Shown here: in pieces, positions 1 through 64,000 of the stretch
How the letters are laid out: every line of letters begins with the position of its first letter
How positions within the stretch are numbered: position 1 is the stretch's first letter
From: Sphingomonas sp. 67-36
Lineage (GTDB): Bacteria > Pseudomonadota > Alphaproteobacteria > Sphingomonadales > Sphingomonadaceae
Length of the DNA stretch: 64,000 nt
Reading direction: 5' to 3'
NCBI GenBank assembly: GCA_001897375.1
Contig: MKSU01000009.1
Coordinates: 1-64,000, forward strand
Translations under genes and position numbers: made by a program
The notes under the pieces: generated by a model
Told to the model about the DNA's origin: nothing
What the model saw: the letters and a program-made list of their open reading frames with translations, nothing else
The model's database searches: none

Positions 1-254
1 CCATAGGCGACATAGCTCGCGCCGACCCCGCCATATTGCTCCGGCACGGTCGGGCCGAGCAGGCCGAGTTCGCCCATCTCGCGGAAGATCGCCGGGTCCG
101 TCACCTCGTTGGCGAAGGCATCGATCACGCGCGGCGCGAGCTTGTCCTGCGCATAGGCCCGCGCCGTGTCGCGCACCATCCGCTCGTCATCGCTCAACTG
201 ATCGTCGAGAAAGAATGGGTCAGACCAGTCGAACGCGCCCATGCCGGCCATCAT
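1..254 (-). CDS. gcdH: Glutaryl-CoA dehydrogenase, N-terminal part (cut by window edge)
   Basis: Only the first 84 codons are present; the gene runs off the left edge. The N-terminus has the FDWSDPF and [20 protein letters not shown] segments I recognise from glutaryl-CoA dehydrogenases, an FAD-dependent acyl-CoA dehydrogenase subfamily that oxidises and decarboxylates glutaryl-CoA to crotonyl-CoA in lysine and tryptophan breakdown. A GGAG sits upstream of two consecutive ATG codons (254 and 251); spacing favours 251 slightly, so the start is uncertain by one codon. The catalytic C-terminal half is outside the window, so the subfamily call rests on the N-terminus alone. Confidence 0.85.
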
Positions 255-333
255 CAACTCCTGTGGTTTCGCGCTCGACGCTTCGCGGGATTGCGCCGGC
301 TTGTCCAGAGGGAGGGCGCGCGCGCTGCGTCCG

Positions 334-370
334 CAACGAAAAGGCCGCCCGCCGGGAAGGCGGGCGGCCT
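334..370 (-). terminator. Intrinsic terminator of the PEP-CTERM gene
   Basis: A perfect 12-bp stem (342-353 with 359-370, both arms made of AGGCCGCCCGCC and its complement) encloses a 5-nt loop. Read leftwards it is followed by TTTCGTT. It lies 27 bp beyond the stop codon of the minus-strand PEP-CTERM gene. Confidence 0.8.
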
Positions 371-396
371 ATCAGGCCCGGAAAGGGATGGGCCGA

Positions 397-915
397 TCAG
401 GCGAACCGGACGGCCGTCTCACGACGCCGGTAACGCAGCGCCCCCGCGACCGCGCCGAAACCGAGGATCATCAGCGCCCAGGTGGCGGGCTCCGGAACCG
501 GGTTGTAGTTGATCGTGCCCGAGTAGGACGAGGTCGCGGTGGCCGGACCGGCCGTGCCGGCGAGACGAAGCTGATAGGTGCCCGCGCCGACGTTGAAGGT
601 CGTTCCCGTGACGCCGACCGTGAAGGGGTTGCCGTCGAACAGCAGGCTGCTGAAGGTCATGCCCACCGGGGTATTGGTAAGCGTGATCGTCACATCACCT
701 GCCTTGGCGAGGGTGACGAGGAAGATGTCGTCGAAGCTCGCGTTCTTCGCGATCTGATCGAAGAACGAGCCGCTGGCGGCAACGTCGCTGAACGAGCAGC
801 CGTGATAGATATCGCCGCCGGGGCAGGAGATCGTCGCTGCCGCATTGGCCTGCGTCGCCGTGAAGGCCAGCGCGGCCATACCTGCCGCAGCCGTAACGAA
901 CGTGAACTTCCGCAT
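397..915 (-). CDS. FxDxF-type PEPxxWA-CTERM sorted protein
   Basis: A 172-residue secreted protein. Residues 1-25 form a signal peptide ending near ANA. The C-terminus carries a PEP-CTERM tripartite signal from residue 141: PEPATWAL, a hydrophobic helix (MILGFGAVAGAL), then the basic stretch RYRRR. Such tails are recognised by exosortase in Gram-negative bacteria; no exosortase gene is in this window. FDDIF near residue 61 matches the FxDxF motif seen in one group of these proteins. I chose ATG 915 because GAAGAGG lies just upstream and the signal peptide begins there; an upstream in-frame start at 951 would add a non-hydrophobic leader. The gene is monocistronic with its own terminator. The function of the mature domain is unknown. 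Confidence 0.85.
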   Translation of the reverse strand: MRKFTFVTAAAGMAALAFTATQANAAATISCPGGDIYHGCSFSDVAASGSFFDQIAKNASFDDIFLVTLAKAGDVTITLTNTPVGMTFSSLLFDGNPFTVGVTGTTFNVGAGTYQLRLAGTAGPATATSSYSGTINYNPVPEPATWALMILGFGAVAGALRYRRRETAVRFA

Positions 916-1051
916 GTCGCCTCTTCCCTGTTGCCTGGTAATGCCTCGCAACCTGCTTACCCGATTTTAATCTTAACGAAAGAACAACCTTTTGCCGGTT
1001 GATCCCAATGTGGGACGGCCGGGAGCGGGAAGCGCGCTTTGCCGCGCGATT

Positions 1052-1405
1052 TCATCGCTCCGGGGCGAGTTCGTGCGCGTATTTCGGTTGGTCGATCGCG
1101 AGCGAATCGAGCGCGCAGGCCTTCATATGCGCGACGAGTCGCGAATCGTCCGGGGCGATATCCCCCGCGCGAATCGCCTCCACCAGCAGCCGGTCGAGCG
1201 AGTCGCGATCGCCTTTCCGCCCGAGCAGCGCGGCGATGCGCGCGGCGGCGCGCGCGTCGGCGGCGGGGCCGAGCGCCATGTCGCGCGCGGCGATCTCCAG
1301 CGCGTTGCGCGCGACGCGCAGCGTGAAGCCGCTCGCGCTGCCGTCGACCGGCAGCCAGCGGGCGACGCCCTCGACCAGCGCCTGCGCGGTGGGATGGGTG
1401 ATCAT
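1052..1405 (-). CDS. DUF6285 protein, LvaB-like partner of the adjacent kinase
   Basis: A 117-residue soluble, mostly helical protein beginning MITHPTAQALVEGVARWL. It matches what I know of DUF6285 proteins, which are encoded beside APH-type kinases and acyl-CoA dehydrogenases. In Pseudomonas putida the equivalent small protein LvaB is reported to work with the kinase LvaA in levulinate breakdown. The ATG overlaps the kinase stop codon as ATGA (1402-1405), so translation is probably coupled. No catalytic motif is visible; the partner role is inferred from gene order and family knowledge. Confidence 0.75.
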   Translation of the reverse strand: MITHPTAQALVEGVARWLPVDGSASGFTLRVARNALEIAARDMALGPAADARAAARIAALLGRKGDRDSLDRLLVEAIRAGDIAPDDSRLVAHMKACALDSLAIDQPKYAHELAPER

Positions 1406-2394
1406 GCGGCGCTCCGTTCGATGATGGCGACGATATCGGCCTCGGTTTCCGACAGGCGGCGGCCGATCACCCCGCGTTCCGGCCCCGCGGTGGGATCGGC
1501 GGCCCAGCGCGCGTGCATCATGGTGGTCATCACGCCCCATTTGAGGCTGCCGAGCATCTGCCAGAAATCGACCCGTTCCGGTGCGATCGGCGCGCCGCCC
1601 GCCGCCTCATAGCCGGCGAGCAGGTCGTCGAGGTCGCCGAACCCGCCGACGCGATGCTCCGGCCGGCCGAAGCGCCAGCTATTGGTGCAGATCCAGCCGA
1701 TATCCTCCGCCGGGTCGCCGACATGCGCCAGCTCCCAGTCGAGCACCGCCGCGAGGCCGGTCGTGGGATCGACCATCAGATTGCCGTTGCGGAAATCGCC
1801 ATGGACCAGGGTGAGGTCGGTCGTCTCGGGCACACGCCGCTCCAGCCACCGGAAGGCGGCCTCGATCGTCGGGCGGACGGCACCGGAGGCGCGCCACGTC
1901 TCCTCGTAATTGGCGAGCGTGGTGCGCACGTCGAGCGCGGCCAGCCCCTCCACCGGCGGCGTCGCGTGGATGCGCGCCAGCGCCGCGCCGCATTGCCGCG
2001 CAAGTTTCGCGCGGATCGTGTCGAAGGCCGGATCGGCGGCGATTCGCTTGCCGAGCGTCTCGCCGGAGACGCGCGCCATGACATAGGCCTCGCCCAGCCC
2101 GTCCGCCGCGTCGCAGATATGGACAACCTCGGGCGCGGGGACGCCGTGCGTCACGGCGGCGGCGATCAGCTCCGCCTCGATGCGCAGCGGCGGCTTGTTG
2201 CCGGGATGGGTGGCGAGCGGCGAATTGCCCCGCCGCAGGATCAGCGCGCGCGATTCGCCCGACGGCGGCATCAGCGTGAACGCCCATGTCTCCATGCTCG
2301 CGCCGCCGGTGAGAAGCGAAAGGTCCGCGATCCGCGCTTCGCCGCCCGCGAGCGTCGGCGCGAGCGCCGCAAGCCTTTCCTCAACGTCCGTCAT
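1402..2394 (-). CDS. APH-type phosphotransferase (ACAD10/11 kinase-like, LvaA-like)
   Basis: A 330-residue protein of the aminoglycoside phosphotransferase/choline kinase fold. LVHGDFRNGNLMVD supplies the catalytic Asp and Asn of the Brenner motif, and AVLDWELAHVGDP holds the metal-binding Asp. The family includes the kinase domain of animal ACAD10/11 and bacterial LvaA, which phosphorylate 4-hydroxyacyl-CoAs. Position next to a DUF6285 gene and opposite an acyl-CoA dehydrogenase supports that role over antibiotic resistance. I chose ATG 2394 (MTDVEERL) because AGGGA lies at good distance; an in-frame ATG at 2409 is possible. Substrate chain length cannot be read from sequence. Confidence 0.8.
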   Translation of the reverse strand: MTDVEERLAALAPTLAGGEARIADLSLLTGGASMETWAFTLMPPSGESRALILRRGNSPLATHPGNKPPLRIEAELIAAAVTHGVPAPEVVHICDAADGLGEAYVMARVSGETLGKRIAADPAFDTIRAKLARQCGAALARIHATPPVEGLAALDVRTTLANYEETWRASGAVRPTIEAAFRWLERRVPETTDLTLVHGDFRNGNLMVDPTTGLAAVLDWELAHVGDPAEDIGWICTNSWRFGRPEHRVGGFGDLDDLLAGYEAAGGAPIAPERVDFWQMLGSLKWGVMTTMMHARWAADPTAGPERGVIGRRLSETEADIVAIIERSAA

Positions 2395-2480
2395 CTGCTT
2401 CCCTGTCATTTACGGCTGGCCATTTCCGCCGCGCCGCGTCAAATTGCATAGAGTTCTAAGGATTGTTCGGAGAGGATCAA

Positions 2481-3854
2481 ATGGATTTCGCGCTGCCCCC
2501 GGAACTGATCGACTATCTCGCCGAGCTGGATGCCTTCATCGAGGCGGAAATCAAGCCGCTGGAGCAGGCGGACGACAATATCCGCTTCTTCGACCACCGC
2601 CGCGAATGGGCGCGCACCGATTTCGAGAACGGCGGCCTGCCGCGCCACGAATGGGAGGCGCTGTTGCGCGAGGCGAAGCGGCGGGCGGACAAGGCCGGGC
2701 ATCTGCGCTTCGCGCTGCTGCCCAAGTTCGGCGGCAAGGGCGGCAGCAACCTGTGGATGTGCGTGATCCGCGAATATCTCGCCTCCAAGGGGCTGGGGCT
2801 GCACAACGACCTTCAGAACGAGCATTCGATCGTCGCCAACAATCCCTTCGCCAAGATGTTCGACGATTTCGGGACGGACGAACAGAAGGCCGAGTTCATC
2901 CCCGGCACGCTCGACGGCACGCGCCGCGTCACCTTCGGCCTGACCGAGCCGGATCACGGCTCCGACGCGACGCATATGGAGACGCGCGCGGTGCGCGAGG
3001 AGCGCGACGGCGTGGCCGGCTGGCGGATCGACGGCGAGAAGATGTGGACCACCGGAATGCACGAGGCGACGCATTGCGCGCTGTTCGCCCGCACCGCCGG
3101 GGAGGACGGCGCGGCGCGGGGCATCACCTGCTTCCTCGTCCCCGCCGACGCGCCCGGCGTGAAGGTCGAGGAATATCTCTGGACCTTCAACATGCCGACC
3201 GACCATCCGCGCGTCAGCTTCACGAACGTGTGGGTGCCGGAAAGCGCGGTGTTTGGGCCGGTCGACAACGGCCTGCCGCTGGCGCAGAGCTTCGTCCACG
3301 AGAACCGCATCCGGCAGGCGGCGTCCTCGCTCGGCGCGGCGGTCTATTGCATCGAGGAGGCGGTGCGCTACGCCCGCCAGCGCAAGCCGTTCGGCGAGGA
3401 TCTGGCGAAGAACCAGGCGATCCAGTTCCCGCTGGTCGAGCTGGCGACGCAGGCGGAGATGCTGCGCCTCCTCATACGCAAGACCGCGTGGGAGATGGAC
3501 CAGATGCCCCACCCGGAGGTGGAAAAGCGCATCTCCGACAAGGTGAGCATGTGCAATTACTGGGCGAACCGCCTGTGCTGCGAGGCGGCGGACCGCGCGA
3601 TGCAGGTGCATGGCGGGATCGGCTATTCGCGGCACAAGCCGTTCGAGCATATCTACCGCCACCACCGCCGCTATCGCATCACCGAGGGCGCGGAGGAAAT
3701 CCAGATGCGCAAGGTGGCGGCGTTCCTGTTCGGCTATCTCGGGCCGAAGCGGAAGGAGTTCGCCGAACTCGGCTGGGACGATGTGGATTATCGCACCGAG
3801 AGCCAGATCCGCCCGCGTTCCGGCTCGCAGGCGATCGGAGCGGCGAGGGAATAG
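2481..3854 (+). CDS. Acyl-CoA dehydrogenase, LvaC/ACAD11-like
   Basis: A 457-residue FAD-dependent acyl-CoA dehydrogenase family protein. FGLTEPDHGSDATHMET is the flavin-binding segment, VHGGIGYSRHKPFEHIYR and TEGAEEIQMRKVAAFLFG are the usual C-terminal core motifs. A GGAGAGG sits before ATG 2481. It is divergent from the kinase/DUF6285 pair with about 86 bp between the starts, so a shared promoter region is likely. The trio matches the lvaA-lvaB-lvaC set, where the dehydrogenase-like enzyme acts on the phosphorylated 4-hydroxyacyl-CoA. LvaD and LvaE equivalents are not in the window. Confidence 0.85.
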   Translation: MDFALPPELIDYLAELDAFIEAEIKPLEQADDNIRFFDHRREWARTDFENGGLPRHEWEALLREAKRRADKAGHLRFALLPKFGGKGGSNLWMCVIREYLASKGLGLHNDLQNEHSIVANNPFAKMFDDFGTDEQKAEFIPGTLDGTRRVTFGLTEPDHGSDATHMETRAVREERDGVAGWRIDGEKMWTTGMHEATHCALFARTAGEDGAARGITCFLVPADAPGVKVEEYLWTFNMPTDHPRVSFTNVWVPESAVFGPVDNGLPLAQSFVHENRIRQAASSLGAAVYCIEEAVRYARQRKPFGEDLAKNQAIQFPLVELATQAEMLRLLIRKTAWEMDQMPHPEVEKRISDKVSMCNYWANRLCCEAADRAMQVHGGIGYSRHKPFEHIYRHHRRYRITEGAEEIQMRKVAAFLFGYLGPKRKEFAELGWDDVDYRTESQIRPRSGSQAIGAARE

Positions 3855-4934
<1,080 letters not shown>

Positions 4935-4979
4935 GGAAGGCCGCGCCACGCTGGCGAGGTGGTGAGCCGGAGCGGCGAA

Positions 4980-5429
4980 TCACGCCGCCCAGCCGCCGGT
5001 CTGGCGCAGCGCCTCGCCCAGCACCATCGCCGCCGATACCGCGACGTTGAGCGAGCGGAAGCCGGCGCGCATCGGGACGCGCACCCGCATGTCCGCGCGA
5101 TCGTGAACCGCCCGCGGCACGCCGGCGCCTTCCGAGCCGAACAGCAGCACGTCGTCGGGCCGGAAGGCGGCGTCGGGCAGGGGAATCGCCCCGCCGGTGG
5201 TGGCGAGCACGATCCGCCCCGCCGCCTGTGCCGCGAATGCCGCCCAGTCGGCATGGCGCGTCACGTCCACGGCGGCGGCATAGTCCATCCCGGCGCGGGC
5301 GAGCGCGCGGTCGCTCCACGGGAAACCCATCGGCTCGATCAGGTCGACGCCGACGCCCATGCAGGCGGCGAGCCGCAGGATCGTGCCGACATTGCCGGCG
5401 ATGTCCGGCTGGTACAGGGCGATGCGCAT
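4980..5429 (-). CDS. trmL: tRNA (cytidine/uridine-2'-O)-methyltransferase TrmL
   Basis: A 149-residue SPOUT-fold methyltransferase. MRIALYQPDIAGNVG is the typical N-terminus; LLFGSEGAGVP and VRVPMRAGFRSLNVAVSAA make the trefoil knot that binds S-adenosylmethionine. TrmL methylates the 2'-OH at wobble position 34 of tRNA-Leu. Length equals the family norm. An upstream in-frame extension exists, but the domain starts exactly at ATG 5429. It is divergent from petA. Confidence 0.9.
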   Translation of the reverse strand: MRIALYQPDIAGNVGTILRLAACMGVGVDLIEPMGFPWSDRALARAGMDYAAAVDVTRHADWAAFAAQAAGRIVLATTGGAIPLPDAAFRPDDVLLFGSEGAGVPRAVHDRADMRVRVPMRAGFRSLNVAVSAAMVLGEALRQTGGWAA

Positions 5430-5505
5430 GGCCGCGCGGTTAGCCCGCGGCCGCGCCGGGCGGAAGGGCGTCGCGGACGAGTTGGCGGTTTTGCGCAAAA
5501 TGCTG

Positions 5506-5533
5506 TTGGCAGGGGCGGGGGTCGCGGTTATCA
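5506..5533 (+). promoter_or_regulatory. Candidate sigma-70 type promoter for petABC
   Basis: TTGGCA (5506-5511) and TTATCA (5528-5533) are separated by 16 bp in the 205-bp gap between trmL and petA, about 100 bp before the petA start. The match is modest and no mapped start supports it. Confidence 0.3.
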
Positions 5534-5634
5534 GGCCCGTGCCTCCGTGGGGACGGTGGACATGAGGCGGGCGTGGGGGGATCGATATCGGTTACCATGC
5601 ACCCGCCCCGGCAGGAAGGGACAAGGGTTAGCGA

Positions 5635-6219
5635 ATGGCGACGGTCGAAAACACGATTCCCCCGGGTGAGAACCCAGCTCCCTACCTCGAGGAAGGCCAC
5701 GATCCCCGCCGGCGCGATTTCATCAATATCGCGGCGGTCGCCTGGGCGGGCGTCGGCGCGGGCGTGATCGTGCTGCCGCTCATCAACCAGATGAACCCGT
5801 CGGCCGACGTGCTGGCGCAGGCCACCACCGAGGTCGACCTGTCCAAGATCGCGCCGGGCCAGGCGATCAAGACGATCTTCCGCAAGCAGCCGCTGTTCGT
5901 GCGCAACCTGACGCCGAAGGAGATCGCGGAGGCCGACGCGGTGCCGCTCAGCATCCTGCGCGATCCGCAGACGCTGGAGCAGCGCACCAAGCCGGGCAAG
6001 AAGAACTGGCTTATCACGCTCGGCGTGTGCACCCATCTCGGCTGCGTGCCGCTGGGCGCGGGCGAGGGCGAGAATCGCGGGCCGTTCGGCGGCTATTTCT
6101 GCCCGTGCCACGGCTCGGCCTATGACACGGCCGCGCGCATCCGCCAGGGACCGGCGCCGCTCAACCTGCACGTTCCCGATTACACCTTCACGTCTGACAC
6201 GGCCGTAACGGTCGGTTGA
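5635..6219 (+). CDS. petA: Ubiquinol-cytochrome c reductase, Rieske iron-sulfur subunit
   Basis: A 194-residue Rieske protein of the cytochrome bc1 complex in the inner membrane. [15 protein letters not shown] is a twin-arginine-like N-terminus leading into a single membrane helix. CTHLGC and CPCHGS supply the two Cys and two His that hold the 2Fe-2S cluster. It takes the first electron from ubiquinol and passes it to cytochrome c1. It is the first gene of petA-petB-petC, 11 bp before petB. Length is normal for the family. Confidence 0.97.
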
Positions 6220-6230
6220 GGTAGCGCACG

Positions 6231-7520
6231 ATGAGCTTTCCCTGGGCCAAACATTATGAGCCGAAGCAGCCGCTGATGCGGTGGCTGGACGAGAAGCTGC
6301 CGCTGCCGCGCCTCGTCTATAACGCGATCGGGGCCGGCTATCCGGTGCCGCGCAACCTCAATTACTGGTGGAACTTCGGCGTGCTCGCCGGCGTGGCGCT
6401 GGTGTGCCAGATCGTCACCGGCATCGTGCTGGCGATGCACTACGCGCCCAACGCGCTGGTCGCCTTCGGCTCGACCGAGCATATCATGCGCGACGTCAAC
6501 GGCGGCTGGTTCCTGCGCTATGCGCACGCCAACGGCGCGTCGATGTTCCTCGCGGTGGTCTATGTCCATATCGGGCGCGGACTCTATTACGGCTCGTACA
6601 AGGCGCCGCGCGAGATGGTGTGGCTGCTCGGGGTGGTGATCTTTCTCCTCATGATGGCCACCGCCTTCATGGGCTACGTGCTGCCGTGGGGACAGATGAG
6701 CTTCTGGGGCGCGCAGGTCATCACCGGCTTCTTCTCGGCGATCCCCGGCGTGGGCGAGACGGTCCGCATCTGGCTGCTCGGCGGCTTCGCGCCGGACAAT
6801 GCCGCGCTCAACCGCTTCTTCTCGCTGCACTATCTGCTGCCGTTCGTGATTGCGGCGGTCATCATCCTGCACATCTGGGCGCTGCACATCCCCGGCTCGA
6901 ACAACCCGACCGGCGTTGACGTGAAGGGCGAGCAGGACACGGTGCCGTTCCATCCCTATTACACGGCGAAGGACGGCGTCGGCGTCGGCGCCTTCTTCCT
7001 GGTGTTCGCGCTGCTGGTGTTCTTCTCGCCGAACCTGCTCGGCCACCCTGACAATTATATCGAGGCGAACCCGCTCTCGACGCCGGCGCACATCGTGCCG
7101 GAGTGGTACTTCCTGCCGTTCTACGCGATCCTGAAGTCGTTCACCTTCAACTTCCTGTGGATCCCGGCGAAGCTGTGGGGCGTGCTGGCGATGTTCGGCT
7201 CGATCCTGCTGCTGTTCTTCCTGCCGTGGCTGGATTCGTCGCCGGTGCGCTCGGCCAACTACCGGCCGACCTATCGCTGGTTCCTGCTCGTGCTGCTGAT
7301 CGACGTGCTGGTGCTCGGCTATGTCGGCGGGGCGGAGCCGATCGCGCGCAACGTCATCATGGGGCAGATCGCCTCGATCTATTATTTCGCGCACTTCCTG
7401 ATCATCCTGCCTTGGGTGGCGCGTTCGGAGCGGCCGCGGCCGCTGCCCAACTCGATCACCGAAGCGGTGCTGGCGAAGCATGGCGGAACGTCGCCGGCCG
7501 AAACCGCGCTGGCGCACTGA
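6231..7520 (+). CDS. petB: Cytochrome b of the bc1 complex
   Basis: A 429-residue polytopic membrane protein. Haem ligands are visible as two His pairs spaced 14 apart, H99/H113 and H200/H214. The PEWY motif of the quinol-oxidation site is at residues 290-293. The protein is full length, like mitochondrial cytochrome b, and not split as in b6f. It carries both b haems and the quinone sites. It lies second in the pet operon, 24 bp before petC. Confidence 0.97.
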
Positions 7521-7544
7521 GCCGAACGGGGGACTGACAAGACA

Positions 7545-8387
7545 ATGGTTCGTACCATCGCACTCCTGATCGGCGCGGCGTTCGTCGCGGCGCTCGGCTT
7601 CGCGCTGTTCGGCACGGTGAAGACCGCGATCACCGATCCCGCGCCGGAGACGGCCGAAGAGGTCTATCGCATCCATCCGGAAGACACCGGGCTGAAGTCC
7701 GCCGGCCTGTTCGGCACCTTCGATCGCCAGCAGGTCCAGCGCGGCTTCCAGGTCTACAAGGAAGTCTGCTCGGCCTGCCACTCGCTGAAGTTCGTCCACT
7801 TCCGCGATCTCACCAAGATCGGCTATTCCGACGCGCAGGTGAAGGCGATCGCCGCCGGCTGGGCGACCGAGCAGCCGTCGATCAACCCGGACACGGGCGA
7901 GCCCGCCACGCGCAAGAACGTGCCGGCCGATCCGTTCCCGTCTCCCTTCGCCAACGAGATCGCCGCGCGCGCCGCGAACAACAACGCGCTGCCGCCGGAC
8001 CTCTCGCTGATCGCCAAGGCGCGCGAGAACGGCCCGAACTACGTTCACGCGCTGCTGCTCGGCTATCGCGACCAGCCGGCCGATCTGGTCAAGGAATTCC
8101 CTGGCTCGGTGACGCCGAAGGGGCTGCACTATAACCCGGTGTTCCCGAACCTGAACATCGCGATGCCGCCGCCGCTGACGCAGGACGGTCAGGTCACCTA
8201 TGCCGATGGCACCAAGGCGACCAAGGACCAGATGGCGCGCGACGTCGCCGCCTTCCTGACCTGGACGGCCGAGCCGAACCTCGAATCGCGCCACGGCGCC
8301 GGGTTCGCCACGGTGATCTTCCTCGCCATCTTCATGTTCCTCACCTGGGGCGCCTACCAGAACGTCTGGCGCAACATGGAGCATTGA
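7545..8387 (+). CDS. petC: Cytochrome c1 of the bc1 complex
   Basis: A 280-residue protein with an N-terminal signal/anchor (residues 4-23), a CxxCH haem site at C75-S-A-C78-H79, and an AMPPPL segment near residue 207 that offers the Met axial ligand. A C-terminal membrane helix (GFATVIFLAIFMFLTWGAY) anchors it with the haem domain in the periplasm. It passes electrons from the Rieske protein to soluble or anchored cytochrome c. It ends the pet operon and is followed by a strong terminator. Confidence 0.97.
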   Translation: MVRTIALLIGAAFVAALGFALFGTVKTAITDPAPETAEEVYRIHPEDTGLKSAGLFGTFDRQQVQRGFQVYKEVCSACHSLKFVHFRDLTKIGYSDAQVKAIAAGWATEQPSINPDTGEPATRKNVPADPFPSPFANEIAARAANNNALPPDLSLIAKARENGPNYVHALLLGYRDQPADLVKEFPGSVTPKGLHYNPVFPNLNIAMPPPLTQDGQVTYADGTKATKDQMARDVAAFLTWTAEPNLESRHGAGFATVIFLAIFMFLTWGAYQNVWRNMEH

Positions 8388-8427
8388 GGGCATCCCGCTC
8401 TTTCGCATGAGGGAGCAGGAGACCAAG

Positions 8428-8467
8428 CGGCGGCCGCGGTGACACCCCGGCCGCCGTTTTGCGTTTT
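8428..8467 (+). terminator. Intrinsic terminator of the petABC operon
   Basis: A perfect 9-bp stem (CGGCGGCCG at 8428-8436 with CGGCCGCCG at 8448-8456) is followed directly by TTTTGCGTTTT. It separates petC from apt, so apt needs its own promoter or read-through. Confidence 0.85.
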
Positions 8468-8515
8468 GGACGATGTGGGGTTTGGCCACTTGCGGGCGCG
8501 GCGATGGAGATGCCG

Positions 8516-9046
<531 letters not shown>

Positions 9047-9247
9047 CTCCCTATCCGGCGTCGCGACCTTTCGACCCGTCGATCCTGAACGGGAGAGAAA
9101 GGGTCAATTCAGCGCCGCTTCACCCGCACCGCGCGATAATCGCTCACAATCAGGAACGTGGGCGGCGCGATAGCCGTTTGCGTTCGATCTTTGGATGACC
9201 GCTGGCGGCTTCTTCCGGCCGCCCCCGGAAAACGAGGGAGAAGGACG

Positions 9248-9649
9248 ATGGATCGCAAGCGGATCATGCTGGTGGTGCTGGTCGGTGCGGCCGGGCTGGG
9301 CGTTTCGGCCTGCGCCGACGACTATGGCTATGGCGGCATGTCGGTCGGCTATGGCGCACCGGGCTATTACGACAGCTACGGCCCTGGCTATTGGGGCTGG
9401 TACGGCGACTATTATTATCCCGGCACCGGCGTCTATGTGTACGACCATTCTCGCCGGCCCTATCGCTGGAACGATGACCAGCGGCGCTATTGGGAAGGCC
9501 GGGGCAACAATTACTGGCACGGCCGGCCCGGCGGCAACGGTCCGGGCGCGCGGCCCAATCCCCGCCCGAACTGGCACGACTTCCACAATCGCGGCGGCGG
9601 CAACTTTGGCGGGCGCGGCTCGCGCGGCGGACCACCGCCGCACCACTGA
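9248..9649 (+). CDS. Gly/Tyr-rich lipoprotein of unknown function
   Basis: A 133-residue protein with a lipoprotein-type signal: basic MDRKR, hydrophobic core, then lipobox GVSAC at about residue 22. The mature part is rich in Gly, Tyr, Trp and Arg, with YYDSYGPGYWGWYGDYYYPG and a Gly/Pro/Arg/His tail. A GGGAGAAGG ribosome site precedes ATG 9248. I do not recognise a defined domain; it resembles small surface or envelope proteins of sphingomonads. It stands alone between apt and a minus-strand ATPase gene. Confidence 0.7.
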   Translation: MDRKRIMLVVLVGAAGLGVSACADDYGYGGMSVGYGAPGYYDSYGPGYWGWYGDYYYPGTGVYVYDHSRRPYRWNDDQRRYWEGRGNNYWHGRPGGNGPGARPNPRPNWHDFHNRGGGNFGGRGSRGGPPPHH

Positions 9650-9696
9650 TCGGCCGCGATGGCCGGCCGGCGCTCACGCTCCGGCCGGTCGGTCAA

Positions 9697-10395
9697 TCAC
9701 ATGAGCGGTCGGAAGCGCATCCTGCCCGCGTGAAGGAAGCAGGCCTTGGAGAACAGGGCCATGTCCAGCGGATTGGGCAGCCGGATATCGGCTAGGTCCG
9801 GTAATGGCTCACGCGTGGGATCGTATGAGCGGTCGATCTGGGCGATGAACGCAAGGATGACGCCGCTGCTTCGCGCGAAGGCGCGCAGCGTGACGATCTG
9901 CTCGCCAAGCGCCGGCTTGCTCCGGTGCTGATCGAGGATTTGCAGATAATCGATCACCGCGACGGTGCCGCGCGATGCACCGGAAAGGCGACGCATCACG
10001 TAATCGGCGCAGATGTCGTCGGAGGTATCGATCTCGATCGCCGCCGCTTGCGCATCCGTGGCCAGCCTGCGGAGGTGCGTCCGCGTCTGCGCCTCGCTGA
10101 ACTCGAGCGTGAAGAAGGCGCTTCTCCTGCCCGCGCGCGCGGCGTCGAGCAGCAAGCGCAGCCCGAGCAATGTCTTGCCCTGCGCGGGGCGAGCGCCGAG
10201 CAGGAGCATGTCGCCCTCGCCGAGCCGGGAAAGCAGCCCCGTATCCGTCGTGGCGCTGGCGGAGAGCAGACTCCACGTCGCGAAGCCTTCCAGACGGGCG
10301 ACATGATCGAGCGCGGCGTGGAGCGGGATATCCCGGTCGCGCGCCAGCAATCTGGCGCGGCGCTTGAGGCGATGGATCGGGGCGGAGAGCGTCAT
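9697..10395 (-). CDS. DnaB-like RecA-fold ATPase (orphan, helicase core only)
   Basis: A 232-residue protein. The Walker A is GARPAQGKT, followed by AFFTLEFSE, and the Walker B-like strand TVAVIDYLQIL is the DnaB hexameric helicase signature; AFIAQIDRS matches the sensor region. It lacks the DnaB N-terminal domain and is about half the length of a replicative helicase. The first 50 residues (RLKRRARLLARDRDIPLHAALDHVARLEGF) look like a short helical module. I chose ATG 10395 because GGAGG lies upstream; an in-frame ATG at 10410 is possible. Its role is unknown; it may be a domesticated helicase-like ATPase. Confidence 0.7.
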   Translation of the reverse strand: MTLSAPIHRLKRRARLLARDRDIPLHAALDHVARLEGFATWSLLSASATTDTGLLSRLGEGDMLLLGARPAQGKTLLGLRLLLDAARAGRRSAFFTLEFSEAQTRTHLRRLATDAQAAAIEIDTSDDICADYVMRRLSGASRGTVAVIDYLQILDQHRSKPALGEQIVTLRAFARSSGVILAFIAQIDRSYDPTREPLPDLADIRLPNPLDMALFSKACFLHAGRMRFRPLM

Positions 10396-10568
10396 CGGCG
10401 AAACCTCCATGCCGGGCGTGGACGCAATCCCTCCTTATGCGCTGCCCGAATGGACGGTTCGACGATCGCCTGCCCCGTATGGATGATACTTCCCCGATCG
10501 GAGGGAGGAGGCGCGGGCCGAGCCTGCGCCGATCATAACGGACCGGCGATCGCGCGCAAGCGGCGCGC

Positions 10569-11024
10569 TCACCCCGCCGCCCCCGCCCGCGTGCGGATCA
10601 GGCCGTTCGACACCATCGTCATCACCGGCACGTCATGCTGGTTGAGCACGGTCATGCGGCTCTTGAAGATGCCCATCTCGGGCCGGCTCTGCGACTGACG
10701 CTTCTCGATCACCTCGGTTTCGCAGCGCAGGGTGTCGCCGGGATAGACCGGCTTCAGCCAGCGCAACTCGTCGACGCCCGGGGAGCCGAGCCCGGCCTGC
10801 CGGTGATTCTTCAGATTCTCGACGATCATCGACATCACCATCGCGCAGGTGTGCCAGCCGCTCGCCGAGAGTCGCCCGAAATGCGTCTGCGCGGCCGCCT
10901 CGTCGGAAAGGTGGAAGGGTTGCGGATCATATTTCTCCGCGAAGGCGACCACTTCCTCGCGCGTTACCCGATAATTGCCGAAGCTCGCCTTAGCGCCGAC
11001 CGCGATATCCTCGAAATATTGCAT
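10569..11024 (-). CDS. MaoC-family (R)-hydratase
   Basis: A 151-residue hot-dog-fold protein. YFEDIAVGAKASFGNYRVTREEVVAFAEKYDPQPFHL contains the catalytic Asp/His hydratase motif (D-x4-H), and SGWHTCAM follows as usual. Relatives hydrate enoyl-CoAs. The start could be ATG 11024, which has AAGGGCGAGG upstream and a canonical MQYFEDI start, or ATG 11042, which overlaps the upstream stop as ATGA. Either way it is translationally close to the preceding phosphodiesterase gene. The substrate is not readable from sequence. Confidence 0.85.
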   Translation of the reverse strand: MQYFEDIAVGAKASFGNYRVTREEVVAFAEKYDPQPFHLSDEAAAQTHFGRLSASGWHTCAMVMSMIVENLKNHRQAGLGSPGVDELRWLKPVYPGDTLRCETEVIEKRQSQSRPEMGIFKSRMTVLNQHDVPVMTMVSNGLIRTRAGAAG

Positions 11025-11038
11025 CCTCGCCCTTTCGT

Positions 11039-12352
11039 TCATTTCTCCAGCACTGCCCGAAACGGCGCGTCGGTGCCGTCGAGCGCCTTGCCCGCCGGCA
11101 GCCCGAGCAGGTCGCGCAGCAGCGGCGCCACGTCGACATTGTCGAATGTCGGCAGTTTCCGGCCACTTGCGAACGCCGGGCCGCTGGCAATGAACAGCGC
11201 GCGCATATCGGCCTGGTCGTTGTCGTAGCCGTGCTCGCCGCGCGTGAAGGCGCTGGCCGGCGCGGTTTTCATCGTCATCCAGCCATCCTCGGCGAGGCAG
11301 AAATAGGGCGGGACGCGCGGGTTGCTGCCATAGTGGAAGCGCACCGGGATATCGCCCTTCCTCCAGCAGGTGAGATGGGCGTGCGGCTTGAGCAGCGCGG
11401 CCTCCACCGCGCGCTCATGGCCGGGGACCGGCTCGAAGCTGGCATAGGGACCGGCCTCGATCAGCCGCGCATCGTCCGGGCTGACGAGCTTGTCGAGCGC
11501 GATCACCCGGTCGCTGGAGGTGGGGGCCATGCCGTGATCGGCGACGATCACCAGATTGGCGGGCTGGCGCAACTCGGCGAGGCCGGCGACGAGATCGCCG
11601 ATCCAGCGATCGACCTGCGCCACCGCATCCGTCACTTGCTGGCTCGCCGGACCATATTGGTGGCCGGCGGTGTCCACCGTGTCGAAATAAAGCGTGATGA
11701 AGCCGGGCCGCGTCGCGGGCGGGCGGCGCAGCCAGTCGATCACCGCGCGGACGCGGTTCTCGCCGGGCATCTGCTGGGTGAACTGCTGCCAGTCGTCGGG
11801 CCGCATCCCGCCCTGCACGGTGTTGGGCCATTCGCTGCCCCGCACGCCGCCCCAGCCGACATTCGAGCCGGGCCAGAACATCGCGGCGGCGTGGATCCCC
11901 GCCTTCTGCGCCGTCACCCAGATCGGCTCGGCGGCGTTCCACCAGAAGGGGTCGTCGGTCGCCATGGTGAACTTCTCGCCGGGGCGGGCGGCGTCTTCCA
12001 TGTTGTTGGCGACGATGCCGTGCCGGTCCGGCCGCAGCCCGGTGACGAGCGTCCAGTGGTTCGGGAAGGTCTTGGACGGGAAGGACGGGCGCATCGCCGC
12101 CGACACGCCATCCGCCGCGAGGCGCGAGAGATTGGGCGTGACGCCGCGATCGAGATAATCCGGGCGGAAGCCGTCGATCGACACGAGGATGACGGGCACG
12201 CGCTGCGCGGCCTGTGCCGTCGCCGCCGCGACGGGTGCGCCGGAAGCGGGCGGCGCGAGCTGGCTGACCGGCGGCAGCGCGTGCGGGCTGTACGGATAGG
12301 CGCAGGCGCCGACGGCGAGCAGCGCGGAAAGCGCGAGGGTACGGGCGATCAT
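11039..12352 (-). CDS. Ectonucleotide pyrophosphatase/phosphodiesterase-like lipoprotein (alkaline phosphatase superfamily)
   Basis: A 437-residue exported enzyme. A lipoprotein signal ends at LLAVGAC. PVILVSIDGFRPDYLDRG gives the first metal-binding Asp; PSFPSKTFPNHWTLVTG holds the catalytic Thr; YFDTVDTAGHQYGP and VIVADHGMAP give further metal-binding Asp/His. This is the NPP family pattern, which hydrolyses phosphodiester or pyrophosphate bonds outside the cytoplasm. A GTG at 12358 is an alternative start. Its stop overlaps the possible 11042 start of the MaoC gene, suggesting one transcript. Confidence 0.88.
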   Translation of the reverse strand: MIARTLALSALLAVGACAYPYSPHALPPVSQLAPPASGAPVAAATAQAAQRVPVILVSIDGFRPDYLDRGVTPNLSRLAADGVSAAMRPSFPSKTFPNHWTLVTGLRPDRHGIVANNMEDAARPGEKFTMATDDPFWWNAAEPIWVTAQKAGIHAAAMFWPGSNVGWGGVRGSEWPNTVQGGMRPDDWQQFTQQMPGENRVRAVIDWLRRPPATRPGFITLYFDTVDTAGHQYGPASQQVTDAVAQVDRWIGDLVAGLAELRQPANLVIVADHGMAPTSSDRVIALDKLVSPDDARLIEAGPYASFEPVPGHERAVEAALLKPHAHLTCWRKGDIPVRFHYGSNPRVPPYFCLAEDGWMTMKTAPASAFTRGEHGYDNDQADMRALFIASGPAFASGRKLPTFDNVDVAPLLRDLLGLPAGKALDGTDAPFRAVLEK

Positions 12353-12413
12353 CCCCACGCGCTTACGCCGCGTCCATGACAGGTGGAAGGCAGATTCCGC
12401 CGCTTTCAGCCCT

Positions 12414-13160
12414 TCACATCCGCGCCAGCATCCACAGCGCCATCGCGATCATCATCACATTCTCGGTCAGCGAGACGAAGCCGAGCGGCACGTTCGACGA
12501 TCCGCCGACGCAGGCGCATTTCAACTCGCGCCGCTCGACATAGACTGCCTTGAACACCGAAACCGCGCCGATCCCGCCGATCACCAGCGCGACCGGGGCG
12601 GCGAGCCACGTAAGCGCGCCCGCGACCATCAGCACGCCCGCCAATCCCTCCAGACACGGATAGAGATAGGAATAGGGCACCCAGCGTCGCGCCAGCAGGT
12701 CGTAATTCACGAACATGCTGGAGAATTTCTCGACATCCTGCAGCTTGAGCAGCGCGAGGACACACATGCTGAACGCGATGAACCATTCGCCCGCGTGGAT
12801 CGTGAACGGCGTGCCAGCCACCGCGAAGCTCGCCGCGAGCGCCATCAGCGCGGTCATCGCGAACAGCGCGATCACCGGGCGGTAGCTGGTCGCGCCCGGC
12901 TCCGCCACGGGCTTGCCGAAGAAGCGGCGCAGGTCGTCATAGCCGCCAACGCGCGCGCCATCGATGAAGGCTTGCGGCGTGGTCTTCACCTCATGCTGCG
13001 CCTTGAACGCGTCGGTTTCGGCGCGGGTGGCGAGCCAGCGGTCGTCGACCTGATAGCCGTGACGTTCGAGCAGCCATTTGGCCTTCACGCCATAAGGGCA
13101 GATATGGCCGGGCATGACCATGCGGTAAAGCGTCGCGCGCTTGCTTGCTTTGGTGTCCAT
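12414..13160 (-). CDS. Glutaredoxin-MauE/DoxX fusion membrane protein under MerR control
   Basis: A 248-residue protein. Residues 8-85 form a glutaredoxin-like domain with CPYG in MPGHICPYGVKAKW and PQAFIDGARVGGYDD. The rest is a four-helix MauE/DoxX-type redox membrane domain with the ELKCACVGGSSNVPLGF Cys pair. MauE-type proteins handle disulfide exchange in the inner membrane. The promoter upstream is a MerR-type element whose predicted transcript start falls almost on the ATG, and no Shine-Dalgarno is visible, so the mRNA is probably leaderless. The trigger (metal or oxidant) is unknown. Confidence 0.82.
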   Translation of the reverse strand: MDTKASKRATLYRMVMPGHICPYGVKAKWLLERHGYQVDDRWLATRAETDAFKAQHEVKTTPQAFIDGARVGGYDDLRRFFGKPVAEPGATSYRPVIALFAMTALMALAASFAVAGTPFTIHAGEWFIAFSMCVLALLKLQDVEKFSSMFVNYDLLARRWVPYSYLYPCLEGLAGVLMVAGALTWLAAPVALVIGGIGAVSVFKAVYVERRELKCACVGGSSNVPLGFVSLTENVMMIAMALWMLARM

Positions 13161-13167
13161 GCGCACC

Positions 13168-13199
13168 GATATAGGGTCCGTACCATGGTACGGAGTCAA
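13168..13199 (-). promoter_or_regulatory. MerR-type promoter/operator of the glutaredoxin-MauE gene
   Basis: On the minus strand TTGACT (13194-13199) and CTATAT (13169-13174) are 19 bp apart, or 20 bp if the -10 is read as TATATC. Between them is a perfect 16-bp palindrome, CCGTACCATGGTACGG (13179-13194). A long spacer with a central dyad is the hallmark of promoters that MerR-family activators untwist. The divergent gene at 13203 encodes such a regulator, so it likely binds here and also controls itself. Confidence 0.85.
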
Positions 13200-13202
13200 G
13201 CG

Positions 13203-13604
13203 ATGGCGGCGATGACGATCGGCGCGCTGGCCAAGGCGGGCGGCGTCGGGGTGGAAACGGTGCGCTATTATCAGCGGCGCGGGCTGATCGAAACGCCGCC
13301 GCGTGACGGGCGCGGGATCGACGGCGGCATCCGGCGCTATGACGCGGAGGCGCTGCGCCGGTTGCGCTTCATCCGCGCGGCGCAGGGCGCGGGGTTCACG
13401 CTGGAGGAGATCGCGGAACTGCTCGCGCTCGACGCTGGCGAGGATCGCGCAGCGGCGCGCGCGCTGGCCGAGCGGCGCATCGCCGCGCTCGACGAGAAGA
13501 TCGCGGAACTGAGCGCGGCCCGCGACGCGCTCGCCCGGCTGGCGCGATCCTGCGCGCGCGGCGAAGGCGGCGGGTGCCCGATCATCGCGGCGTTCGAGGG
13601 GTGA
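13203..13604 (+). CDS. MerR-family regulator, Hg-MerR-like but lacking one metal Cys
   Basis: A 133-residue activator. Residues 4-24 form the winged helix-turn-helix (TIGALAKAGGVGVETVRYYQRRGL), followed by the RRYDAEALRRLRFIRAAQGAGFTLEEIAELL region and a dimerisation helix. Alignment by eye to Hg(II) MerR is strong. Cys117 and Cys125 match two of its three metal ligands, eight residues apart and not nine, but the residue matching the third ligand (Cys82) is not Cys. GGAG lies seven bases before ATG 13203; ATG 13212 is an alternative. It is divergent from its probable target. Confidence 0.88.
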   Translation: MAAMTIGALAKAGGVGVETVRYYQRRGLIETPPRDGRGIDGGIRRYDAEALRRLRFIRAAQGAGFTLEEIAELLALDAGEDRAAARALAERRIAALDEKIAELSAARDALARLARSCARGEGGGCPIIAAFEG

Positions 13605-13623
13605 AGGCGCGGGGTGCGCGCCT
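13605..13623. terminator. Hairpin in the merR/ychF convergent gap
   Basis: A 7-bp stem (AGGCGCG at 13605-13611, CGCGCCT at 13617-13623) fills the 18-bp gap between the converging genes and touches the ychF stop codon. There is no U-run, so function as a terminator is uncertain. Confidence 0.35.
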
Positions 13624-14723
13624 CACACGTTGAAGCGGAACAGCATCACGTCGCCGTCGTGGACGACATATTCCTTGCCTTCCTGACGCAGCTTGCCCGC
13701 CTCGCGCGCGCCGGCCTCGCCGCCGAGCGCGACGTAATCGTCATAGGCGATCGTCTCGGCGCGGATGAAGCCGCGTTCGAAATCGGTGTGGATCTCGCCG
13801 GCGGCGCGCGGCGCCTTCGATCCGGCGGGCACCGTCCAGGCGCGCGCTTCCTTCGGGCCGACCGTGAAGAAGGTGAGCAGGTGGAGCAATTTGTATCCGG
13901 CGCGGATCACGCGGGCGAGGCCGGTCTCGGCAAGGCCCAGCTCGGAGAGGAACTCGCCGCGATCTTCCAGTGGCATGGTGGCGATCTCCGCCTCGATCGC
14001 GGCGGAGACGACCACCGCCTCCGCGCCCTCGGCAGCGGCTTTCTCGAATACGCGGGCGGAATGGGCATTGCCGGTCGCGGCATTCTCCTCCTCCACGTTG
14101 CAGACGTAGAGCACCGGCTTGGCGGTGAGCAATTGCGCCTGCGCGAAGACGCGCTCCTCCTCCACATCCTTCGGCCGGGTCAGCCGCGCGGGCTTGCCGT
14201 CGCGCAGCAGCTCCAGCGCCTGCCCGAGCACGCTGGCGGCGATCTTCGATTCCTTGTCGCCGGACTGGCCCTTCTTGACGAGACTGGGCACCCGCTTCTC
14301 GAGGCTTTCGAGATCGGCGAGCATCAGCTCGGTCTCGACCGTCTCGGCGTCGGCGATCGGATCGACCTTGCCCTCGACATGCGTCACGTCGCCGTTCTCG
14401 AAGCAGCGCAGGACGTGGACGATCGCGTCCACCTCGCGGATGTTGCCGAGGAACTGGTTGCCGAGGCCCTCGCCCTTCGACGCGCCGCGCACCAGCCCGG
14501 CGATGTCGACGAAGGCGAGTTGCGTCTCGATGATCTTCTGCGATCCGGCGATCGCCGCCAGCTTGGCGAGGCGCGGATCGGGGACGCCGACGTTGCCGAC
14601 GTTCGGCTCGATCGTGCAGAAGGGATAATTCGCGGCCTGCGCCGCCGCCGTCTCGGTCAGCGCGTTGAAAAGGGTGGACTTGCCCACATTGGGCAGGCCC
14701 ACGATGCCGCAACGGAAACCCAT
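13623..14723 (-). CDS. ychF: Ribosome-binding ATPase YchF (Obg family)
   Basis: A 366-residue P-loop NTPase. GIVGLPNVGKSTLFNALT is the G1 loop, FVDIAGLVRGASKGEGLGNQFL the G3 region, and the C-terminal TGS domain ends the protein (FIRAETIAYDDYVALGG). YchF has the OBG fold but prefers ATP; it binds ribosomes and is linked to oxidative-stress responses. Length and the MGFRCGIVG start match the family exactly. A hairpin at 14745-14777 lies just upstream and probably belongs to the preceding gene. Confidence 0.95.
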   Translation of the reverse strand: MGFRCGIVGLPNVGKSTLFNALTETAAAQAANYPFCTIEPNVGNVGVPDPRLAKLAAIAGSQKIIETQLAFVDIAGLVRGASKGEGLGNQFLGNIREVDAIVHVLRCFENGDVTHVEGKVDPIADAETVETELMLADLESLEKRVPSLVKKGQSGDKESKIAASVLGQALELLRDGKPARLTRPKDVEEERVFAQAQLLTAKPVLYVCNVEEENAATGNAHSARVFEKAAAEGAEAVVVSAAIEAEIATMPLEDRGEFLSELGLAETGLARVIRAGYKLLHLLTFFTVGPKEARAWTVPAGSKAPRAAGEIHTDFERGFIRAETIAYDDYVALGGEAGAREAGKLRQEGKEYVVHDGDVMLFRFNV

Positions 14724-14744
14724 GGTCGTTCCTCAAGGAATGGA

Positions 14745-14777
14745 GATGCGGGCGGCCGTACAGCCTCCGCCCGCATC
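14745..14777 (-). terminator. Terminator-like hairpin after the repeat lipoprotein
   Basis: A perfect 11-bp stem (GATGCGGGCGG at 14745-14755, CCGCCCGCATC at 14767-14777) with an 11-nt loop lies 28 bp past the minus-strand repeat gene. Downstream bases are only mildly T-rich (TCCATTCCTT). Confidence 0.5.
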
Positions 14778-14805
14778 GCGCCACCCCGCGGCGAACGATC
14801 GGCGG

Positions 14806-16533
14806 TCAGCGCGGACGCTCCGGCCCGTGGCGCGGGGGTGCCGAGGGATGCGGGGGAGCAGCCGGACGCGGCGCGGCGCGCTGCTCCTGCGCGCGGGCGG
14901 CCTGCATCTGCGCGCGCTCCGCGGCCTGGGCGGCATGAGCCTGCTGCTGCTGTTGCGCGCGCGCCTGCATTTCCTGCGCGCGGGCGGCACCGGCGTGTTC
15001 ACGGCGCGCCATGTCGGCGGCGTGGGCCTGTTGCTGCTGCTCCATGCGGCCGGCCTGCTGCTCGCGACGCTGGCTCATCGCAGCGGCGCGCGCTTGCTGC
15101 TGTTGTTCGGCATGGGCGCGCATTTCCTGGGCGCGCGCGGCGCCGGCCTGCTCGCGGCGTGCGGTGTCGGCGGCGCGGGCGCGTTGCTGTTGCTCCATGC
15201 GGGCCGCCTGTTGCGCGCGGTGCTGATTCATCTCCGCCGCGCGCGCCTGCTGTTGCTGGGCGCGGACGGCATTGGCCTGCTCGCGGTGCGCCATGTCGGC
15301 GGCGCGGGCTTGCTGTTGCTGCGCGTGCCGCTGGTTCATTTCGGCTTCGCGCGCCTGTTGCTGCTGGAGGCGCGCGGCCTGCTGGCGCATCTGTCCGGCG
15401 TCCGCCGGCTGCTGGCGCATCGCTGGTTGCGGGTGCTCCGCAAACGCGTGTTGCTGCCGGGCTTGCTCCTGCTGGATGCGTGCGGTGTCGGCGAGTTGCG
15501 CCTGCCGCGCCTGTTGCTGCTGACGCATGGCGAGGGCTTGCTGGCGCTGGGCGGCGATCTGCGCGTTATGCGCCATTACCCCGCCGGCGATCGCCGCGCC
15601 GCCGGCCACCGCGGCGGCGGCCGGAGCGAAGCGGTGCGGATCGCGTGCCCATGACGCCTGCTGCCATTGCGGGGGGATCGCGCGCGGCGGCGGAGAGGAG
15701 CGGAAGCTCTGCGCCTGCCAAGTGGCGAAGCGGCGGGTGTCGGCGGCGCGGCGCGCCTGTTCTTCCTGCCAGTGGCTTTGCGCGGCGGCGTCCTGCCGGG
15801 CGTAGTTCGACCACATCGGCTGGCGCGCGCGGGCCGCGCCCCATTGCTGCCGCGCCTCGAACCAGCCGGCGCGCCGGTCCGCCCAGCCCTGCGCGCTGAT
15901 CGCGATGCGCCGCTCTTGCGACGCCCGCCACAGGTCGCGCCCGCGCACCAGATAGCGCGAGGCATAGATCACCTGCGGCCCGTAATCCGCCCACGGCACG
16001 ACGGCGCCGTCCGGGGCATAGACCACCGCGAGCTGGCCGTCGTCGTAGCCGTATGAATAATAAGGGTCGCGGACGAAATACGGCTCGTCCGCGCCGGGCC
16101 GATAGTAATAGGTGCGGTAGCCGCCGGAAACCGGCTCGGCGAAGACGACCGAATCGTCATAGCCCTGCCACGCCCATGGCTCGACCCCGTCATAGTCGAA
16201 GCCGTAATCGGGCGGCGCCTCGCCCAGCGCGTCGGCGAACTGGTAGGCCGCATCCGCATAGGCATATTCCGCCCCGCTGCCGGCATCGCGCACGCGGACG
16301 GCGCGGATCGGGCGCGCGTCGGGCAGCGCGGCGACGCGCGGCGCGGTGGTGACCGGAGGCGCGGGCGCATCCGTCATCGGCAGCGTCGCCGGCAGATCGG
16401 GCAGCGCCGCCGCCGCCGCGCTCTGGTTGTTCAGCAGCGCCTGCGCATCGGGCGCCGCGCGATTGCACCCGGCGAGCGCCAGCGCGGCTAGCGCCACCGA
16501 CGCGCCGAAGCGGGAAAAGCGAAATCCGGCCAT
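14806..16533 (-). CDS. Lipoprotein with long Gln/Ala/Arg repeat tail
   Basis: A 575-residue protein. The signal ends in lipobox LALAGC near residue 23. Residues 60-290 form a Tyr/Trp-rich region (YGFDYDGVEPWAWQGYDD) with no domain I recognise. From about residue 320 to the end the chain is low-complexity Gln, Ala, Arg, Glu and Met with imperfect tandem units such as QQQQARAADMAHREQANAVR, probably a long alpha helix. Within it a longer unit beginning MEQQQ and ending RAQEM is seen twice (MEQQQRARAADTARREQAGA and MEQQQQAHAADMARREHAGA). The tail ends in Pro/His/Arg. GGAGG precedes the start. It may be an envelope spacer or scaffold protein; this is inference. Confidence 0.65.
   Translation of the reverse strand: MAGFRFSRFGASVALAALALAGCNRAAPDAQALLNNQSAAAAALPDLPATLPMTDAPAPPVTTAPRVAALPDARPIRAVRVRDAGSGAEYAYADAAYQFADALGEAPPDYGFDYDGVEPWAWQGYDDSVVFAEPVSGGYRTYYYRPGADEPYFVRDPYYSYGYDDGQLAVVYAPDGAVVPWADYGPQVIYASRYLVRGRDLWRASQERRIAISAQGWADRRAGWFEARQQWGAARARQPMWSNYARQDAAAQSHWQEEQARRAADTRRFATWQAQSFRSSPPPRAIPPQWQQASWARDPHRFAPAAAAVAGGAAIAGGVMAHNAQIAAQRQQALAMRQQQQARQAQLADTARIQQEQARQQHAFAEHPQPAMRQQPADAGQMRQQAARLQQQQAREAEMNQRHAQQQQARAADMAHREQANAVRAQQQQARAAEMNQHRAQQAARMEQQQRARAADTARREQAGAARAQEMRAHAEQQQQARAAAMSQRREQQAGRMEQQQQAHAADMARREHAGAARAQEMQARAQQQQQAHAAQAAERAQMQAARAQEQRAAPRPAAPPHPSAPPRHGPERPR
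15000..15420 (-). repeat. Intragenic repeat array encoding Gln/Ala/Arg units
   Basis: The 3' part of the lipoprotein gene is a degenerate tandem array in which GCGCGCGCCTGCTGCTGTTG-like stretches recur on the plus strand. Units encode QQQARAADMA- or QQQARAAEMN-type segments. Borders are approximate. Such arrays can change length by slippage. Confidence 0.6.
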
Positions 16534-16633
16534 CGCATCATGCCTCCGTCCATCCCCCGATCATGCACTCCGCATAACGTGTGGCGGATGAACGGGTTCT
16601 GGGCGGACGGTTCATCCACGAGCAGGATTCGCC

Positions 16634-17215
16634 TCAGCTATAGTTGAAACTGATGCTGATCCGCTCGTCCTTCGCGTCGCTCGGCATCACCTCGTGGCGC
16701 AGCCAGCTTTCCCACAGGAAGACGCTGCCGCGCGCCGGCTCGGCATAGACGAAGGTGTCTGGGCGCAGCGGCGCGGCCATCAGCATCGGCAGGCGCGGGT
16801 CTTCCAGCTTGAGCGCGCCCGATCCGGGCGGCACGGCGATATAGCAGGTGCCGGAGATCACGCTGTGCGGATGGATATGGCCGCTATGCGTCGCGTGGCG
16901 CTTCATCACGTTGACCCACAGGCTGTCGAGCTTCAGCCGCCGCCCGCCGAGCTCGAGTCGCAGCTCCTTCGCGAAAGCCGCGACATGCCGGTCGAGCCGG
17001 CGCTTCAGCGCGGCGAAGGCGGGATCGCGCGCCGGCAGGTCGTCCAGCGAGGCGTAGCTGGTGTAGCCGCGATAGCCGTTGGCGCGCGACCATGCGCGGC
17101 CCGCGCCGTCCTCCTCCGCGAGCAGGCGGGCGGACCGGTCGAGTTCCGCGATGAGCGCGTCGTCGCCGATGCGATCCTCGTAGAACAACGTCGGGAAGAG
17201 GGAACGGACCGGCAT
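16634..17215 (-). CDS. TIGR02466-type putative 2OG-Fe(II) oxygenase
   Basis: A 193-residue protein. It starts VRSLFPTLFYEDRI, carries LWVNVMKRHATHSGHIHPHSVISGTCYI and closes with LWESWLRHEVMPSD. The HxH set and the distal His fit the double-stranded beta-helix of 2-oxoglutarate, iron-dependent oxygenases, and the arrangement is what I know as the TIGR02466 family. Substrates of this family are unknown to me. It ends 101 bp after the repeat lipoprotein start region and is one base from pth on the same strand, so it may be co-transcribed with pth. Confidence 0.8.
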   Translation of the reverse strand: MPVRSLFPTLFYEDRIGDDALIAELDRSARLLAEEDGAGRAWSRANGYRGYTSYASLDDLPARDPAFAALKRRLDRHVAAFAKELRLELGGRRLKLDSLWVNVMKRHATHSGHIHPHSVISGTCYIAVPPGSGALKLEDPRLPMLMAAPLRPDTFVYAEPARGSVFLWESWLRHEVMPSDAKDERISISFNYS

Positions 17216-17216
17216 G

Positions 17217-17786
17217 TCAGTTCCCCAGCCGCAGCGCGACGTCGTTCATGAACCGCGCATCGTCGCCGCCCGCCAGCCACGGCGCCTCCGCCGCGATCGC
17301 GCCGAGCAGGTCGGATAGCGGGTCGATCTCCGCCTTGGCGTAATTGCCGAGGACGTAGCCGGTGACGCGATCCTTGTGCCCCGGATGGCCGATGCCGATC
17401 CGCACGCGGCGGAAATCGGGGCCGAGATGCTGGTCGATCGAGCGCAGCCCGTTATGCCCCGCCGTGCCGCCGCCGGTCTTCACCTTCACCTTGAACGGCG
17501 CGAGATCGAGCTCGTCGTGGAACACGGTCAGCGCCTCCGGCCCGAGCTTGTAGAAGCGCAGCGCCTCGCCGACGCTGCGGCCGCTTTCGTTCATGAAGGT
17601 CGCGGGCTTGAGCAGCAGGATCTTCTCCGACCCCAGCCGCCCTTCCTGCACCCAGCCGTGGAATTTCTTCGCCACCGGCCCGAAGCCGTGGACCTCGGCG
17701 ATCGCATCCACCGCCATGAAGCCGACATTGTGCCGCTGCATCGCATATTGCGGCCCCGGATTGCCGAGTCCCACCCAAAGCTGCAC
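17217..17786 (-). CDS. pth: Peptidyl-tRNA hydrolase
   Basis: A 189-residue enzyme that frees tRNA from stalled peptidyl-tRNAs. LWVGLGNPGPQYAMQRHNVGF contains Asn9 and catalytic His19; FHDELDLAPFKVKVKTGGGTAGHNGLRS is the second signature. The start is GTG 17786, with AAAGGA seven bases upstream; the family start is two residues before LWVGLGNPG. It follows rplY, the usual order rplY-pth in proteobacteria, with a hairpin in between. Confidence 0.95.
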   Translation of the reverse strand: MQLWVGLGNPGPQYAMQRHNVGFMAVDAIAEVHGFGPVAKKFHGWVQEGRLGSEKILLLKPATFMNESGRSVGEALRFYKLGPEALTVFHDELDLAPFKVKVKTGGGTAGHNGLRSIDQHLGPDFRRVRIGIGHPGHKDRVTGYVLGNYAKAEIDPLSDLLGAIAAEAPWLAGGDDARFMNDVALRLGN

Positions 17787-17809
17787 GCCCGCGTCCTTTC
17801 GACATGAAA

Positions 17810-17840
17810 CGGGCGGGGGAGGTTGCCCTCGCCCCGCCCG
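17810..17840 (-). terminator. Hairpin between rplY and pth
   Basis: A 9-bp stem (CGGGCGGGG at 17810-17818, CCCCGCCCG at 17832-17840) is followed on the minus strand by TTTCATG. It could partly terminate rplY transcripts and lower pth expression. Confidence 0.5.
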
Positions 17841-17869
17841 GAATTGGCTCGACAGACCAAGCGGGAGGA

Positions 17870-18487
17870 TTACTCCGCCTTGTCGCCTTCCTCCTCGGCG
17901 GCGGCCTCGGCCGCGCCTTCGCTCGACTTCAGCGCCGACGGGGCGACGATCGTCGCGATGGTGAAGTCGCGGTCGTCGATCGCCGAAGCCGCGCCCTTCG
18001 GCAGCGTCACATGCGAGATGTGGATCGATTCGCCGACGTCGAAGCCCTTGAGCGAGATCGCGATCTCGCCCGGAATCTCCGCCGCGTCGCACACCAGCTC
18101 CAGCTCGTGGCGGACGATGTTGAGCACGCCGCCCTTCTTGAGGCCGGGGGCCGCTTCCTCGTCCCGGAACACCACCGGGACGGCGACCGTCACCTTGGCG
18201 TGCGCCGAGATGCGCAGGAAATCGACATGGACCGGACGATCGGTCACGGGATGGAAATGCACGTCCTTCGGCAGCGTGCGCTCGCCGGCGACCATGATCA
18301 CCGAGTTCATGAAGTGCCCGGTGCCCAGCGCCTTCACCAGTTCCTTCTCCTCGAGATGGACCGAGGCGGGCGCCTTGTTCTGGCCGTAGATCACGGCGGG
18401 GACGCGGCCGTTGCGACGCAGTTCGCGGGAGGCTCCCTTGCCAACCTGCTCACGCGTCTCGGCTGCGAGCGTCAGTGTGTCGCTCAT
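17870..18487 (-). CDS. rplY: 50S ribosomal protein L25 (long Ctc form)
   Basis: A 205-residue L25/Ctc protein. Residues 1-95 are the 5S rRNA-binding domain ([26 protein letters not shown]); residues 100-190 are the TL5/Ctc C-terminal beta domain. An acidic Ala/Glu tail ends the chain. GGAGAAATGCA precedes ATG 18487. L25 binds 5S rRNA in the large subunit; the long form is also called a general stress protein. It is upstream of pth. Confidence 0.95.
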
Positions 18488-18589
18488 TGCATTTCTCCGA
18501 AACGAATTGGTTCGATTCCCGCCACGCCTCCAGGGATGACCATGACGGAAGCCGGCGCGCTTAGCGGGAGATGGGGGAAAAGGCAATGG

Positions 18590-18607
18590 CGGGGCGGGCG
18601 TGCCCCG
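18590..18607 (-). terminator. Weak terminator candidate after the TraB/GumN gene
   Basis: A 6-bp stem (CGGGGC/GCCCCG) lies 6 bp past the stop; the minus-strand sequence after it reaches CCTTTTCCCC about eleven bases on. The stem is short. Confidence 0.35.
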
Positions 18608-18612
18608 TTCCG

Positions 18613-19503
18613 TCAGTATTTTATCCGCACCGCCTTCAGCTTGTAGCGCAGCAACTGGTCCTGCACGCTGCCCTGCCCGGCGAGGTGCCCCGCGCCGACC
18701 GCGATGAACACCGTCCCCGGCGTCTTCATCCGCTCTGCGATCCAGCCGGCCCATTGCCGGTTGCGGTTGAGCAGCAGCGTTTCCGCCACCTCCGGCGTGT
18801 CCTTGAGCGAGGCGTTCATGTCCTTCGCCAGCTCCTCGGGGCGGCCGCGCGCCCATTCGTCGACCATCTTGTCCATGTTCTCGCGCGCCTTGGGCAGCTC
18901 GTCGATCGTGGAGGTGAGCAGCTCGATCTGCCCTTTCTGCGAGAGCTTGTCGAAGATCGACATCTGCCCCTCGAACGTCTCCAGCCCGATCACCTGCTTC
19001 TTCTGCGCCTGCGCCGCGCGGGTGAGGATGCCCTCGGGGCCGTTGGCGGGATCGTAGCCGATCTTCTCCAGCGGCAGGATCGACAAAGTGATCGCGGCGA
19101 ACCACGGCCGCATCCGGTCATATTGCGACAGCGACAGGCCGTTGTCGGTCAGCGCCTTGGCCATCACCGCGCGCTTCTCGGCGGGAAGCTGCTCGGAGAG
19201 CGTCGGGCCGTCCGGCGCGAACGCCTTGGACAGCACCACCTTCTGCTGCGTCGCCTGATCCGGCTCGACCATCTCCAGCACCAGCGTGCCGGAGTTGTCG
19301 AACGCCTTCTTCACCGCCTCGTCGAACCACGACAGGCCCGGCTTCAGCACATGGATCGTGCCGAACAGGTAGATCGTCGTATCCTTGTCCTTCACCACCC
19401 ACAGGGCGGGATCGGCGTCCTTCGTCGCGGCCGGCTGCGCGCAGGCGGGAAGGGCGAAGGCTAGGCCGAGGGCGGCGAACGATGCGGAGAAGGGACGGAA
19501 CAA
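18613..19503 (-). CDS. TraB/GumN family protein, exported
   Basis: A 296-residue protein with a signal peptide and possible lipobox (ALPAC). [12 protein letters not shown] near the start and [18 protein letters not shown] near the end are the paired GTxH and GxxH motifs of the TraB/GumN family, a Tiki-like fold proposed to be a metalloprotease. [10 protein letters not shown] and [15 protein letters not shown] supply the conserved acidic residues. The function in bacteria is poorly known. It is divergent from glyQ. Confidence 0.85.
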
Positions 19504-19589
19504 CGGCGCGAACCTCGTGTCAAAGTGGTGAGCGGAGCATTACTCACGCCCTTGCCTGTTGGCGAGCCATCCGTCATTGCCCGCGCGCG

Positions 19590-20501
19590 ATGAACAACAG
19601 GTCAACAGAAGCGCCGCTGAGCTTCCAGGACATGATCCTGCGCCTCCATCATTACTGGAGCGAGCGCGGCTGCGTGATCCTCCAGCCTTATGACATGCGG
19701 ATGGGCGCGGGCACCTTCCACCCCGCGACGACCCTGCGCGCGCTCGGCCCGGAGACGTGGAACGCCGCCTTCGTCCAGCCCAGCCGCCGCCCGACTGACG
19801 GCCGCTATGGCGAGAACCCCAACCGGCTCCAGCATTATTACCAGTATCAGGTGATCCTGAAGCCCAGCCCGCCGGACCTGCAGCAGCTCTATCTCGGCAG
19901 CCTCGCCGCGATCGGGGTGGACATGAGCGTCCACGACATCCGCTTCGTCGAGGACGATTGGGAAAGCCCGACGCTCGGCGCCTGGGGGCTGGGCTGGGAA
20001 GTGTGGTGCGACGGGATGGAAGTGACGCAGTTCACCTATTTCCAGCAGATGGGCGGCTATGATTGCAAGCCGGTCGCGGGCGAGCTGACCTACGGCCTCG
20101 AACGGCTCGCGATGTATATCCAGAACGTCGACAATGTGTACGACCTGCGCTTCAACGACGAGGGCGTCAGCTACGGCGACGTGTTTCTCGAAAACGAGCG
20201 CGAGATGTCGACGTGGAATTTCGAGGTCGCCAACACCGACGCGCTGTTCGACCTGTTCCGCAAGGCCGCGGCCGAATGCGAGAACGCGCTGGCCGCGAAG
20301 CTGCCGATCGCCGCCTATGAACAGGCGATCGAGGCGAGCCATATCTTCAACCTGCTCAATGCGCGCGGCGTGATCTCGGTGGCGGAGCGGCAGGCCTATA
20401 TCGGCCGCGTGCGCGATCTCGCCAAGGCGAGCTGCGCGGCGTGGATCGAGAAGAACACCCCCGCGTGGCAGGCGAAATATCCCGAATGGAGCGCGGCGTG
20501 A
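19590..20501 (+). CDS. glyQ: Glycine-tRNA ligase alpha subunit
   Basis: A 303-residue catalytic subunit of the bacterial alpha2beta2 glycyl-tRNA synthetase. [19 protein letters not shown] and [23 protein letters not shown] are unmistakable; [24 protein letters not shown] follows. It makes glycyl-adenylate and transfers it with GlyS. ATG 19590 gives the family start. The stop TGA overlaps the glyS GTG as GTGA, so the two are translated together. Confidence 0.97.
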
Positions 20502-22552
20502 CCGATTTCCTGCTCGAACTCCGCTCGGAGGAAATCCCCGCCCGGATGCAGGCAAAGGCGCGCGAGGATCTGGCGCGCCTGTTCGCGGCCGAGCTGGCGC
20601 AATCCGGCATCGCGGCGGCGGAGACGATCACCTTCGCCACCCCGCGCCGCCTCGCGCTGATCCTGCGCGGGCTGCCGGAGGCGACGGAGGCGGTGCGCGA
20701 GGAAGTCAAAGGCCCGCGTTCGTCGGCCCCGCCGCAGGCGCTGGAGGGCTTCCTGCGCAAGACCGGCCTGACGCGCGAGCAGCTTGAGGAACGCGACGGC
20801 GTTTTCTTCGCCGTCACCGAACGCCCCGGCCGCGCGACCGCCGAGGTGTTGGCCGCCGCGATCCCCGCGGTGATCCGCGCCTTTCCGTGGCCCAAGTCGA
20901 TGCGCTGGGGCGCGGATTCGCGCTCGACCGAGAGCCAGCGCTGGGTCCGCCCGCTGCACGGCATCGTCGCGCTGTTCGGCGGCGAGATCGTCTCCGTCAC
21001 CGTCGCGGGCGTGGAGAGCGGGGCGGCGACGCTCGGCCATCGCTTCCATCATCCGGGCGTCATCACGATCGGCTCGGCGGCGGATTATGTCGAGAAGCTG
21101 CGCGCTGCCCATGTCATCGTCGATCAGGACGAGCGCATGGCGATCATCCGCGACCGCGCCACGGCGCTCGCGCGCGAGGCGGGGCTGGAGCTGATCGCGG
21201 ACGAGGGGCTGGTCGCGGAGAATGCCGGGCTGACCGAATGGCCAGTGCCTTTGCTCGGCCGGTTCGACGCGGCATTCCTTGAGGTGCCGCCCGAAGTGAT
21301 CCAGCTCACCGCGCGGGTGAACCAGAAATATTTCGTCTGCCGCGATGGCGCGGGGAAGCTGGCGAACGCCTTCGTCTGCACCGCCAACATCGCCGCGACC
21401 GACGGCGGCGCGAAGATCGTCGAGGGCAACCGCAAGGTGCTCGCCGCGCGGCTTTCCGACGCGCGCTTCTTCTACGAGACGGACCTCAAGGTGGCGCTGG
21501 AGGAGCAGGCCAGGAAGCTGGAGAAGATCGTCTTCCACGAAAAGCTCGGCAGCGTTGCCGAGAAGGTGGAGCGGGTGGCGAAGCTGGCCGAATGGCTGGC
21601 GACGGAAAGGATCGTCCCCGGCTGCGACCCCAGGCTGGCGCGCCGCGCGGCGGAACTGGCCAAGGCCGATCTCGTCACCGGCATGGTCGGCGAGTTCCCC
21701 GAGCTTCAGGGCGTGATGGGCGGCTATTACGCCGCCGCGCAGGGCGAGCCGCGCGAAGTCGCCGAGGCGATCCGCGATCACTACAAGCCGGTCGGGCAGG
21801 GCGACGAAGTGCCCACCGCGCCGGTCACGGTGGCGGTATCGCTGGCGGATAAGATCGACACGCTGGCCCAATTCTTTGCCGAGGATATGAAACCGACAGG
21901 TTCGAAAGACCCGTTCGCGCTGCGTCGCGCGGGGTTGGGTATTCTCGAACTGCTCGCACGCAATGGCCTTCGCGCGCATCTGTTCGGCGTAGTGAATAAT
22001 GCGATGATGCTCCGCGCGCCGGCGAACCCCGTGTGTGTTGATGAGGTGATGCAGTTCCTCATCGACCGCCTCAAGGTCCAGCAACGCGAGGCGGGCGTCC
22101 GCCACGACCTGATCGACGCGGTGTTCGCGCTCGGCGGGGAGGACGATCTCGTCCGGCTGCTCGCGCGGGTCCATGCGCTGCAATCGTTCGTCGGCACCGA
22201 TGACGGGGCGAACCTGCTCGCGGGCTACAAGCGCGCGGCGAACATCCTCAAGAAAGAAGGCGTCGACACCGCCGAGTGGAAGCCGCTCGCCTACGCCCCC
22301 GAACCCGACGAAGCCTCGCTGATCGCGGCGCTCGACGCCGCCGAGCCGGCCGCCGCCGATGCCGTCGCCAACGAGGATTTCGAGGCGGCGATGGCCGCGC
22401 TCGCCACGCTGCGCGCGCCGATCGACGCCTTCTTCGATACGGTGACGGTTAACGACGCCGATCCTGCGAAGCGCGACGCCCGGCTCGCGCTGCTTGCGCG
22501 CGTTCGTGCTGCAGTGCACAGCGTCGCGGATTTCTCCAGAATCGAGGGATAA
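20498..22552 (+). CDS. glyS: Glycine-tRNA ligase beta subunit
   Basis: A 684-residue tRNA-binding subunit. [17 protein letters not shown] at the start, [10 protein letters not shown] and [12 protein letters not shown], and a C-terminal anticodon-binding helical domain agree with GlyS. The start is GTG 20498, overlapping the glyQ stop, with GGAG six bases upstream; ATG 20486 is an alternative. Length is typical. Confidence 0.97.
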
Positions 22553-22573
22553 TCGCGCCCTCGGCCTCCAAAT

Positions 22574-22594
22574 CTTTCGCTCCCGCAGCGAAAG
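22574..22594 (+). other. Hairpin in the ppdK leader
   Basis: A perfect 8-bp stem (CTTTCGCT at 22574-22581, AGCGAAAG at 22587-22594, 5-nt loop) lies between glyS and ppdK, 20 bp before the ppdK start. No U-run follows, so it is more likely an mRNA-stabilising or regulatory stem than a terminator. Confidence 0.5.
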
Positions 22595-22614
22595 CAGACA
22601 CTTAGGGATTGGAC

Positions 22615-25287
<2,673 letters not shown>

Positions 25288-25297
25288 GGGAGCGCGC

Positions 25298-25867
25298 ATG
25301 AGGCCATACGCCCGCTATCTGATCCTTGGGGTGGTGGGCGTCGTGGCCGGGCTGGCTGGCGCGATCCACGTCGTGCGCGCCGGCGCGCTCGGTTCCAATG
25401 TCATGATCGGCCCGTGGGCGACGGGCATGGATTTCGGCACCGCCGACCAGAGCGCGCGGACGCGGGCGGTGGTCGCGCGGCGCGGGCTGCTTGCGCTGCC
25501 GGCGCGGGAGGCGCGCTATTATACGGCGGCGACGGACGATGCCGGTCGCTCGCTCGACGGGCGGTGCAGCTATCGCGTCACCGGCGGCATGTTGCCGGGG
25601 CGGTGGTGGAGCATGACGCTGTACGACGGCGACGGCTATCTCGCCGGAGACGGCCCCTATTCGATCGAGAGCGCGGCGATCCCGGCTGCGGAGCAGGGGC
25701 GCTGGACGGTGCTGGTGTCGCCGAAGCAGCAGGCGGGGCATTGGCTGCCCACCGCCGGCCTCGGTCATTTCGAGCTGACCGTGCGCACCTATCTGCCGCC
25801 CGACGAGGGCAGGACCAATCCGGCGCGCGACCAGTTGCCGAGCATCCGGCGGGAGGCATGCGCATGA
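25298..25867 (+). CDS. DUF1214 membrane-anchored protein
   Basis: A 189-residue protein with one N-terminal membrane helix (residues 8-25). The rest matches DUF1214: GGMLPGRWWSMTLYDGDGYLAGDGPYSI and SPKQQAGHWLPTAGLGHFELTVRTYLPP. DUF1214 is usually fused to, or encoded with, DUF1254. GGGGAGC precedes the ATG. Its stop overlaps the next gene as ATGA. The molecular function is not known to me. Confidence 0.85.
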   Translation: MRPYARYLILGVVGVVAGLAGAIHVVRAGALGSNVMIGPWATGMDFGTADQSARTRAVVARRGLLALPAREARYYTAATDDAGRSLDGRCSYRVTGGMLPGRWWSMTLYDGDGYLAGDGPYSIESAAIPAAEQGRWTVLVSPKQQAGHWLPTAGLGHFELTVRTYLPPDEGRTNPARDQLPSIRREACA

Positions 25868-26394
25868 TGCGGCGTTGGGCAGGGCCGGTCGCGCTGGCGG
25901 TGGTGCTGGCGGTCGTCACCTATTTCGTCACGCTCTCGCGCACGCCGCAGATGCTGATGGGCGCGGCGGTGTCGCGGATGGGCAAGCTGGGGATGAACAG
26001 CTTCGGGCATATGCCGCTCGCCACCGACAAGTCGCGCGCGGTGGTGCGGCCCAGCCCCGATCTCGCCTATTCGTCCTGCGCGTTCGACCTGTCGAAGGGG
26101 CCGCTGGCGATATCGGTCGCGCCGGTGCCGGCGAATTACTGGTCGCTGTCGGTGTTCCAGGCGAATACCGACGTCGCCTTCGTCCGCAACAATGTCGATA
26201 ACGGCGGCAAGCCGATGCAGGTGGTGGTCGCGCAGGAAGGGCAGGCGGCGCCGGCCGGCGCGGAGGTGGTGCGGGTGAAGGGCGCGCGCGGCGTGGCGCT
26301 GATCCGTATCCTCGTCGACGATCCCGCGCGCTTCCCGGCGATCGACGCCGCGCGACGCGGCTCGACCTGCCGGGTACTGGGGGCAGGGGCCTGA
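25864..26394 (+). CDS. DUF1254-type membrane-anchored protein
   Basis: A 176-residue protein with an N-terminal membrane helix (GPVALAVVLAVVTYFVTLS). The body has SPDLAYSSCAFDLSKGPLAI and ANYWSLSVFQANTDVAFVRNN, the DUF1254 pattern. I chose ATG 25864, seven bases after GGAGG and overlapping the upstream TGA; ATG 25858 is too close to the ribosome site. It forms a coupled pair with the DUF1214 gene and converges with pheA 13 bp on. Confidence 0.82.
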   Translation: MMRRWAGPVALAVVLAVVTYFVTLSRTPQMLMGAAVSRMGKLGMNSFGHMPLATDKSRAVVRPSPDLAYSSCAFDLSKGPLAISVAPVPANYWSLSVFQANTDVAFVRNNVDNGGKPMQVVVAQEGQAAPAGAEVVRVKGARGVALIRILVDDPARFPAIDAARRGSTCRVLGAGA

Positions 26395-26407
26395 ACGGGC
26401 GGGGGGA

Positions 26408-27298
26408 TCAGCCCCGCTTGCGCGCCTGCCGATAGGTGCCGAGCACGCGCACCCATTTGGAGTGGAAGCCCAGTTCCTCCATCGCGCGATCGAATGCCGC
26501 GTCGCCGGGCCGCCCCTCCACATCGGCGAAGAACTCGGTCGCCGCGAAGCTGCCGCCGCGCTGGTAGCTCTCCAGCTTGGTCATGTTGACGCCGTTGGTC
26601 GCGAAGCCGCCCATCGCCTTGTAGAGCGCGGCGGGGATGTTCTTCACCTCGAAGATGAAGGTCGTCATCCACGGGCCGTCGCCCACCGCCGGGCGGCCGC
26701 CGCGCGCCAGCATCACGAAGCGCGTGGTGTTGTGATCGGCGTCGGCGATGTCGTTCGCCAGCAGCTTCAGGCCGTAGATCCCGGCGGCCGGCGGCGGGGC
26801 GAGCGCGGCGGTTTCGGGCTTGCCGATCTCCGCCACCATCGCCGCCGCGCCGGCGGTGTCGGGATAGGCGAGCGGCTGCATCCCGTGCGCCTTCAGCCAG
26901 TGGCGGCACTGCCCGAGCGCCTGCGGATGGCTCATCGCCTCGCGCACCTCGTCGCGCTCGCCCAGCCCCATCAATGCGTAGCGGATCGGCAGGAAATGCT
27001 CGCCGGTGATGACCAGCCCCGACTCGGGCAGCAGGAAGTGGATGTCGGCGACGCGGCCGTGCAGCGAATTCTCGATCGGGATGATCGCATGGCCGGCGCG
27101 CCCCTCCTTCACCGCGTCGATCGCATCCTCGAACGAGAAGCACGGCAGCGGCAGCCCATCGGGAAACGCCTCCAGCGCCGCGACGTGGCTGTTGGCGCCG
27201 GGCGCCCCCTGAAAGGCGACGGCGCGCTCCGGCTCGGCGGCGGCGGCGGCGGCCATGGCGGCGACGATCGGGCGGGCGGGTGCGGCGAAGTTCTCCAT
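26408..27298 (-). CDS. pheA: Prephenate dehydratase
   Basis: A 296-residue monofunctional PheA that turns prephenate into phenylpyruvate in phenylalanine synthesis. VAFQGAPGANSHVAA, IIPIENSLHGRV, YPDTAGAAAMV and DHNTTRFVML form the catalytic domain; a C-terminal ACT domain (TTFIFEVKNIPAALYKAMGGFATNGVNMTKLES) is the phenylalanine-binding regulatory part. There is no chorismate mutase domain. I chose ATG 27298; an in-frame ATG at 27358 is possible. It is divergent from a cytochrome c gene. Confidence 0.94.
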   Translation of the reverse strand: MENFAAPARPIVAAMAAAAAAEPERAVAFQGAPGANSHVAALEAFPDGLPLPCFSFEDAIDAVKEGRAGHAIIPIENSLHGRVADIHFLLPESGLVITGEHFLPIRYALMGLGERDEVREAMSHPQALGQCRHWLKAHGMQPLAYPDTAGAAAMVAEIGKPETAALAPPPAAGIYGLKLLANDIADADHNTTRFVMLARGGRPAVGDGPWMTTFIFEVKNIPAALYKAMGGFATNGVNMTKLESYQRGGSFAATEFFADVEGRPGDAAFDRAMEELGFHSKWVRVLGTYRQARKRG

Positions 27299-27407
27299 CT
27301 CGGGAACGGCCGTTAGCGTGCGATCGACCGGGAAGCAAAGCGCCGCTTGCGGTCGCATCGCGGCTTTTCTATGGGGTTCGTGATAATTCAAGGGGCGGTT
27401 TCACGAT

Positions 27408-28067
27408 ATGAACGATCGGAACAACACCATTGCGGGGTGGGTGCTTGCTGCATGTGGCGCGGCCTTGGGGTTGTCGATCGCAGGCGGGATGATTTTCCAC
27501 TCCGGCCATGTCGAGAAATTCGGCTACCCGGTGGAGGCCGCCGACGAGGGTGGCGCGGGCGCGGCCGAAGCGGCGGTGCCGATCGCGGCGCTGCTGCCGA
27601 AGGCCGACGCGGCGAAGGGCGCGGAAGTGTTCAAGAAGTGCGCCGCCTGCCACACGATCAACCAGGGCGGCGCGAACGGCGTCGGCCCGAACCTCTACGC
27701 CACGCTGGGCGAGGGGATCGCCGAGGGCAAGGGCGGCTTCGCCTTCTCCGATGCGCTGAAGGCGGTCGGCGGCAAGTGGGACTTCGACAAGATGAACGCG
27801 TGGCTGACCAGCCCGCGCAAGTTCGCCCCCGGCACGAAGATGACTTTCGCCGGCCTGTCGAACGCGCAGGATCGCGCCGACATCATCCTCTACATCAACC
27901 AGCAGGGCTCGAACCTGCCGCTGCCCGCCGCCCCGGCGGCCGATGCGAAGCCGGCGGCGGGCGCGGAAGGCGCGGCCGGCAATGCGACGGCTCCTGCGGA
28001 AGCGGCCGGCAACGCCGCCGCCCCGGCCAATGCCACCGCCCCGGCGGCCGAGCCGGCGAAGAAGTAA
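27408..28067 (+). CDS. cycM: Membrane-anchored cytochrome c (cycM-like)
   Basis: A 219-residue protein. Residues 9-30 are a membrane helix with no cleavage site, so the haem domain is anchored in the periplasm. The haem site is C78-A-A-C81-H82, and PGTKMTFAGLSN supplies the Met ligand. This is the class I, mitochondrial-like c-type cytochrome of alphaproteobacteria, often linking bc1 to the aa3 oxidase. The last 50 residues are a low-complexity Ala/Pro/Asn tail. petABC elsewhere in the window is its likely donor. Confidence 0.9.
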   Translation: MNDRNNTIAGWVLAACGAALGLSIAGGMIFHSGHVEKFGYPVEAADEGGAGAAEAAVPIAALLPKADAAKGAEVFKKCAACHTINQGGANGVGPNLYATLGEGIAEGKGGFAFSDALKAVGGKWDFDKMNAWLTSPRKFAPGTKMTFAGLSNAQDRADIILYINQQGSNLPLPAAPAADAKPAAGAEGAAGNATAPAEAAGNAAAPANATAPAAEPAKK

Positions 28068-28109
28068 CGCGCCCGTCACAAAGCCCTTGCCCTCGGGCGA
28101 GGGCCAGGA

Positions 28110-28147
28110 AAACGCGCCGCGAGGATGATCCTCCGGCGCGTTTCTTG
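28110..28147. terminator. Bidirectional terminator between cycM and the LOG gene
   Basis: AAACGCGCCG (28110-28119) and CGGCGCGTTT (28134-28143) form a perfect 10-bp stem, with GAGGAT/ATCCTC extending it inside. T-rich ends lie on both sides (TTTCTTG rightwards, TTTTCC leftwards). It sits between convergent genes. A second small hairpin GCCCTC/GAGGGC precedes it. Confidence 0.8.
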
Positions 28148-28164
28148 TGTCGGATGGCCGGCGT

Positions 28165-29037
28165 TCAGGCCGGCGGCGTCTGCTCCTGATAGAAGCGCTG
28201 CACGACCTGCCAGCCTTCGGCCGCGCTTTCGACATAGGTGAAGATGTCGAGATCGCGCTCGGAAACGACGCCCTCCTCGACCAGCGCGTCGAAATTCACC
28301 ACCCGCTGCCAGAATTCGCGACCGAACAGCAGCACCGGGATCGGCGCGATCTTGCCGGTCTGGATCAGCGTCAGCAGCTCGAACAATTCGTCGAACGTGC
28401 CGAACCCGCCGGGGAAGGCGGCCAGCGCGCGCGCGTGGAGCAGGAAGTGCATCTTCCTCAGCGCGAAATAATGGAACTGCATGCTGAGGCTGGGCGTCAC
28501 ATAGGGGTTCGGCGCCTGCTCGTGCGGCAGCACGATGTTCAGCCCGATCGAATCGGCATGAACGTCCGTCGCGCCGCGATTCGCCGCCTCCATGATCGAG
28601 GGCCCGCCGCCCGAGCAGACGACGAAATGCCGCCGGCCGCTCTCGTCGCGCGGGAAGTTGCTGGCGAGTCGCGCCAGTTCGCGGGCCATCTCGTAATATT
28701 TCGACTTCGCGACCAGCCGCTCGGCGATGGCGCGGCTCTTGTCGTCGGTGGCGAGGTCGAGCAGCGCCTGCGCCTTGTCCGGCTCCGGGATGCGCGCGGA
28801 GCCGTAGAAGACGAAGGTCGAGCCGATATGCGCCTCGTCGATCAGCAGTTGCGGCTTCAGCAGCTCGAGCTGGAAGCGCACCGGGCGCAGGTCCTCGCGC
28901 AGCAGGAAGTCGAGATCCTGGAAGGCGAGGCGATAGGCGGGGTTTTCGGTCTGCGGGGTGGAGATGCCGGTCTTGGCGGCTTCCGCATCCTGTTTCGCGC
29001 GCGGGAAGACGCGGCTTGGTACGCGAGTTTCGGTCAT
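28165..29037 (-). CDS. LOG-family protein (lysine decarboxylase-like fold)
   Basis: A 290-residue Rossmann-like protein. VFYGSARIPEPDKA, SGGGPSIMEAANRGA and AAFPGGFGTFDELFELLTLIQT hold the PGGxGTxxE motif of the LOG family. Related proteins are cytokinin-activating phosphoribohydrolases that release a base from a nucleoside monophosphate. Its longer N-terminus puts it with the large bacterial LOG type. Substrate in this organism is unknown. Confidence 0.88.
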   Translation of the reverse strand: MTETRVPSRVFPRAKQDAEAAKTGISTPQTENPAYRLAFQDLDFLLREDLRPVRFQLELLKPQLLIDEAHIGSTFVFYGSARIPEPDKAQALLDLATDDKSRAIAERLVAKSKYYEMARELARLASNFPRDESGRRHFVVCSGGGPSIMEAANRGATDVHADSIGLNIVLPHEQAPNPYVTPSLSMQFHYFALRKMHFLLHARALAAFPGGFGTFDELFELLTLIQTGKIAPIPVLLFGREFWQRVVNFDALVEEGVVSERDLDIFTYVESAAEGWQVVQRFYQEQTPPA

Positions 29038-29046
29038 CGAAAATCG

Positions 29047-29706
29047 TTAGCGGCAAAAACTCGCCCGGTCATCCTCCAGATGCAGGTGGTCACGGTGCGC
29101 GGCGTTGTAATCCGGCGACAGCACGGTGCCGAAACGCTTGCACGCCGACTGGTGGATCACGCGCAGGAATTGCCGCACCTGCGGGTCGGGCGAGTTCCAG
29201 TCGCCCAGCACGGTGATCCGCCGCCCGTCCTTCAGCACGAACGCGCCCACGTCGATGGCGTTGGCGATGGAATGGCCGGAGCGGCGCGCGGTGCCGGCGA
29301 CGTTGCGGCACGAATAGCTGCCCATCGAATCGATTCGCGCCAGCTCGCTGCCGAGCATCTGATATGCCGCTGGCCCCACCGCGTTGCGCGCCCAGGCGGC
29401 GTAGCTGCGCGCCTCGCCGCAGCGCACCGCGCCGAGATTGGTGGTCGGCACGCCTACGTCGAGCAGCTTCACCGTGCCGAGGATCGCGCAGCCGGGGCCG
29501 AACTGCCGGTCCGGCAATGGCTGGTACTCGACGCCGAGCATACGGAGGTCGGCGAGGCATTGCGCGGTCTCGCGCGGCGAGGGGCCTTCGATCGGGGCGT
29601 AGCCGCGCGGAGAGGCCGGGCGCTCGCTGCGCCCACATGCGGTGAGCGCGAGCGCGACAAGCAGCGCCATCGCCGCGCCGCCGCGTCCGCCGCCCCTTTT
29701 CCCCAC
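29047..29706 (-). CDS. Extensin-like domain lipoprotein
   Basis: A 219-residue exported protein. The signal peptide ends in lipobox ALALTAC. The mature part is the extensin-like C-terminal domain: CLADLRMLGVEYQPLP, CGEARSYAAWAR, SGHSIANAIDVGAFVL and AAHRDHLHLED. The His/Asp pattern resembles D,D-carboxypeptidase-like folds, so a cell-wall role is plausible. Start is uncertain: GTG 29706 gives a basic n-region (VGKRGGGR), ATG 29670 a bare one, and an in-frame start at 29751 a longer one. It is 9 bp from the LOG gene. Confidence 0.8.
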   Translation of the reverse strand: MGKRGGGRGGAAMALLVALALTACGRSERPASPRGYAPIEGPSPRETAQCLADLRMLGVEYQPLPDRQFGPGCAILGTVKLLDVGVPTTNLGAVRCGEARSYAAWARNAVGPAAYQMLGSELARIDSMGSYSCRNVAGTARRSGHSIANAIDVGAFVLKDGRRITVLGDWNSPDPQVRQFLRVIHQSACKRFGTVLSPDYNAAHRDHLHLEDDRASFCR

Positions 29707-29841
29707 GCTCCGCACGCAGGGAACCTGCCGCGATGGCGAATCGCGGGGCAAGCCGGCTGTGATGAAGCGAGTCGCTGACGGGGTGATCCGAAGCGGGCTT
29801 CCGTTTTCGTGGTGGCTTGCCAGCGCGTCCGCGCATCGCTA

Positions 29842-29898
29842 GGGCCGTCGACGGGCCACGCGGTCCCAACGCCGCGCGTGCTCTCTGCGAGGAGAGTT
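29842..29898 (+). ncRNA. serC leader RNA (cis-regulatory element of the alphaproteobacterial serC type)
   Basis: The bases before serC form consecutive stems: CCGTCGACGG (29845-29854), CACGCG with CGCGTG around 29857-29880, and CTCTC/GAGAG at 29881-29896, the last covering the GGAGAG ribosome site. The GACGGGCCACGCGG and TCCCAACGCC segments match my memory of the serC leader motif found upstream of serC-serA in alphaproteobacteria. The gene order here is exactly serC-serA. The ligand or mechanism of the motif is not established to my knowledge. Confidence 0.65.
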
Positions 29899-29900
29899 AC

Positions 29901-31061
29901 ATGACTGATACGACGCTCGTTACCGGCGCCACCAATGCGCCTGCCAAGCCCGCCACCCGGCCGGCTCGCCCCCATTTTTCTTCCGGTCCCTGCGCCAAGC
30001 CTCCGGGCTGGGATGCGGCGAAGCTGAACGTCGATGTGCTCGGCCGTTCGCATCGCTCGAAGCTCGGCAAGCAACGGCTGCAATATTGCATCGACCTGAT
30101 GCGCGAGATGCTCGCGCTGCCCGACACGCATCGCATCGGCATCGTGCCCGGTTCGGACACCGGCGCGTTCGAGATGGCGATGTGGACGATGCTCGGCGCG
30201 CGCGACGTGACCTGCCTCGCGTGGGAAAGCTTCGGTGAGGGTTGGGTCACCGATGCGGTCAAGCAGCTCAACCTGGAGCCGACCGTGCATCGCGCCGATT
30301 ACGGCCAGCTTCCCGATCTCGACAGGGTCGACTGGTCGAACGACGTTCTGTTCACCTGGAACGGCACCACCAGCGGCGTCCGCGTGCCGGATGGCGAATG
30401 GATCGCCGCCGACCGCGAGGGGTTGAGCTTCGCCGACGCGACCAGCGCGGTGTTCGCCTACGACCTGCCGTGGGACAAGATCGATGTTGCCACCTTCTCG
30501 TGGCAGAAGGTGCTGGGCGGCGAGGGCGCGCACGGCGTGCTGATCCTCGGCCCGCGCGCGGTGGAGCGGCTGGAGAATTACACCCCCGCCTGGCCGCTGC
30601 CGAAGGTGTTCCGCCTCGTCTCCAAGGGCAAGCTCGCCGAGGGCGTGTTCAAGGGCGAGACGATCAACACCCCGTCGATGCTGGCGGTGGAAGATGCGAT
30701 CTTCGCGCTCGAATGGGCGAAGTCGATCGGCGGTGCCAGGGGCCTGATCGCGCGCTCCGACGCCAATGCGGCGGCGCTCGACAAGATCGTCGCCGAGCGC
30801 GACTGGCTCGGCCACCTCGCGGTGGACAAGGGCATCCGCTCGCGCACCAGCGTCTGCCTCACGGTGGAGGGCGCCGACGAGGCGTTCATCAAGGCGATGG
30901 CCGGCCTTCTGGAGAAGGAAGGCGCGGCGTTCGATGTCGCGGGCTATCGCGATGCCCCGGCCGGCCTGCGCATCTGGTGCGGCGCGACCGTCGACACTAC
31001 CGATGTCGAGGCGCTCGGCCCGTGGCTCGACTGGGCCTATGCCGAAGTGAAGGCCGGCTGA
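29901..31061 (+). CDS. serC: Phosphoserine aminotransferase
   Basis: A 386-residue PLP enzyme of serine synthesis, converting 3-phosphohydroxypyruvate and glutamate to phosphoserine. RPHFSSGPCAKPPGW, GIVPGSDTGAFEMAMW and FSWQKVLGGEGAHGVLILGP (with the PLP Lys in SWQK) identify the alphaproteobacterial type. GGAGAG precedes ATG 29901, inside the leader hairpin. It is the first gene of serC-serA-hisZ-purA. Confidence 0.96.
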   Translation: MTDTTLVTGATNAPAKPATRPARPHFSSGPCAKPPGWDAAKLNVDVLGRSHRSKLGKQRLQYCIDLMREMLALPDTHRIGIVPGSDTGAFEMAMWTMLGARDVTCLAWESFGEGWVTDAVKQLNLEPTVHRADYGQLPDLDRVDWSNDVLFTWNGTTSGVRVPDGEWIAADREGLSFADATSAVFAYDLPWDKIDVATFSWQKVLGGEGAHGVLILGPRAVERLENYTPAWPLPKVFRLVSKGKLAEGVFKGETINTPSMLAVEDAIFALEWAKSIGGARGLIARSDANAAALDKIVAERDWLGHLAVDKGIRSRTSVCLTVEGADEAFIKAMAGLLEKEGAAFDVAGYRDAPAGLRIWCGATVDTTDVEALGPWLDWAYAEVKAG

Positions 31062-31074
31062 TCTCCTGATTTCC

Positions 31075-31100
31075 GTTCGCCCTGAGCTTGTCGAAGGGCT
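31075..31100. repeat. REP-like extragenic palindrome between serC and serA
   Basis: GCCCTGAGCTTGTCGAAGGGC (31079-31099) is an imperfect palindrome with GCCCT/AGGGC ends. Elements with CTGAGCTTGTCGAAG recur between genes in many sphingomonads and other proteobacteria. A degenerate relative lies before purA at 34001-34024. Confidence 0.7.
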
Positions 31101-31180
31101 GCATTCTCTTTTCCGCCGTCAGCAAGGGCAGGGCTTCGTCACGCCGAGCCCGAACGGCGTTGAGTTCAAGGATTTACCAG

Positions 31181-32758
31181 ATGCCCAAGGTACTTATCAG
31201 CGACAAGATGGACCCCAAGGCCGCGCAGATCTTCCGCGAGCGCGGCGTGGAGGTGGACGAGATCACCGGCAAGACGCCGGAGGAGCTGAAGGCGATCATC
31301 GGCCAGTATGACGGCCTCGCCATCCGTTCCTCGACCAAGGTGACGAAGGAGATCCTCGACGCCGCGACCAACCTGAAGGTGGTCGGCCGCGCGGGGATCG
31401 GGGTCGATAACGTCGATATCCCCTCCGCCAGCGCCAAGGGCGTGGTGGTGATGAACACCCCGTTCGGCAATTCGATCACCACCGCCGAGCATGCCATCGC
31501 GCTGATGTTCGCGCTCGCCCGCCAGCTTCCCGAAGCCGACGCCTCGACGCAGGCCGGCAAGTGGGAGAAGAACCGCTTCATGGGCGTCGAGCTGACCAGC
31601 AAGACGCTCGGCCTGATCGGCGCGGGCAATATCGGCTCGATCGTCGCGGATCGCGCGCACGGCCTTCGGATGAAGGTTGTCGCCTATGATCCGTTCCTGA
31701 CGCCCGAGCGCGCGGTGGAGATGGGCGTGGAGAAGGTGACGCTGGACGAGCTGCTCGCCCGCGCCGACTTCATCACGCTGCACACCCCGCTCACCGACCA
31801 GACGCGCAACATCCTGTCGGCCGAGAATCTCGGCAAGACGAAGAAGGGCGTGCGCATCATCAATTGCGCGCGCGGCGGGCTGATCGACGAGGCGGCGCTG
31901 AAGGAAGGGCTGGATTCCGGCCATATCGCGGGCGCGGCGCTGGACGTGTTCGTCACCGAGCCGGCGAAGGACAGTCCGCTGTTCGGCACGCCCAACTTCG
32001 TCTCCACCCCGCATCTCGGCGCGTCCACCACGGAAGCGCAGGTGAACGTCGCGATCCAGGTGGCGGAGCAGATGGCGGATTATCTGGTGACGGGCGGCGT
32101 CACCAACGCGCTCAACGTGCCGAGCCTGAGCGCGGAGGAAGCGCCGAAGCTCAAGCCGTACATGGCGCTGGCCGAGAAGCTCGGCAGCCTCGTCGGACAG
32201 CTTTCGCACGGCGTGATCCCGCGCATCTCGATCCACACCGAGGGCGCGGCGGCGGAGCTGAACCCCAAGCCGATCGTCTCGGCGGTGCTGGCCGGCTTCC
32301 TGCGCACGCAGACCGACACGGTGAACATGGTCAACGCGCCGTTCCTCGCCCGCGAACGCGGCATCGAGGTGCGCGAGATCCGCACCGAGCGCGAGGGCGA
32401 TTACCACACGCTCGTCCGCGTCTCGGTCAAGACCGACGCCGGCGAACGCTCGGTGGCGGGCACGCTGTTCGGCGACGCCGCGCCGCGTCTGGTCGAGCTG
32501 TTCGGCATCAAGGTGGAGGCCGATCTTGCCGGCCACATGCTCTATGTCGTCAACGAGGACGCGCCCGGCTTCATCGGCCGCATCGGCACGCTGCTGGGCG
32601 AGGCCGGGGTCAACATCGGCACCTTCCATCTCGGCCGGCGTCAGGCGGGCGGCGAGGCGGTGCTGCTGCTCTCGGTCGATGACGAGGTGAGCGCCGACCT
32701 GCTCGCCAAGGTGAAGGCGCTGCCCGGCGTGAAGACCGCGATGGGCCTCGCGTTCTGA
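31181..32758 (+). CDS. serA: D-3-phosphoglycerate dehydrogenase (long form with ASB and ACT domains)
   Basis: A 525-residue first enzyme of serine synthesis. GRAGIGVDNVDIPSASAKGV, the NAD motif GLIGAGNIGSIVADRA, NCARGGLIDEAAL and PHLGASTTEAQ form the catalytic part. The intervening ASB domain and a C-terminal ACT domain (HMLYVVNEDAPGFIGRIGTLLGEAGVNIGTFHLGR) complete the type 1 layout. AAGGA precedes ATG 31181. It lies 120 bp after serC with a REP-like element in between. Confidence 0.97.
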   Translation: MPKVLISDKMDPKAAQIFRERGVEVDEITGKTPEELKAIIGQYDGLAIRSSTKVTKEILDAATNLKVVGRAGIGVDNVDIPSASAKGVVVMNTPFGNSITTAEHAIALMFALARQLPEADASTQAGKWEKNRFMGVELTSKTLGLIGAGNIGSIVADRAHGLRMKVVAYDPFLTPERAVEMGVEKVTLDELLARADFITLHTPLTDQTRNILSAENLGKTKKGVRIINCARGGLIDEAALKEGLDSGHIAGAALDVFVTEPAKDSPLFGTPNFVSTPHLGASTTEAQVNVAIQVAEQMADYLVTGGVTNALNVPSLSAEEAPKLKPYMALAEKLGSLVGQLSHGVIPRISIHTEGAAAELNPKPIVSAVLAGFLRTQTDTVNMVNAPFLARERGIEVREIRTEREGDYHTLVRVSVKTDAGERSVAGTLFGDAAPRLVELFGIKVEADLAGHMLYVVNEDAPGFIGRIGTLLGEAGVNIGTFHLGRRQAGGEAVLLLSVDDEVSADLLAKVKALPGVKTAMGLAF

Positions 32759-32771
32759 CAGCCGATCGGGA

Positions 32772-32832
32772 CCGGGCCTGCCGGAGGACTGTCCTTTCGC
32801 GGTGAGAAAGGGCAGGGGATCGGCAGGCCCGG
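32772..32832 (+). other. Long stem-loop between serA and hisZ
   Basis: CCGGGCCTGCCG (32772-32783) pairs perfectly with CGGCAGGCCCGG (32821-32832). Inside, 32789-32798 pairs with 32806-32815 apart from one G-U, leaving a 7-nt loop. No U-run follows, so it is not a standard terminator. It may be a processing site or regulatory RNA between serA and hisZ. Confidence 0.6.
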
Positions 32833-32853
32833 CCCCAACGGATTCGCACTATC

Positions 32854-33948
32854 ATGACCGCATTGCTCCCCGAAGGTTTCCGCGACACGCTTCCCCCGTT
32901 CGCCGATGCGGCGGCGGCGGTGGAGGCGCGGGCGCTCGGGGCGGCGGCGAGCCACGGTTACGAGCGCGCCGATCCGCCGCTCGCCGAGTTCGCCGACGGG
33001 CTTGGCTCGCGGCTGAAGGACGGCGGGCTTCGCAACGCGGTGCGCTTCGTCGATCCGGTGTCGCAGCGCACGCTGGCGATCCGGCCCGATCTCACCGCGC
33101 AGATCGCGCGGATCGCGGCGACGCGCATGGCGCACCATCCGCGCCCGGTGCGGCTGAGCTATGCCGGGCCGGTGCTCAAGCTGCGCGGCGACGCGCTCAA
33201 TCCCGCGCGCGAGGCGCGGCAGATCGGGGCGGAGTTGATCGGCCTCGATTCGGTCGCGGCGGCGCGCGAGGTGGTGACGGTCGCGGTCGATGCGCTGGAG
33301 GCGGCGGGCGCGAGCGGCATCTCGATCGACTTCACGCTGCCCGATCTGGTCGATGCGATGGCGGCGACGCTGCCGGTCGCGGACGTTGATGCCCTGCGTG
33401 AGCGGCTCGATGCCAAGGACGCGGGTGGCGTGGCCGCGCTCGCGCCCGATTACCTGCCGCTGATCGCCGCCGCCGGGCCGTTCCCGGATGCGCTGGAGCG
33501 GCTGCGCGCGTTCGACACGCACGGCATCCTCGCCTCGCGCATCGCGGGGCTGGGCGAGATCGTCGATTCGCTGGGCGACCGCGTGCAGCTCACGCTCGAC
33601 CCGACCGAGCGGCACGGCTTCGAATATCAGACGTGGCTCGGTTTCTCGCTGTTCGTGAAGGGCGTCGATCGTGAGGTCGGGCGCGGCGGCACCTATCGCA
33701 TCGTGCGCGAGGACGGCGCGGAGGAAATGGCGACGGGCTTCTCGCTCTACGCCGATGCGCTGGTCGGCGCGGTGGCGCCGGAGCGGCGGCGGCTGTTCCT
33801 GCCGCACGGCACGCCCGCCGCAGAGGGCGCGGGGATGCGCGCCGCCGGCTGGGTAACGGTCGCCGCGCTGGAGGCAGAGGACACGCCGGAGGCGCAACTC
33901 TGCACGCATATCCTCGATCGCGGGGAGGCGCGGCCGCTCGGCGGTTGA
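32854..33948 (+). CDS. hisZ: ATP phosphoribosyltransferase regulatory subunit
   Basis: A 364-residue HisRS-like paralogue without aminoacylation function. [44 protein letters not shown] and GRGGTYRIV match HisZ. HisZ partners the short form of HisG in the first step of histidine synthesis. hisG is not in the window. Placement between serA and purA is what I recall from sphingomonads. The C-terminus has low similarity to histidyl-tRNA synthetase, as expected. Confidence 0.88.
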
Positions 33949-34000
33949 CAGCCCGTGCCGCGCACGGCTACCGGCGCGGCGAAAATCTGCACACATCCTC

Positions 34001-34024
34001 GCGCCGAGTCCTGTCGAAGGGCGC
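34001..34024. repeat. Degenerate REP-like element before purA
   Basis: GCGCCGAGTCCTGTCGAAGGGCGC has GCGCC/GGGCGC ends and the TGTCGAAG core of the element at 31075. It is shorter and lacks the CTGAGCT part. Confidence 0.4.
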
Positions 34025-34057
34025 GTGGGTCCCCTCGGCAGGGGGAGTATTGTATCC

Positions 34058-35347
<1,290 letters not shown>

Positions 35348-35360
35348 CCCACAAGACAAA

Positions 35361-35390
35361 GGGGCCGGCGGACCGAAATCCGCCGACCCC
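35361..35390. terminator. Terminator between purA and the Pro/Thr-rich gene
   Basis: GGGGCCGGCGGA (35361-35372) pairs with TCCGCCGACCCC (35379-35390) with one mismatch and a 6-nt loop. On the minus strand it is followed by TTTGTCTTG, so it best terminates the minus-strand gene, but it also follows purA. Confidence 0.65.
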
Positions 35391-35413
35391 TCCGGGAGAA
35401 TCCCGTTAGCCGA

Positions 35414-35710
35414 TCAGAGACGCGGTGGCGTCGGGCTGGTCGGCGCGGGATCGGGAGCCGGCGCCGGTTCCGGCGTGGTGGTGGCCGGCGGCATGGTGGA
35501 AGCCGGCGGCATGGTGGTCGCCGGGTCGCTCGCGGCTGGCGGTGTGGTCGTGTCCGCCGGGGCCGCCTCCGGGGCGCTCATCGTCTCGTGATGCTTCTTG
35601 CCCTTCTTGTGCTTGGCGGAGGTGGTCGGCTGATCGTCGGGAGCGGACTGCGCCACCGCGACTGCCGGAAGGACAAGGGCGCCGGCGGCGAGGATGTGGA
35701 TGAATTTCAT
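35414..35710 (-). CDS. Small exported Pro/Thr/Ala-rich protein
   Basis: A 98-residue protein: signal peptide (MKFIHILAAGALVLPAVAVAQ), a short basic patch (KHKKGKKHH), then a Pro/Thr/Ala/Met-rich tail with MPPA repeats. GGAGAAG lies before the start. Low complexity gives no family. It could be a small envelope-associated protein. Confidence 0.65.
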   Translation of the reverse strand: MKFIHILAAGALVLPAVAVAQSAPDDQPTTSAKHKKGKKHHETMSAPEAAPADTTTPPAASDPATTMPPASTMPPATTTPEPAPAPDPAPTSPTPPRL

Positions 35711-35836
35711 AAAATCTTCTCCTGGTGCTCCCCTGTTGTAAGGATCAATATAAGGAGAAAATCCGGGGCGTAGTGTCGTCTGGCCTCGATCCCGCCACCA
35801 TTCGGCCCGGTGATTCCGGTGAGAAATATTATTGCA

Positions 35837-35855
35837 GCGATGAAATGTTCATCGC
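35837..35855 (-). terminator. Hairpin after aroC in an AT-rich spacer
   Basis: GCGATGAA (35837-35844) and TTCATCGC (35848-35855) form a perfect 8-bp stem with a 3-nt loop, about 70 bp past aroC, followed on the minus strand by AATAATATTTCTC. The surrounding 35711-35925 spacer is AT-rich for this genome and shows no gene; it also holds the promoter of the small minus-strand gene. Confidence 0.45.
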
Positions 35856-35925
35856 CGAGGATGAAGCGATTATTAACCGTTGTTCATAATAATGATTCGT
35901 TTTTCTTGGCGGAACTGATCGTGCT

Positions 35926-36996
35926 TCAGCCGCCGCATTGCGCGCGATGCAGCAATGCCTGATCGGCCAGCACCAGCGCGACCATCGCCTCCACCACCGG
36001 CACGCCGCGAATGCCGACGCAGGGATCGTGACGCCCTCTGGTGGCGATCTCGCTCGCCTCACCCTCGCGGGTGATCGTCTCCACCGGCGTCAGGATCGAA
36101 CTGGTCGGCTTGAACGCGACGCGCAGCCGCAAGGGCTGGCCGGTCGAGATGCCGCCCGCGATCCCACCGGCGTGGTTGGCCAGGAAATGCGGGCCGCCGT
36201 TGCCGGGGCGCATCGCATCGGCGTTCTCCTCGCCGGTCAGCGCGGCGGCCGCGAAACCGTCCCCGATCTCCACGCCCTTCACCGCGTTGATCGACATGCA
36301 GGCGGCGGCCAGTTCGCTGTCCAGCTTGGCATAGAGCGGCGCGCCCCAGCCGGGCGGCACGCCGGTCGCCTCGCATGCGACGATCGCGCCGAGCGAGGAG
36401 CCGGCCTTGCGCGCGGCGTCCACCTTCGCCTCCCAGCGCCGCGCGGCGGCGGCATCGGGGCAGAAGAAGGCGTTGCGGTCGATCTCCGCGTCGTCGAACG
36501 CGGGCAGGTCGATCGTGTCGCCGCCGATCGCCTCGACCCATGCGCGGATGCGGACCTCAGGCACCACCAGTCGCGCCACCGCGCCGGCCGCGACGCGCGC
36601 CGCCGTCTCGCGTGCGGAAGAACGGCCGCCACCGCGATAGTCGCGGAAGCCGTATTTCGCGTCATAGGCGTAATCGGCATGGCCGGGGCGATAGGCGCGC
36701 GCGACTTCCGAATAATCCTTCGATCGCTGGTCGACATTCTCGATCATCAGGCTGATCGGCGTGCCGGTGGTGCGGCCCTCGAACGTGCCGGAGAGGATGC
36801 GTACCTGATCCGGTTCGCGCCGCTGCGTGGTGAAGCGTGACTGGCCGGGGCGGCGCTTGTCGAGCCACGGCTGGATATCGTCCTCGGTTATCGCGATCCC
36901 CGGTGGGCAGCCGTCCACCACCGCGCCCAGCGCCGGGCCATGGCTCTCGCCCCAGGTGGTGAAGCGGAAGACGCGGCCGAAGGTGTTGAAGCTCAC
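35926..36996 (-). CDS. aroC: Chorismate synthase
   Basis: A 356-residue FMN-dependent enzyme making chorismate from [28 protein letters not shown] at the N-terminus, [19 protein letters not shown] in the middle and [19 protein letters not shown] at the end are the three signatures. The start is GTG 36996, one base after the stop of the acetyltransferase gene, with GGGGG upstream. It is the last gene of the run from purD to aroC. Confidence 0.96.
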
Positions 36997-36997
36997 C

Positions 36998-37519
36998 CTA
37001 TACCCCCAATCGCGCGAAGGCCGGCGCGTGACGCGCTTCCTCGCGCACACCGCACGGGACGAGGCCGCCCTGCAACGGCAGCGCCATGAAATAATCGCCA
37101 GCATAGGGCGAGGCGAAGTTGCGCGCCACTGCCGCGTCATAGCCGAAGCGGCCGTAATAGTCCGGCTCGCCGAGTACGAAGCTCAGCACGACGCCCTCCG
37201 CCTCAAGCCGGTCGTGCCCGGCGCGTACCAAAACCTCCGCCACGCCCTGTCGCCGGTAAGGCGCGGCAACGGCCAGCGGGGCGAGCGCAACGGCGGCCAC
37301 CTGCTTGCCCGCCACCGTCACCTCCATCCGGCTGAACACGATCGCGCCCGCCAACGCGTCCGCCGCATCGTCCTGTGCGACAAGGGTGAGCACCATGTCG
37401 CCATCCATGCACAGGTCGCGCACCAAAGTCGCTTCGTCGGGCGCGGGGAAGCTTTCGCGCAGCAGCGCGTCGATCGCGGCCACGTCCTCGGCGCGGGCGG
37501 GGCGGACGGTGACGGTCAT
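36998..37519 (-). CDS. GNAT-family N-acetyltransferase (YhbS-like)
   Basis: A 173-residue acetyltransferase. [27 protein letters not shown] contains the Q/RxxGxG/A acetyl-CoA loop, and [19 protein letters not shown] is typical of the YhbS group. The substrate is unknown. It lies 3 bp after fabI and 1 bp before aroC, so it is almost certainly co-transcribed with both. Confidence 0.88.
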
Positions 37520-37522
37520 GCG

Positions 37523-38350
37523 TCAGGCCAGCGCGATGTCTGGCGCATCCTCCGCCTTCATGCCGATCACGTTATAGCCCGCGTCGACATGGTGGATCTC
37601 GCCGGTCACGCCGCTGGAAAGGTCGGACAGCATATAGAGGGCCGCGCCGCCGACATCCTCGATCGTCACGGTGCGGCGCATCGGGGAGTTCAGCTCGTTC
37701 CATTTCAGGATATAATTGAAATCGCCGATCCCGCGCGCGGCGAGCGTCTGGATCGGGCCGGCGGAAATCGCGTTGATGCGGATGTTCTCCGGCCCGAGAT
37801 CGACCGCGAGATATTTCACGCTGGTCTCCAGCGCCGCCTTGGCGACCCCCATGACGTTATAATGCGGGATGACCTTTTCCGCGCCGTAATAAGTGAGCGT
37901 CAGGATCGATCCGCCCTCCGGCATCATCGCCCGCGCGCGCTGCGCCACCGCGACCAGCGAATAGGCGGAGATGTTCATCGTCATCAGGAAATTGTCGAGC
38001 GTCGTGTCGTAATAGCGCCCGCGAAGCTGCGACTTGTCGGAAAAGCCGATGGCGTGGACGACGAAATCGATCGTCGGCCACACTTCCGCCAGCCTCGCGA
38101 AGGTGGCGTCGAGCGCCGCCATGTCGGACACGTCGCAATCGAGCAGCAACGGCCCGTTCGCGCCCGTGCCGCCGCTGTTGCCGAGCGATTCGGCGAGCGG
38201 GCGCACGCGCTTCTCCATCGCCTCGCCCTGATAGCTGAAGGCAAGCTCCGCGCCCGCCTCGCTCAATTTCTTCGCGATTCCCCATGCCAGTGACTTGTCG
38301 TTCGCGAGGCCCATAATCAGCCCGCGCTTTCCGGCCATCAATCCGCTCAC
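37523..38350 (-). CDS. fabI: Enoyl-[acyl-carrier-protein] reductase (NADH)
   Basis: A 275-residue short-chain dehydrogenase of fatty-acid synthesis. GLIMGLANDKSLAWGIA binds NADH; the active Tyr and Lys are in HYNVMGVAK (Y-x6-K), the FabI spacing. NISAYSLVAVAQRA and INAISAGPIQTLAA are further FabI marks. The GTG start 38350 overlaps the upstream stop as GTGA; ATG 38338 (MAGKRGLIMG) is an alternative. The end converges into the acetyltransferase start. Confidence 0.95.
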   Translation of the reverse strand: MSGLMAGKRGLIMGLANDKSLAWGIAKKLSEAGAELAFSYQGEAMEKRVRPLAESLGNSGGTGANGPLLLDCDVSDMAALDATFARLAEVWPTIDFVVHAIGFSDKSQLRGRYYDTTLDNFLMTMNISAYSLVAVAQRARAMMPEGGSILTLTYYGAEKVIPHYNVMGVAKAALETSVKYLAVDLGPENIRINAISAGPIQTLAARGIGDFNYILKWNELNSPMRRTVTIEDVGGAALYMLSDLSSGVTGEIHHVDAGYNVIGMKAEDAPDIALA

Positions 38351-39303
38351 GGTCCCGCCTTCTCTTCTTGCTCGGACGCGTCCTCTAGCCTCGTTTCAGG
38401 CGGTTCCGCCAGTGCCGCGTTGAGGTGCGCGCCGAATACCAGCCCCAGCCCGATCAGATAGAAGAACAGCAGCGTCACCACCACGCCGGCGAGGCTGCCA
38501 TAGGTCAGGCTGTAGCCGCCGAACTGCGCGAGGAGGAGCGGCAGCACCGCCGTCATCCCTACCCACCAGATCGCGGTGAATAGCGCGCCGGGCCATTTGC
38601 GGTCGCCGGTGTAGCGGTATTTCGACGGGGTGACGAAATAGAACAGCATGAACAGCGCGCCGAACATCACCACGCCGGGGATCGCGCGGCTGATCCCGAT
38701 CCAGCCGGCGACGTCCTGCGCCCAGGGGATCAGGCGATAGACGAACTGCTCGGCGGCGGTGAGCAGGCCCTGCACGAGGAACGAGATCAGCACGAGCACC
38801 ACCGACACGACGATGCCGAACGACAGCCCCAGCCGCGCGCGCCAGATCGGCTGCGTGCTTTTCGTGCCATAGGCCTGGCGGAAGATCTCGCGGATCGTCT
38901 CGACGAAGCTGCCGACCGTCCATAGCCCGACCAGCGCGCCGAGCCACAGCAACGATCCGGTGCGCGCGGTCAGCACGTCGTGGATCGGCTTGCGCAGGAT
39001 ATCGGAAACGTCGGGCGGCAGGACGTGGAGAAACGAGGCGACCGCCATCTGGATATGGTCGTTCTCACCCAGCGCGGAAAGCACCGCCGCCGCGACGATG
39101 AAGAACGGGAACACCGCCATCAGCGCCAGATAGGCGAGGTTGCCGGCGTGCATGAAGCCGACGGTATAGACGCCGTTGGCGGCGCGCTTCAGCACCTCCA
39201 GCGCGCGATTGCCCGATTCCAGCTCCGAAAGCTCGCCGCGAAGCGCGCCGTGGAAGCGTTCCGCCCGCGCCTCCGGTGTCAGCGTGTTCGTGACATCGTC
39301 CAA
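38347..39303 (-). CDS. YihY/BrkB-family inner membrane protein
   Basis: A 318-residue polytopic membrane protein with about six helices. FMHAGNLAYLALMAVFPFFIVAAAVLS, LWTVGSFVETIREIFRQAYGT, and GSLAGVVVTLLFFYLIGLGLVFGAHLNA are the YihY/UPF0761 marks. The old RNase BN name is wrong for the family; the function is unresolved. Its stop overlaps the fabI GTG. It lies 28 bp after the DnaJ-like gene. Confidence 0.9.
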   Translation of the reverse strand: MDDVTNTLTPEARAERFHGALRGELSELESGNRALEVLKRAANGVYTVGFMHAGNLAYLALMAVFPFFIVAAAVLSALGENDHIQMAVASFLHVLPPDVSDILRKPIHDVLTARTGSLLWLGALVGLWTVGSFVETIREIFRQAYGTKSTQPIWRARLGLSFGIVVSVVLVLISFLVQGLLTAAEQFVYRLIPWAQDVAGWIGISRAIPGVVMFGALFMLFYFVTPSKYRYTGDRKWPGALFTAIWWVGMTAVLPLLLAQFGGYSLTYGSLAGVVVTLLFFYLIGLGLVFGAHLNAALAEPPETRLEDASEQEEKAGP

Positions 39304-39331
39304 CCGCGCTCCCCTTTTTCGGCTCCGGTTA

Positions 39332-40276
39332 TCAGACGCCCATCGCCGCGCGCGGGTTCCCCCCGCCGTCCCAGCCTTCCACGAACTGTTTGAGCGCGGC
39401 GTCGTTCGCCGGCAGGTCCACCATCAGCGTGACGAGCTGGTCGCCGCGCCCGCCACCTTTCTTGTGGAAGCCCTTGCCCTTGAGGCGCAATACCTTGCCG
39501 GAGGTCGAGCCGGCCGGGACGGTGAGCATCACCGGCTTCTCGACGGTCGGCACCTTCACCGGCCCGCCCAGCACCGCCTCGCCGAGCGTGACGGGCAGGT
39601 CGAGCCGCACGTCGTCGCCGTCGCGGGTGAAGAAACGGTGCGGCACCACCTCGATCGTGACGATCGCGTCGCCCGCACCGCCCGGCCCCGCCTCGCCCTT
39701 GCCGGAGAGGCGCATCTGCGTCCCGTCCTCGACCCCGGCGGGGAGCTTGAGGTCGATGGTCTTGCCGTCGCCGAGCGTGATGCGCTGCGGCGCGAGCGCG
39801 GCGGCGTCGACGAACGGCACGCGCAGGCGATAGGCGACGTTCGCGCCCTTGGGCGGGGGCTGGCGCCGGCCGAAGCCGCTGGCGAACCCGCCGCCGCCAC
39901 CGCCGCCACCGCGCCCGCCGAACAGGCCCTCAAAGATGTCGGACATGTCGACGCCTTCGCCGTCGCCGCCGAACTCGAAACCCTGCGAGCGGAAGCCGCC
40001 GCCGCCACCACCACCGCGCCCGCCGGCGAACCCCGCGCCGAACGGTGAGGTGGGATTGCCGTCCGCGTCGATCTCGCCGCGATCGAAGCGCGCGCGCTTC
40101 TCCTTGTCGGTCAGCAGGTCATAGGCCGACGTCACCTGGCTGAAACGCTCGGCGGCCTTGGGATTGTCCTTGTTGCGATCGGGATGCAGCTCTTTCGCGA
40201 GCTTGCGATACGCCTTCTTGATGTCCGCTTCGGAAGCGCCGCGCGCGACACCCAGCGTCGAATATGGATCGGCCAT
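39332..40276 (-). CDS. DnaJ-like co-chaperone without zinc finger (CbpA type)
   Basis: A 314-residue J-protein. Residues 4-68 form the J domain with HPD at HPDRN; a Gly-rich linker spans about 80-136; two DnaJ C-terminal beta domains follow (VEDGTQMRLSGKGEAGPGG and SGKVLRLKGKGFHKKGGGRGDQLV). There is no CxxCxGxG zinc region, so it is CbpA/DjlA-like and not DnaJ proper. It likely stimulates a DnaK ATPase. GGGG precedes the start. Confidence 0.92.
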   Translation of the reverse strand: MADPYSTLGVARGASEADIKKAYRKLAKELHPDRNKDNPKAAERFSQVTSAYDLLTDKEKRARFDRGEIDADGNPTSPFGAGFAGGRGGGGGGGFRSQGFEFGGDGEGVDMSDIFEGLFGGRGGGGGGGGFASGFGRRQPPPKGANVAYRLRVPFVDAAALAPQRITLGDGKTIDLKLPAGVEDGTQMRLSGKGEAGPGGAGDAIVTIEVVPHRFFTRDGDDVRLDLPVTLGEAVLGGPVKVPTVEKPVMLTVPAGSTSGKVLRLKGKGFHKKGGGRGDQLVTLMVDLPANDAALKQFVEGWDGGGNPRAAMGV

Positions 40277-40346
40277 CGAATCCCCGTTGGTGTGTTACCC
40301 GACTATGTGGGACGGAGAAGGCGCGAGCGCAATGAGCATCGATGGC

Positions 40347-41030
40347 TCACAGCTTCCCGAACGCAGCCTCGAACCCGGCGCGGTCGCCGGCAGCGAGGAA
40401 GCGGGCCTGCTCGATCCAGCGATCGCGCTTCATCCGGCCGGTGAACGGGCCGAGCCGCGCGTCGAGCGCCTCGGCCTCCGCCGCATCGAGCGCGGCCAAC
40501 TGGCCGACCGTGGTGATGCCAAGTTCCGTCAGTCGCTCCGCCAGCTTCGGCCCCAGTCCCTTGAGCTGGGTGATCGGGCCGTCGGCGGGCGAAGGACCCG
40601 CAGGCTCGGACTCAGGCTCAGGTTCGGGCGGCCCGGCCGGCGCGGACGCCGCTTCCACCGCCGGGGAAGCCTCCAGCGGACCGGCCGCCGCGATCGGCTC
40701 GTCGGCGAGCGGCGCGGGATCGGGCGCCGCTTCCTCCTCGACGGGCGGTGGTGCGGGCGGCTCGGGCGCAAGCGGCGGAGGTGGGGGGGCCACCGGCAGC
40801 GGCGGCGCGGGCGGCGCGGCGTCGACCGGCGGCTTCGCGGCGGCGCGGGTACGGGCGGCGGCCTTGCGATCCTGCTCGGCGGCCAGTTCCTCGATCCGTT
40901 CGGCGGCGGCGCGCTGGCGCTTCAGGTGCATGCCCCACAGGATGCCGATGATCGTCAGCACCGCGACCACCGCGATCAGCGCGAGCACAATCGTCGTCAG
41001 CGTGCCGGTGTCTGTCACTCGTGGCCCCAT
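40347..41030 (-). CDS. Membrane-anchored protein with helix-hairpin-helix domain
   Basis: A 227-residue protein. Residues 10-34 are a membrane helix, followed by a charged stretch and a long Pro/Ala/Glu-rich linker (about 65-150). The C-terminus (ITQLKGLGPKLAERLTELGITTVGQLAALD) is a helix-hairpin-helix module like those in predicted flap-endonuclease-like or DUF4332-type proteins. GGAGCACGAC precedes the ATG. It may bind nucleic acid or protein at the membrane; function unknown. Confidence 0.75.
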   Translation of the reverse strand: MGPRVTDTGTLTTIVLALIAVVAVLTIIGILWGMHLKRQRAAAERIEELAAEQDRKAAARTRAAAKPPVDAAPPAPPLPVAPPPPPLAPEPPAPPPVEEEAAPDPAPLADEPIAAAGPLEASPAVEAASAPAGPPEPEPESEPAGPSPADGPITQLKGLGPKLAERLTELGITTVGQLAALDAAEAEALDARLGPFTGRMKRDRWIEQARFLAAGDRAGFEAAFGKL

Positions 41031-41086
41031 GTCGTGCTCCCGTGTCCGTGCCGAGCCTTACTCGCGTACCCGCGCCTGTCCAGCGG

Positions 41087-42337
41087 TCAGATCGCGCTCC
41101 AGCCGATGTCGCGGCGGCAGAAACCGTCCGGGAAGTCAATCGCATCGACCGCGCGATAGGCGGCGGCCTGTGCGCTTTTCACGTCCGGACCGCTCGCGGT
41201 GACGGCGAGCACGCGGCCGCCGCTCGCCACCAGCCTGCCATCCGCTTCCTTCGTGCCGGCTTGGAACACGATCGCGCCGGTCGCCTCCGCCGCGTCGATC
41301 CCGCCGATCGCGCCGCCGGTGACGGGCGTGCCCGGATAGCCCTTCGCCGCCATCACCACCGTCAGGGCAACTTCCGGCGAGAAGGCGGGTTCCGGCTGGT
41401 CGGCCAGCCGCCCTTCCGCCACCGCCAGCAGCAGCTCCACCAGATCGCCGGTGAAGCGCATCATCAGCACCTGGCATTCGGGATCGCCGAAGCGAACATT
41501 ATATTCGATCAGCTTCGGGCCGTCCGCCGTCAGCATCAGTCCGGCGTAGAGTACGCCGACATAGGGCGTTCCGGCCTCCGCCAGCGCGTCGATCGTCGGG
41601 CGGACGATCTCGCCCAGCGCGCGCTCCTCCAGTTCCGGCGTCAGCACCGCGGCGGGGCTGTAGGCGCCCATACCGCCGGTGTTCGGCCCGGTATCGCCCT
41701 CGCCGACGCGCTTGTGGTCCTGCGCCGAGCCGAACGCGGCGGTGACGGTGCCGTCGGAGAGGACGAACAGGCTCGCTTCCGGTCCTTCCAGCATCTCCTC
41801 GATCACCGCTTCGGCCGGGCCGTCGGCGAACAGCGCCGCGATCGCCGCCTCCGCCTCGGCGCGGGTCTGCGCCACCGTCACGCCCTTGCCGGCGGCGAGG
41901 CCATCCGCCTTGATGACGCATTTCTCGCCGAAATCGTCGAGCGTGGCGAGCGCGCCATTCTTGCTCGTCACGCGGAAATAACGCGCGGTGGGGATGCCGA
42001 CGCGGGCGCACAGATCCTTGGTGAAGCCCTTCGACCCTTCGAGCTGCGCCGCCGCGCGGCCCGGGCCGAACACGGGTACGCCGATCGCGCGGATATTGTC
42101 GGCCAGCCCCTCGACCAGCGGCGCTTCCGGCCCGATCACCACCAGCTTGATGTGCTCGCGGCGGCAGAAGTCGATCACCGCGCGGTGATCCGTCACGTCG
42201 AGCGCGGCGATCGTCGCATGTCGCGCGATGCCGGGGTTGCCGGGCGCGGCGAACAGGGTATCGAGCATCGGCGATTGCGCCAGCTTCCACGCCAGCGCAT
42301 GTTCACGTCCACCAGAGCCGATCAGCAATACATTCAA
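41087..42337 (-). CDS. purD: Phosphoribosylamine-glycine ligase
   Basis: A 416-residue ATP-grasp enzyme, second step of purine synthesis. [39 protein letters not shown] and [19 protein letters not shown] are its signatures. The start codon is TTG 42337 with AGGGA upstream; no in-frame ATG or GTG gives the [14 protein letters not shown] start. Its first codon overlaps the divergent xseA ATG by one base. It begins the minus-strand run down to aroC. Confidence 0.95.
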
Positions 42338-43701
42338 TGTCCGATCCCTTCCTTGATCCGCCGGGCCGGCTGGTAGCCGAGGCTGCTCCCGGCAGCAACG
42401 CGCCCGCGCTTTCCGTCGGCGAACTCTCCCAGCGGCTGAAGCGCGTGGTGGAGGGCGAGTTCGGCCATGTCCGCCTGCGCGGCGAGATTTCCGGCTACAA
42501 GCGCGTCGCCTCCGGCCATGCCTATCTCTGCCTCAAGGATGAGGTGGCGGTGATCGACGGCGTGATCTGGAAGGGGCAGGCGGCGGGCCTCGCCTTCCGC
42601 CCGGAGGACGGGATCGAGGTGATCGCCACCGGGCGGCTGACGACCTATCCCGGCCGCTCCAAATATCAGATCATCATCGAGCGGATGGAACTGGCCGGCG
42701 CTGGCGCGCTGATGGCGCTGCTGGAGAAGCGGCGCATGGCGCTGGCGGCGGAGGGATTGTTCGATCAGGAGCGCAAGCGCCGCCTGCCGTTCCTGCCGCG
42801 CCGGATCGGCGTCGTCACCTCGCCGACGGGCGCGGTGATCCGCGATATCCTGCACCGGCTGGAGGATCGCTGCCCCAGCCACGTCCTCGTCTGGCCGGTG
42901 AAGGTGCAGGGCGAGGGCGCGGCGAACGAGGTGGCGGCGGCGGTGCGCGGCTTCAATGCGCTGGCGGAGGAACTGCGGCCAGACCTCATCATCGTCGCGC
43001 GCGGCGGCGGCTCGATCGAGGATCTGTGGGCGTTCAACGAGGAAGCGGTGGTGCGCGCCGTCGCTGCCTCCGATATCCCGACGATCTCGGCGGTCGGCCA
43101 TGAGACCGACACGACGCTCTGCGACCATGCCGCCGACCTGCGCGCGCCGACCCCCACCGCGGCCGCCGAACTGGCGGTGCCGGTGCTCGCCGATATCCGG
43201 CTGACCGTCGCGGCGCACGCCCAGCGCGCCGAACGGTGCGCACGCCGCTATGTCGAGCGCGGGCGCGAGCGACTGGAGGCGCAGGCGCGGCTGCTGCCGA
43301 CGCGCGACCGGCTGCTCGGTCCGCAGCGCCAGCGGCTCGACGACGCCGGCCTGCGCGCCGACCGCGCGCTCGAGCGGCGCGTGGCGCAATCGCGCGGCCA
43401 GCTCGACCGCATCGCCGGCGCGCTGCGTCCCGCGACGCTCGACCGGCGGCTGGAAGCGGCGCGGCAGCGGCTCGCCGATTTCGGGCGGTTGCTTGCGGCG
43501 GTCGATCCCGACGCGCCGCTTCAGCGCGGCTATGCCCGCGTCACCGCGCGCGGCGGCGCGACGCTGACGACGGCGGCGGCGGCGCGCGGCGTGGGGGCGG
43601 TGACGCTCCATTTCCGCGACGGCAATGTCGACGCGAAGGTTGAGGGCGCGAAGCCCCGCGCTTATGCTCCCGCCACACCCGAACAGCCTTCCCTGCTATG
43701 A
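42337..43701 (+). CDS. xseA: Exodeoxyribonuclease VII large subunit
   Basis: A 454-residue nuclease subunit. An N-terminal OB fold ([28 protein letters not shown]) precedes the catalytic region with [32 protein letters not shown] and [30 protein letters not shown]. The long helical C-terminus binds XseB. No Shine-Dalgarno precedes ATG 42337, so the mRNA may be leaderless or the true start may be downstream. It leads xseA-DUF2093-M23. Confidence 0.94.
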
Positions 43702-43713
43702 GTTTGTGATACG

Positions 43714-43914
43714 ATGCTGATGTCCAATACCGACCGGCCCGCGCGGCTGCATTATCTCGCCAACGGCTTCCGCGTGCTGACGCCGGGCGATCATGTCGTC
43801 TGCGCGGTGTCCGGCGCGCGCATCCCGCTGGAGGACCTGCGCTATTGGGACGTGATGGGGCAGCGCGCCTTCGCCTCCGCGACGCTGGCGACCGAGGCGC
43901 TCTCGCCGCAATGA
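43714..43914 (+). CDS. DUF2093 small protein
   Basis: A 66-residue protein with RLHYLANGFRVLTPGDHVVCAVSGARIPLEDLRYWDV, the DUF2093 pattern common in alphaproteobacteria, usually downstream of xseA. A second ATG at 43720 is possible. Its stop overlaps the next start as ATGA. Function unknown. Confidence 0.85.
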   Translation: MLMSNTDRPARLHYLANGFRVLTPGDHVVCAVSGARIPLEDLRYWDVMGQRAFASATLATEALSPQ

Positions 43915-44819
43915 GCCGCGCGGGGCGGTGGGCCGGGATCGCGCTGCTCGCGACGCTGGCGGCCGGCTGCGTGCCGCCCGCGATTGAGGCACCGCCGTCA
44001 GCGCCTGCGTCCGCCGCTCGTCCCGCGCCAATGCCCGCGCCGCGCCCCTTGCCGCCGGCGACGTTCGGTGTTTTCTCCGGCACGCCGCAGCAGGGCAATC
44101 TCATGCTCGGCACCGCGCCGCCGGGCACGACCACGCTGACGCTGGACGGGATGCCGGTCGAGGTGGCGGGTGACGGTCGCTTCCTGATCGCCTTCGACCG
44201 CGACGCCGCTCCGCGCGCGACCCTGCTGGCCACACTCGCCGACGGACGTCAGGCGATGAAAGTGTTCGACGTTGCGCCCGGCGACTGGCGGCTCGAACGG
44301 CTCGACACCGTCGCCAAGACCCCGGTGCCGAGCGCCGAATTCGCCCGCCGCCGCCCGGCCGAACTGGAGCAGATCAAGGCCGCGCGCGAGATGCGCACCG
44401 ACGCCGACGGCTGGCGTCAGCGCTTCATCTGGCCGGCGGCCGGCCGCATCTCCGGCCTGTTCGGCGCGCAACGCATCTATCGCGGCGAGCCGGGGGCCTA
44501 TCACGGCGGCGTCGACGTGGCGAAGCCGGCCGGCGCGCCGGTGATCGCCCCGGCGGACGGCGTGGTGATCCTCGCCGCATCATTGCCCTTCACGCTGGAG
44601 GGCAATCTGCTCATGCTCGATCACGGCATGGGTCTGAACAGCGCCTTCCTGCACCTATCGCGGATCGACGTGAAGGTCGGCGATCATGTCCGCCAGGGCC
44701 AGGAGATCGGCCGCGTCGGCGCGACCGGGCGCGCGTCGGGGCCGCATCTCCACTGGGCGATGATGTGGCGCGGGAAAAGGATCGACCCGATGCGGGTGGC
44801 GGGGGATATGGGGCGGTGA
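43911..44819 (+). CDS. M23-family metallopeptidase lipoprotein
   Basis: A 302-residue exported protein. The lipobox is LLATLAAGC. A Pro-rich spacer and an Ig-like part precede the M23 LytM domain: GAYHGGVDVAKPAGAPVIAPADG supplies the HxxxD zinc ligands and GPHLHW the HxH. Such enzymes cut peptidoglycan cross-bridges or regulate amidases. It begins inside the DUF2093 stop codon and ends the xseA operon. Confidence 0.9.
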   Translation: MSRAGRWAGIALLATLAAGCVPPAIEAPPSAPASAARPAPMPAPRPLPPATFGVFSGTPQQGNLMLGTAPPGTTTLTLDGMPVEVAGDGRFLIAFDRDAAPRATLLATLADGRQAMKVFDVAPGDWRLERLDTVAKTPVPSAEFARRRPAELEQIKAAREMRTDADGWRQRFIWPAAGRISGLFGAQRIYRGEPGAYHGGVDVAKPAGAPVIAPADGVVILAASLPFTLEGNLLMLDHGMGLNSAFLHLSRIDVKVGDHVRQGQEIGRVGATGRASGPHLHWAMMWRGKRIDPMRVAGDMGR

Positions 44820-45040
44820 CGCGCCCGTAGAAATGTAGATTCTGGCAGCAATGCTTAGTTACGTTCGTAATAGTGGGTGTTGCCGCCGCGACACAGCAAT
44901 CGAGAGAACGTAACTCCTGCGACGATGTGCCTTGGACATGGCATGGGTGCGCTGTAATCCTTCGGACAGTGTGGCATTTGCCACCGAATAGCATGGCCGT
45001 CCGGGGCTATTCCCGAGAACGGCATAAAGGGGATTTCGTA
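44820..45040 (+). promoter_or_regulatory. Leader region of the first TonB receptor with two inverted repeats
   Basis: No gene is seen in these 221 bases. GTTACGTTC (44858-44866) and GAACGTAAC (44906-44914) are a perfect inverted pair 39 bases apart. GTGGCATTTGCCAC (44971-44984) is a second palindrome, 57 bp before the receptor start. Either may be an operator. An AAAGGGGAT ribosome site precedes ATG 45041. Confidence 0.5.
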
Positions 45041-47974
45041 ATGCGAAACTTTAACGCTCGGCGTTTCCTCTGCACGACGACTATCATCGCGGGCTTTGCC
45101 GCGATGCCGGCGTTCGCGCAGACCGATACGCAGCCGGCTGCGTCGCAGGAAACTGCCGCTGACGCCACCAAGGACATCGTCGTCACCGGCACGCTGATCC
45201 GCAATCCGAACCTTACCGCGTCGATGCCGGTGAATGTGGTCAATGATGCGGAAATTCTGAAGCGCGCGCCGAGCACTGTCGAAGAACTCGTGCGCAGCCT
45301 GCCGGGTGTGTCGCCGAGCATCGGTTCGCAGGTCAATAATGGCGCGAATGGCGTCAACACGATCGACCTCCGGGGCTTGGGTTCCCAACGCAATGTCGTG
45401 CTTCTCGACGGCAATCGGGTCGTGCCGACCCTCGCCAATGGCGCTACCGATCTCAACGTGATCCCGCTCGCTCTGGTGCAGCGCGTCGACGTGTTGACCG
45501 GTGGTGCTTCGACCACTTATGGTGCCGATGCGGTGTCGGGTGTGGTGAACTTCGTAACCCGCCAGGATTTCCAGGGTCTCGATCTTCGTAGCACTTACAA
45601 GATCTCCGAGCAGGGTGACGGCGCCGCTTTCCGCGCGGACATGACACTGGGTGCGAACTTCGCCGATGGCCGCGGTAATGCGGTGATCAGCTTCGGCTAC
45701 AGTGATATCAAGCCGGTCTATCAGAATCGCCCGTTCGCGCTCTTCACGGTGGACAGCAAGTCCGGTCGCGCATCTGGTTCGTCGGGCACTACCGTGCCGA
45801 CGCGGATCGACGTTGGCGGCACCTCGTATCAAATCAATCCGACTGGAACGAGCCTTGTTCCCTATTATCAGGGATACAACTTCAACCCCTATAACATCTT
45901 CCAGACTCCACTGACGCGTAAGAGCGTCTATGCTGCAACTCATTATGAAGTTGCGGATGGCGTCGAGGTCTATGCTCGCGGCATGTTCTCGCAGACCGTC
46001 ATCCAGTCGATCATTGCGCCGTCGGGGATTTTCGGTGATCCGAAGACGATTCCGGGGAATAATCCGTACTTGAATTCGACGATTCGCGATCAGCTTTGTA
46101 CTGCGAACGGCATTGCACTCGGCGCTACCTGCGATAACAATCCAGCGATTCCGCTTCCCGCCGTCTATCGGCGTCTCGTTGAGCTTGGGCCGCGCGTCAG
46201 CACGTTCGAGAACAACGTATATGATTTCCGTGCGGGTGTTCGCTACGATGTCAGCAGCTCGACAAAACTGGATGTGGGTGCGGCCTATGGTCGTAGCGAG
46301 CAGACGCAGACTCAGTCTGGCTATGTGCTGAACTCGCGTGTTCAGCAGGCGTTGAACGCTACCAACACGACAAGTTGTACTGTCACGACGAACAACTGCG
46401 TCCCGCTCAATTTGTTTGGCCCGGCTGGCAGCATCACTCCGGCGCAGGTGGCCTTCATCCAGGGCCAGAGCACGATCCGAATTAACACCGAGCTGACCCA
46501 GCTTCATGCGCTTTATTCGGGTGATTTCGGTCTTACTTTGCCGGGGGCGAGCGAGCCGGTCAATTTCGCGCTTGGCGCAGAGTATCGTAAGTATACTTAC
46601 CAGCGTATTCCGGATGCTTTCGCACAAAGCCCGGGTGAGCTTGGCGGTGCGGGCGGAGCCATCCTGCCGTTCACGGGTGGATATGACGTCAAGGAAGTGT
46701 TCGGCGAACTGATCGCACCGCTTGTCAGCGACAAGCCGCTGTTCCATGAGTTGACGCTCGAAGCAGGTGCACGTTATTCGGCGTATAACATTCAGGCGCC
46801 GGGCAATCCGACGTTCAATACCTTCACCTATAAGGGCGGACTTACTTGGGCGCCGACTGACGACATTAGGTTCCGTGGCAATTATCAGCGGGCCGTTCGG
46901 GCGCCGAACATCAACGAGTTGTTTGCGCCGACTTCCACCAACCTGACGAACCTGACTACGGATCCGTGTCAGGGGACGGCGCCGCTTGGCAATCCCAATC
47001 TGACTGCGGTCTGCTTGGCACAGGGCGCGCCGGCGCCTTCGATCGGGGTGATTCCGCAGCCCAATTCCGGTCAGGTGAACGCGACGTTCGTCACTAGTAC
47101 GACGTTGAAGCCGGAGAAGGCGGACACGTTTACAGTTGGCGTTGTCCTCACTCCGAAGAGCGTGATTCCCAATTTCACGTTGTCGGTCGATTATTATAAC
47201 ATCATCATCAACAACGCGATCACGTTCGCGACGCCGGGTGACGCAATTGATGCGTGCTTCACGAACATCACCGCCGCGTCGGCGACCTCGCCGGCTTGCA
47301 CGGTCATTCGCCGCAATCCGGCGAACGGGGGTCTCAGCGGTTCCTCGGCCACGACGCCGGGCTTGCTGCTGCTTGAAACGAACCTCGGTCGTCTGGCGAC
47401 GGACGGCATCGATTTGACTGCCAATTATAATCGACAATTCGGCGATTTCGGGCTTGACCTGAATTTCGTCGGCAACTGGACGAACCATCTTCGCTTCCAG
47501 GCCGCGCCTTCGTCGGTCAATCGCGAATGCGTCGGCTATTACAGCGCTAACTGCGGTCCTGCGCTCGGTCAGATCCAGCCGAAGCTGTCCTGGCAGCAAC
47601 GGACTACGGTCTCGCTCGGCGAGGGCAGCCTCTCTTTGCTGTGGCGTCATATCGATCCGGTTCGTTATGAGCCGGGCCTGCCTCCGCTGTTCAACGGTGT
47701 CATTACCAACGCCTCGGGGATTAACTACGCGTTGGCTGGGCAGACGGTTAACTTTAACCGTATTCCGGCATATGATTACTTCGATCTGACCGCGCAGTTC
47801 GAGATTGAAAAGCGCTACCAGATCGTGATCGGTATCCAGAACTTGTTCAACCGACAGCCGCCGATCGTCGGTGGTCAGGCCGGTTCCACGACGGCCAACA
47901 GCGGGAACACCTTCCCGTCGACCTACGATCCGCTTGGCCGGAGCTTCTCGGTTTCGGCTCGCGTCAAGTTCTGA
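45041..47974 (+). CDS. TonB-dependent outer membrane receptor (island copy)
   Basis: A 977-residue outer membrane importer. The signal peptide ends near AMPAFA; a TonB-box-like KDIVVTGTLIRNPNL follows at about residue 44. The plug has STVEELVRSLPGVSP, IDLRGLGSQRNVVLLDGNRVVP and VDVLTGGASTTYGADAVSGVVNFVT; the barrel closes with FSVSARVKF. Several Cys pairs occur in extracellular-loop regions. Substrate is unknown. Codon use is less GC-rich at third positions than in neighbours or in the receptor at 56.8 kb. A sulfotransferase/hydroxylase gene set follows. Confidence 0.93.
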   Translation: MRNFNARRFLCTTTIIAGFAAMPAFAQTDTQPAASQETAADATKDIVVTGTLIRNPNLTASMPVNVVNDAEILKRAPSTVEELVRSLPGVSPSIGSQVNNGANGVNTIDLRGLGSQRNVVLLDGNRVVPTLANGATDLNVIPLALVQRVDVLTGGASTTYGADAVSGVVNFVTRQDFQGLDLRSTYKISEQGDGAAFRADMTLGANFADGRGNAVISFGYSDIKPVYQNRPFALFTVDSKSGRASGSSGTTVPTRIDVGGTSYQINPTGTSLVPYYQGYNFNPYNIFQTPLTRKSVYAATHYEVADGVEVYARGMFSQTVIQSIIAPSGIFGDPKTIPGNNPYLNSTIRDQLCTANGIALGATCDNNPAIPLPAVYRRLVELGPRVSTFENNVYDFRAGVRYDVSSSTKLDVGAAYGRSEQTQTQSGYVLNSRVQQALNATNTTSCTVTTNNCVPLNLFGPAGSITPAQVAFIQGQSTIRINTELTQLHALYSGDFGLTLPGASEPVNFALGAEYRKYTYQRIPDAFAQSPGELGGAGGAILPFTGGYDVKEVFGELIAPLVSDKPLFHELTLEAGARYSAYNIQAPGNPTFNTFTYKGGLTWAPTDDIRFRGNYQRAVRAPNINELFAPTSTNLTNLTTDPCQGTAPLGNPNLTAVCLAQGAPAPSIGVIPQPNSGQVNATFVTSTTLKPEKADTFTVGVVLTPKSVIPNFTLSVDYYNIIINNAITFATPGDAIDACFTNITAASATSPACTVIRRNPANGGLSGSSATTPGLLLLETNLGRLATDGIDLTANYNRQFGDFGLDLNFVGNWTNHLRFQAAPSSVNRECVGYYSANCGPALGQIQPKLSWQQRTTVSLGEGSLSLLWRHIDPVRYEPGLPPLFNGVITNASGINYALAGQTVNFNRIPAYDYFDLTAQFEIEKRYQIVIGIQNLFNRQPPIVGGQAGSTTANSGNTFPSTYDPLGRSFSVSARVKF

Positions 47975-47997
47975 GCAACAAAACCTGGATTAACTGG

Positions 47998-48028
47998 GAG
48001 GCGGCCGAATTCGGTCGCCTCTTTTTTT
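47998..48028 (+). terminator. Strong intrinsic terminator of the first TonB receptor
   Basis: GAGGCGGCCG (47998-48007) pairs with CGGTCGCCTC (48012-48021), one G-U pair, 4-nt loop, followed by seven T. It isolates the receptor transcript. Beyond it to 48161 I see no gene. Confidence 0.92.
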
Positions 48029-48161
48029 GGGTTGCGTCGTTATGACGCGGCTATATCGCCGGCATTCAGTTCGATAGTCGCCGCCGCAATTCCCGGTAAT
48101 GATGAACATCTACGAGAGTCACCATCAAGAACGATTTTCACCGAACATTTGTGCTCGGGGA

Positions 48162-49193
48162 TTAGCTGGCAATATTGGTTAGGAGAGGGTTGGGTAGGGT
48201 GAATTCCAAGCCGCTCTGCTCTGCGATCAGTTGGGCCCAGTCGTAGACCAGCGTTATCTCATCGCCATGCAGCTCGGTCGCTACCTTCTGTTCGGCAAGG
48301 CGGTTGTCCACGGTGAAGGATTCTCCCGACTTCGCGTGGCGGCGGAAGGTCGTGTTGACAATCACGCCGCGACTTTTCGCATCCGAGGTGATACCGAATA
48401 ATCCATCGAGCGCAGTCAGCGATTCCAGCGGTCGGGCAAGTAGCGTCTCACTGCTTGTCGAGCGTACGCGGTCGGGCCAGGCTTTCGCCATTCTGGTGAA
48501 CAGCCGCTGCTGCGCCAGCCATCCAAGCGCCGCGATCTGAAGGTCGGATTGCTTGAAGATATCGTCGCCGGTGAATCCGAAATCGACTAATCCTTCTTTC
48601 AACTGCTTGCTCAGCAGTTCACGGACCCAAAGGCGGCCACGCAGCCCTTTGTTGGCGATTGAGGCGAGATAAATCTCCAGCGGTGCATGAATAAGGAGGA
48701 CGCCCGCTTCCGGACGCGCCGCAACCATCGCCGGCGCCAAGCCGTTGACGACATTGGATGGTTTAATGATCGTCGTCTCACCCGGCTCGAAGGGGCGTGC
48801 CAATAAAGTAAGTGCGTCGCCCAATATCGCACCGATCCGATCCGGCGCGCCGCCGCGCAACCGCCATCCCGTCAGATCATTTAGGAGAACTGGTTCCTTC
48901 ACGCTCGTCGCTACTCCAGGCCGGTCATAGGCATTGGCGAGCAAGGTGGAGCAACAATAAGCCGAGTGGAAAATGAAGCCGATCCGTGTGCTATCAGCGT
49001 TAGTTGCCGTGAGCGCGTCCGTCCGACGAACGATGATCGGAGATCCGGCATCCGGCAGGAATTCGTCGATGAGGAACGGCGCTTCACGTCGCAACTCGCG
49101 GTCGGCGATCACAAAATGCACCGCGTCGTGATCGGGGTCATACCGGTGCGCAAGCCAATCTGGCCGGAGAACCGTTTGAGAGACATTTGTCAT
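48162..49193 (-). CDS. Sulfotransferase-like P-loop protein of unknown function
   Basis: A 343-residue soluble protein. FIFHSAYCCSTLLANAYD (from residue 73) resembles the PAPS-binding loop of sulfotransferases but with a double Cys where Arg-Ser-Gly usually sits. SVKEPVLLNDL, TTIIKPSNVVNGL and GVLLIHAPLEIYLASI follow as in sulfotransferase folds. I do not recognise a named family. I chose ATG 49193; no strong ribosome site is seen, and in-frame starts upstream to 49280 exist. It is divergent from the hydroxylase gene, with 74 bp between the starts. Confidence 0.7.
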   Translation of the reverse strand: MTNVSQTVLRPDWLAHRYDPDHDAVHFVIADRELRREAPFLIDEFLPDAGSPIIVRRTDALTATNADSTRIGFIFHSAYCCSTLLANAYDRPGVATSVKEPVLLNDLTGWRLRGGAPDRIGAILGDALTLLARPFEPGETTIIKPSNVVNGLAPAMVAARPEAGVLLIHAPLEIYLASIANKGLRGRLWVRELLSKQLKEGLVDFGFTGDDIFKQSDLQIAALGWLAQQRLFTRMAKAWPDRVRSTSSETLLARPLESLTALDGLFGITSDAKSRGVIVNTTFRRHAKSGESFTVDNRLAEQKVATELHGDEITLVYDWAQLIAEQSGLEFTLPNPLLTNIAS

Positions 49194-49267
49194 CGCGTGA
49201 TGAGTAGGTCTTTTTGTTGCGGGATCAAGCCGATTGCCGCTGGCGGTAGACCGCCTATATTCCCTCC

Positions 49268-50545
49268 ATGAGGCGGGCAAAAACAGAATTGGAATCGCTG
49301 CTACGTGCGGCTGCAGAGGCGCGGCAGGCGGGACGAATGGCGGAAGAGTTGGCGCATTTGGACGATGCTGTCGCGTATTATCCGGATGAGCCGCGCTCGC
49401 ATAATGCTCGCGCTATGCGAGCCATGGCCGACCGGGATTTTGATAGGGCAGTCAAAGGCTTCCAAGCTGCGGCAAACTTGGATCCGCGCGAGCCGGCACT
49501 GCGACTCAACCTCGCAACCGCTTATCGCGGCCAGGGAGACGATGAAGGCGAGCGGAGCAGCCTTCTGGCAGCGCTCGATATCGATCAGCGCTACTTCATG
49601 GCGCAACTTAGATTGGCTGAGTTACTCCAGCGACAAGGACGAATTTCCGAAGCTGCGCCACACTGGAGCGCGGTGGCGCAACTTGCCGGCGGCATGCAGG
49701 ATCCACCGCCCGCCATGGTCGAGATAAGGGCGCGCGCGGAGGGCCATCTGGTTGAACACAATCGCGCCCTTGCCGCTTTGCTTGATCAGAATATCGGAAT
49801 CGGGGAAGGAGGCAATCCGGCGGCGCACAGGTTTAGCGCGGCTGTTGATCATATTCTGGGCCGCCGCAAAATCTATCACAATGAATGTGCGGGCCTGCAT
49901 TATCCATTCTTGCCCGCCGATGAGTTCTTCGATCGCTCCTTCTTTCCATGGTTTGCCGAGCTTGAGGCCAAAACCGGCGCTATCCGTGCAGAAGCTCTTG
50001 CGATGCTCACCAATCGTAGTGAGGCGATAAGGCCATATGTCAGCCAACCCGCGGGCGCGCCGGAAAATAAATGGTCTCCGCTTGACAACAATCCTGACTG
50101 GTCCGCCTGCTTCCTGTGGGAATTTGGCCGGAAGAATGAGGCGGTTTGCGAGCTCTGTCCCGAAACGGCAGCAGCGCTGGCGGCAGTGCCGCAGAGCCAT
50201 GTTCCGGGTAAGGCGCCCAACGCTTTCTTCTCGATCCTGAGGCCAGGCGCTCATATCCCACCACATACCGGCGTCACCAATACGCGCGCGATCATTCATC
50301 TACCATTAGTCGTGCCGGACGGATGCACCTTCCGCGTTGGCGGAGAAACGCGACATTGGCGAGAAGGGGAAGCTTTCGCGTTCGACGATACGATCGAGCA
50401 CGAAGCGCGTAATGATAGCAATCAGCGCCGCGTTCTCCTAATCTTCGATGTCTGGAACCCTCATTTGACCGAAGCGGAACGGGCGAATCTTGAACGCTTG
50501 TTCGCGATCGTCGATCGTGGGATCGTGACAACCAGCGCCAGATAA
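49268..50545 (+). CDS. TPR protein with aspartyl/asparaginyl beta-hydroxylase domain
   Basis: A 425-residue protein. Residues 1-150 hold TPR-like helices (DFDRAVKGFQAAANLDPREPALRLNLATAY). The C-terminal part matches the AspH catalytic domain: HTGVTNTRAIIHLPLVVPDG, GEAFAFDDTIEHEARND and FDVWNP. Iron ligands correspond to His333 and His378, 45 residues apart (46 in animal AspH). This layout is known in AspH and in bacterial lipid A or peptide hydroxylases. No signal peptide is visible, so it acts in the cytoplasm. Confidence 0.88.
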   Translation: MRRAKTELESLLRAAAEARQAGRMAEELAHLDDAVAYYPDEPRSHNARAMRAMADRDFDRAVKGFQAAANLDPREPALRLNLATAYRGQGDDEGERSSLLAALDIDQRYFMAQLRLAELLQRQGRISEAAPHWSAVAQLAGGMQDPPPAMVEIRARAEGHLVEHNRALAALLDQNIGIGEGGNPAAHRFSAAVDHILGRRKIYHNECAGLHYPFLPADEFFDRSFFPWFAELEAKTGAIRAEALAMLTNRSEAIRPYVSQPAGAPENKWSPLDNNPDWSACFLWEFGRKNEAVCELCPETAAALAAVPQSHVPGKAPNAFFSILRPGAHIPPHTGVTNTRAIIHLPLVVPDGCTFRVGGETRHWREGEAFAFDDTIEHEARNDSNQRRVLLIFDVWNPHLTEAERANLERLFAIVDRGIVTTSAR

Positions 50546-50561
50546 TCGGTGTGATCGCCAT

Positions 50562-52031
50562 TCAGGCGATTTTGACGCCGCTCTCGCTCAATCCAAGCAG
50601 TTCGCGTGCTTTCGTCAAATGCTTCGCATAGTGCAACCAACGACCCGATGATCGAAGGGTGAGCGGTTTTCTAACTTGCCAGAGGCTCGCAGTTTGAACA
50701 ACATCACTTTGATATGAGGAATTTTCAAGTTGATTTTCCCAATTCAACCCAAGAAAATTGATTGCACGTTCTATTTCTCTCCGCGGACTTGCAACTAACA
50801 GATCGTAATTGATGTCGTATATATCTTTTGGGTACAGTGTTTTCCAATATTCCATGATCCGGAGATAAGTTAGATAATAATGCGCGATATCACAAAAATC
50901 ATAACTATAAGGAACATCATGATCAAAATCGGTGGCGTACAGAGATACGAAATTGTCGAGCGGATATCGGTGAGTATGAATCATCTTGGCGTCAGGAAAT
51001 ATACTCTTAATTAATCCAATATGCATGAAGTTATCGCATCTTTTATCGGTGATAATTGATGTTGGTGTTATATCAATCTGTATATCGGACCAGTATAGAT
51101 CGCGCAGCCGTTCAAAGTCACTAGTAGAAAGTTCTTGTAATATCTCTGGATATTGGTCGCCATACGAACTCGTCAAAGCTGGAAGGAATTCCAACTCGCC
51201 GCCCGCGACGATCTTGCTGTGACGAGCAAGGATCTGTTCAACCAGCGTTGATCCGGAACGAAACATGCCAACGACGAAGATCGGAGCGGCGCGATCACTT
51301 TTGGCGATTGACGCAGCACGTTTCGGGGAGGCGGCTATCAACCGCTCCACCAGTCTGTCTTGCGCGATGCGATCATAGCGGTGCGGCGAAACCGAACGGG
51401 AAAGCCAATTGGCCGCTTCATATGCAAGATAGGCCTCATCATAGTTTTCGCGCGCATCATGTGCGGTGCCCATGGCAAACAGAATATCGGCGCGGCCGCG
51501 CGCATCGGATACATTATCCAGTGCACGGTTCAGATTTGTGATGGCTTGGCCGGGGTGTCCTTCGGAAATATCGATCACGGCCAGACGGGCATGGGCGCGA
51601 CCATTGCGGGCGTCGATAGCCAATGCCTCCATATAGGCTTTTCGCGCCGCATCGGCCAAGCCTCGGTCCTCATGTAAATGCCCGAGATTGAGCCATGCCG
51701 GAATGAAATATGGATTAATATCAATTGCTTGACGAAGCTCCAGTTCGGCCTCGTCCAACTGGAAGAGGTGATCTGAAAGAATCGCCGCTCGATTGAGATG
51801 GGCCTCTTCTGGCCGTTCGACGCCGTAGCGGATGGCTTGTGCATAGGATGTGAGGGCCGGTCGGAATTGTCGTAGAGCGCGCTGAGCCCAAGCTAGATTG
51901 AACCACGCATCGGGAAGATTATTGCGGACTGCGACCGCAGAGAGGTATGCGTCCACTGCGGCCGACAGTTCGCCAGCGCGTAATGCTGCTGCGCCCTTGG
52001 CCAGATACTCTTTGAGTTCCTCGTTCATCAT
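50562..52031 (-). CDS. TPR-repeat sulfotransferase
   Basis: A 489-residue protein. Residues 1-215 are about six TPR units (AWFNLAWAQRALRQFRPALTSYAQAI, PAWLNLGHLHEDRGLADAARKAYMEAL). From residue 250 a sulfotransferase domain starts: VGMFRSGSTLVEQILARH binds the PAPS 5'-phosphosulfate, and MIHTHRYPLDNFVSLY is the 3'-phosphate region. Such proteins transfer sulfate to proteins or glycans; the target is unknown. The catalytic half is much richer in A+T than the TPR half (23 of 60 bases are G or C in 50881-50940). ATG 52031 or 52028 is the start. Confidence 0.88.
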   Translation of the reverse strand: MMNEELKEYLAKGAAALRAGELSAAVDAYLSAVAVRNNLPDAWFNLAWAQRALRQFRPALTSYAQAIRYGVERPEEAHLNRAAILSDHLFQLDEAELELRQAIDINPYFIPAWLNLGHLHEDRGLADAARKAYMEALAIDARNGRAHARLAVIDISEGHPGQAITNLNRALDNVSDARGRADILFAMGTAHDARENYDEAYLAYEAANWLSRSVSPHRYDRIAQDRLVERLIAASPKRAASIAKSDRAAPIFVVGMFRSGSTLVEQILARHSKIVAGGELEFLPALTSSYGDQYPEILQELSTSDFERLRDLYWSDIQIDITPTSIITDKRCDNFMHIGLIKSIFPDAKMIHTHRYPLDNFVSLYATDFDHDVPYSYDFCDIAHYYLTYLRIMEYWKTLYPKDIYDINYDLLVASPRREIERAINFLGLNWENQLENSSYQSDVVQTASLWQVRKPLTLRSSGRWLHYAKHLTKARELLGLSESGVKIA

Positions 52032-52076
52032 CCGCGTTCTGTGCCCGCGCAACCGTTAATGCGCCAGAGCGATCTC

Positions 52077-54656
<2,580 letters not shown>

Positions 54657-54686
54657 ACAGCTCCCCTTGAGATGGCAGGGATGTAA

Positions 54687-54704
54687 TGTGGCATTTTTGC
54701 CACA
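54687..54704. repeat. Inverted repeat in the clpB/aldolase divergent promoter region
   Basis: TGTGGCA-TTTT-TGCCACA (54687-54704) is a perfect 7-bp inverted repeat 31 bp before the clpB start and 81 bp before the aldolase start. The core GTGGCATT...TGCCAC also occurs before the receptor at 45041. The minus strand here carries CTTG and CATTAC elements that loosely recall heat-shock sigma-32 promoters; the match is weak. Confidence 0.5.
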
Positions 54705-54784
54705 CAAGGGGGTGCGGCAAGGATGGTGGCGATGGCAACGGATCGGCGGTACAAGGGTTGCAAATCGAAACAGGAGAGCGACTC

Positions 54785-55558
54785 ATGGCCACGCTGGCGA
54801 CCGTCGATAGCAAGCCGCAATATGCCCCCGGCGAATGGGAAGCGCGGGTCGATCTCGCCGCCGCCTATCGCCTCGTCGCGCTGTACGGCTGGGACGATCT
54901 GATCTTCACGCATCTGTCGGCGCGGGTGCCAGGGCCGGAGCATCACTTCCTCATCAACCCCTATGACATGATGTTCGAGGAGATCACTGCCTCCTCGCTG
55001 GTGAAGATCGATGTGGAGGGCAATCCGGTCGGCCCGACGACGCACCCGGTGAATCCGGCGGGCTTCACCATCCATTCCGCGATCCACATGGCGCGCGAGG
55101 ACGCGCAGGCGGTGATGCACCTGCACACGCCGCACGGGCAGGCGGTGTCGGCGATGGAGTTCGGCCTGCTGCCGCATACCCAGACCTCGATGATCGCGGG
55201 GCATGACGTTGCCTATCACGATTATGAGGGCATCGCGACCGATCTGGAGGAGCGCGAGCGGCTGGTGGCGGATATCGGGGACAAGCATGCGATGATCCTC
55301 AGGAACCACGGCACGCTGACGGTGGGCGACAGCGTGGGGGCGTGCTTCCTGCGGCTCTATTTCCTGGAGCGCGCGTGCGAGGCGCAGGTGCTGATGCTGT
55401 CGGCCGGCAAGGAGAACCTCAATAACCCTCCGCAGGGCGTGGAGGACAAGGTGGCGCGGCAATCTGCGCCGAAGGGCATGGGGATGTTGGCGGAGAAGCT
55501 GGCATGGCCGGCGCTGCTCAGGAAGCTCGACCGGATCGATCCCAGCTATCGGGAGTAA
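54785..55558 (+). CDS. Class II aldolase/adducin family protein
   Basis: A 257-residue protein of the zinc-dependent aldolase/adducin fold. IFTHLSARVPGPEHHFLINPYDMMFEEITASSLVKID and MHLHTPHGQAVSAM hold the metal-binding His residues; ILRNHGTLTVGDSVGACF has the third. The group includes fuculose aldolases and 3-hydroxy acid-type enzymes, so substrate is not assigned. CAGGAGAG precedes ATG 54785. It is divergent from clpB and converges with the methyltransferase gene. Confidence 0.87.
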   Translation: MATLATVDSKPQYAPGEWEARVDLAAAYRLVALYGWDDLIFTHLSARVPGPEHHFLINPYDMMFEEITASSLVKIDVEGNPVGPTTHPVNPAGFTIHSAIHMAREDAQAVMHLHTPHGQAVSAMEFGLLPHTQTSMIAGHDVAYHDYEGIATDLEERERLVADIGDKHAMILRNHGTLTVGDSVGACFLRLYFLERACEAQVLMLSAGKENLNNPPQGVEDKVARQSAPKGMGMLAEKLAWPALLRKLDRIDPSYRE

Positions 55559-55567
55559 GGGGAGCGG

Positions 55568-56629
55568 CTACCGCACCTCCAGCACCATGTTGAACGGTCC
55601 TTCCGTCGCACGGCGGACACTGGTGAAGCCGCCGTCGCGGATCACCTGCGTCAGCCTGGCCTCGCCCGCCTGCGCGCCTAGCCCCTCGCCCACCTCCTGA
55701 TCGAGCGAGGTCGGCACGCAAATCATGGTGGAGGCGTTGTAGAACAGGCGGCCGATCGGGTTAAGATTCTGCTCCGGCCGGTCGCTCGCAATCGGCTCGA
55801 CGATCATCCAGCTTCCGCCCGGCGCGAGCATCTCGCGGACATGCGCGGCGCAGCCACGCGGATCGCCCATGTCGTGCAGGCAATCGTACATGGTGACGAG
55901 ATCGAAATCGCGCTCGGGAATGTCCTTGGCGGTGGACACCTCGAAGCGCACGCGCTCGTCCAGCCCATGCTCGGCGGCGTGGCGCCGCGCCTCCTCGACC
56001 GAGGGCGCGTGGAAATCATAGCCGACGAAATTGCTCTCGGGATAGGCGCGCGCCATCAGCAGGGTGGAGAATCCGACGCCGCAGCCGATGTCCGCCACCT
56101 TCGCCCCGTCGCGCAGCTTCGCCTCGACGCCGTCCAGCGCCGGAATCCATGACTGGACGATGTTGTTGACATAGCCCGGCCGGAAGAAGGCGCCGGTCGC
56201 GCAGAACAGGCAGCCCGCGTGATCGCCCCAGCGCACTCCGCTGCCGTTGCGGAAACATTCCTCGACCTTCGCCTCCGCCTCGATCATCGCAGCGACGACC
56301 TCGAACGCGCCGGCGAGATAGACCGGGCTGTCGGTGACGTGGAACACCATCGCCTGTTCGGGCGAGAGGCTGAACCGTCCGGTTGCCGGATCGAACTCGA
56401 CATAGCCGTTCGCCGCCTGCGCCAGCGCCCATTCGCGCACATAGCGTTCGTGCAGGCCGCCCGCGCGATCCGCCAACTCGGCCGAGGTGGCGGGGCCGGC
56501 GGCGAGCGCGTCGAACAACCCCAGCCGGAAGCCGAGCCGCACGGTGGGCACGCTCATCGCGCCGCCCAGATCGCCCAGCATCTTTCCGACAAAGGCATGG
56601 AGCTTCGCTTCATCGATCGCGGCGGGCAT
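55568..56629 (-). CDS. Class I SAM-dependent methyltransferase with N-terminal dimerisation/winged-helix domain
   Basis: A 353-residue protein. The N-terminal part (RLGFRLGLFDALAAGPATSAELADRAG) is a helical winged-helix domain as in O-methyltransferases and related repressors. The SAM-binding motif is KVADIGCGVGFSTLLMARAYP, with VTMYDCLHDMGDPRG and ILAPGG-like MLAPGGSWMIVEP following. The substrate is unknown. AGGAGAGAATC precedes ATG 56629. It stands alone. Confidence 0.86.
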   Translation of the reverse strand: MPAAIDEAKLHAFVGKMLGDLGGAMSVPTVRLGFRLGLFDALAAGPATSAELADRAGGLHERYVREWALAQAANGYVEFDPATGRFSLSPEQAMVFHVTDSPVYLAGAFEVVAAMIEAEAKVEECFRNGSGVRWGDHAGCLFCATGAFFRPGYVNNIVQSWIPALDGVEAKLRDGAKVADIGCGVGFSTLLMARAYPESNFVGYDFHAPSVEEARRHAAEHGLDERVRFEVSTAKDIPERDFDLVTMYDCLHDMGDPRGCAAHVREMLAPGGSWMIVEPIASDRPEQNLNPIGRLFYNASTMICVPTSLDQEVGEGLGAQAGEARLTQVIRDGGFTSVRRATEGPFNMVLEVR

Positions 56630-56780
56630 GATTCTCTCCTGTAAGTTTATCGACTCTCCGGTGCGGGGAATTGCGCGCGCAGAATACGCCGCCCGTCGCC
56701 GGCTGGATTGGAAGAAACCGTCATGATGGGGGGATGCGAGCCGGACATAGTGGAGATTCGGCCCGGCGCGAACGACGCGC

Positions 56781-56808
56781 AAAAAAAGGGCGGCAACAAG
56801 TGCCGCCC
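56781..56808 (-). terminator. Intrinsic terminator of the second TonB receptor
   Basis: GGGCGGCA (56788-56795) and TGCCGCCC (56801-56808) form an 8-bp stem, followed on the minus strand by seven T (56781-56787). It lies 21 bp past the receptor stop. The rest of 56630-56780 shows no gene. Confidence 0.9.
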
Positions 56809-56829
56809 CTATATCGCTAATCGGAAAGT

Positions 56830-59772
56830 TCAGAACTTGACGCGCGCGCCAGCGAACATCGTAGCGCCGACCCGGTCGACGGGGTTCGCGATCGAGCCGA
56901 GATCGGACTTCTGGTTGAACAGGTTGTTCACGCCGCCGTAGAACTGGAACGCCTGCGTCACGTCGAAGCTCGCATAGATGCTGTGGACCCAGCGATCCTT
57001 GAAATAGGCATATTGCGGAGCGACGTAGTTCGGATTGCCGGCCATCGTGTCCTTCGAATAGCGCAGCGTCTTGTCCCACCACGACAGGCTGTAGTTGAAC
57101 GTGAACGGGCCGGACTGGTAGGTGATCGTCGTATATGCCTGATATTTCGGCATGTATCCGTTATATGCCGTGCCCTGCTCGTCGGTTGGCTCCGCGCCCG
57201 GCGTGCCGACGAACGTCAGCTTGTTGAGATAATTGCCCACGACCTTGATGTTGAACGTGCCGATCTTCTCGATCAGGAAGCGATAGTTCAGGTTCAGATC
57301 GAGACCGGCGGTCTTGAAGCTCGCCACGTTCTGCGGGAACACGGTGAAGCCGGTGATCAGGCCGGTGCCGCTCTGGCGCTGGATGCTGGAGCAGAACTGG
57401 TTGTTGATCGTGGCCTGATCCACGCACAGCTCGGCAAGCTGCTGCGGGTCGACCGTGTTGATCGCGTTCTTCAGGTTGATGTTATACCAGTCGAGCGACA
57501 GTTGCAGGCCGGGAATGAAGCGCGGCTGAAGCACGACGCCCGCTGTCCACGTCCGCGCTTCTTCCGGTGCCAGTTTGGCATTGCCGCTCTGGACGCCCGG
57601 GATGTTGGTGTTCCGGGGATCTTCGAAATTGTCGATCGCCTCCTGATCGAGACCGGCGGCGGAAAGGATCGCCTGGCAATTGGCCGGTCGCGTGGATTTG
57701 CCCAGCCCACGGTTGCCGACGATGCAGGGATCGTCGAAGAACTCGAACGTCTGGGAAGGCGCGCCGTAGAGTTCGCCGATGTTCGGCGCGCGGACGGCCT
57801 TGGAAAGCGTGCCGCGGAAGCGAATGTCGCGGACCGGCGCCCAGGTGAGATCAGTCTTCCACGTCGTCGTATGGCCGATCGATGAGTAATCGGAGAAGCG
57901 CACCGCGCCGCTCACGTCGAGCGTGTCGAAGAACGGGCGGTCCTTCAGCAGCGGCAGATCCAGTTCGCCGAAGAATTCCTTCACGTCGAACTGTCCCCGG
58001 GTCGGAAGCAGCTGATTGCTGAATGTCAGGCCCTGCTGCTCGAGCATGTCGGGCGTGAAGCGAGACATCTCCTTGCGGTATTCGGCGCCCACCGCATAGC
58101 CCACCGGGCCGCCCGGCAGGCTGAACAGGTGCCGGAGATCGCCGCTGATCGAACCCGAAACGACATGCTGGGTGATGAGCGAATGCTCGGTGGTGTTGGC
58201 GTGGATGAAATCGAGGCCGGACTGGAGGCTGTTCCCCTCACCGAACAGGTTGATCGGCTGGCACTGGCCCGGCGCGAAGGTGGTCGGCGACTGCACCGAG
58301 CGGCTGGATGAATAGGGCTGGTCCGGCTCCCAGTTCGGATCGAGATTCACCCGGCAGGTGATCTGGTTGTTGGCCGGATTGCGCACCGCGTCGATCGCCG
58401 CGAAGAAGCGGTCGTTATAGATGTCGTTGACGAAGCGATTGGTGACGCTCGTCTGTCCGAAGACATACGAAACCTCATAGTGCATGCTGTCGGACAGGTC
58501 GCCCTTGGCGCCGATCACCGAGCGGTAAGTCTCGCGCTTGATGTTCTCGCCACGCTGTCCAAGGTCGAAATTGTCACGGGTGACGAGAACGCCGCCCAGT
58601 TCCGGGTCAATCGCGCTGCGGATCGCGGCTGGAATGTATGGATTGTCCTGCGGGATGAACAGGTAATAGTCGTATGTAGGCTGGCTGAGCGAATAGGACC
58701 TAGTGTTCGCGTATTTGCCTTCGGCGAATAGCTGGAGTTTGTCTGACACGTCGTAATGCGCCATCAGGTTGACGACGTGGCGCTGCACTTTCGGCAACAG
58801 GTCGTTACCATAGTCGGAGACCAGCGTGTCGTCGCTGTTGCGGGAATAGCCGCCGGGGATTGAGGTGCCGTTGTTGTAAACCGCGCCGGTGCCGGTGAAA
58901 TCGGGTACGCCATCGAAATCGACGTCAACCGCGCCGACGCGCGAGGTTCCCTCGTAACGCAGGCCGCTTTGCGGGATTATATAATAGGATCCCGCCTGGC
59001 CGGCGACATAATCGGGGTTGCGCGCGAAAGCCACGCGATTCAGCCCGGTCAGCTCGGTCCGGTTCTTCGTTTGCAGGCGATCGTTGTCGCCATATTCGTA
59101 AGCGAGCGTGATATTGCCGCGTCCATCGGCGAAATTATGGCCGGCGGTGATGGCGAAGAGGCGCTGCCCCGCATCGCCATATTTGCTGATATTGGCCTGG
59201 GCACGCGCCGTGATACCCTCGAAATTCTTCTTCATCACGAAGTTGACGACGCCGGTGACGCCGTCCGCGCCGTAGATTGCCGAAGCGCCGCCGGTGAGCA
59301 CGTCGATACGCTCGATCAGATCCTCGGGGATCGAGTTGATATCAACCGCCTGCGTCCCGTCGAGGCTGGCGACGTGGCGTCGCCCGTCGACCAGCACCAG
59401 CGTTCGTTCCGTGCCGAGATTGCGGAGGTTGAGCAGGTTGAGGCCGGTGGCGCCGATTCCGGCGCGATCGCCGGAATTGTCGCGCGAGGTTGAGGAGCCG
59501 GCGAGCGCGGGGAGGCCGGTGAGGAAATCGGTGACGTTCGTCGTGCCGGCCTGCTGCAACTGCTGCGCGCCGAACGAAATGATCGGGCTGGCGGTCTCGT
59601 AGTCCGGGCGCCGGATGCGCGAGCCGGTGACGACAACGTCCTCGACCGGCTGCGAGGCGGCGGCTTCGGTGGTGTCCGGATTGGTCTGGGCGAAAACGGC
59701 GGTGGGCGCGAACGCCAGCGCCGACACGGCGAGGTTCAGCGCCGCCTTGCGTGCCTTGATCGTACTCATCAT
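56830..59772 (-). CDS. TonB-dependent outer membrane receptor (second copy)
   Basis: A 980-residue importer of the same broad family as the receptor at 45041. Signal peptide ends near AVFA; VEDVVVTGSRIRRPDYETASP is the TonB-box region. Plug motifs LRNLGTERTLVLVDGRRHV and IDVLTGGASAIYGADGVTGVVNF are close to the first copy; the barrel ends ATMFAGARVKF. AAGGGA lies seven bases before ATG 59772. Base composition is like the rest of the genome, unlike the first copy. Substrate unknown. Confidence 0.93.
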   Translation of the reverse strand: MMSTIKARKAALNLAVSALAFAPTAVFAQTNPDTTEAAASQPVEDVVVTGSRIRRPDYETASPIISFGAQQLQQAGTTNVTDFLTGLPALAGSSTSRDNSGDRAGIGATGLNLLNLRNLGTERTLVLVDGRRHVASLDGTQAVDINSIPEDLIERIDVLTGGASAIYGADGVTGVVNFVMKKNFEGITARAQANISKYGDAGQRLFAITAGHNFADGRGNITLAYEYGDNDRLQTKNRTELTGLNRVAFARNPDYVAGQAGSYYIIPQSGLRYEGTSRVGAVDVDFDGVPDFTGTGAVYNNGTSIPGGYSRNSDDTLVSDYGNDLLPKVQRHVVNLMAHYDVSDKLQLFAEGKYANTRSYSLSQPTYDYYLFIPQDNPYIPAAIRSAIDPELGGVLVTRDNFDLGQRGENIKRETYRSVIGAKGDLSDSMHYEVSYVFGQTSVTNRFVNDIYNDRFFAAIDAVRNPANNQITCRVNLDPNWEPDQPYSSSRSVQSPTTFAPGQCQPINLFGEGNSLQSGLDFIHANTTEHSLITQHVVSGSISGDLRHLFSLPGGPVGYAVGAEYRKEMSRFTPDMLEQQGLTFSNQLLPTRGQFDVKEFFGELDLPLLKDRPFFDTLDVSGAVRFSDYSSIGHTTTWKTDLTWAPVRDIRFRGTLSKAVRAPNIGELYGAPSQTFEFFDDPCIVGNRGLGKSTRPANCQAILSAAGLDQEAIDNFEDPRNTNIPGVQSGNAKLAPEEARTWTAGVVLQPRFIPGLQLSLDWYNINLKNAINTVDPQQLAELCVDQATINNQFCSSIQRQSGTGLITGFTVFPQNVASFKTAGLDLNLNYRFLIEKIGTFNIKVVGNYLNKLTFVGTPGAEPTDEQGTAYNGYMPKYQAYTTITYQSGPFTFNYSLSWWDKTLRYSKDTMAGNPNYVAPQYAYFKDRWVHSIYASFDVTQAFQFYGGVNNLFNQKSDLGSIANPVDRVGATMFAGARVKF

Positions 59773-59846
59773 ACTAAATCCCTTTTTCGGACTTTTGTCC
59801 TTCTGCGCGGCAGTCTTTGTAAAATTCGCCGTAACGCAAGCAAAAG

Positions 59847-59870
59847 GCGCCATTTTACCTGAAATGGCGC
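59847..59870 (-). other. Hairpin upstream of the second TonB receptor
   Basis: GCGCCATTT (59847-59855) and AAATGGCGC (59862-59870) are a perfect 9-bp stem with a 6-nt loop, 75 bp before the receptor start. On the minus strand CCTTTTGCTT follows, so it could act as an attenuator if the transcript starts upstream; otherwise it is an operator-like palindrome. No gene lies in 59773-60000. Confidence 0.55.
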
Positions 59871-59937
59871 GCGCGCTGTTGCAATCCCGACACAGGGAGA
59901 GGGGCAGTGTTTTTCGGACAAGTAACTGGATAACAGC

Positions 59938-59969
59938 AAAAAAAGCCCCGGCATCGCTGCCCGGGGCTT
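59938..59969 (-). terminator. Intrinsic terminator of pnp
   Basis: AAGCCCCGG (59943-59951) pairs perfectly with CCGGGGCTT (59961-59969), 9-nt loop, followed on the minus strand by a run of T (59938-59944). It lies 31 bp past the pnp stop. Confidence 0.9.
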
Positions 59970-60000
59970 CTTCATTTCGGTTTTGATCGGGCGTCAGCGA

Positions 60001-62331
60001 TCAGTCGCGGTCGCCGGTCAGGAAGGCGGGGGCGAAATCCGGCGCGGGGCCGTCTTCCTTGCCGCCTTCGCTGCGCTCACGGCGCGGACCACGATCGCGG
60101 CGGGGGCCACGGTCGCCACGGTCGCCGCCGCGGTCACCACGCTCGCCGCCGCGGCCGCCACGGTCGCCGCCGTCACGGCGCGGGCCGCGATCACCACGAT
60201 CGCCGCGCGGCTCGCGCGCCGGGCGGGTGTCCTCCAGCTCGGCGCCGGTCTCCTGATCGACGACACGCATCGACAGGCGGACCTTGCCGCGCTGGTCGAT
60301 CTCCAGCACCTTGACCTTGACCTCCTGGCCTTCCTTCAGAACGTCGGAGACCTTCTCGACCCGCTCGTTGCGGATCTCGGAGACGTGGACGAGGCCGTCC
60401 TTGCCGCCCATGAAGTTCACGAACGCGCCGAAATCGACGAGGTTGACCACCTTGCCGTTGTAGATCTTGCCGACCTCCGGCTCCTCGACGATGCCCTTGA
60501 TCCAGTTCATCGCCGCCTCGATCTGCGCGCCGTCCGACGAGCTGATCTTGATGACGCCCTCATCGTCGATGTCGACCTTCGCGCCGGTGGTGGCGACGAT
60601 CTCGCGGATCACCTTGCCGCCGGTGCCGATCACGTCGCGGATCTTCGACTTGTCGATCGTCATCGTCTCGATGCGCGGGGCGTGGGCGGAAAGCTCGGTG
60701 CGGGTCTCGCCCAGCGCCTTGTTCATCTCGCCCAGGATATGCGCGCGGCCTTCCTTGGCCTGCGCCAGCGCGGCCTCGAAGATCTCCTTGGTGATGCCTG
60801 CGATCTTGATGTCCATCTGCATCGTGGTGATGCCTTCGGACGTGCCAGCCACCTTGAAGTCCATGTCGCCGAGGTGATCCTCGTCGCCCAGGATGTCGGA
60901 CAGGATCGCGAAATCCTTGCCCTCCAGGATCAGGCCCATCGCGATGCCGGAGACCGGGCGCTTCAGCGGCACGCCGGCGTCCATCAGGCTCAAGGAGCCG
61001 CCGCACACCGTCGCCATCGAGGAGGAGCCGTTCGACTCCGTGATGTCGCTGGTGACGCGGATCGTATAGGGGAACTCCTCCTTCGTCGGCAGCACCGGAT
61101 GCAGCGCGCGCCACGCCAGCTTGCCGTGGCCGACCTCGCGACGCCCCGGCGCGCCGAAGCGGCCAACCTCGCCGACCGAATAGGGCGGGAAGTTATAGTG
61201 CAGCATGAAATGCTGGTAGGAGAGGCCGTTCAGCCCGTCGATCATCTGCTCCGCGTCGCGGGTGCCGAGCGTGGTGGTGGCGATCGTCTGCGTCTCGCCG
61301 CGCGTGAACAGGGCGGAGCCGTGCGCGCGCGGCAGGAAGTGCACCTCCGCCTCGATCGGGCGGACCTGCGTGGTGGTGCGGCCGTCGATGCGGCGGCCGT
61401 CCTTCAGGATCGCGGTGCGGACGATATCCGCCTCCAGCTTCTTCACCAGCTTGGCGGCGACAAGCTGCTCCTGCGCGGGCTTGTCGGCCATGGCGGCCTT
61501 CGCCTTGCTGCGCGCCTCGCCCAGCGCGGTCTGGCGGGCCTGCTTGTCGGTGAGCTTGTAGGCGGCGGTGATGTCCTTGCCGATCAACTTCTTCAGATCG
61601 GCCTTCAGCGCCTTCTGGCCGTCGTTGGCGGGAAGCTCCCACGGCTCCTTGGCGGCCTTCTCGGCGAGGTCGATGATCGCGTCGATGACCTGCTGGCACG
61701 CCTTGTGCGCGAACAGCACTGCGCCGAGCATCACTTCCTCCGAAAGCTCCTTGGCTTCGGATTCGACCATCATCACCGCGTCATGCGTGGCGGCGACGAC
61801 CAGATCCAGCTCGCCCTCTGCGATCTCGGCGTCGGTCGGGTTGAGCTGATATTCGCCGTCCTTGTAGCCGACGCGGGCGGCGCCGATCGGGCCCATGAAG
61901 GGCACGCCCGAGATGGTGAGCGCGGCGGACGCGGCGACCATCGCCAGGATGTCCGGCTCGTTCTCGCCGTCATAGGAGAGCACCTGCGCGATGCAGTTGA
62001 TCTCGTTGTAGAAGCCCTCCGGGAACAGCGGGCGGACCGGGCGGTCGATCAGGCGGCTGACGAGCGTCTCACGCTCGGTCGCGCCGCGCTCGCGCTTGAA
62101 GAAGCCGCCCGGGATGCGCCCGGCGGACGAGAACTTTTCCTGATAGTGAACGGTGAGCGGGAAGAAATCCTGCCCTTCCTTCACATTCTTGGCGGCGGTG
62201 ACGGCGCACAGCACGACCGTTTCGCCGAGCGTCGCGATCACCGCGCCGTCGGCCTGGCGGGCAACCTTGCCCGTTTCGAGCGTGAGGGTCTTTCCGCCCC
62301 ACTCGATGCTTACCTTCTGGGTATTGAACAT
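60001..62331 (-). CDS. pnp: Polyribonucleotide nucleotidyltransferase (PNPase)
   Basis: A 776-residue phosphorolytic 3'-5' exoribonuclease. Two RNase PH domains ([23 protein letters not shown] and [14 protein letters not shown] with [19 protein letters not shown]), a KH domain ([17 protein letters not shown]) and an S1 domain ([28 protein letters not shown]) are in order. The C-terminus is an unusual Arg/Gly/Asp-rich tail (about 60 residues) after the S1 domain. AAGGA precedes ATG 62331. It is downstream of rpsO with three hairpins in between. Confidence 0.97.
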
Positions 62332-62401
62332 TGCGTTTCCTTCACTCCCGTCGCCCGATGCGACGGGGGCCTCTTTGCAGGCTGTCCGGCCTGCGCGGCG
62401 C

Positions 62402-62480
62402 GAGGCGAGATTTCGCCTCATGCCGATCCGCCGGATTGCGGATCGACGAATACGAGAAGGGCGCCGCGAGGGCGCCCTTC
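62402..62480 (-). other. Three consecutive hairpins between rpsO and pnp
   Basis: GAGGCGA/TCGCCTC (62402-62419), GATCCGC/GCGGATC (62425-62444) and the 10-bp GAAGGGCGCC/GGCGCCCTTC (62456-62480) lie in the 152-bp gap. On the minus strand the last is first after rpsO, followed by TCGTATTC, so it may be an incomplete rpsO terminator. In E. coli the same gap holds a terminator and an RNase III stem that PNPase uses for autoregulation; the same role here is inference. Confidence 0.7.
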
Positions 62481-62483
62481 GTG

Positions 62484-62753
62484 TCACTTGCGAAGACCGA
62501 GCTTCGCGATGAGGGCGAGGTAGCGATCCCCGTCCTTCTTGCGGAGATAGTCGCCGAGCGAGCGGCGCTGGTTGACCATCATCAGCAGGCCGCGGCGGGA
62601 ATGATTGTCCTTCGCATGGCCCTTGAAATGCTCGGTCAGGTTGCGGATGCGCTCCGTGAGGATCGCGACCTGCACCTCGGGAGAGCCGGTGTCGCCTTCC
62701 TGGCGGGCATGCTCCTTGATGAGTTCCTGACGGCGAACAGCGGTAATCGACAT
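62484..62753 (-). CDS. rpsO: 30S ribosomal protein S15
   Basis: An 89-residue protein with the full S15 pattern: [29 protein letters not shown] and [33 protein letters not shown]. It binds 16S rRNA early in 30S assembly. Order truB-rpsO-pnp is the classical one. The 25-bp gap to truB suggests one transcript. Confidence 0.98.
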
Positions 62754-62778
62754 AGAATTTCAGTCCTTCGACATCACA

Positions 62779-63669
62779 TCACAGGTTGAAGCCGCGGACG
62801 ACGCGGACCTCATGGTCCGCCACATCGACCAGCGCCACCGGCACATCGTCCAGCAGCGCGAGGCAAAGGCCATCCCCGGCGGCGATCCCGGCCAGAACGC
62901 GCCCCTGGCGGAGCGCCCCTGCCTGGTCGGGAGAGAGGGAGAGAGCCGGGATGTCGTCCAGCGCCGCCCTCAATGGCAGGAGAGATTGTTCAAGCGCGCG
63001 CCCTTGGCCCAATTCGGCCAGTTTGTCCAGCGATATCGCTTGGGACAGACCGAACGGCCCTGCCTTGACGCGCCTGAGATAGGTGACGTGGCCCAATGTG
63101 CCAAGCGCCCGCGCGATATCGCGCGCGAGGCTGCGGATATAGGTGCCCTTGGAGACGTTCGCCGTGAGGGTGATCTCCTCCAGCGGGCCGTCCGGCGAGG
63201 CGTGGGGAGTGAGCGCGTGGATCACCACGTCGCGGCTCCTGAGCGTCACCTCCTCGCCGGCGCGGGCGAGGTCATAGGCGCGCTGGCCGTCCACCTTCAG
63301 CGCGGAATAGGCCGGCGGCACTTGCGCGATCGGGCCGGTGAAGCGCGGCAGCACCGCCTTCACCTGCGCGGCGGTAGGGCGGCCGGGGTTGGTGGCGATC
63401 ACCGGGCCTTCCGCGTCGAGCGTGTCGGTCTCCTCGCCGAAGCGGATCGTGAAGTCGTAGATCTTGTCGCTGTCGAGCATCCGCCCGGCGAGCTTGGTCG
63501 CCTCGCCCAGCGCGATCGGCAGCACGCCCGACGCGAGCGGATCGAGCGTGCCGCCGTGCCCCACCTTCGCCTTGCCGTAGCCGCCCGCGCGCAGCGCCCG
63601 CTTCACCGCGCTCACCACCTGCGTCGAGCCGAGGCCGAGCGGCTTGTCGATAACGATCCAGCCGTTCAC
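62779..63669 (-). CDS. truB: tRNA pseudouridine-55 synthase
   Basis: A 296-residue enzyme making pseudouridine 55 in the tRNA T-loop. GWIVIDKPLGLGSTQVVSAVKR and KVGHGGTLDPLASGVLPIALGEATK (catalytic Asp in TLDPLA) identify it; KGTYIRSLARDIA and AGPFGLSQA follow. The start is GTG 63669, overlapping the stop of the protease gene as GTGA. The reading frame is open upstream to 63825, but that part lies over the protease gene. Confidence 0.95.
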   Translation of the reverse strand: MNGWIVIDKPLGLGSTQVVSAVKRALRAGGYGKAKVGHGGTLDPLASGVLPIALGEATKLAGRMLDSDKIYDFTIRFGEETDTLDAEGPVIATNPGRPTAAQVKAVLPRFTGPIAQVPPAYSALKVDGQRAYDLARAGEEVTLRSRDVVIHALTPHASPDGPLEEITLTANVSKGTYIRSLARDIARALGTLGHVTYLRRVKAGPFGLSQAISLDKLAELGQGRALEQSLLPLRAALDDIPALSLSPDQAGALRQGRVLAGIAAGDGLCLALLDDVPVALVDVADHEVRVVRGFNL

Positions 63670-64000
63670 GCGAACAGGTTCGCGAAACGCAGATAGGCGT
63701 GGAGCAGCGCGTCGGCGGGCGGGCCGACGATATGCTGCATGATGCTCGCCCTGGGGAAGATCATCGGCAGCACCACCAGCAGCAGGATCAGCAGCGGAAA
63801 GCCGAACCGCGCCAGCTTCGCCCATTGCGCGGCGAGCGGACGGGGCAGCACGCCCTCCACGACATGCCCGCCGTCGAAGGGCGGGATCGGCAGCAGGTTG
63901 AACACCGCGAGGAAGATGTTGATCATCAGGAAGTTGACGAGGTTCGCCCAGACGAAGCCGGCCACGCCCTGCGGCGGCCCGCTGCCGAGCGCGCTGCCCG
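63666..64000 (-). CDS. Site-2 protease (M50 family), C-terminal part, cut by window edge
   Basis: The last 111 codons or so of a membrane protease. NLLPIPPFDGGHVVEGVLP carries the NxxPxxxxDGG motif that supplies a zinc ligand; two or three membrane helices follow (ARFGFPLLILLLVVLPMIF). The HExxH motif lies beyond the right edge. The stop overlaps the truB start, so translation is coupled. Confidence 0.88.
   Translation of the reverse strand, partial: GSALGSGPPQGVAGFVWANLVNFLMINIFLAVFNLLPIPPFDGGHVVEGVLPRPLAAQWAKLARFGFPLLILLLVVLPMIFPRASIMQHIVGPPADALLHAYLRFANLFA

Follow-up and report, generated by a model that had tools for sequence, protein, structure and literature searches.

The window (the whole stretch of 64,000 nucleotides analysed here, contig C9 of a 4.0 Mb genome) carries four long open reading frames in the interval between the M23 peptidase/xseA genes and clpB, giving the gene order purD-xseA-M23 peptidase, then receptor, STL, ASPH and TPRST, then clpB. 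The features of this block are as follows.

45041..47974, + strand: TonB-dependent receptor, 977 aa, with plug and barrel and five conserved Cys pairs that are probably extracellular
47996..48023, + strand: terminator-like stem-loop with a T run, 3′ of the receptor
48162..49193, − strand: STL, sulfotransferase-like protein, 343 aa, convergent to the receptor and without a Pfam family
49194..49267, no strand assigned: divergent gap between STL and ASPH, 74 bases, a likely promoter region
49268..50545, + strand: ASPH, 425 aa, N-terminal TPR repeats followed by an aspartyl/asparaginyl beta-hydroxylase domain
50562..52031, − strand: TPRST, 489 aa, N-terminal TPR repeats followed by a Sulfotransfer_3 domain; an optional member of the block

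ATG starts were preferred over the longest frames, which places the starts at 45041 (receptor), 49193 (STL, 343 aa), 49268 (ASPH) and 52031 (TPRST, 489 aa). The receptor and STL genes are convergent with a gap of 187 bases, STL and ASPH are divergent across 74 bases, and ASPH and TPRST converge with 16 bases between them. A promoter-like match in the divergent gap (49234-49261, + strand) is weak evidence of a promoter there. The first-pass annotation of this DNA had described four adjacent genes between the xseA operon and clpB, with TPR repeats in two of the enzymes; the open reading frames and Pfam confirm this, the repeats being found in ASPH and TPRST. The terminator that it had assigned to the receptor corresponds to the stem of 12 pairs and T run at 47996-48023, a consensus match only, and terminator-like sites in the region as a whole are not in excess (5, compared to a mean of 7.2 in shuffled sequences). 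A gap of 45 bases separates TPRST from clpB, which precedes it in the same orientation (window 50562-54707), and the two could be read together.

All four genes had also been described as less GC-rich than their neighbours, and this holds: the values are 0.583 (receptor), 0.582 (STL), 0.585 (ASPH) and 0.502 (TPRST), compared to 0.67-0.73 for purD, xseA, M23 and clpB, and at third positions 0.49-0.70 compared to 0.86-0.89 in the same neighbours. In relatives, the mean third-position difference to the neighbouring genes is +0.001 for the receptor (71 loci), −0.024 for STL (69 loci), −0.026 for ASPH (64 loci) and −0.049 for TPRST (21 loci); the gap has almost gone, so the GC shift is mainly peculiar to the window genome. 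A second TonB-dependent receptor, of another subfamily and with a third-position GC of 0.817, lies near the block (window 56830-59853, − strand).

Family and fold placement of the four proteins

The receptor gave Pfam matches to both the plug (7.3e-21) and the barrel (2.9e-32), as expected of a TonB-dependent receptor. In ASPH, the hydroxylase family PF05118 (Asp_Arg_Hydrox) matched residues 234-398 at 4.5e-45 and is preceded by TPR repeats, for which TPR_17 scored above its cut-off (6.6e-6) and other TPR families below theirs; the sequences of ASPH crystal structures matched the window protein at 6.5e-35 with the His-bearing core aligned. TPRST matched PF13469 (Sulfotransfer_3) at 1.4e-35 over residues 257-439 of a 496-aa reading of the frame, and weakly matched protein-tyrosine sulfotransferase 2 (E 7e-4).

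STL was placed by fold. It had no Pfam family at E ≤ 1 and no meaningful NCBIfam match, and of two relatives scanned one matched PF13469, only at 0.14. Its profile, searched against PDB sequences, gave 0 matches at E ≤ 10, and thus by sequence membership STL is not a tyrosylprotein sulfotransferase, nor is any solved sulfotransferase detectable in this way. However, in a structure model with a pLDDT of 88.4 the nearest folds were tyrosylprotein sulfotransferases, and the model has a sulfotransferase fold. Seventeen aligned relatives share the invariant residues HSAxCxST, E104, K148 and S182 (numbering of the reference in that alignment), which are candidate equivalents of the TPST catalytic and PAPS-binding residues. 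STL represents a widespread enzyme family that is unnamed in any of the libraries scanned. An origin in phage or defence functions was considered and set aside on the basis of PHROGs, which gave no match for STL or for two of the small secreted proteins described below.

Two of the three enzymes thus appear nearest, by fold and sequence, to enzymes that modify proteins, their activity being predicted from sequence and model. This is in keeping with the earlier suggestion that the substrate of the enzymes is the receptor, its ligand or a peptide partner, a suggestion that is thereby partly supported, and modification of the receptor or a partner is plausible. An alternative is that the enzymes alter an envelope lipid, such as a sphingolipid or ornithine lipid, and that the receptor is merely adjacent. 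The ASPH domain does resemble OlsC and LpxO, but its scores (96.4 of 450 bits and 64.9 of 500 bits) fall far below the curated NCBIfam cut-offs for these families; moreover ASPH bears TPR repeats and STL is nearest to sulfotransferases acting on proteins, making the lipid explanation very unlikely.

Recurrence of the block in related genomes

A scan with one genome per species gave 280 STL relatives, from which the 80 most similar to STL were retained, each with flanks of up to 10 kb; these loci are not mutually independent. Sixty-four of the 80 had at least 4.5 kb on both sides and are termed roomy. The first-pass annotation had made its proposal depend on linkage of the enzyme homologues to TonB receptors, and the linkage survived this survey: a receptor was present at 63/64 roomy STL loci and ASPH at 61/64, together with TPRST at 16/64 and clpB at 38/64. 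The co-occurrence test that it had proposed alongside the survey was done over 249 genomes of the family, scoring three receptor candidates per genome. With kinship ignored, 57 genomes had both STL and a close receptor, 5 had STL only, 29 the receptor only and 158 neither; for STL and core ASPH the corresponding figures, again ignoring kinship, were 41, 21, 9 and 178. Core STL places were found in 62 of the 249 genomes. A close receptor lay within 12 kb in 52 of these, always convergent with STL and at its 3′ side, and a core ASPH was present in 32; the ten without a close receptor include some contig ends, plus G001, G094, G095 and G110 on long contigs. Across the class STL occurred in 4/357 genomes.

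Paralogues behaved differently. None of the 22 divergent STL copies had a close receptor of the block type, and in 20 divergent STL loci that were fetched a strong receptor of any kind was present in 3 (9 if any receptor match is counted). Class-2 ASPH control loci likewise had a strong receptor in 3/20. These controls were hand-picked, comprising 20 of the 70 non-core ASPH hits, and 19 of the 22 divergent STL hits plus one weaker; at least seven other non-core ASPH hits of the 70 lie near a core STL (in G106, G214, G020, G084, G171, G029 and G043). Where ASPH occurs away from STL a strong receptor was still present in 13/20 loci, and the existence of strong receptors without STL shows that the receptor works without it. 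The block is therefore conserved and recurs in related bacteria, and its receptor-enzyme linkage is far stronger than could be known from the window.

The chromosomal site is also kept. Among the 80 loci, the neighbours of the block were clpB in 47, xseA in 36, M23 in 32 and purD in 30. Gene order is unchanged in the closest relative, the metagenome-derived L033, where the identities are 94% for clpB, 78% for ASPH, 70% for STL and 63% for TPRST. Because the block occupies the same clpB-xseA-purD site in many relatives, in the same order in L033, a recent foreign island was rejected as the main account. For the same reason, and because the GC shift is mainly that of the window genome, the earlier label of an accessory module is a poor one for this widespread block, of which TPRST is the optional part.

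A further alternative is that block transfer and conservation of the site have kept receptor and enzymes together with no common function. The correlations of inter-locus distance beyond that of clpB were 0.71, 0.61 and 0.65 among receptor, STL and ASPH, and 0.39 to 0.46, also significant, between the module genes and the flanking xseA and M23; the value for xseA and purD was 0.75, about the same as within the block. As the tightest pairs are those physically linked, their common history may be due to joint transfer, and consistent with this the block moves as a unit and keeps one chromosomal site, and a tree of 107 core receptors requires a minimum of 11 changes in the state of STL. Nevertheless, receptor and STL remain paired in deeply diverged lineages and also in Kordiimonadales (L050, L054 and L112), whose receptors nest inside those of sphingomonads in a FastTree phylogeny; oxygenases and sulfotransferases of two or three different families are found repeatedly near receptors, and paralogues elsewhere are seldom receptor-linked. 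On balance we consider it quite unlikely that transfer and site conservation, without a shared function, explain the neighbourhood.

Small secreted proteins and alternative enzymes

Clustering of the neighbouring genes revealed short secreted proteins with the common motif C-x6-GS-x7-C-x5-W, and a second secreted protein, c3, of about 185 aa and weakly VasI-like. Example copies are given below.

L061:8239-8493, − strand: small secreted protein
L153:4374-4928, − strand: secreted protein c3

At least one small secreted protein was present in 56/64 roomy loci, and c3 lay beside the receptor in 45/64; the window locus leaves no room for c3. The C, G, C and W of the motif are invariant in 29 aligned copies of the small protein, and the three copies scanned had no fitting Pfam or NCBIfam family. 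A model of the protein matched 105 frames in 87/181 sources. Of the 60 best listed copies in the 249 genomes, 55 had a core STL or a listed receptor no more than 8 kb away, and the same was true of 17 of the following 40 and 9 of the 50 after those; these counts are among the matches listed, and since the model was built on copies from the locus the ranking favours such copies. The small protein was found near 41 of the 62 core STL places, compared to about 1% by chance (an estimate based on two copies in 3.3 Mb), and two or more copies stand in a row in L109, L221, L223, L225 and L236. Thus it is a further common member of the block, invisible in the first reading of this DNA because the window lacks it.

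The family is broader than the locus. Across the class the small protein was found in 12/357 genomes, and at the ten places examined outside the bacterial family no receptor of the block type adjoined it. The window genome has two distant copies elsewhere (C4:110986-111174, 54 bits; C15:110992-111198, 50 bits), neither beside a receptor. As the protein is missing from the window locus and from 8/64 roomy relatives, it was rejected as an obligatory substrate. Its absence was more frequent in loci with TPRST (5/16) than in those without (3/48; p 0.019, uncorrected), so that the two tend toward mutual exclusion, and the window has TPRST without the small protein.

The enzymes can also be exchanged. 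Other receptor subfamilies, several at the same clpB-xseA site, have ASPH with alternative enzymes in place of STL, namely a TPR/PF13759 oxygenase, a PF13661/PF13640 oxygenase or TPR-sulfotransferases (for example L147, L152, L153, L157 and L163). The PF13661/PF13640 oxygenase was present in 9/20 divergent STL loci (L178-L197, L227), directly adjoining STL in six (L178, L179, L180, L185, L187 and L188). Oxygenase and sulfotransferase are a recurrent pair, which suggests that hydroxylation may prepare the site of sulfation.

Proposed function and comparison with known systems

We favour, with a probability of roughly 45%, the interpretation that this is a conserved receptor-centred modification locus, in which the hydroxylase and one or two PAPS-dependent sulfotransferases would act on a polypeptide before its export, the receptor either being that polypeptide or working with it. 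The proposed activity, substrate, order and purpose build on the observed gene content, linkage, geometry and fold or family placement, and on the presence of a PAPS-making enzyme. PAPS and 2-oxoglutarate chemistry takes place in the cytoplasm, the enzymes show no apparent export signal, and chain binding is a property of TPR domains, so that an outgoing polypeptide is the simplest substrate. The TPR domain would hold the unfolded chain, the 2-oxoglutarate oxygenase (ASPH) would then add a hydroxyl to Asp or Asn, and the sulfotransferase would sulfate a hydroxyl, either the newly added one or that of a Tyr, Ser or Thr residue; the product would leave by Sec, and the modified chain may set what the receptor binds. 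The receptor is the most constant partner of the enzymes, and the first candidates for the substrate would be this receptor or its neighbour in most relatives, the small secreted protein, followed by a peptide ligand coded elsewhere.

Several observations speak against this interpretation. The receptor residues Y430, D397 and T638 appeared good markers of the enzymes in a plain contrast (0.93 compared to 0.26 for Y430) but failed on independent tree pairs, and no receptor residue tracked STL or ASPH once kinship was allowed for, in a test that was underpowered with 9-10 independent pairs (STL labels were from tblastn, and the secondary receptors L038 and L041 were left out). In addition, the small protein is missing from some loci, STL occurs on long contigs without a close receptor beside it in at least four genomes and matches no solved sulfotransferase in sequence, and the small-protein family is broader, the copies examined outside sphingomonads not being beside such a receptor.

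A more specific version, that the locus beta-hydroxylates and then O-sulfates the outer-membrane receptor or small secreted partner, the sulfated hydroxyl being the one made by the oxygenase and interchangeable enzyme families serving different receptors, would be a bacterial counterpart of two modifications of the secretory pathway; this we regard as rather doubtful. If the modification is real, an outer-membrane protein or its partner would be hydroxylated and sulfated by dedicated enzymes, which is rare. We know of no ligand for most sphingomonad receptors of this class, and a receptor subfamily tied to a hydroxylase, sulfotransferases and a small secreted protein offers a handle on their role. 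A full-text search of the open-licence literature found no published description of the receptor/STL/ASPH/TPRST set, which may exist elsewhere; the main texts of a study of sphingomonad transporters (PMC7142613) and of a review of substrate uptake (PMC11658791) contain neither ‘sulfotransferase’ nor ‘hydroxylase’.

Alternatively, by analogy with methanobactin or lasso-peptide systems, the enzymes might make or modify a natural product of peptide nature that is coded elsewhere, with the receptor serving to import or sense it. MbnA, MbnB (a DUF692 protein) and MbnC were not found by Pfam or NCBIfam among the four proteins, nor recognised in the two window gaps listed. According to PMC3621798, methanobactin operons pair a ribosomal peptide with a TonB-dependent transporter beside oxidative enzymes and, in some, a sulfotransferase targeting threonine. 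Similarly, CanE is described in PMC9266682 and PMC8498205 as hydroxylating Asp in a lasso precursor, and a table in PMC10040529 gives consecutively numbered clusters, presumably of adjacent genes, with a lasso B2 protein, two sulfotransferases and an aspartyl beta-hydroxylase. Methanobactin and lasso peptides thus demonstrate chemistry of this type on peptides. Unlike the methanobactin operons, however, the window has a TPR/aspartyl hydroxylase and an unclassified sulfotransferase, and any small protein is of the Sec-secreted type. Moreover, the two window gaps read contained no short frame recognisable as a precursor, and none of the four proteins matched a lasso or methanobactin maturation family in Pfam or NCBIfam. 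We consider a peptide product unlikely.

For a locus that modifies a receptor or its partner, the nearest comparisons are with protein-modifying enzymes. STL shares 11-14% identity with the eukaryotic tyrosylprotein sulfotransferases TPST1 and TPST2 but is bacterial and cytoplasmic. Human ASPH is the aspartyl/asparaginyl beta-hydroxylase for comparison with the window ASPH. In the crystal sequences TPR repeats likewise precede the catalytic domain, in which the PHTGxTN, HL and FDDxxEH stretches are aligned, whereas alignment over the TPR parts is very poor (7.4 and 4.4 bits) and the window protein has no apparent export signal. To our knowledge, the Rax system has no TonB-dependent receptor of this kind, and no Rax genes are among the four of the window. 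What RaxST and RaxX do offer (PMC4216712, PMC6637879) is a bacterial sulfotransferase that modifies a small secreted peptide.
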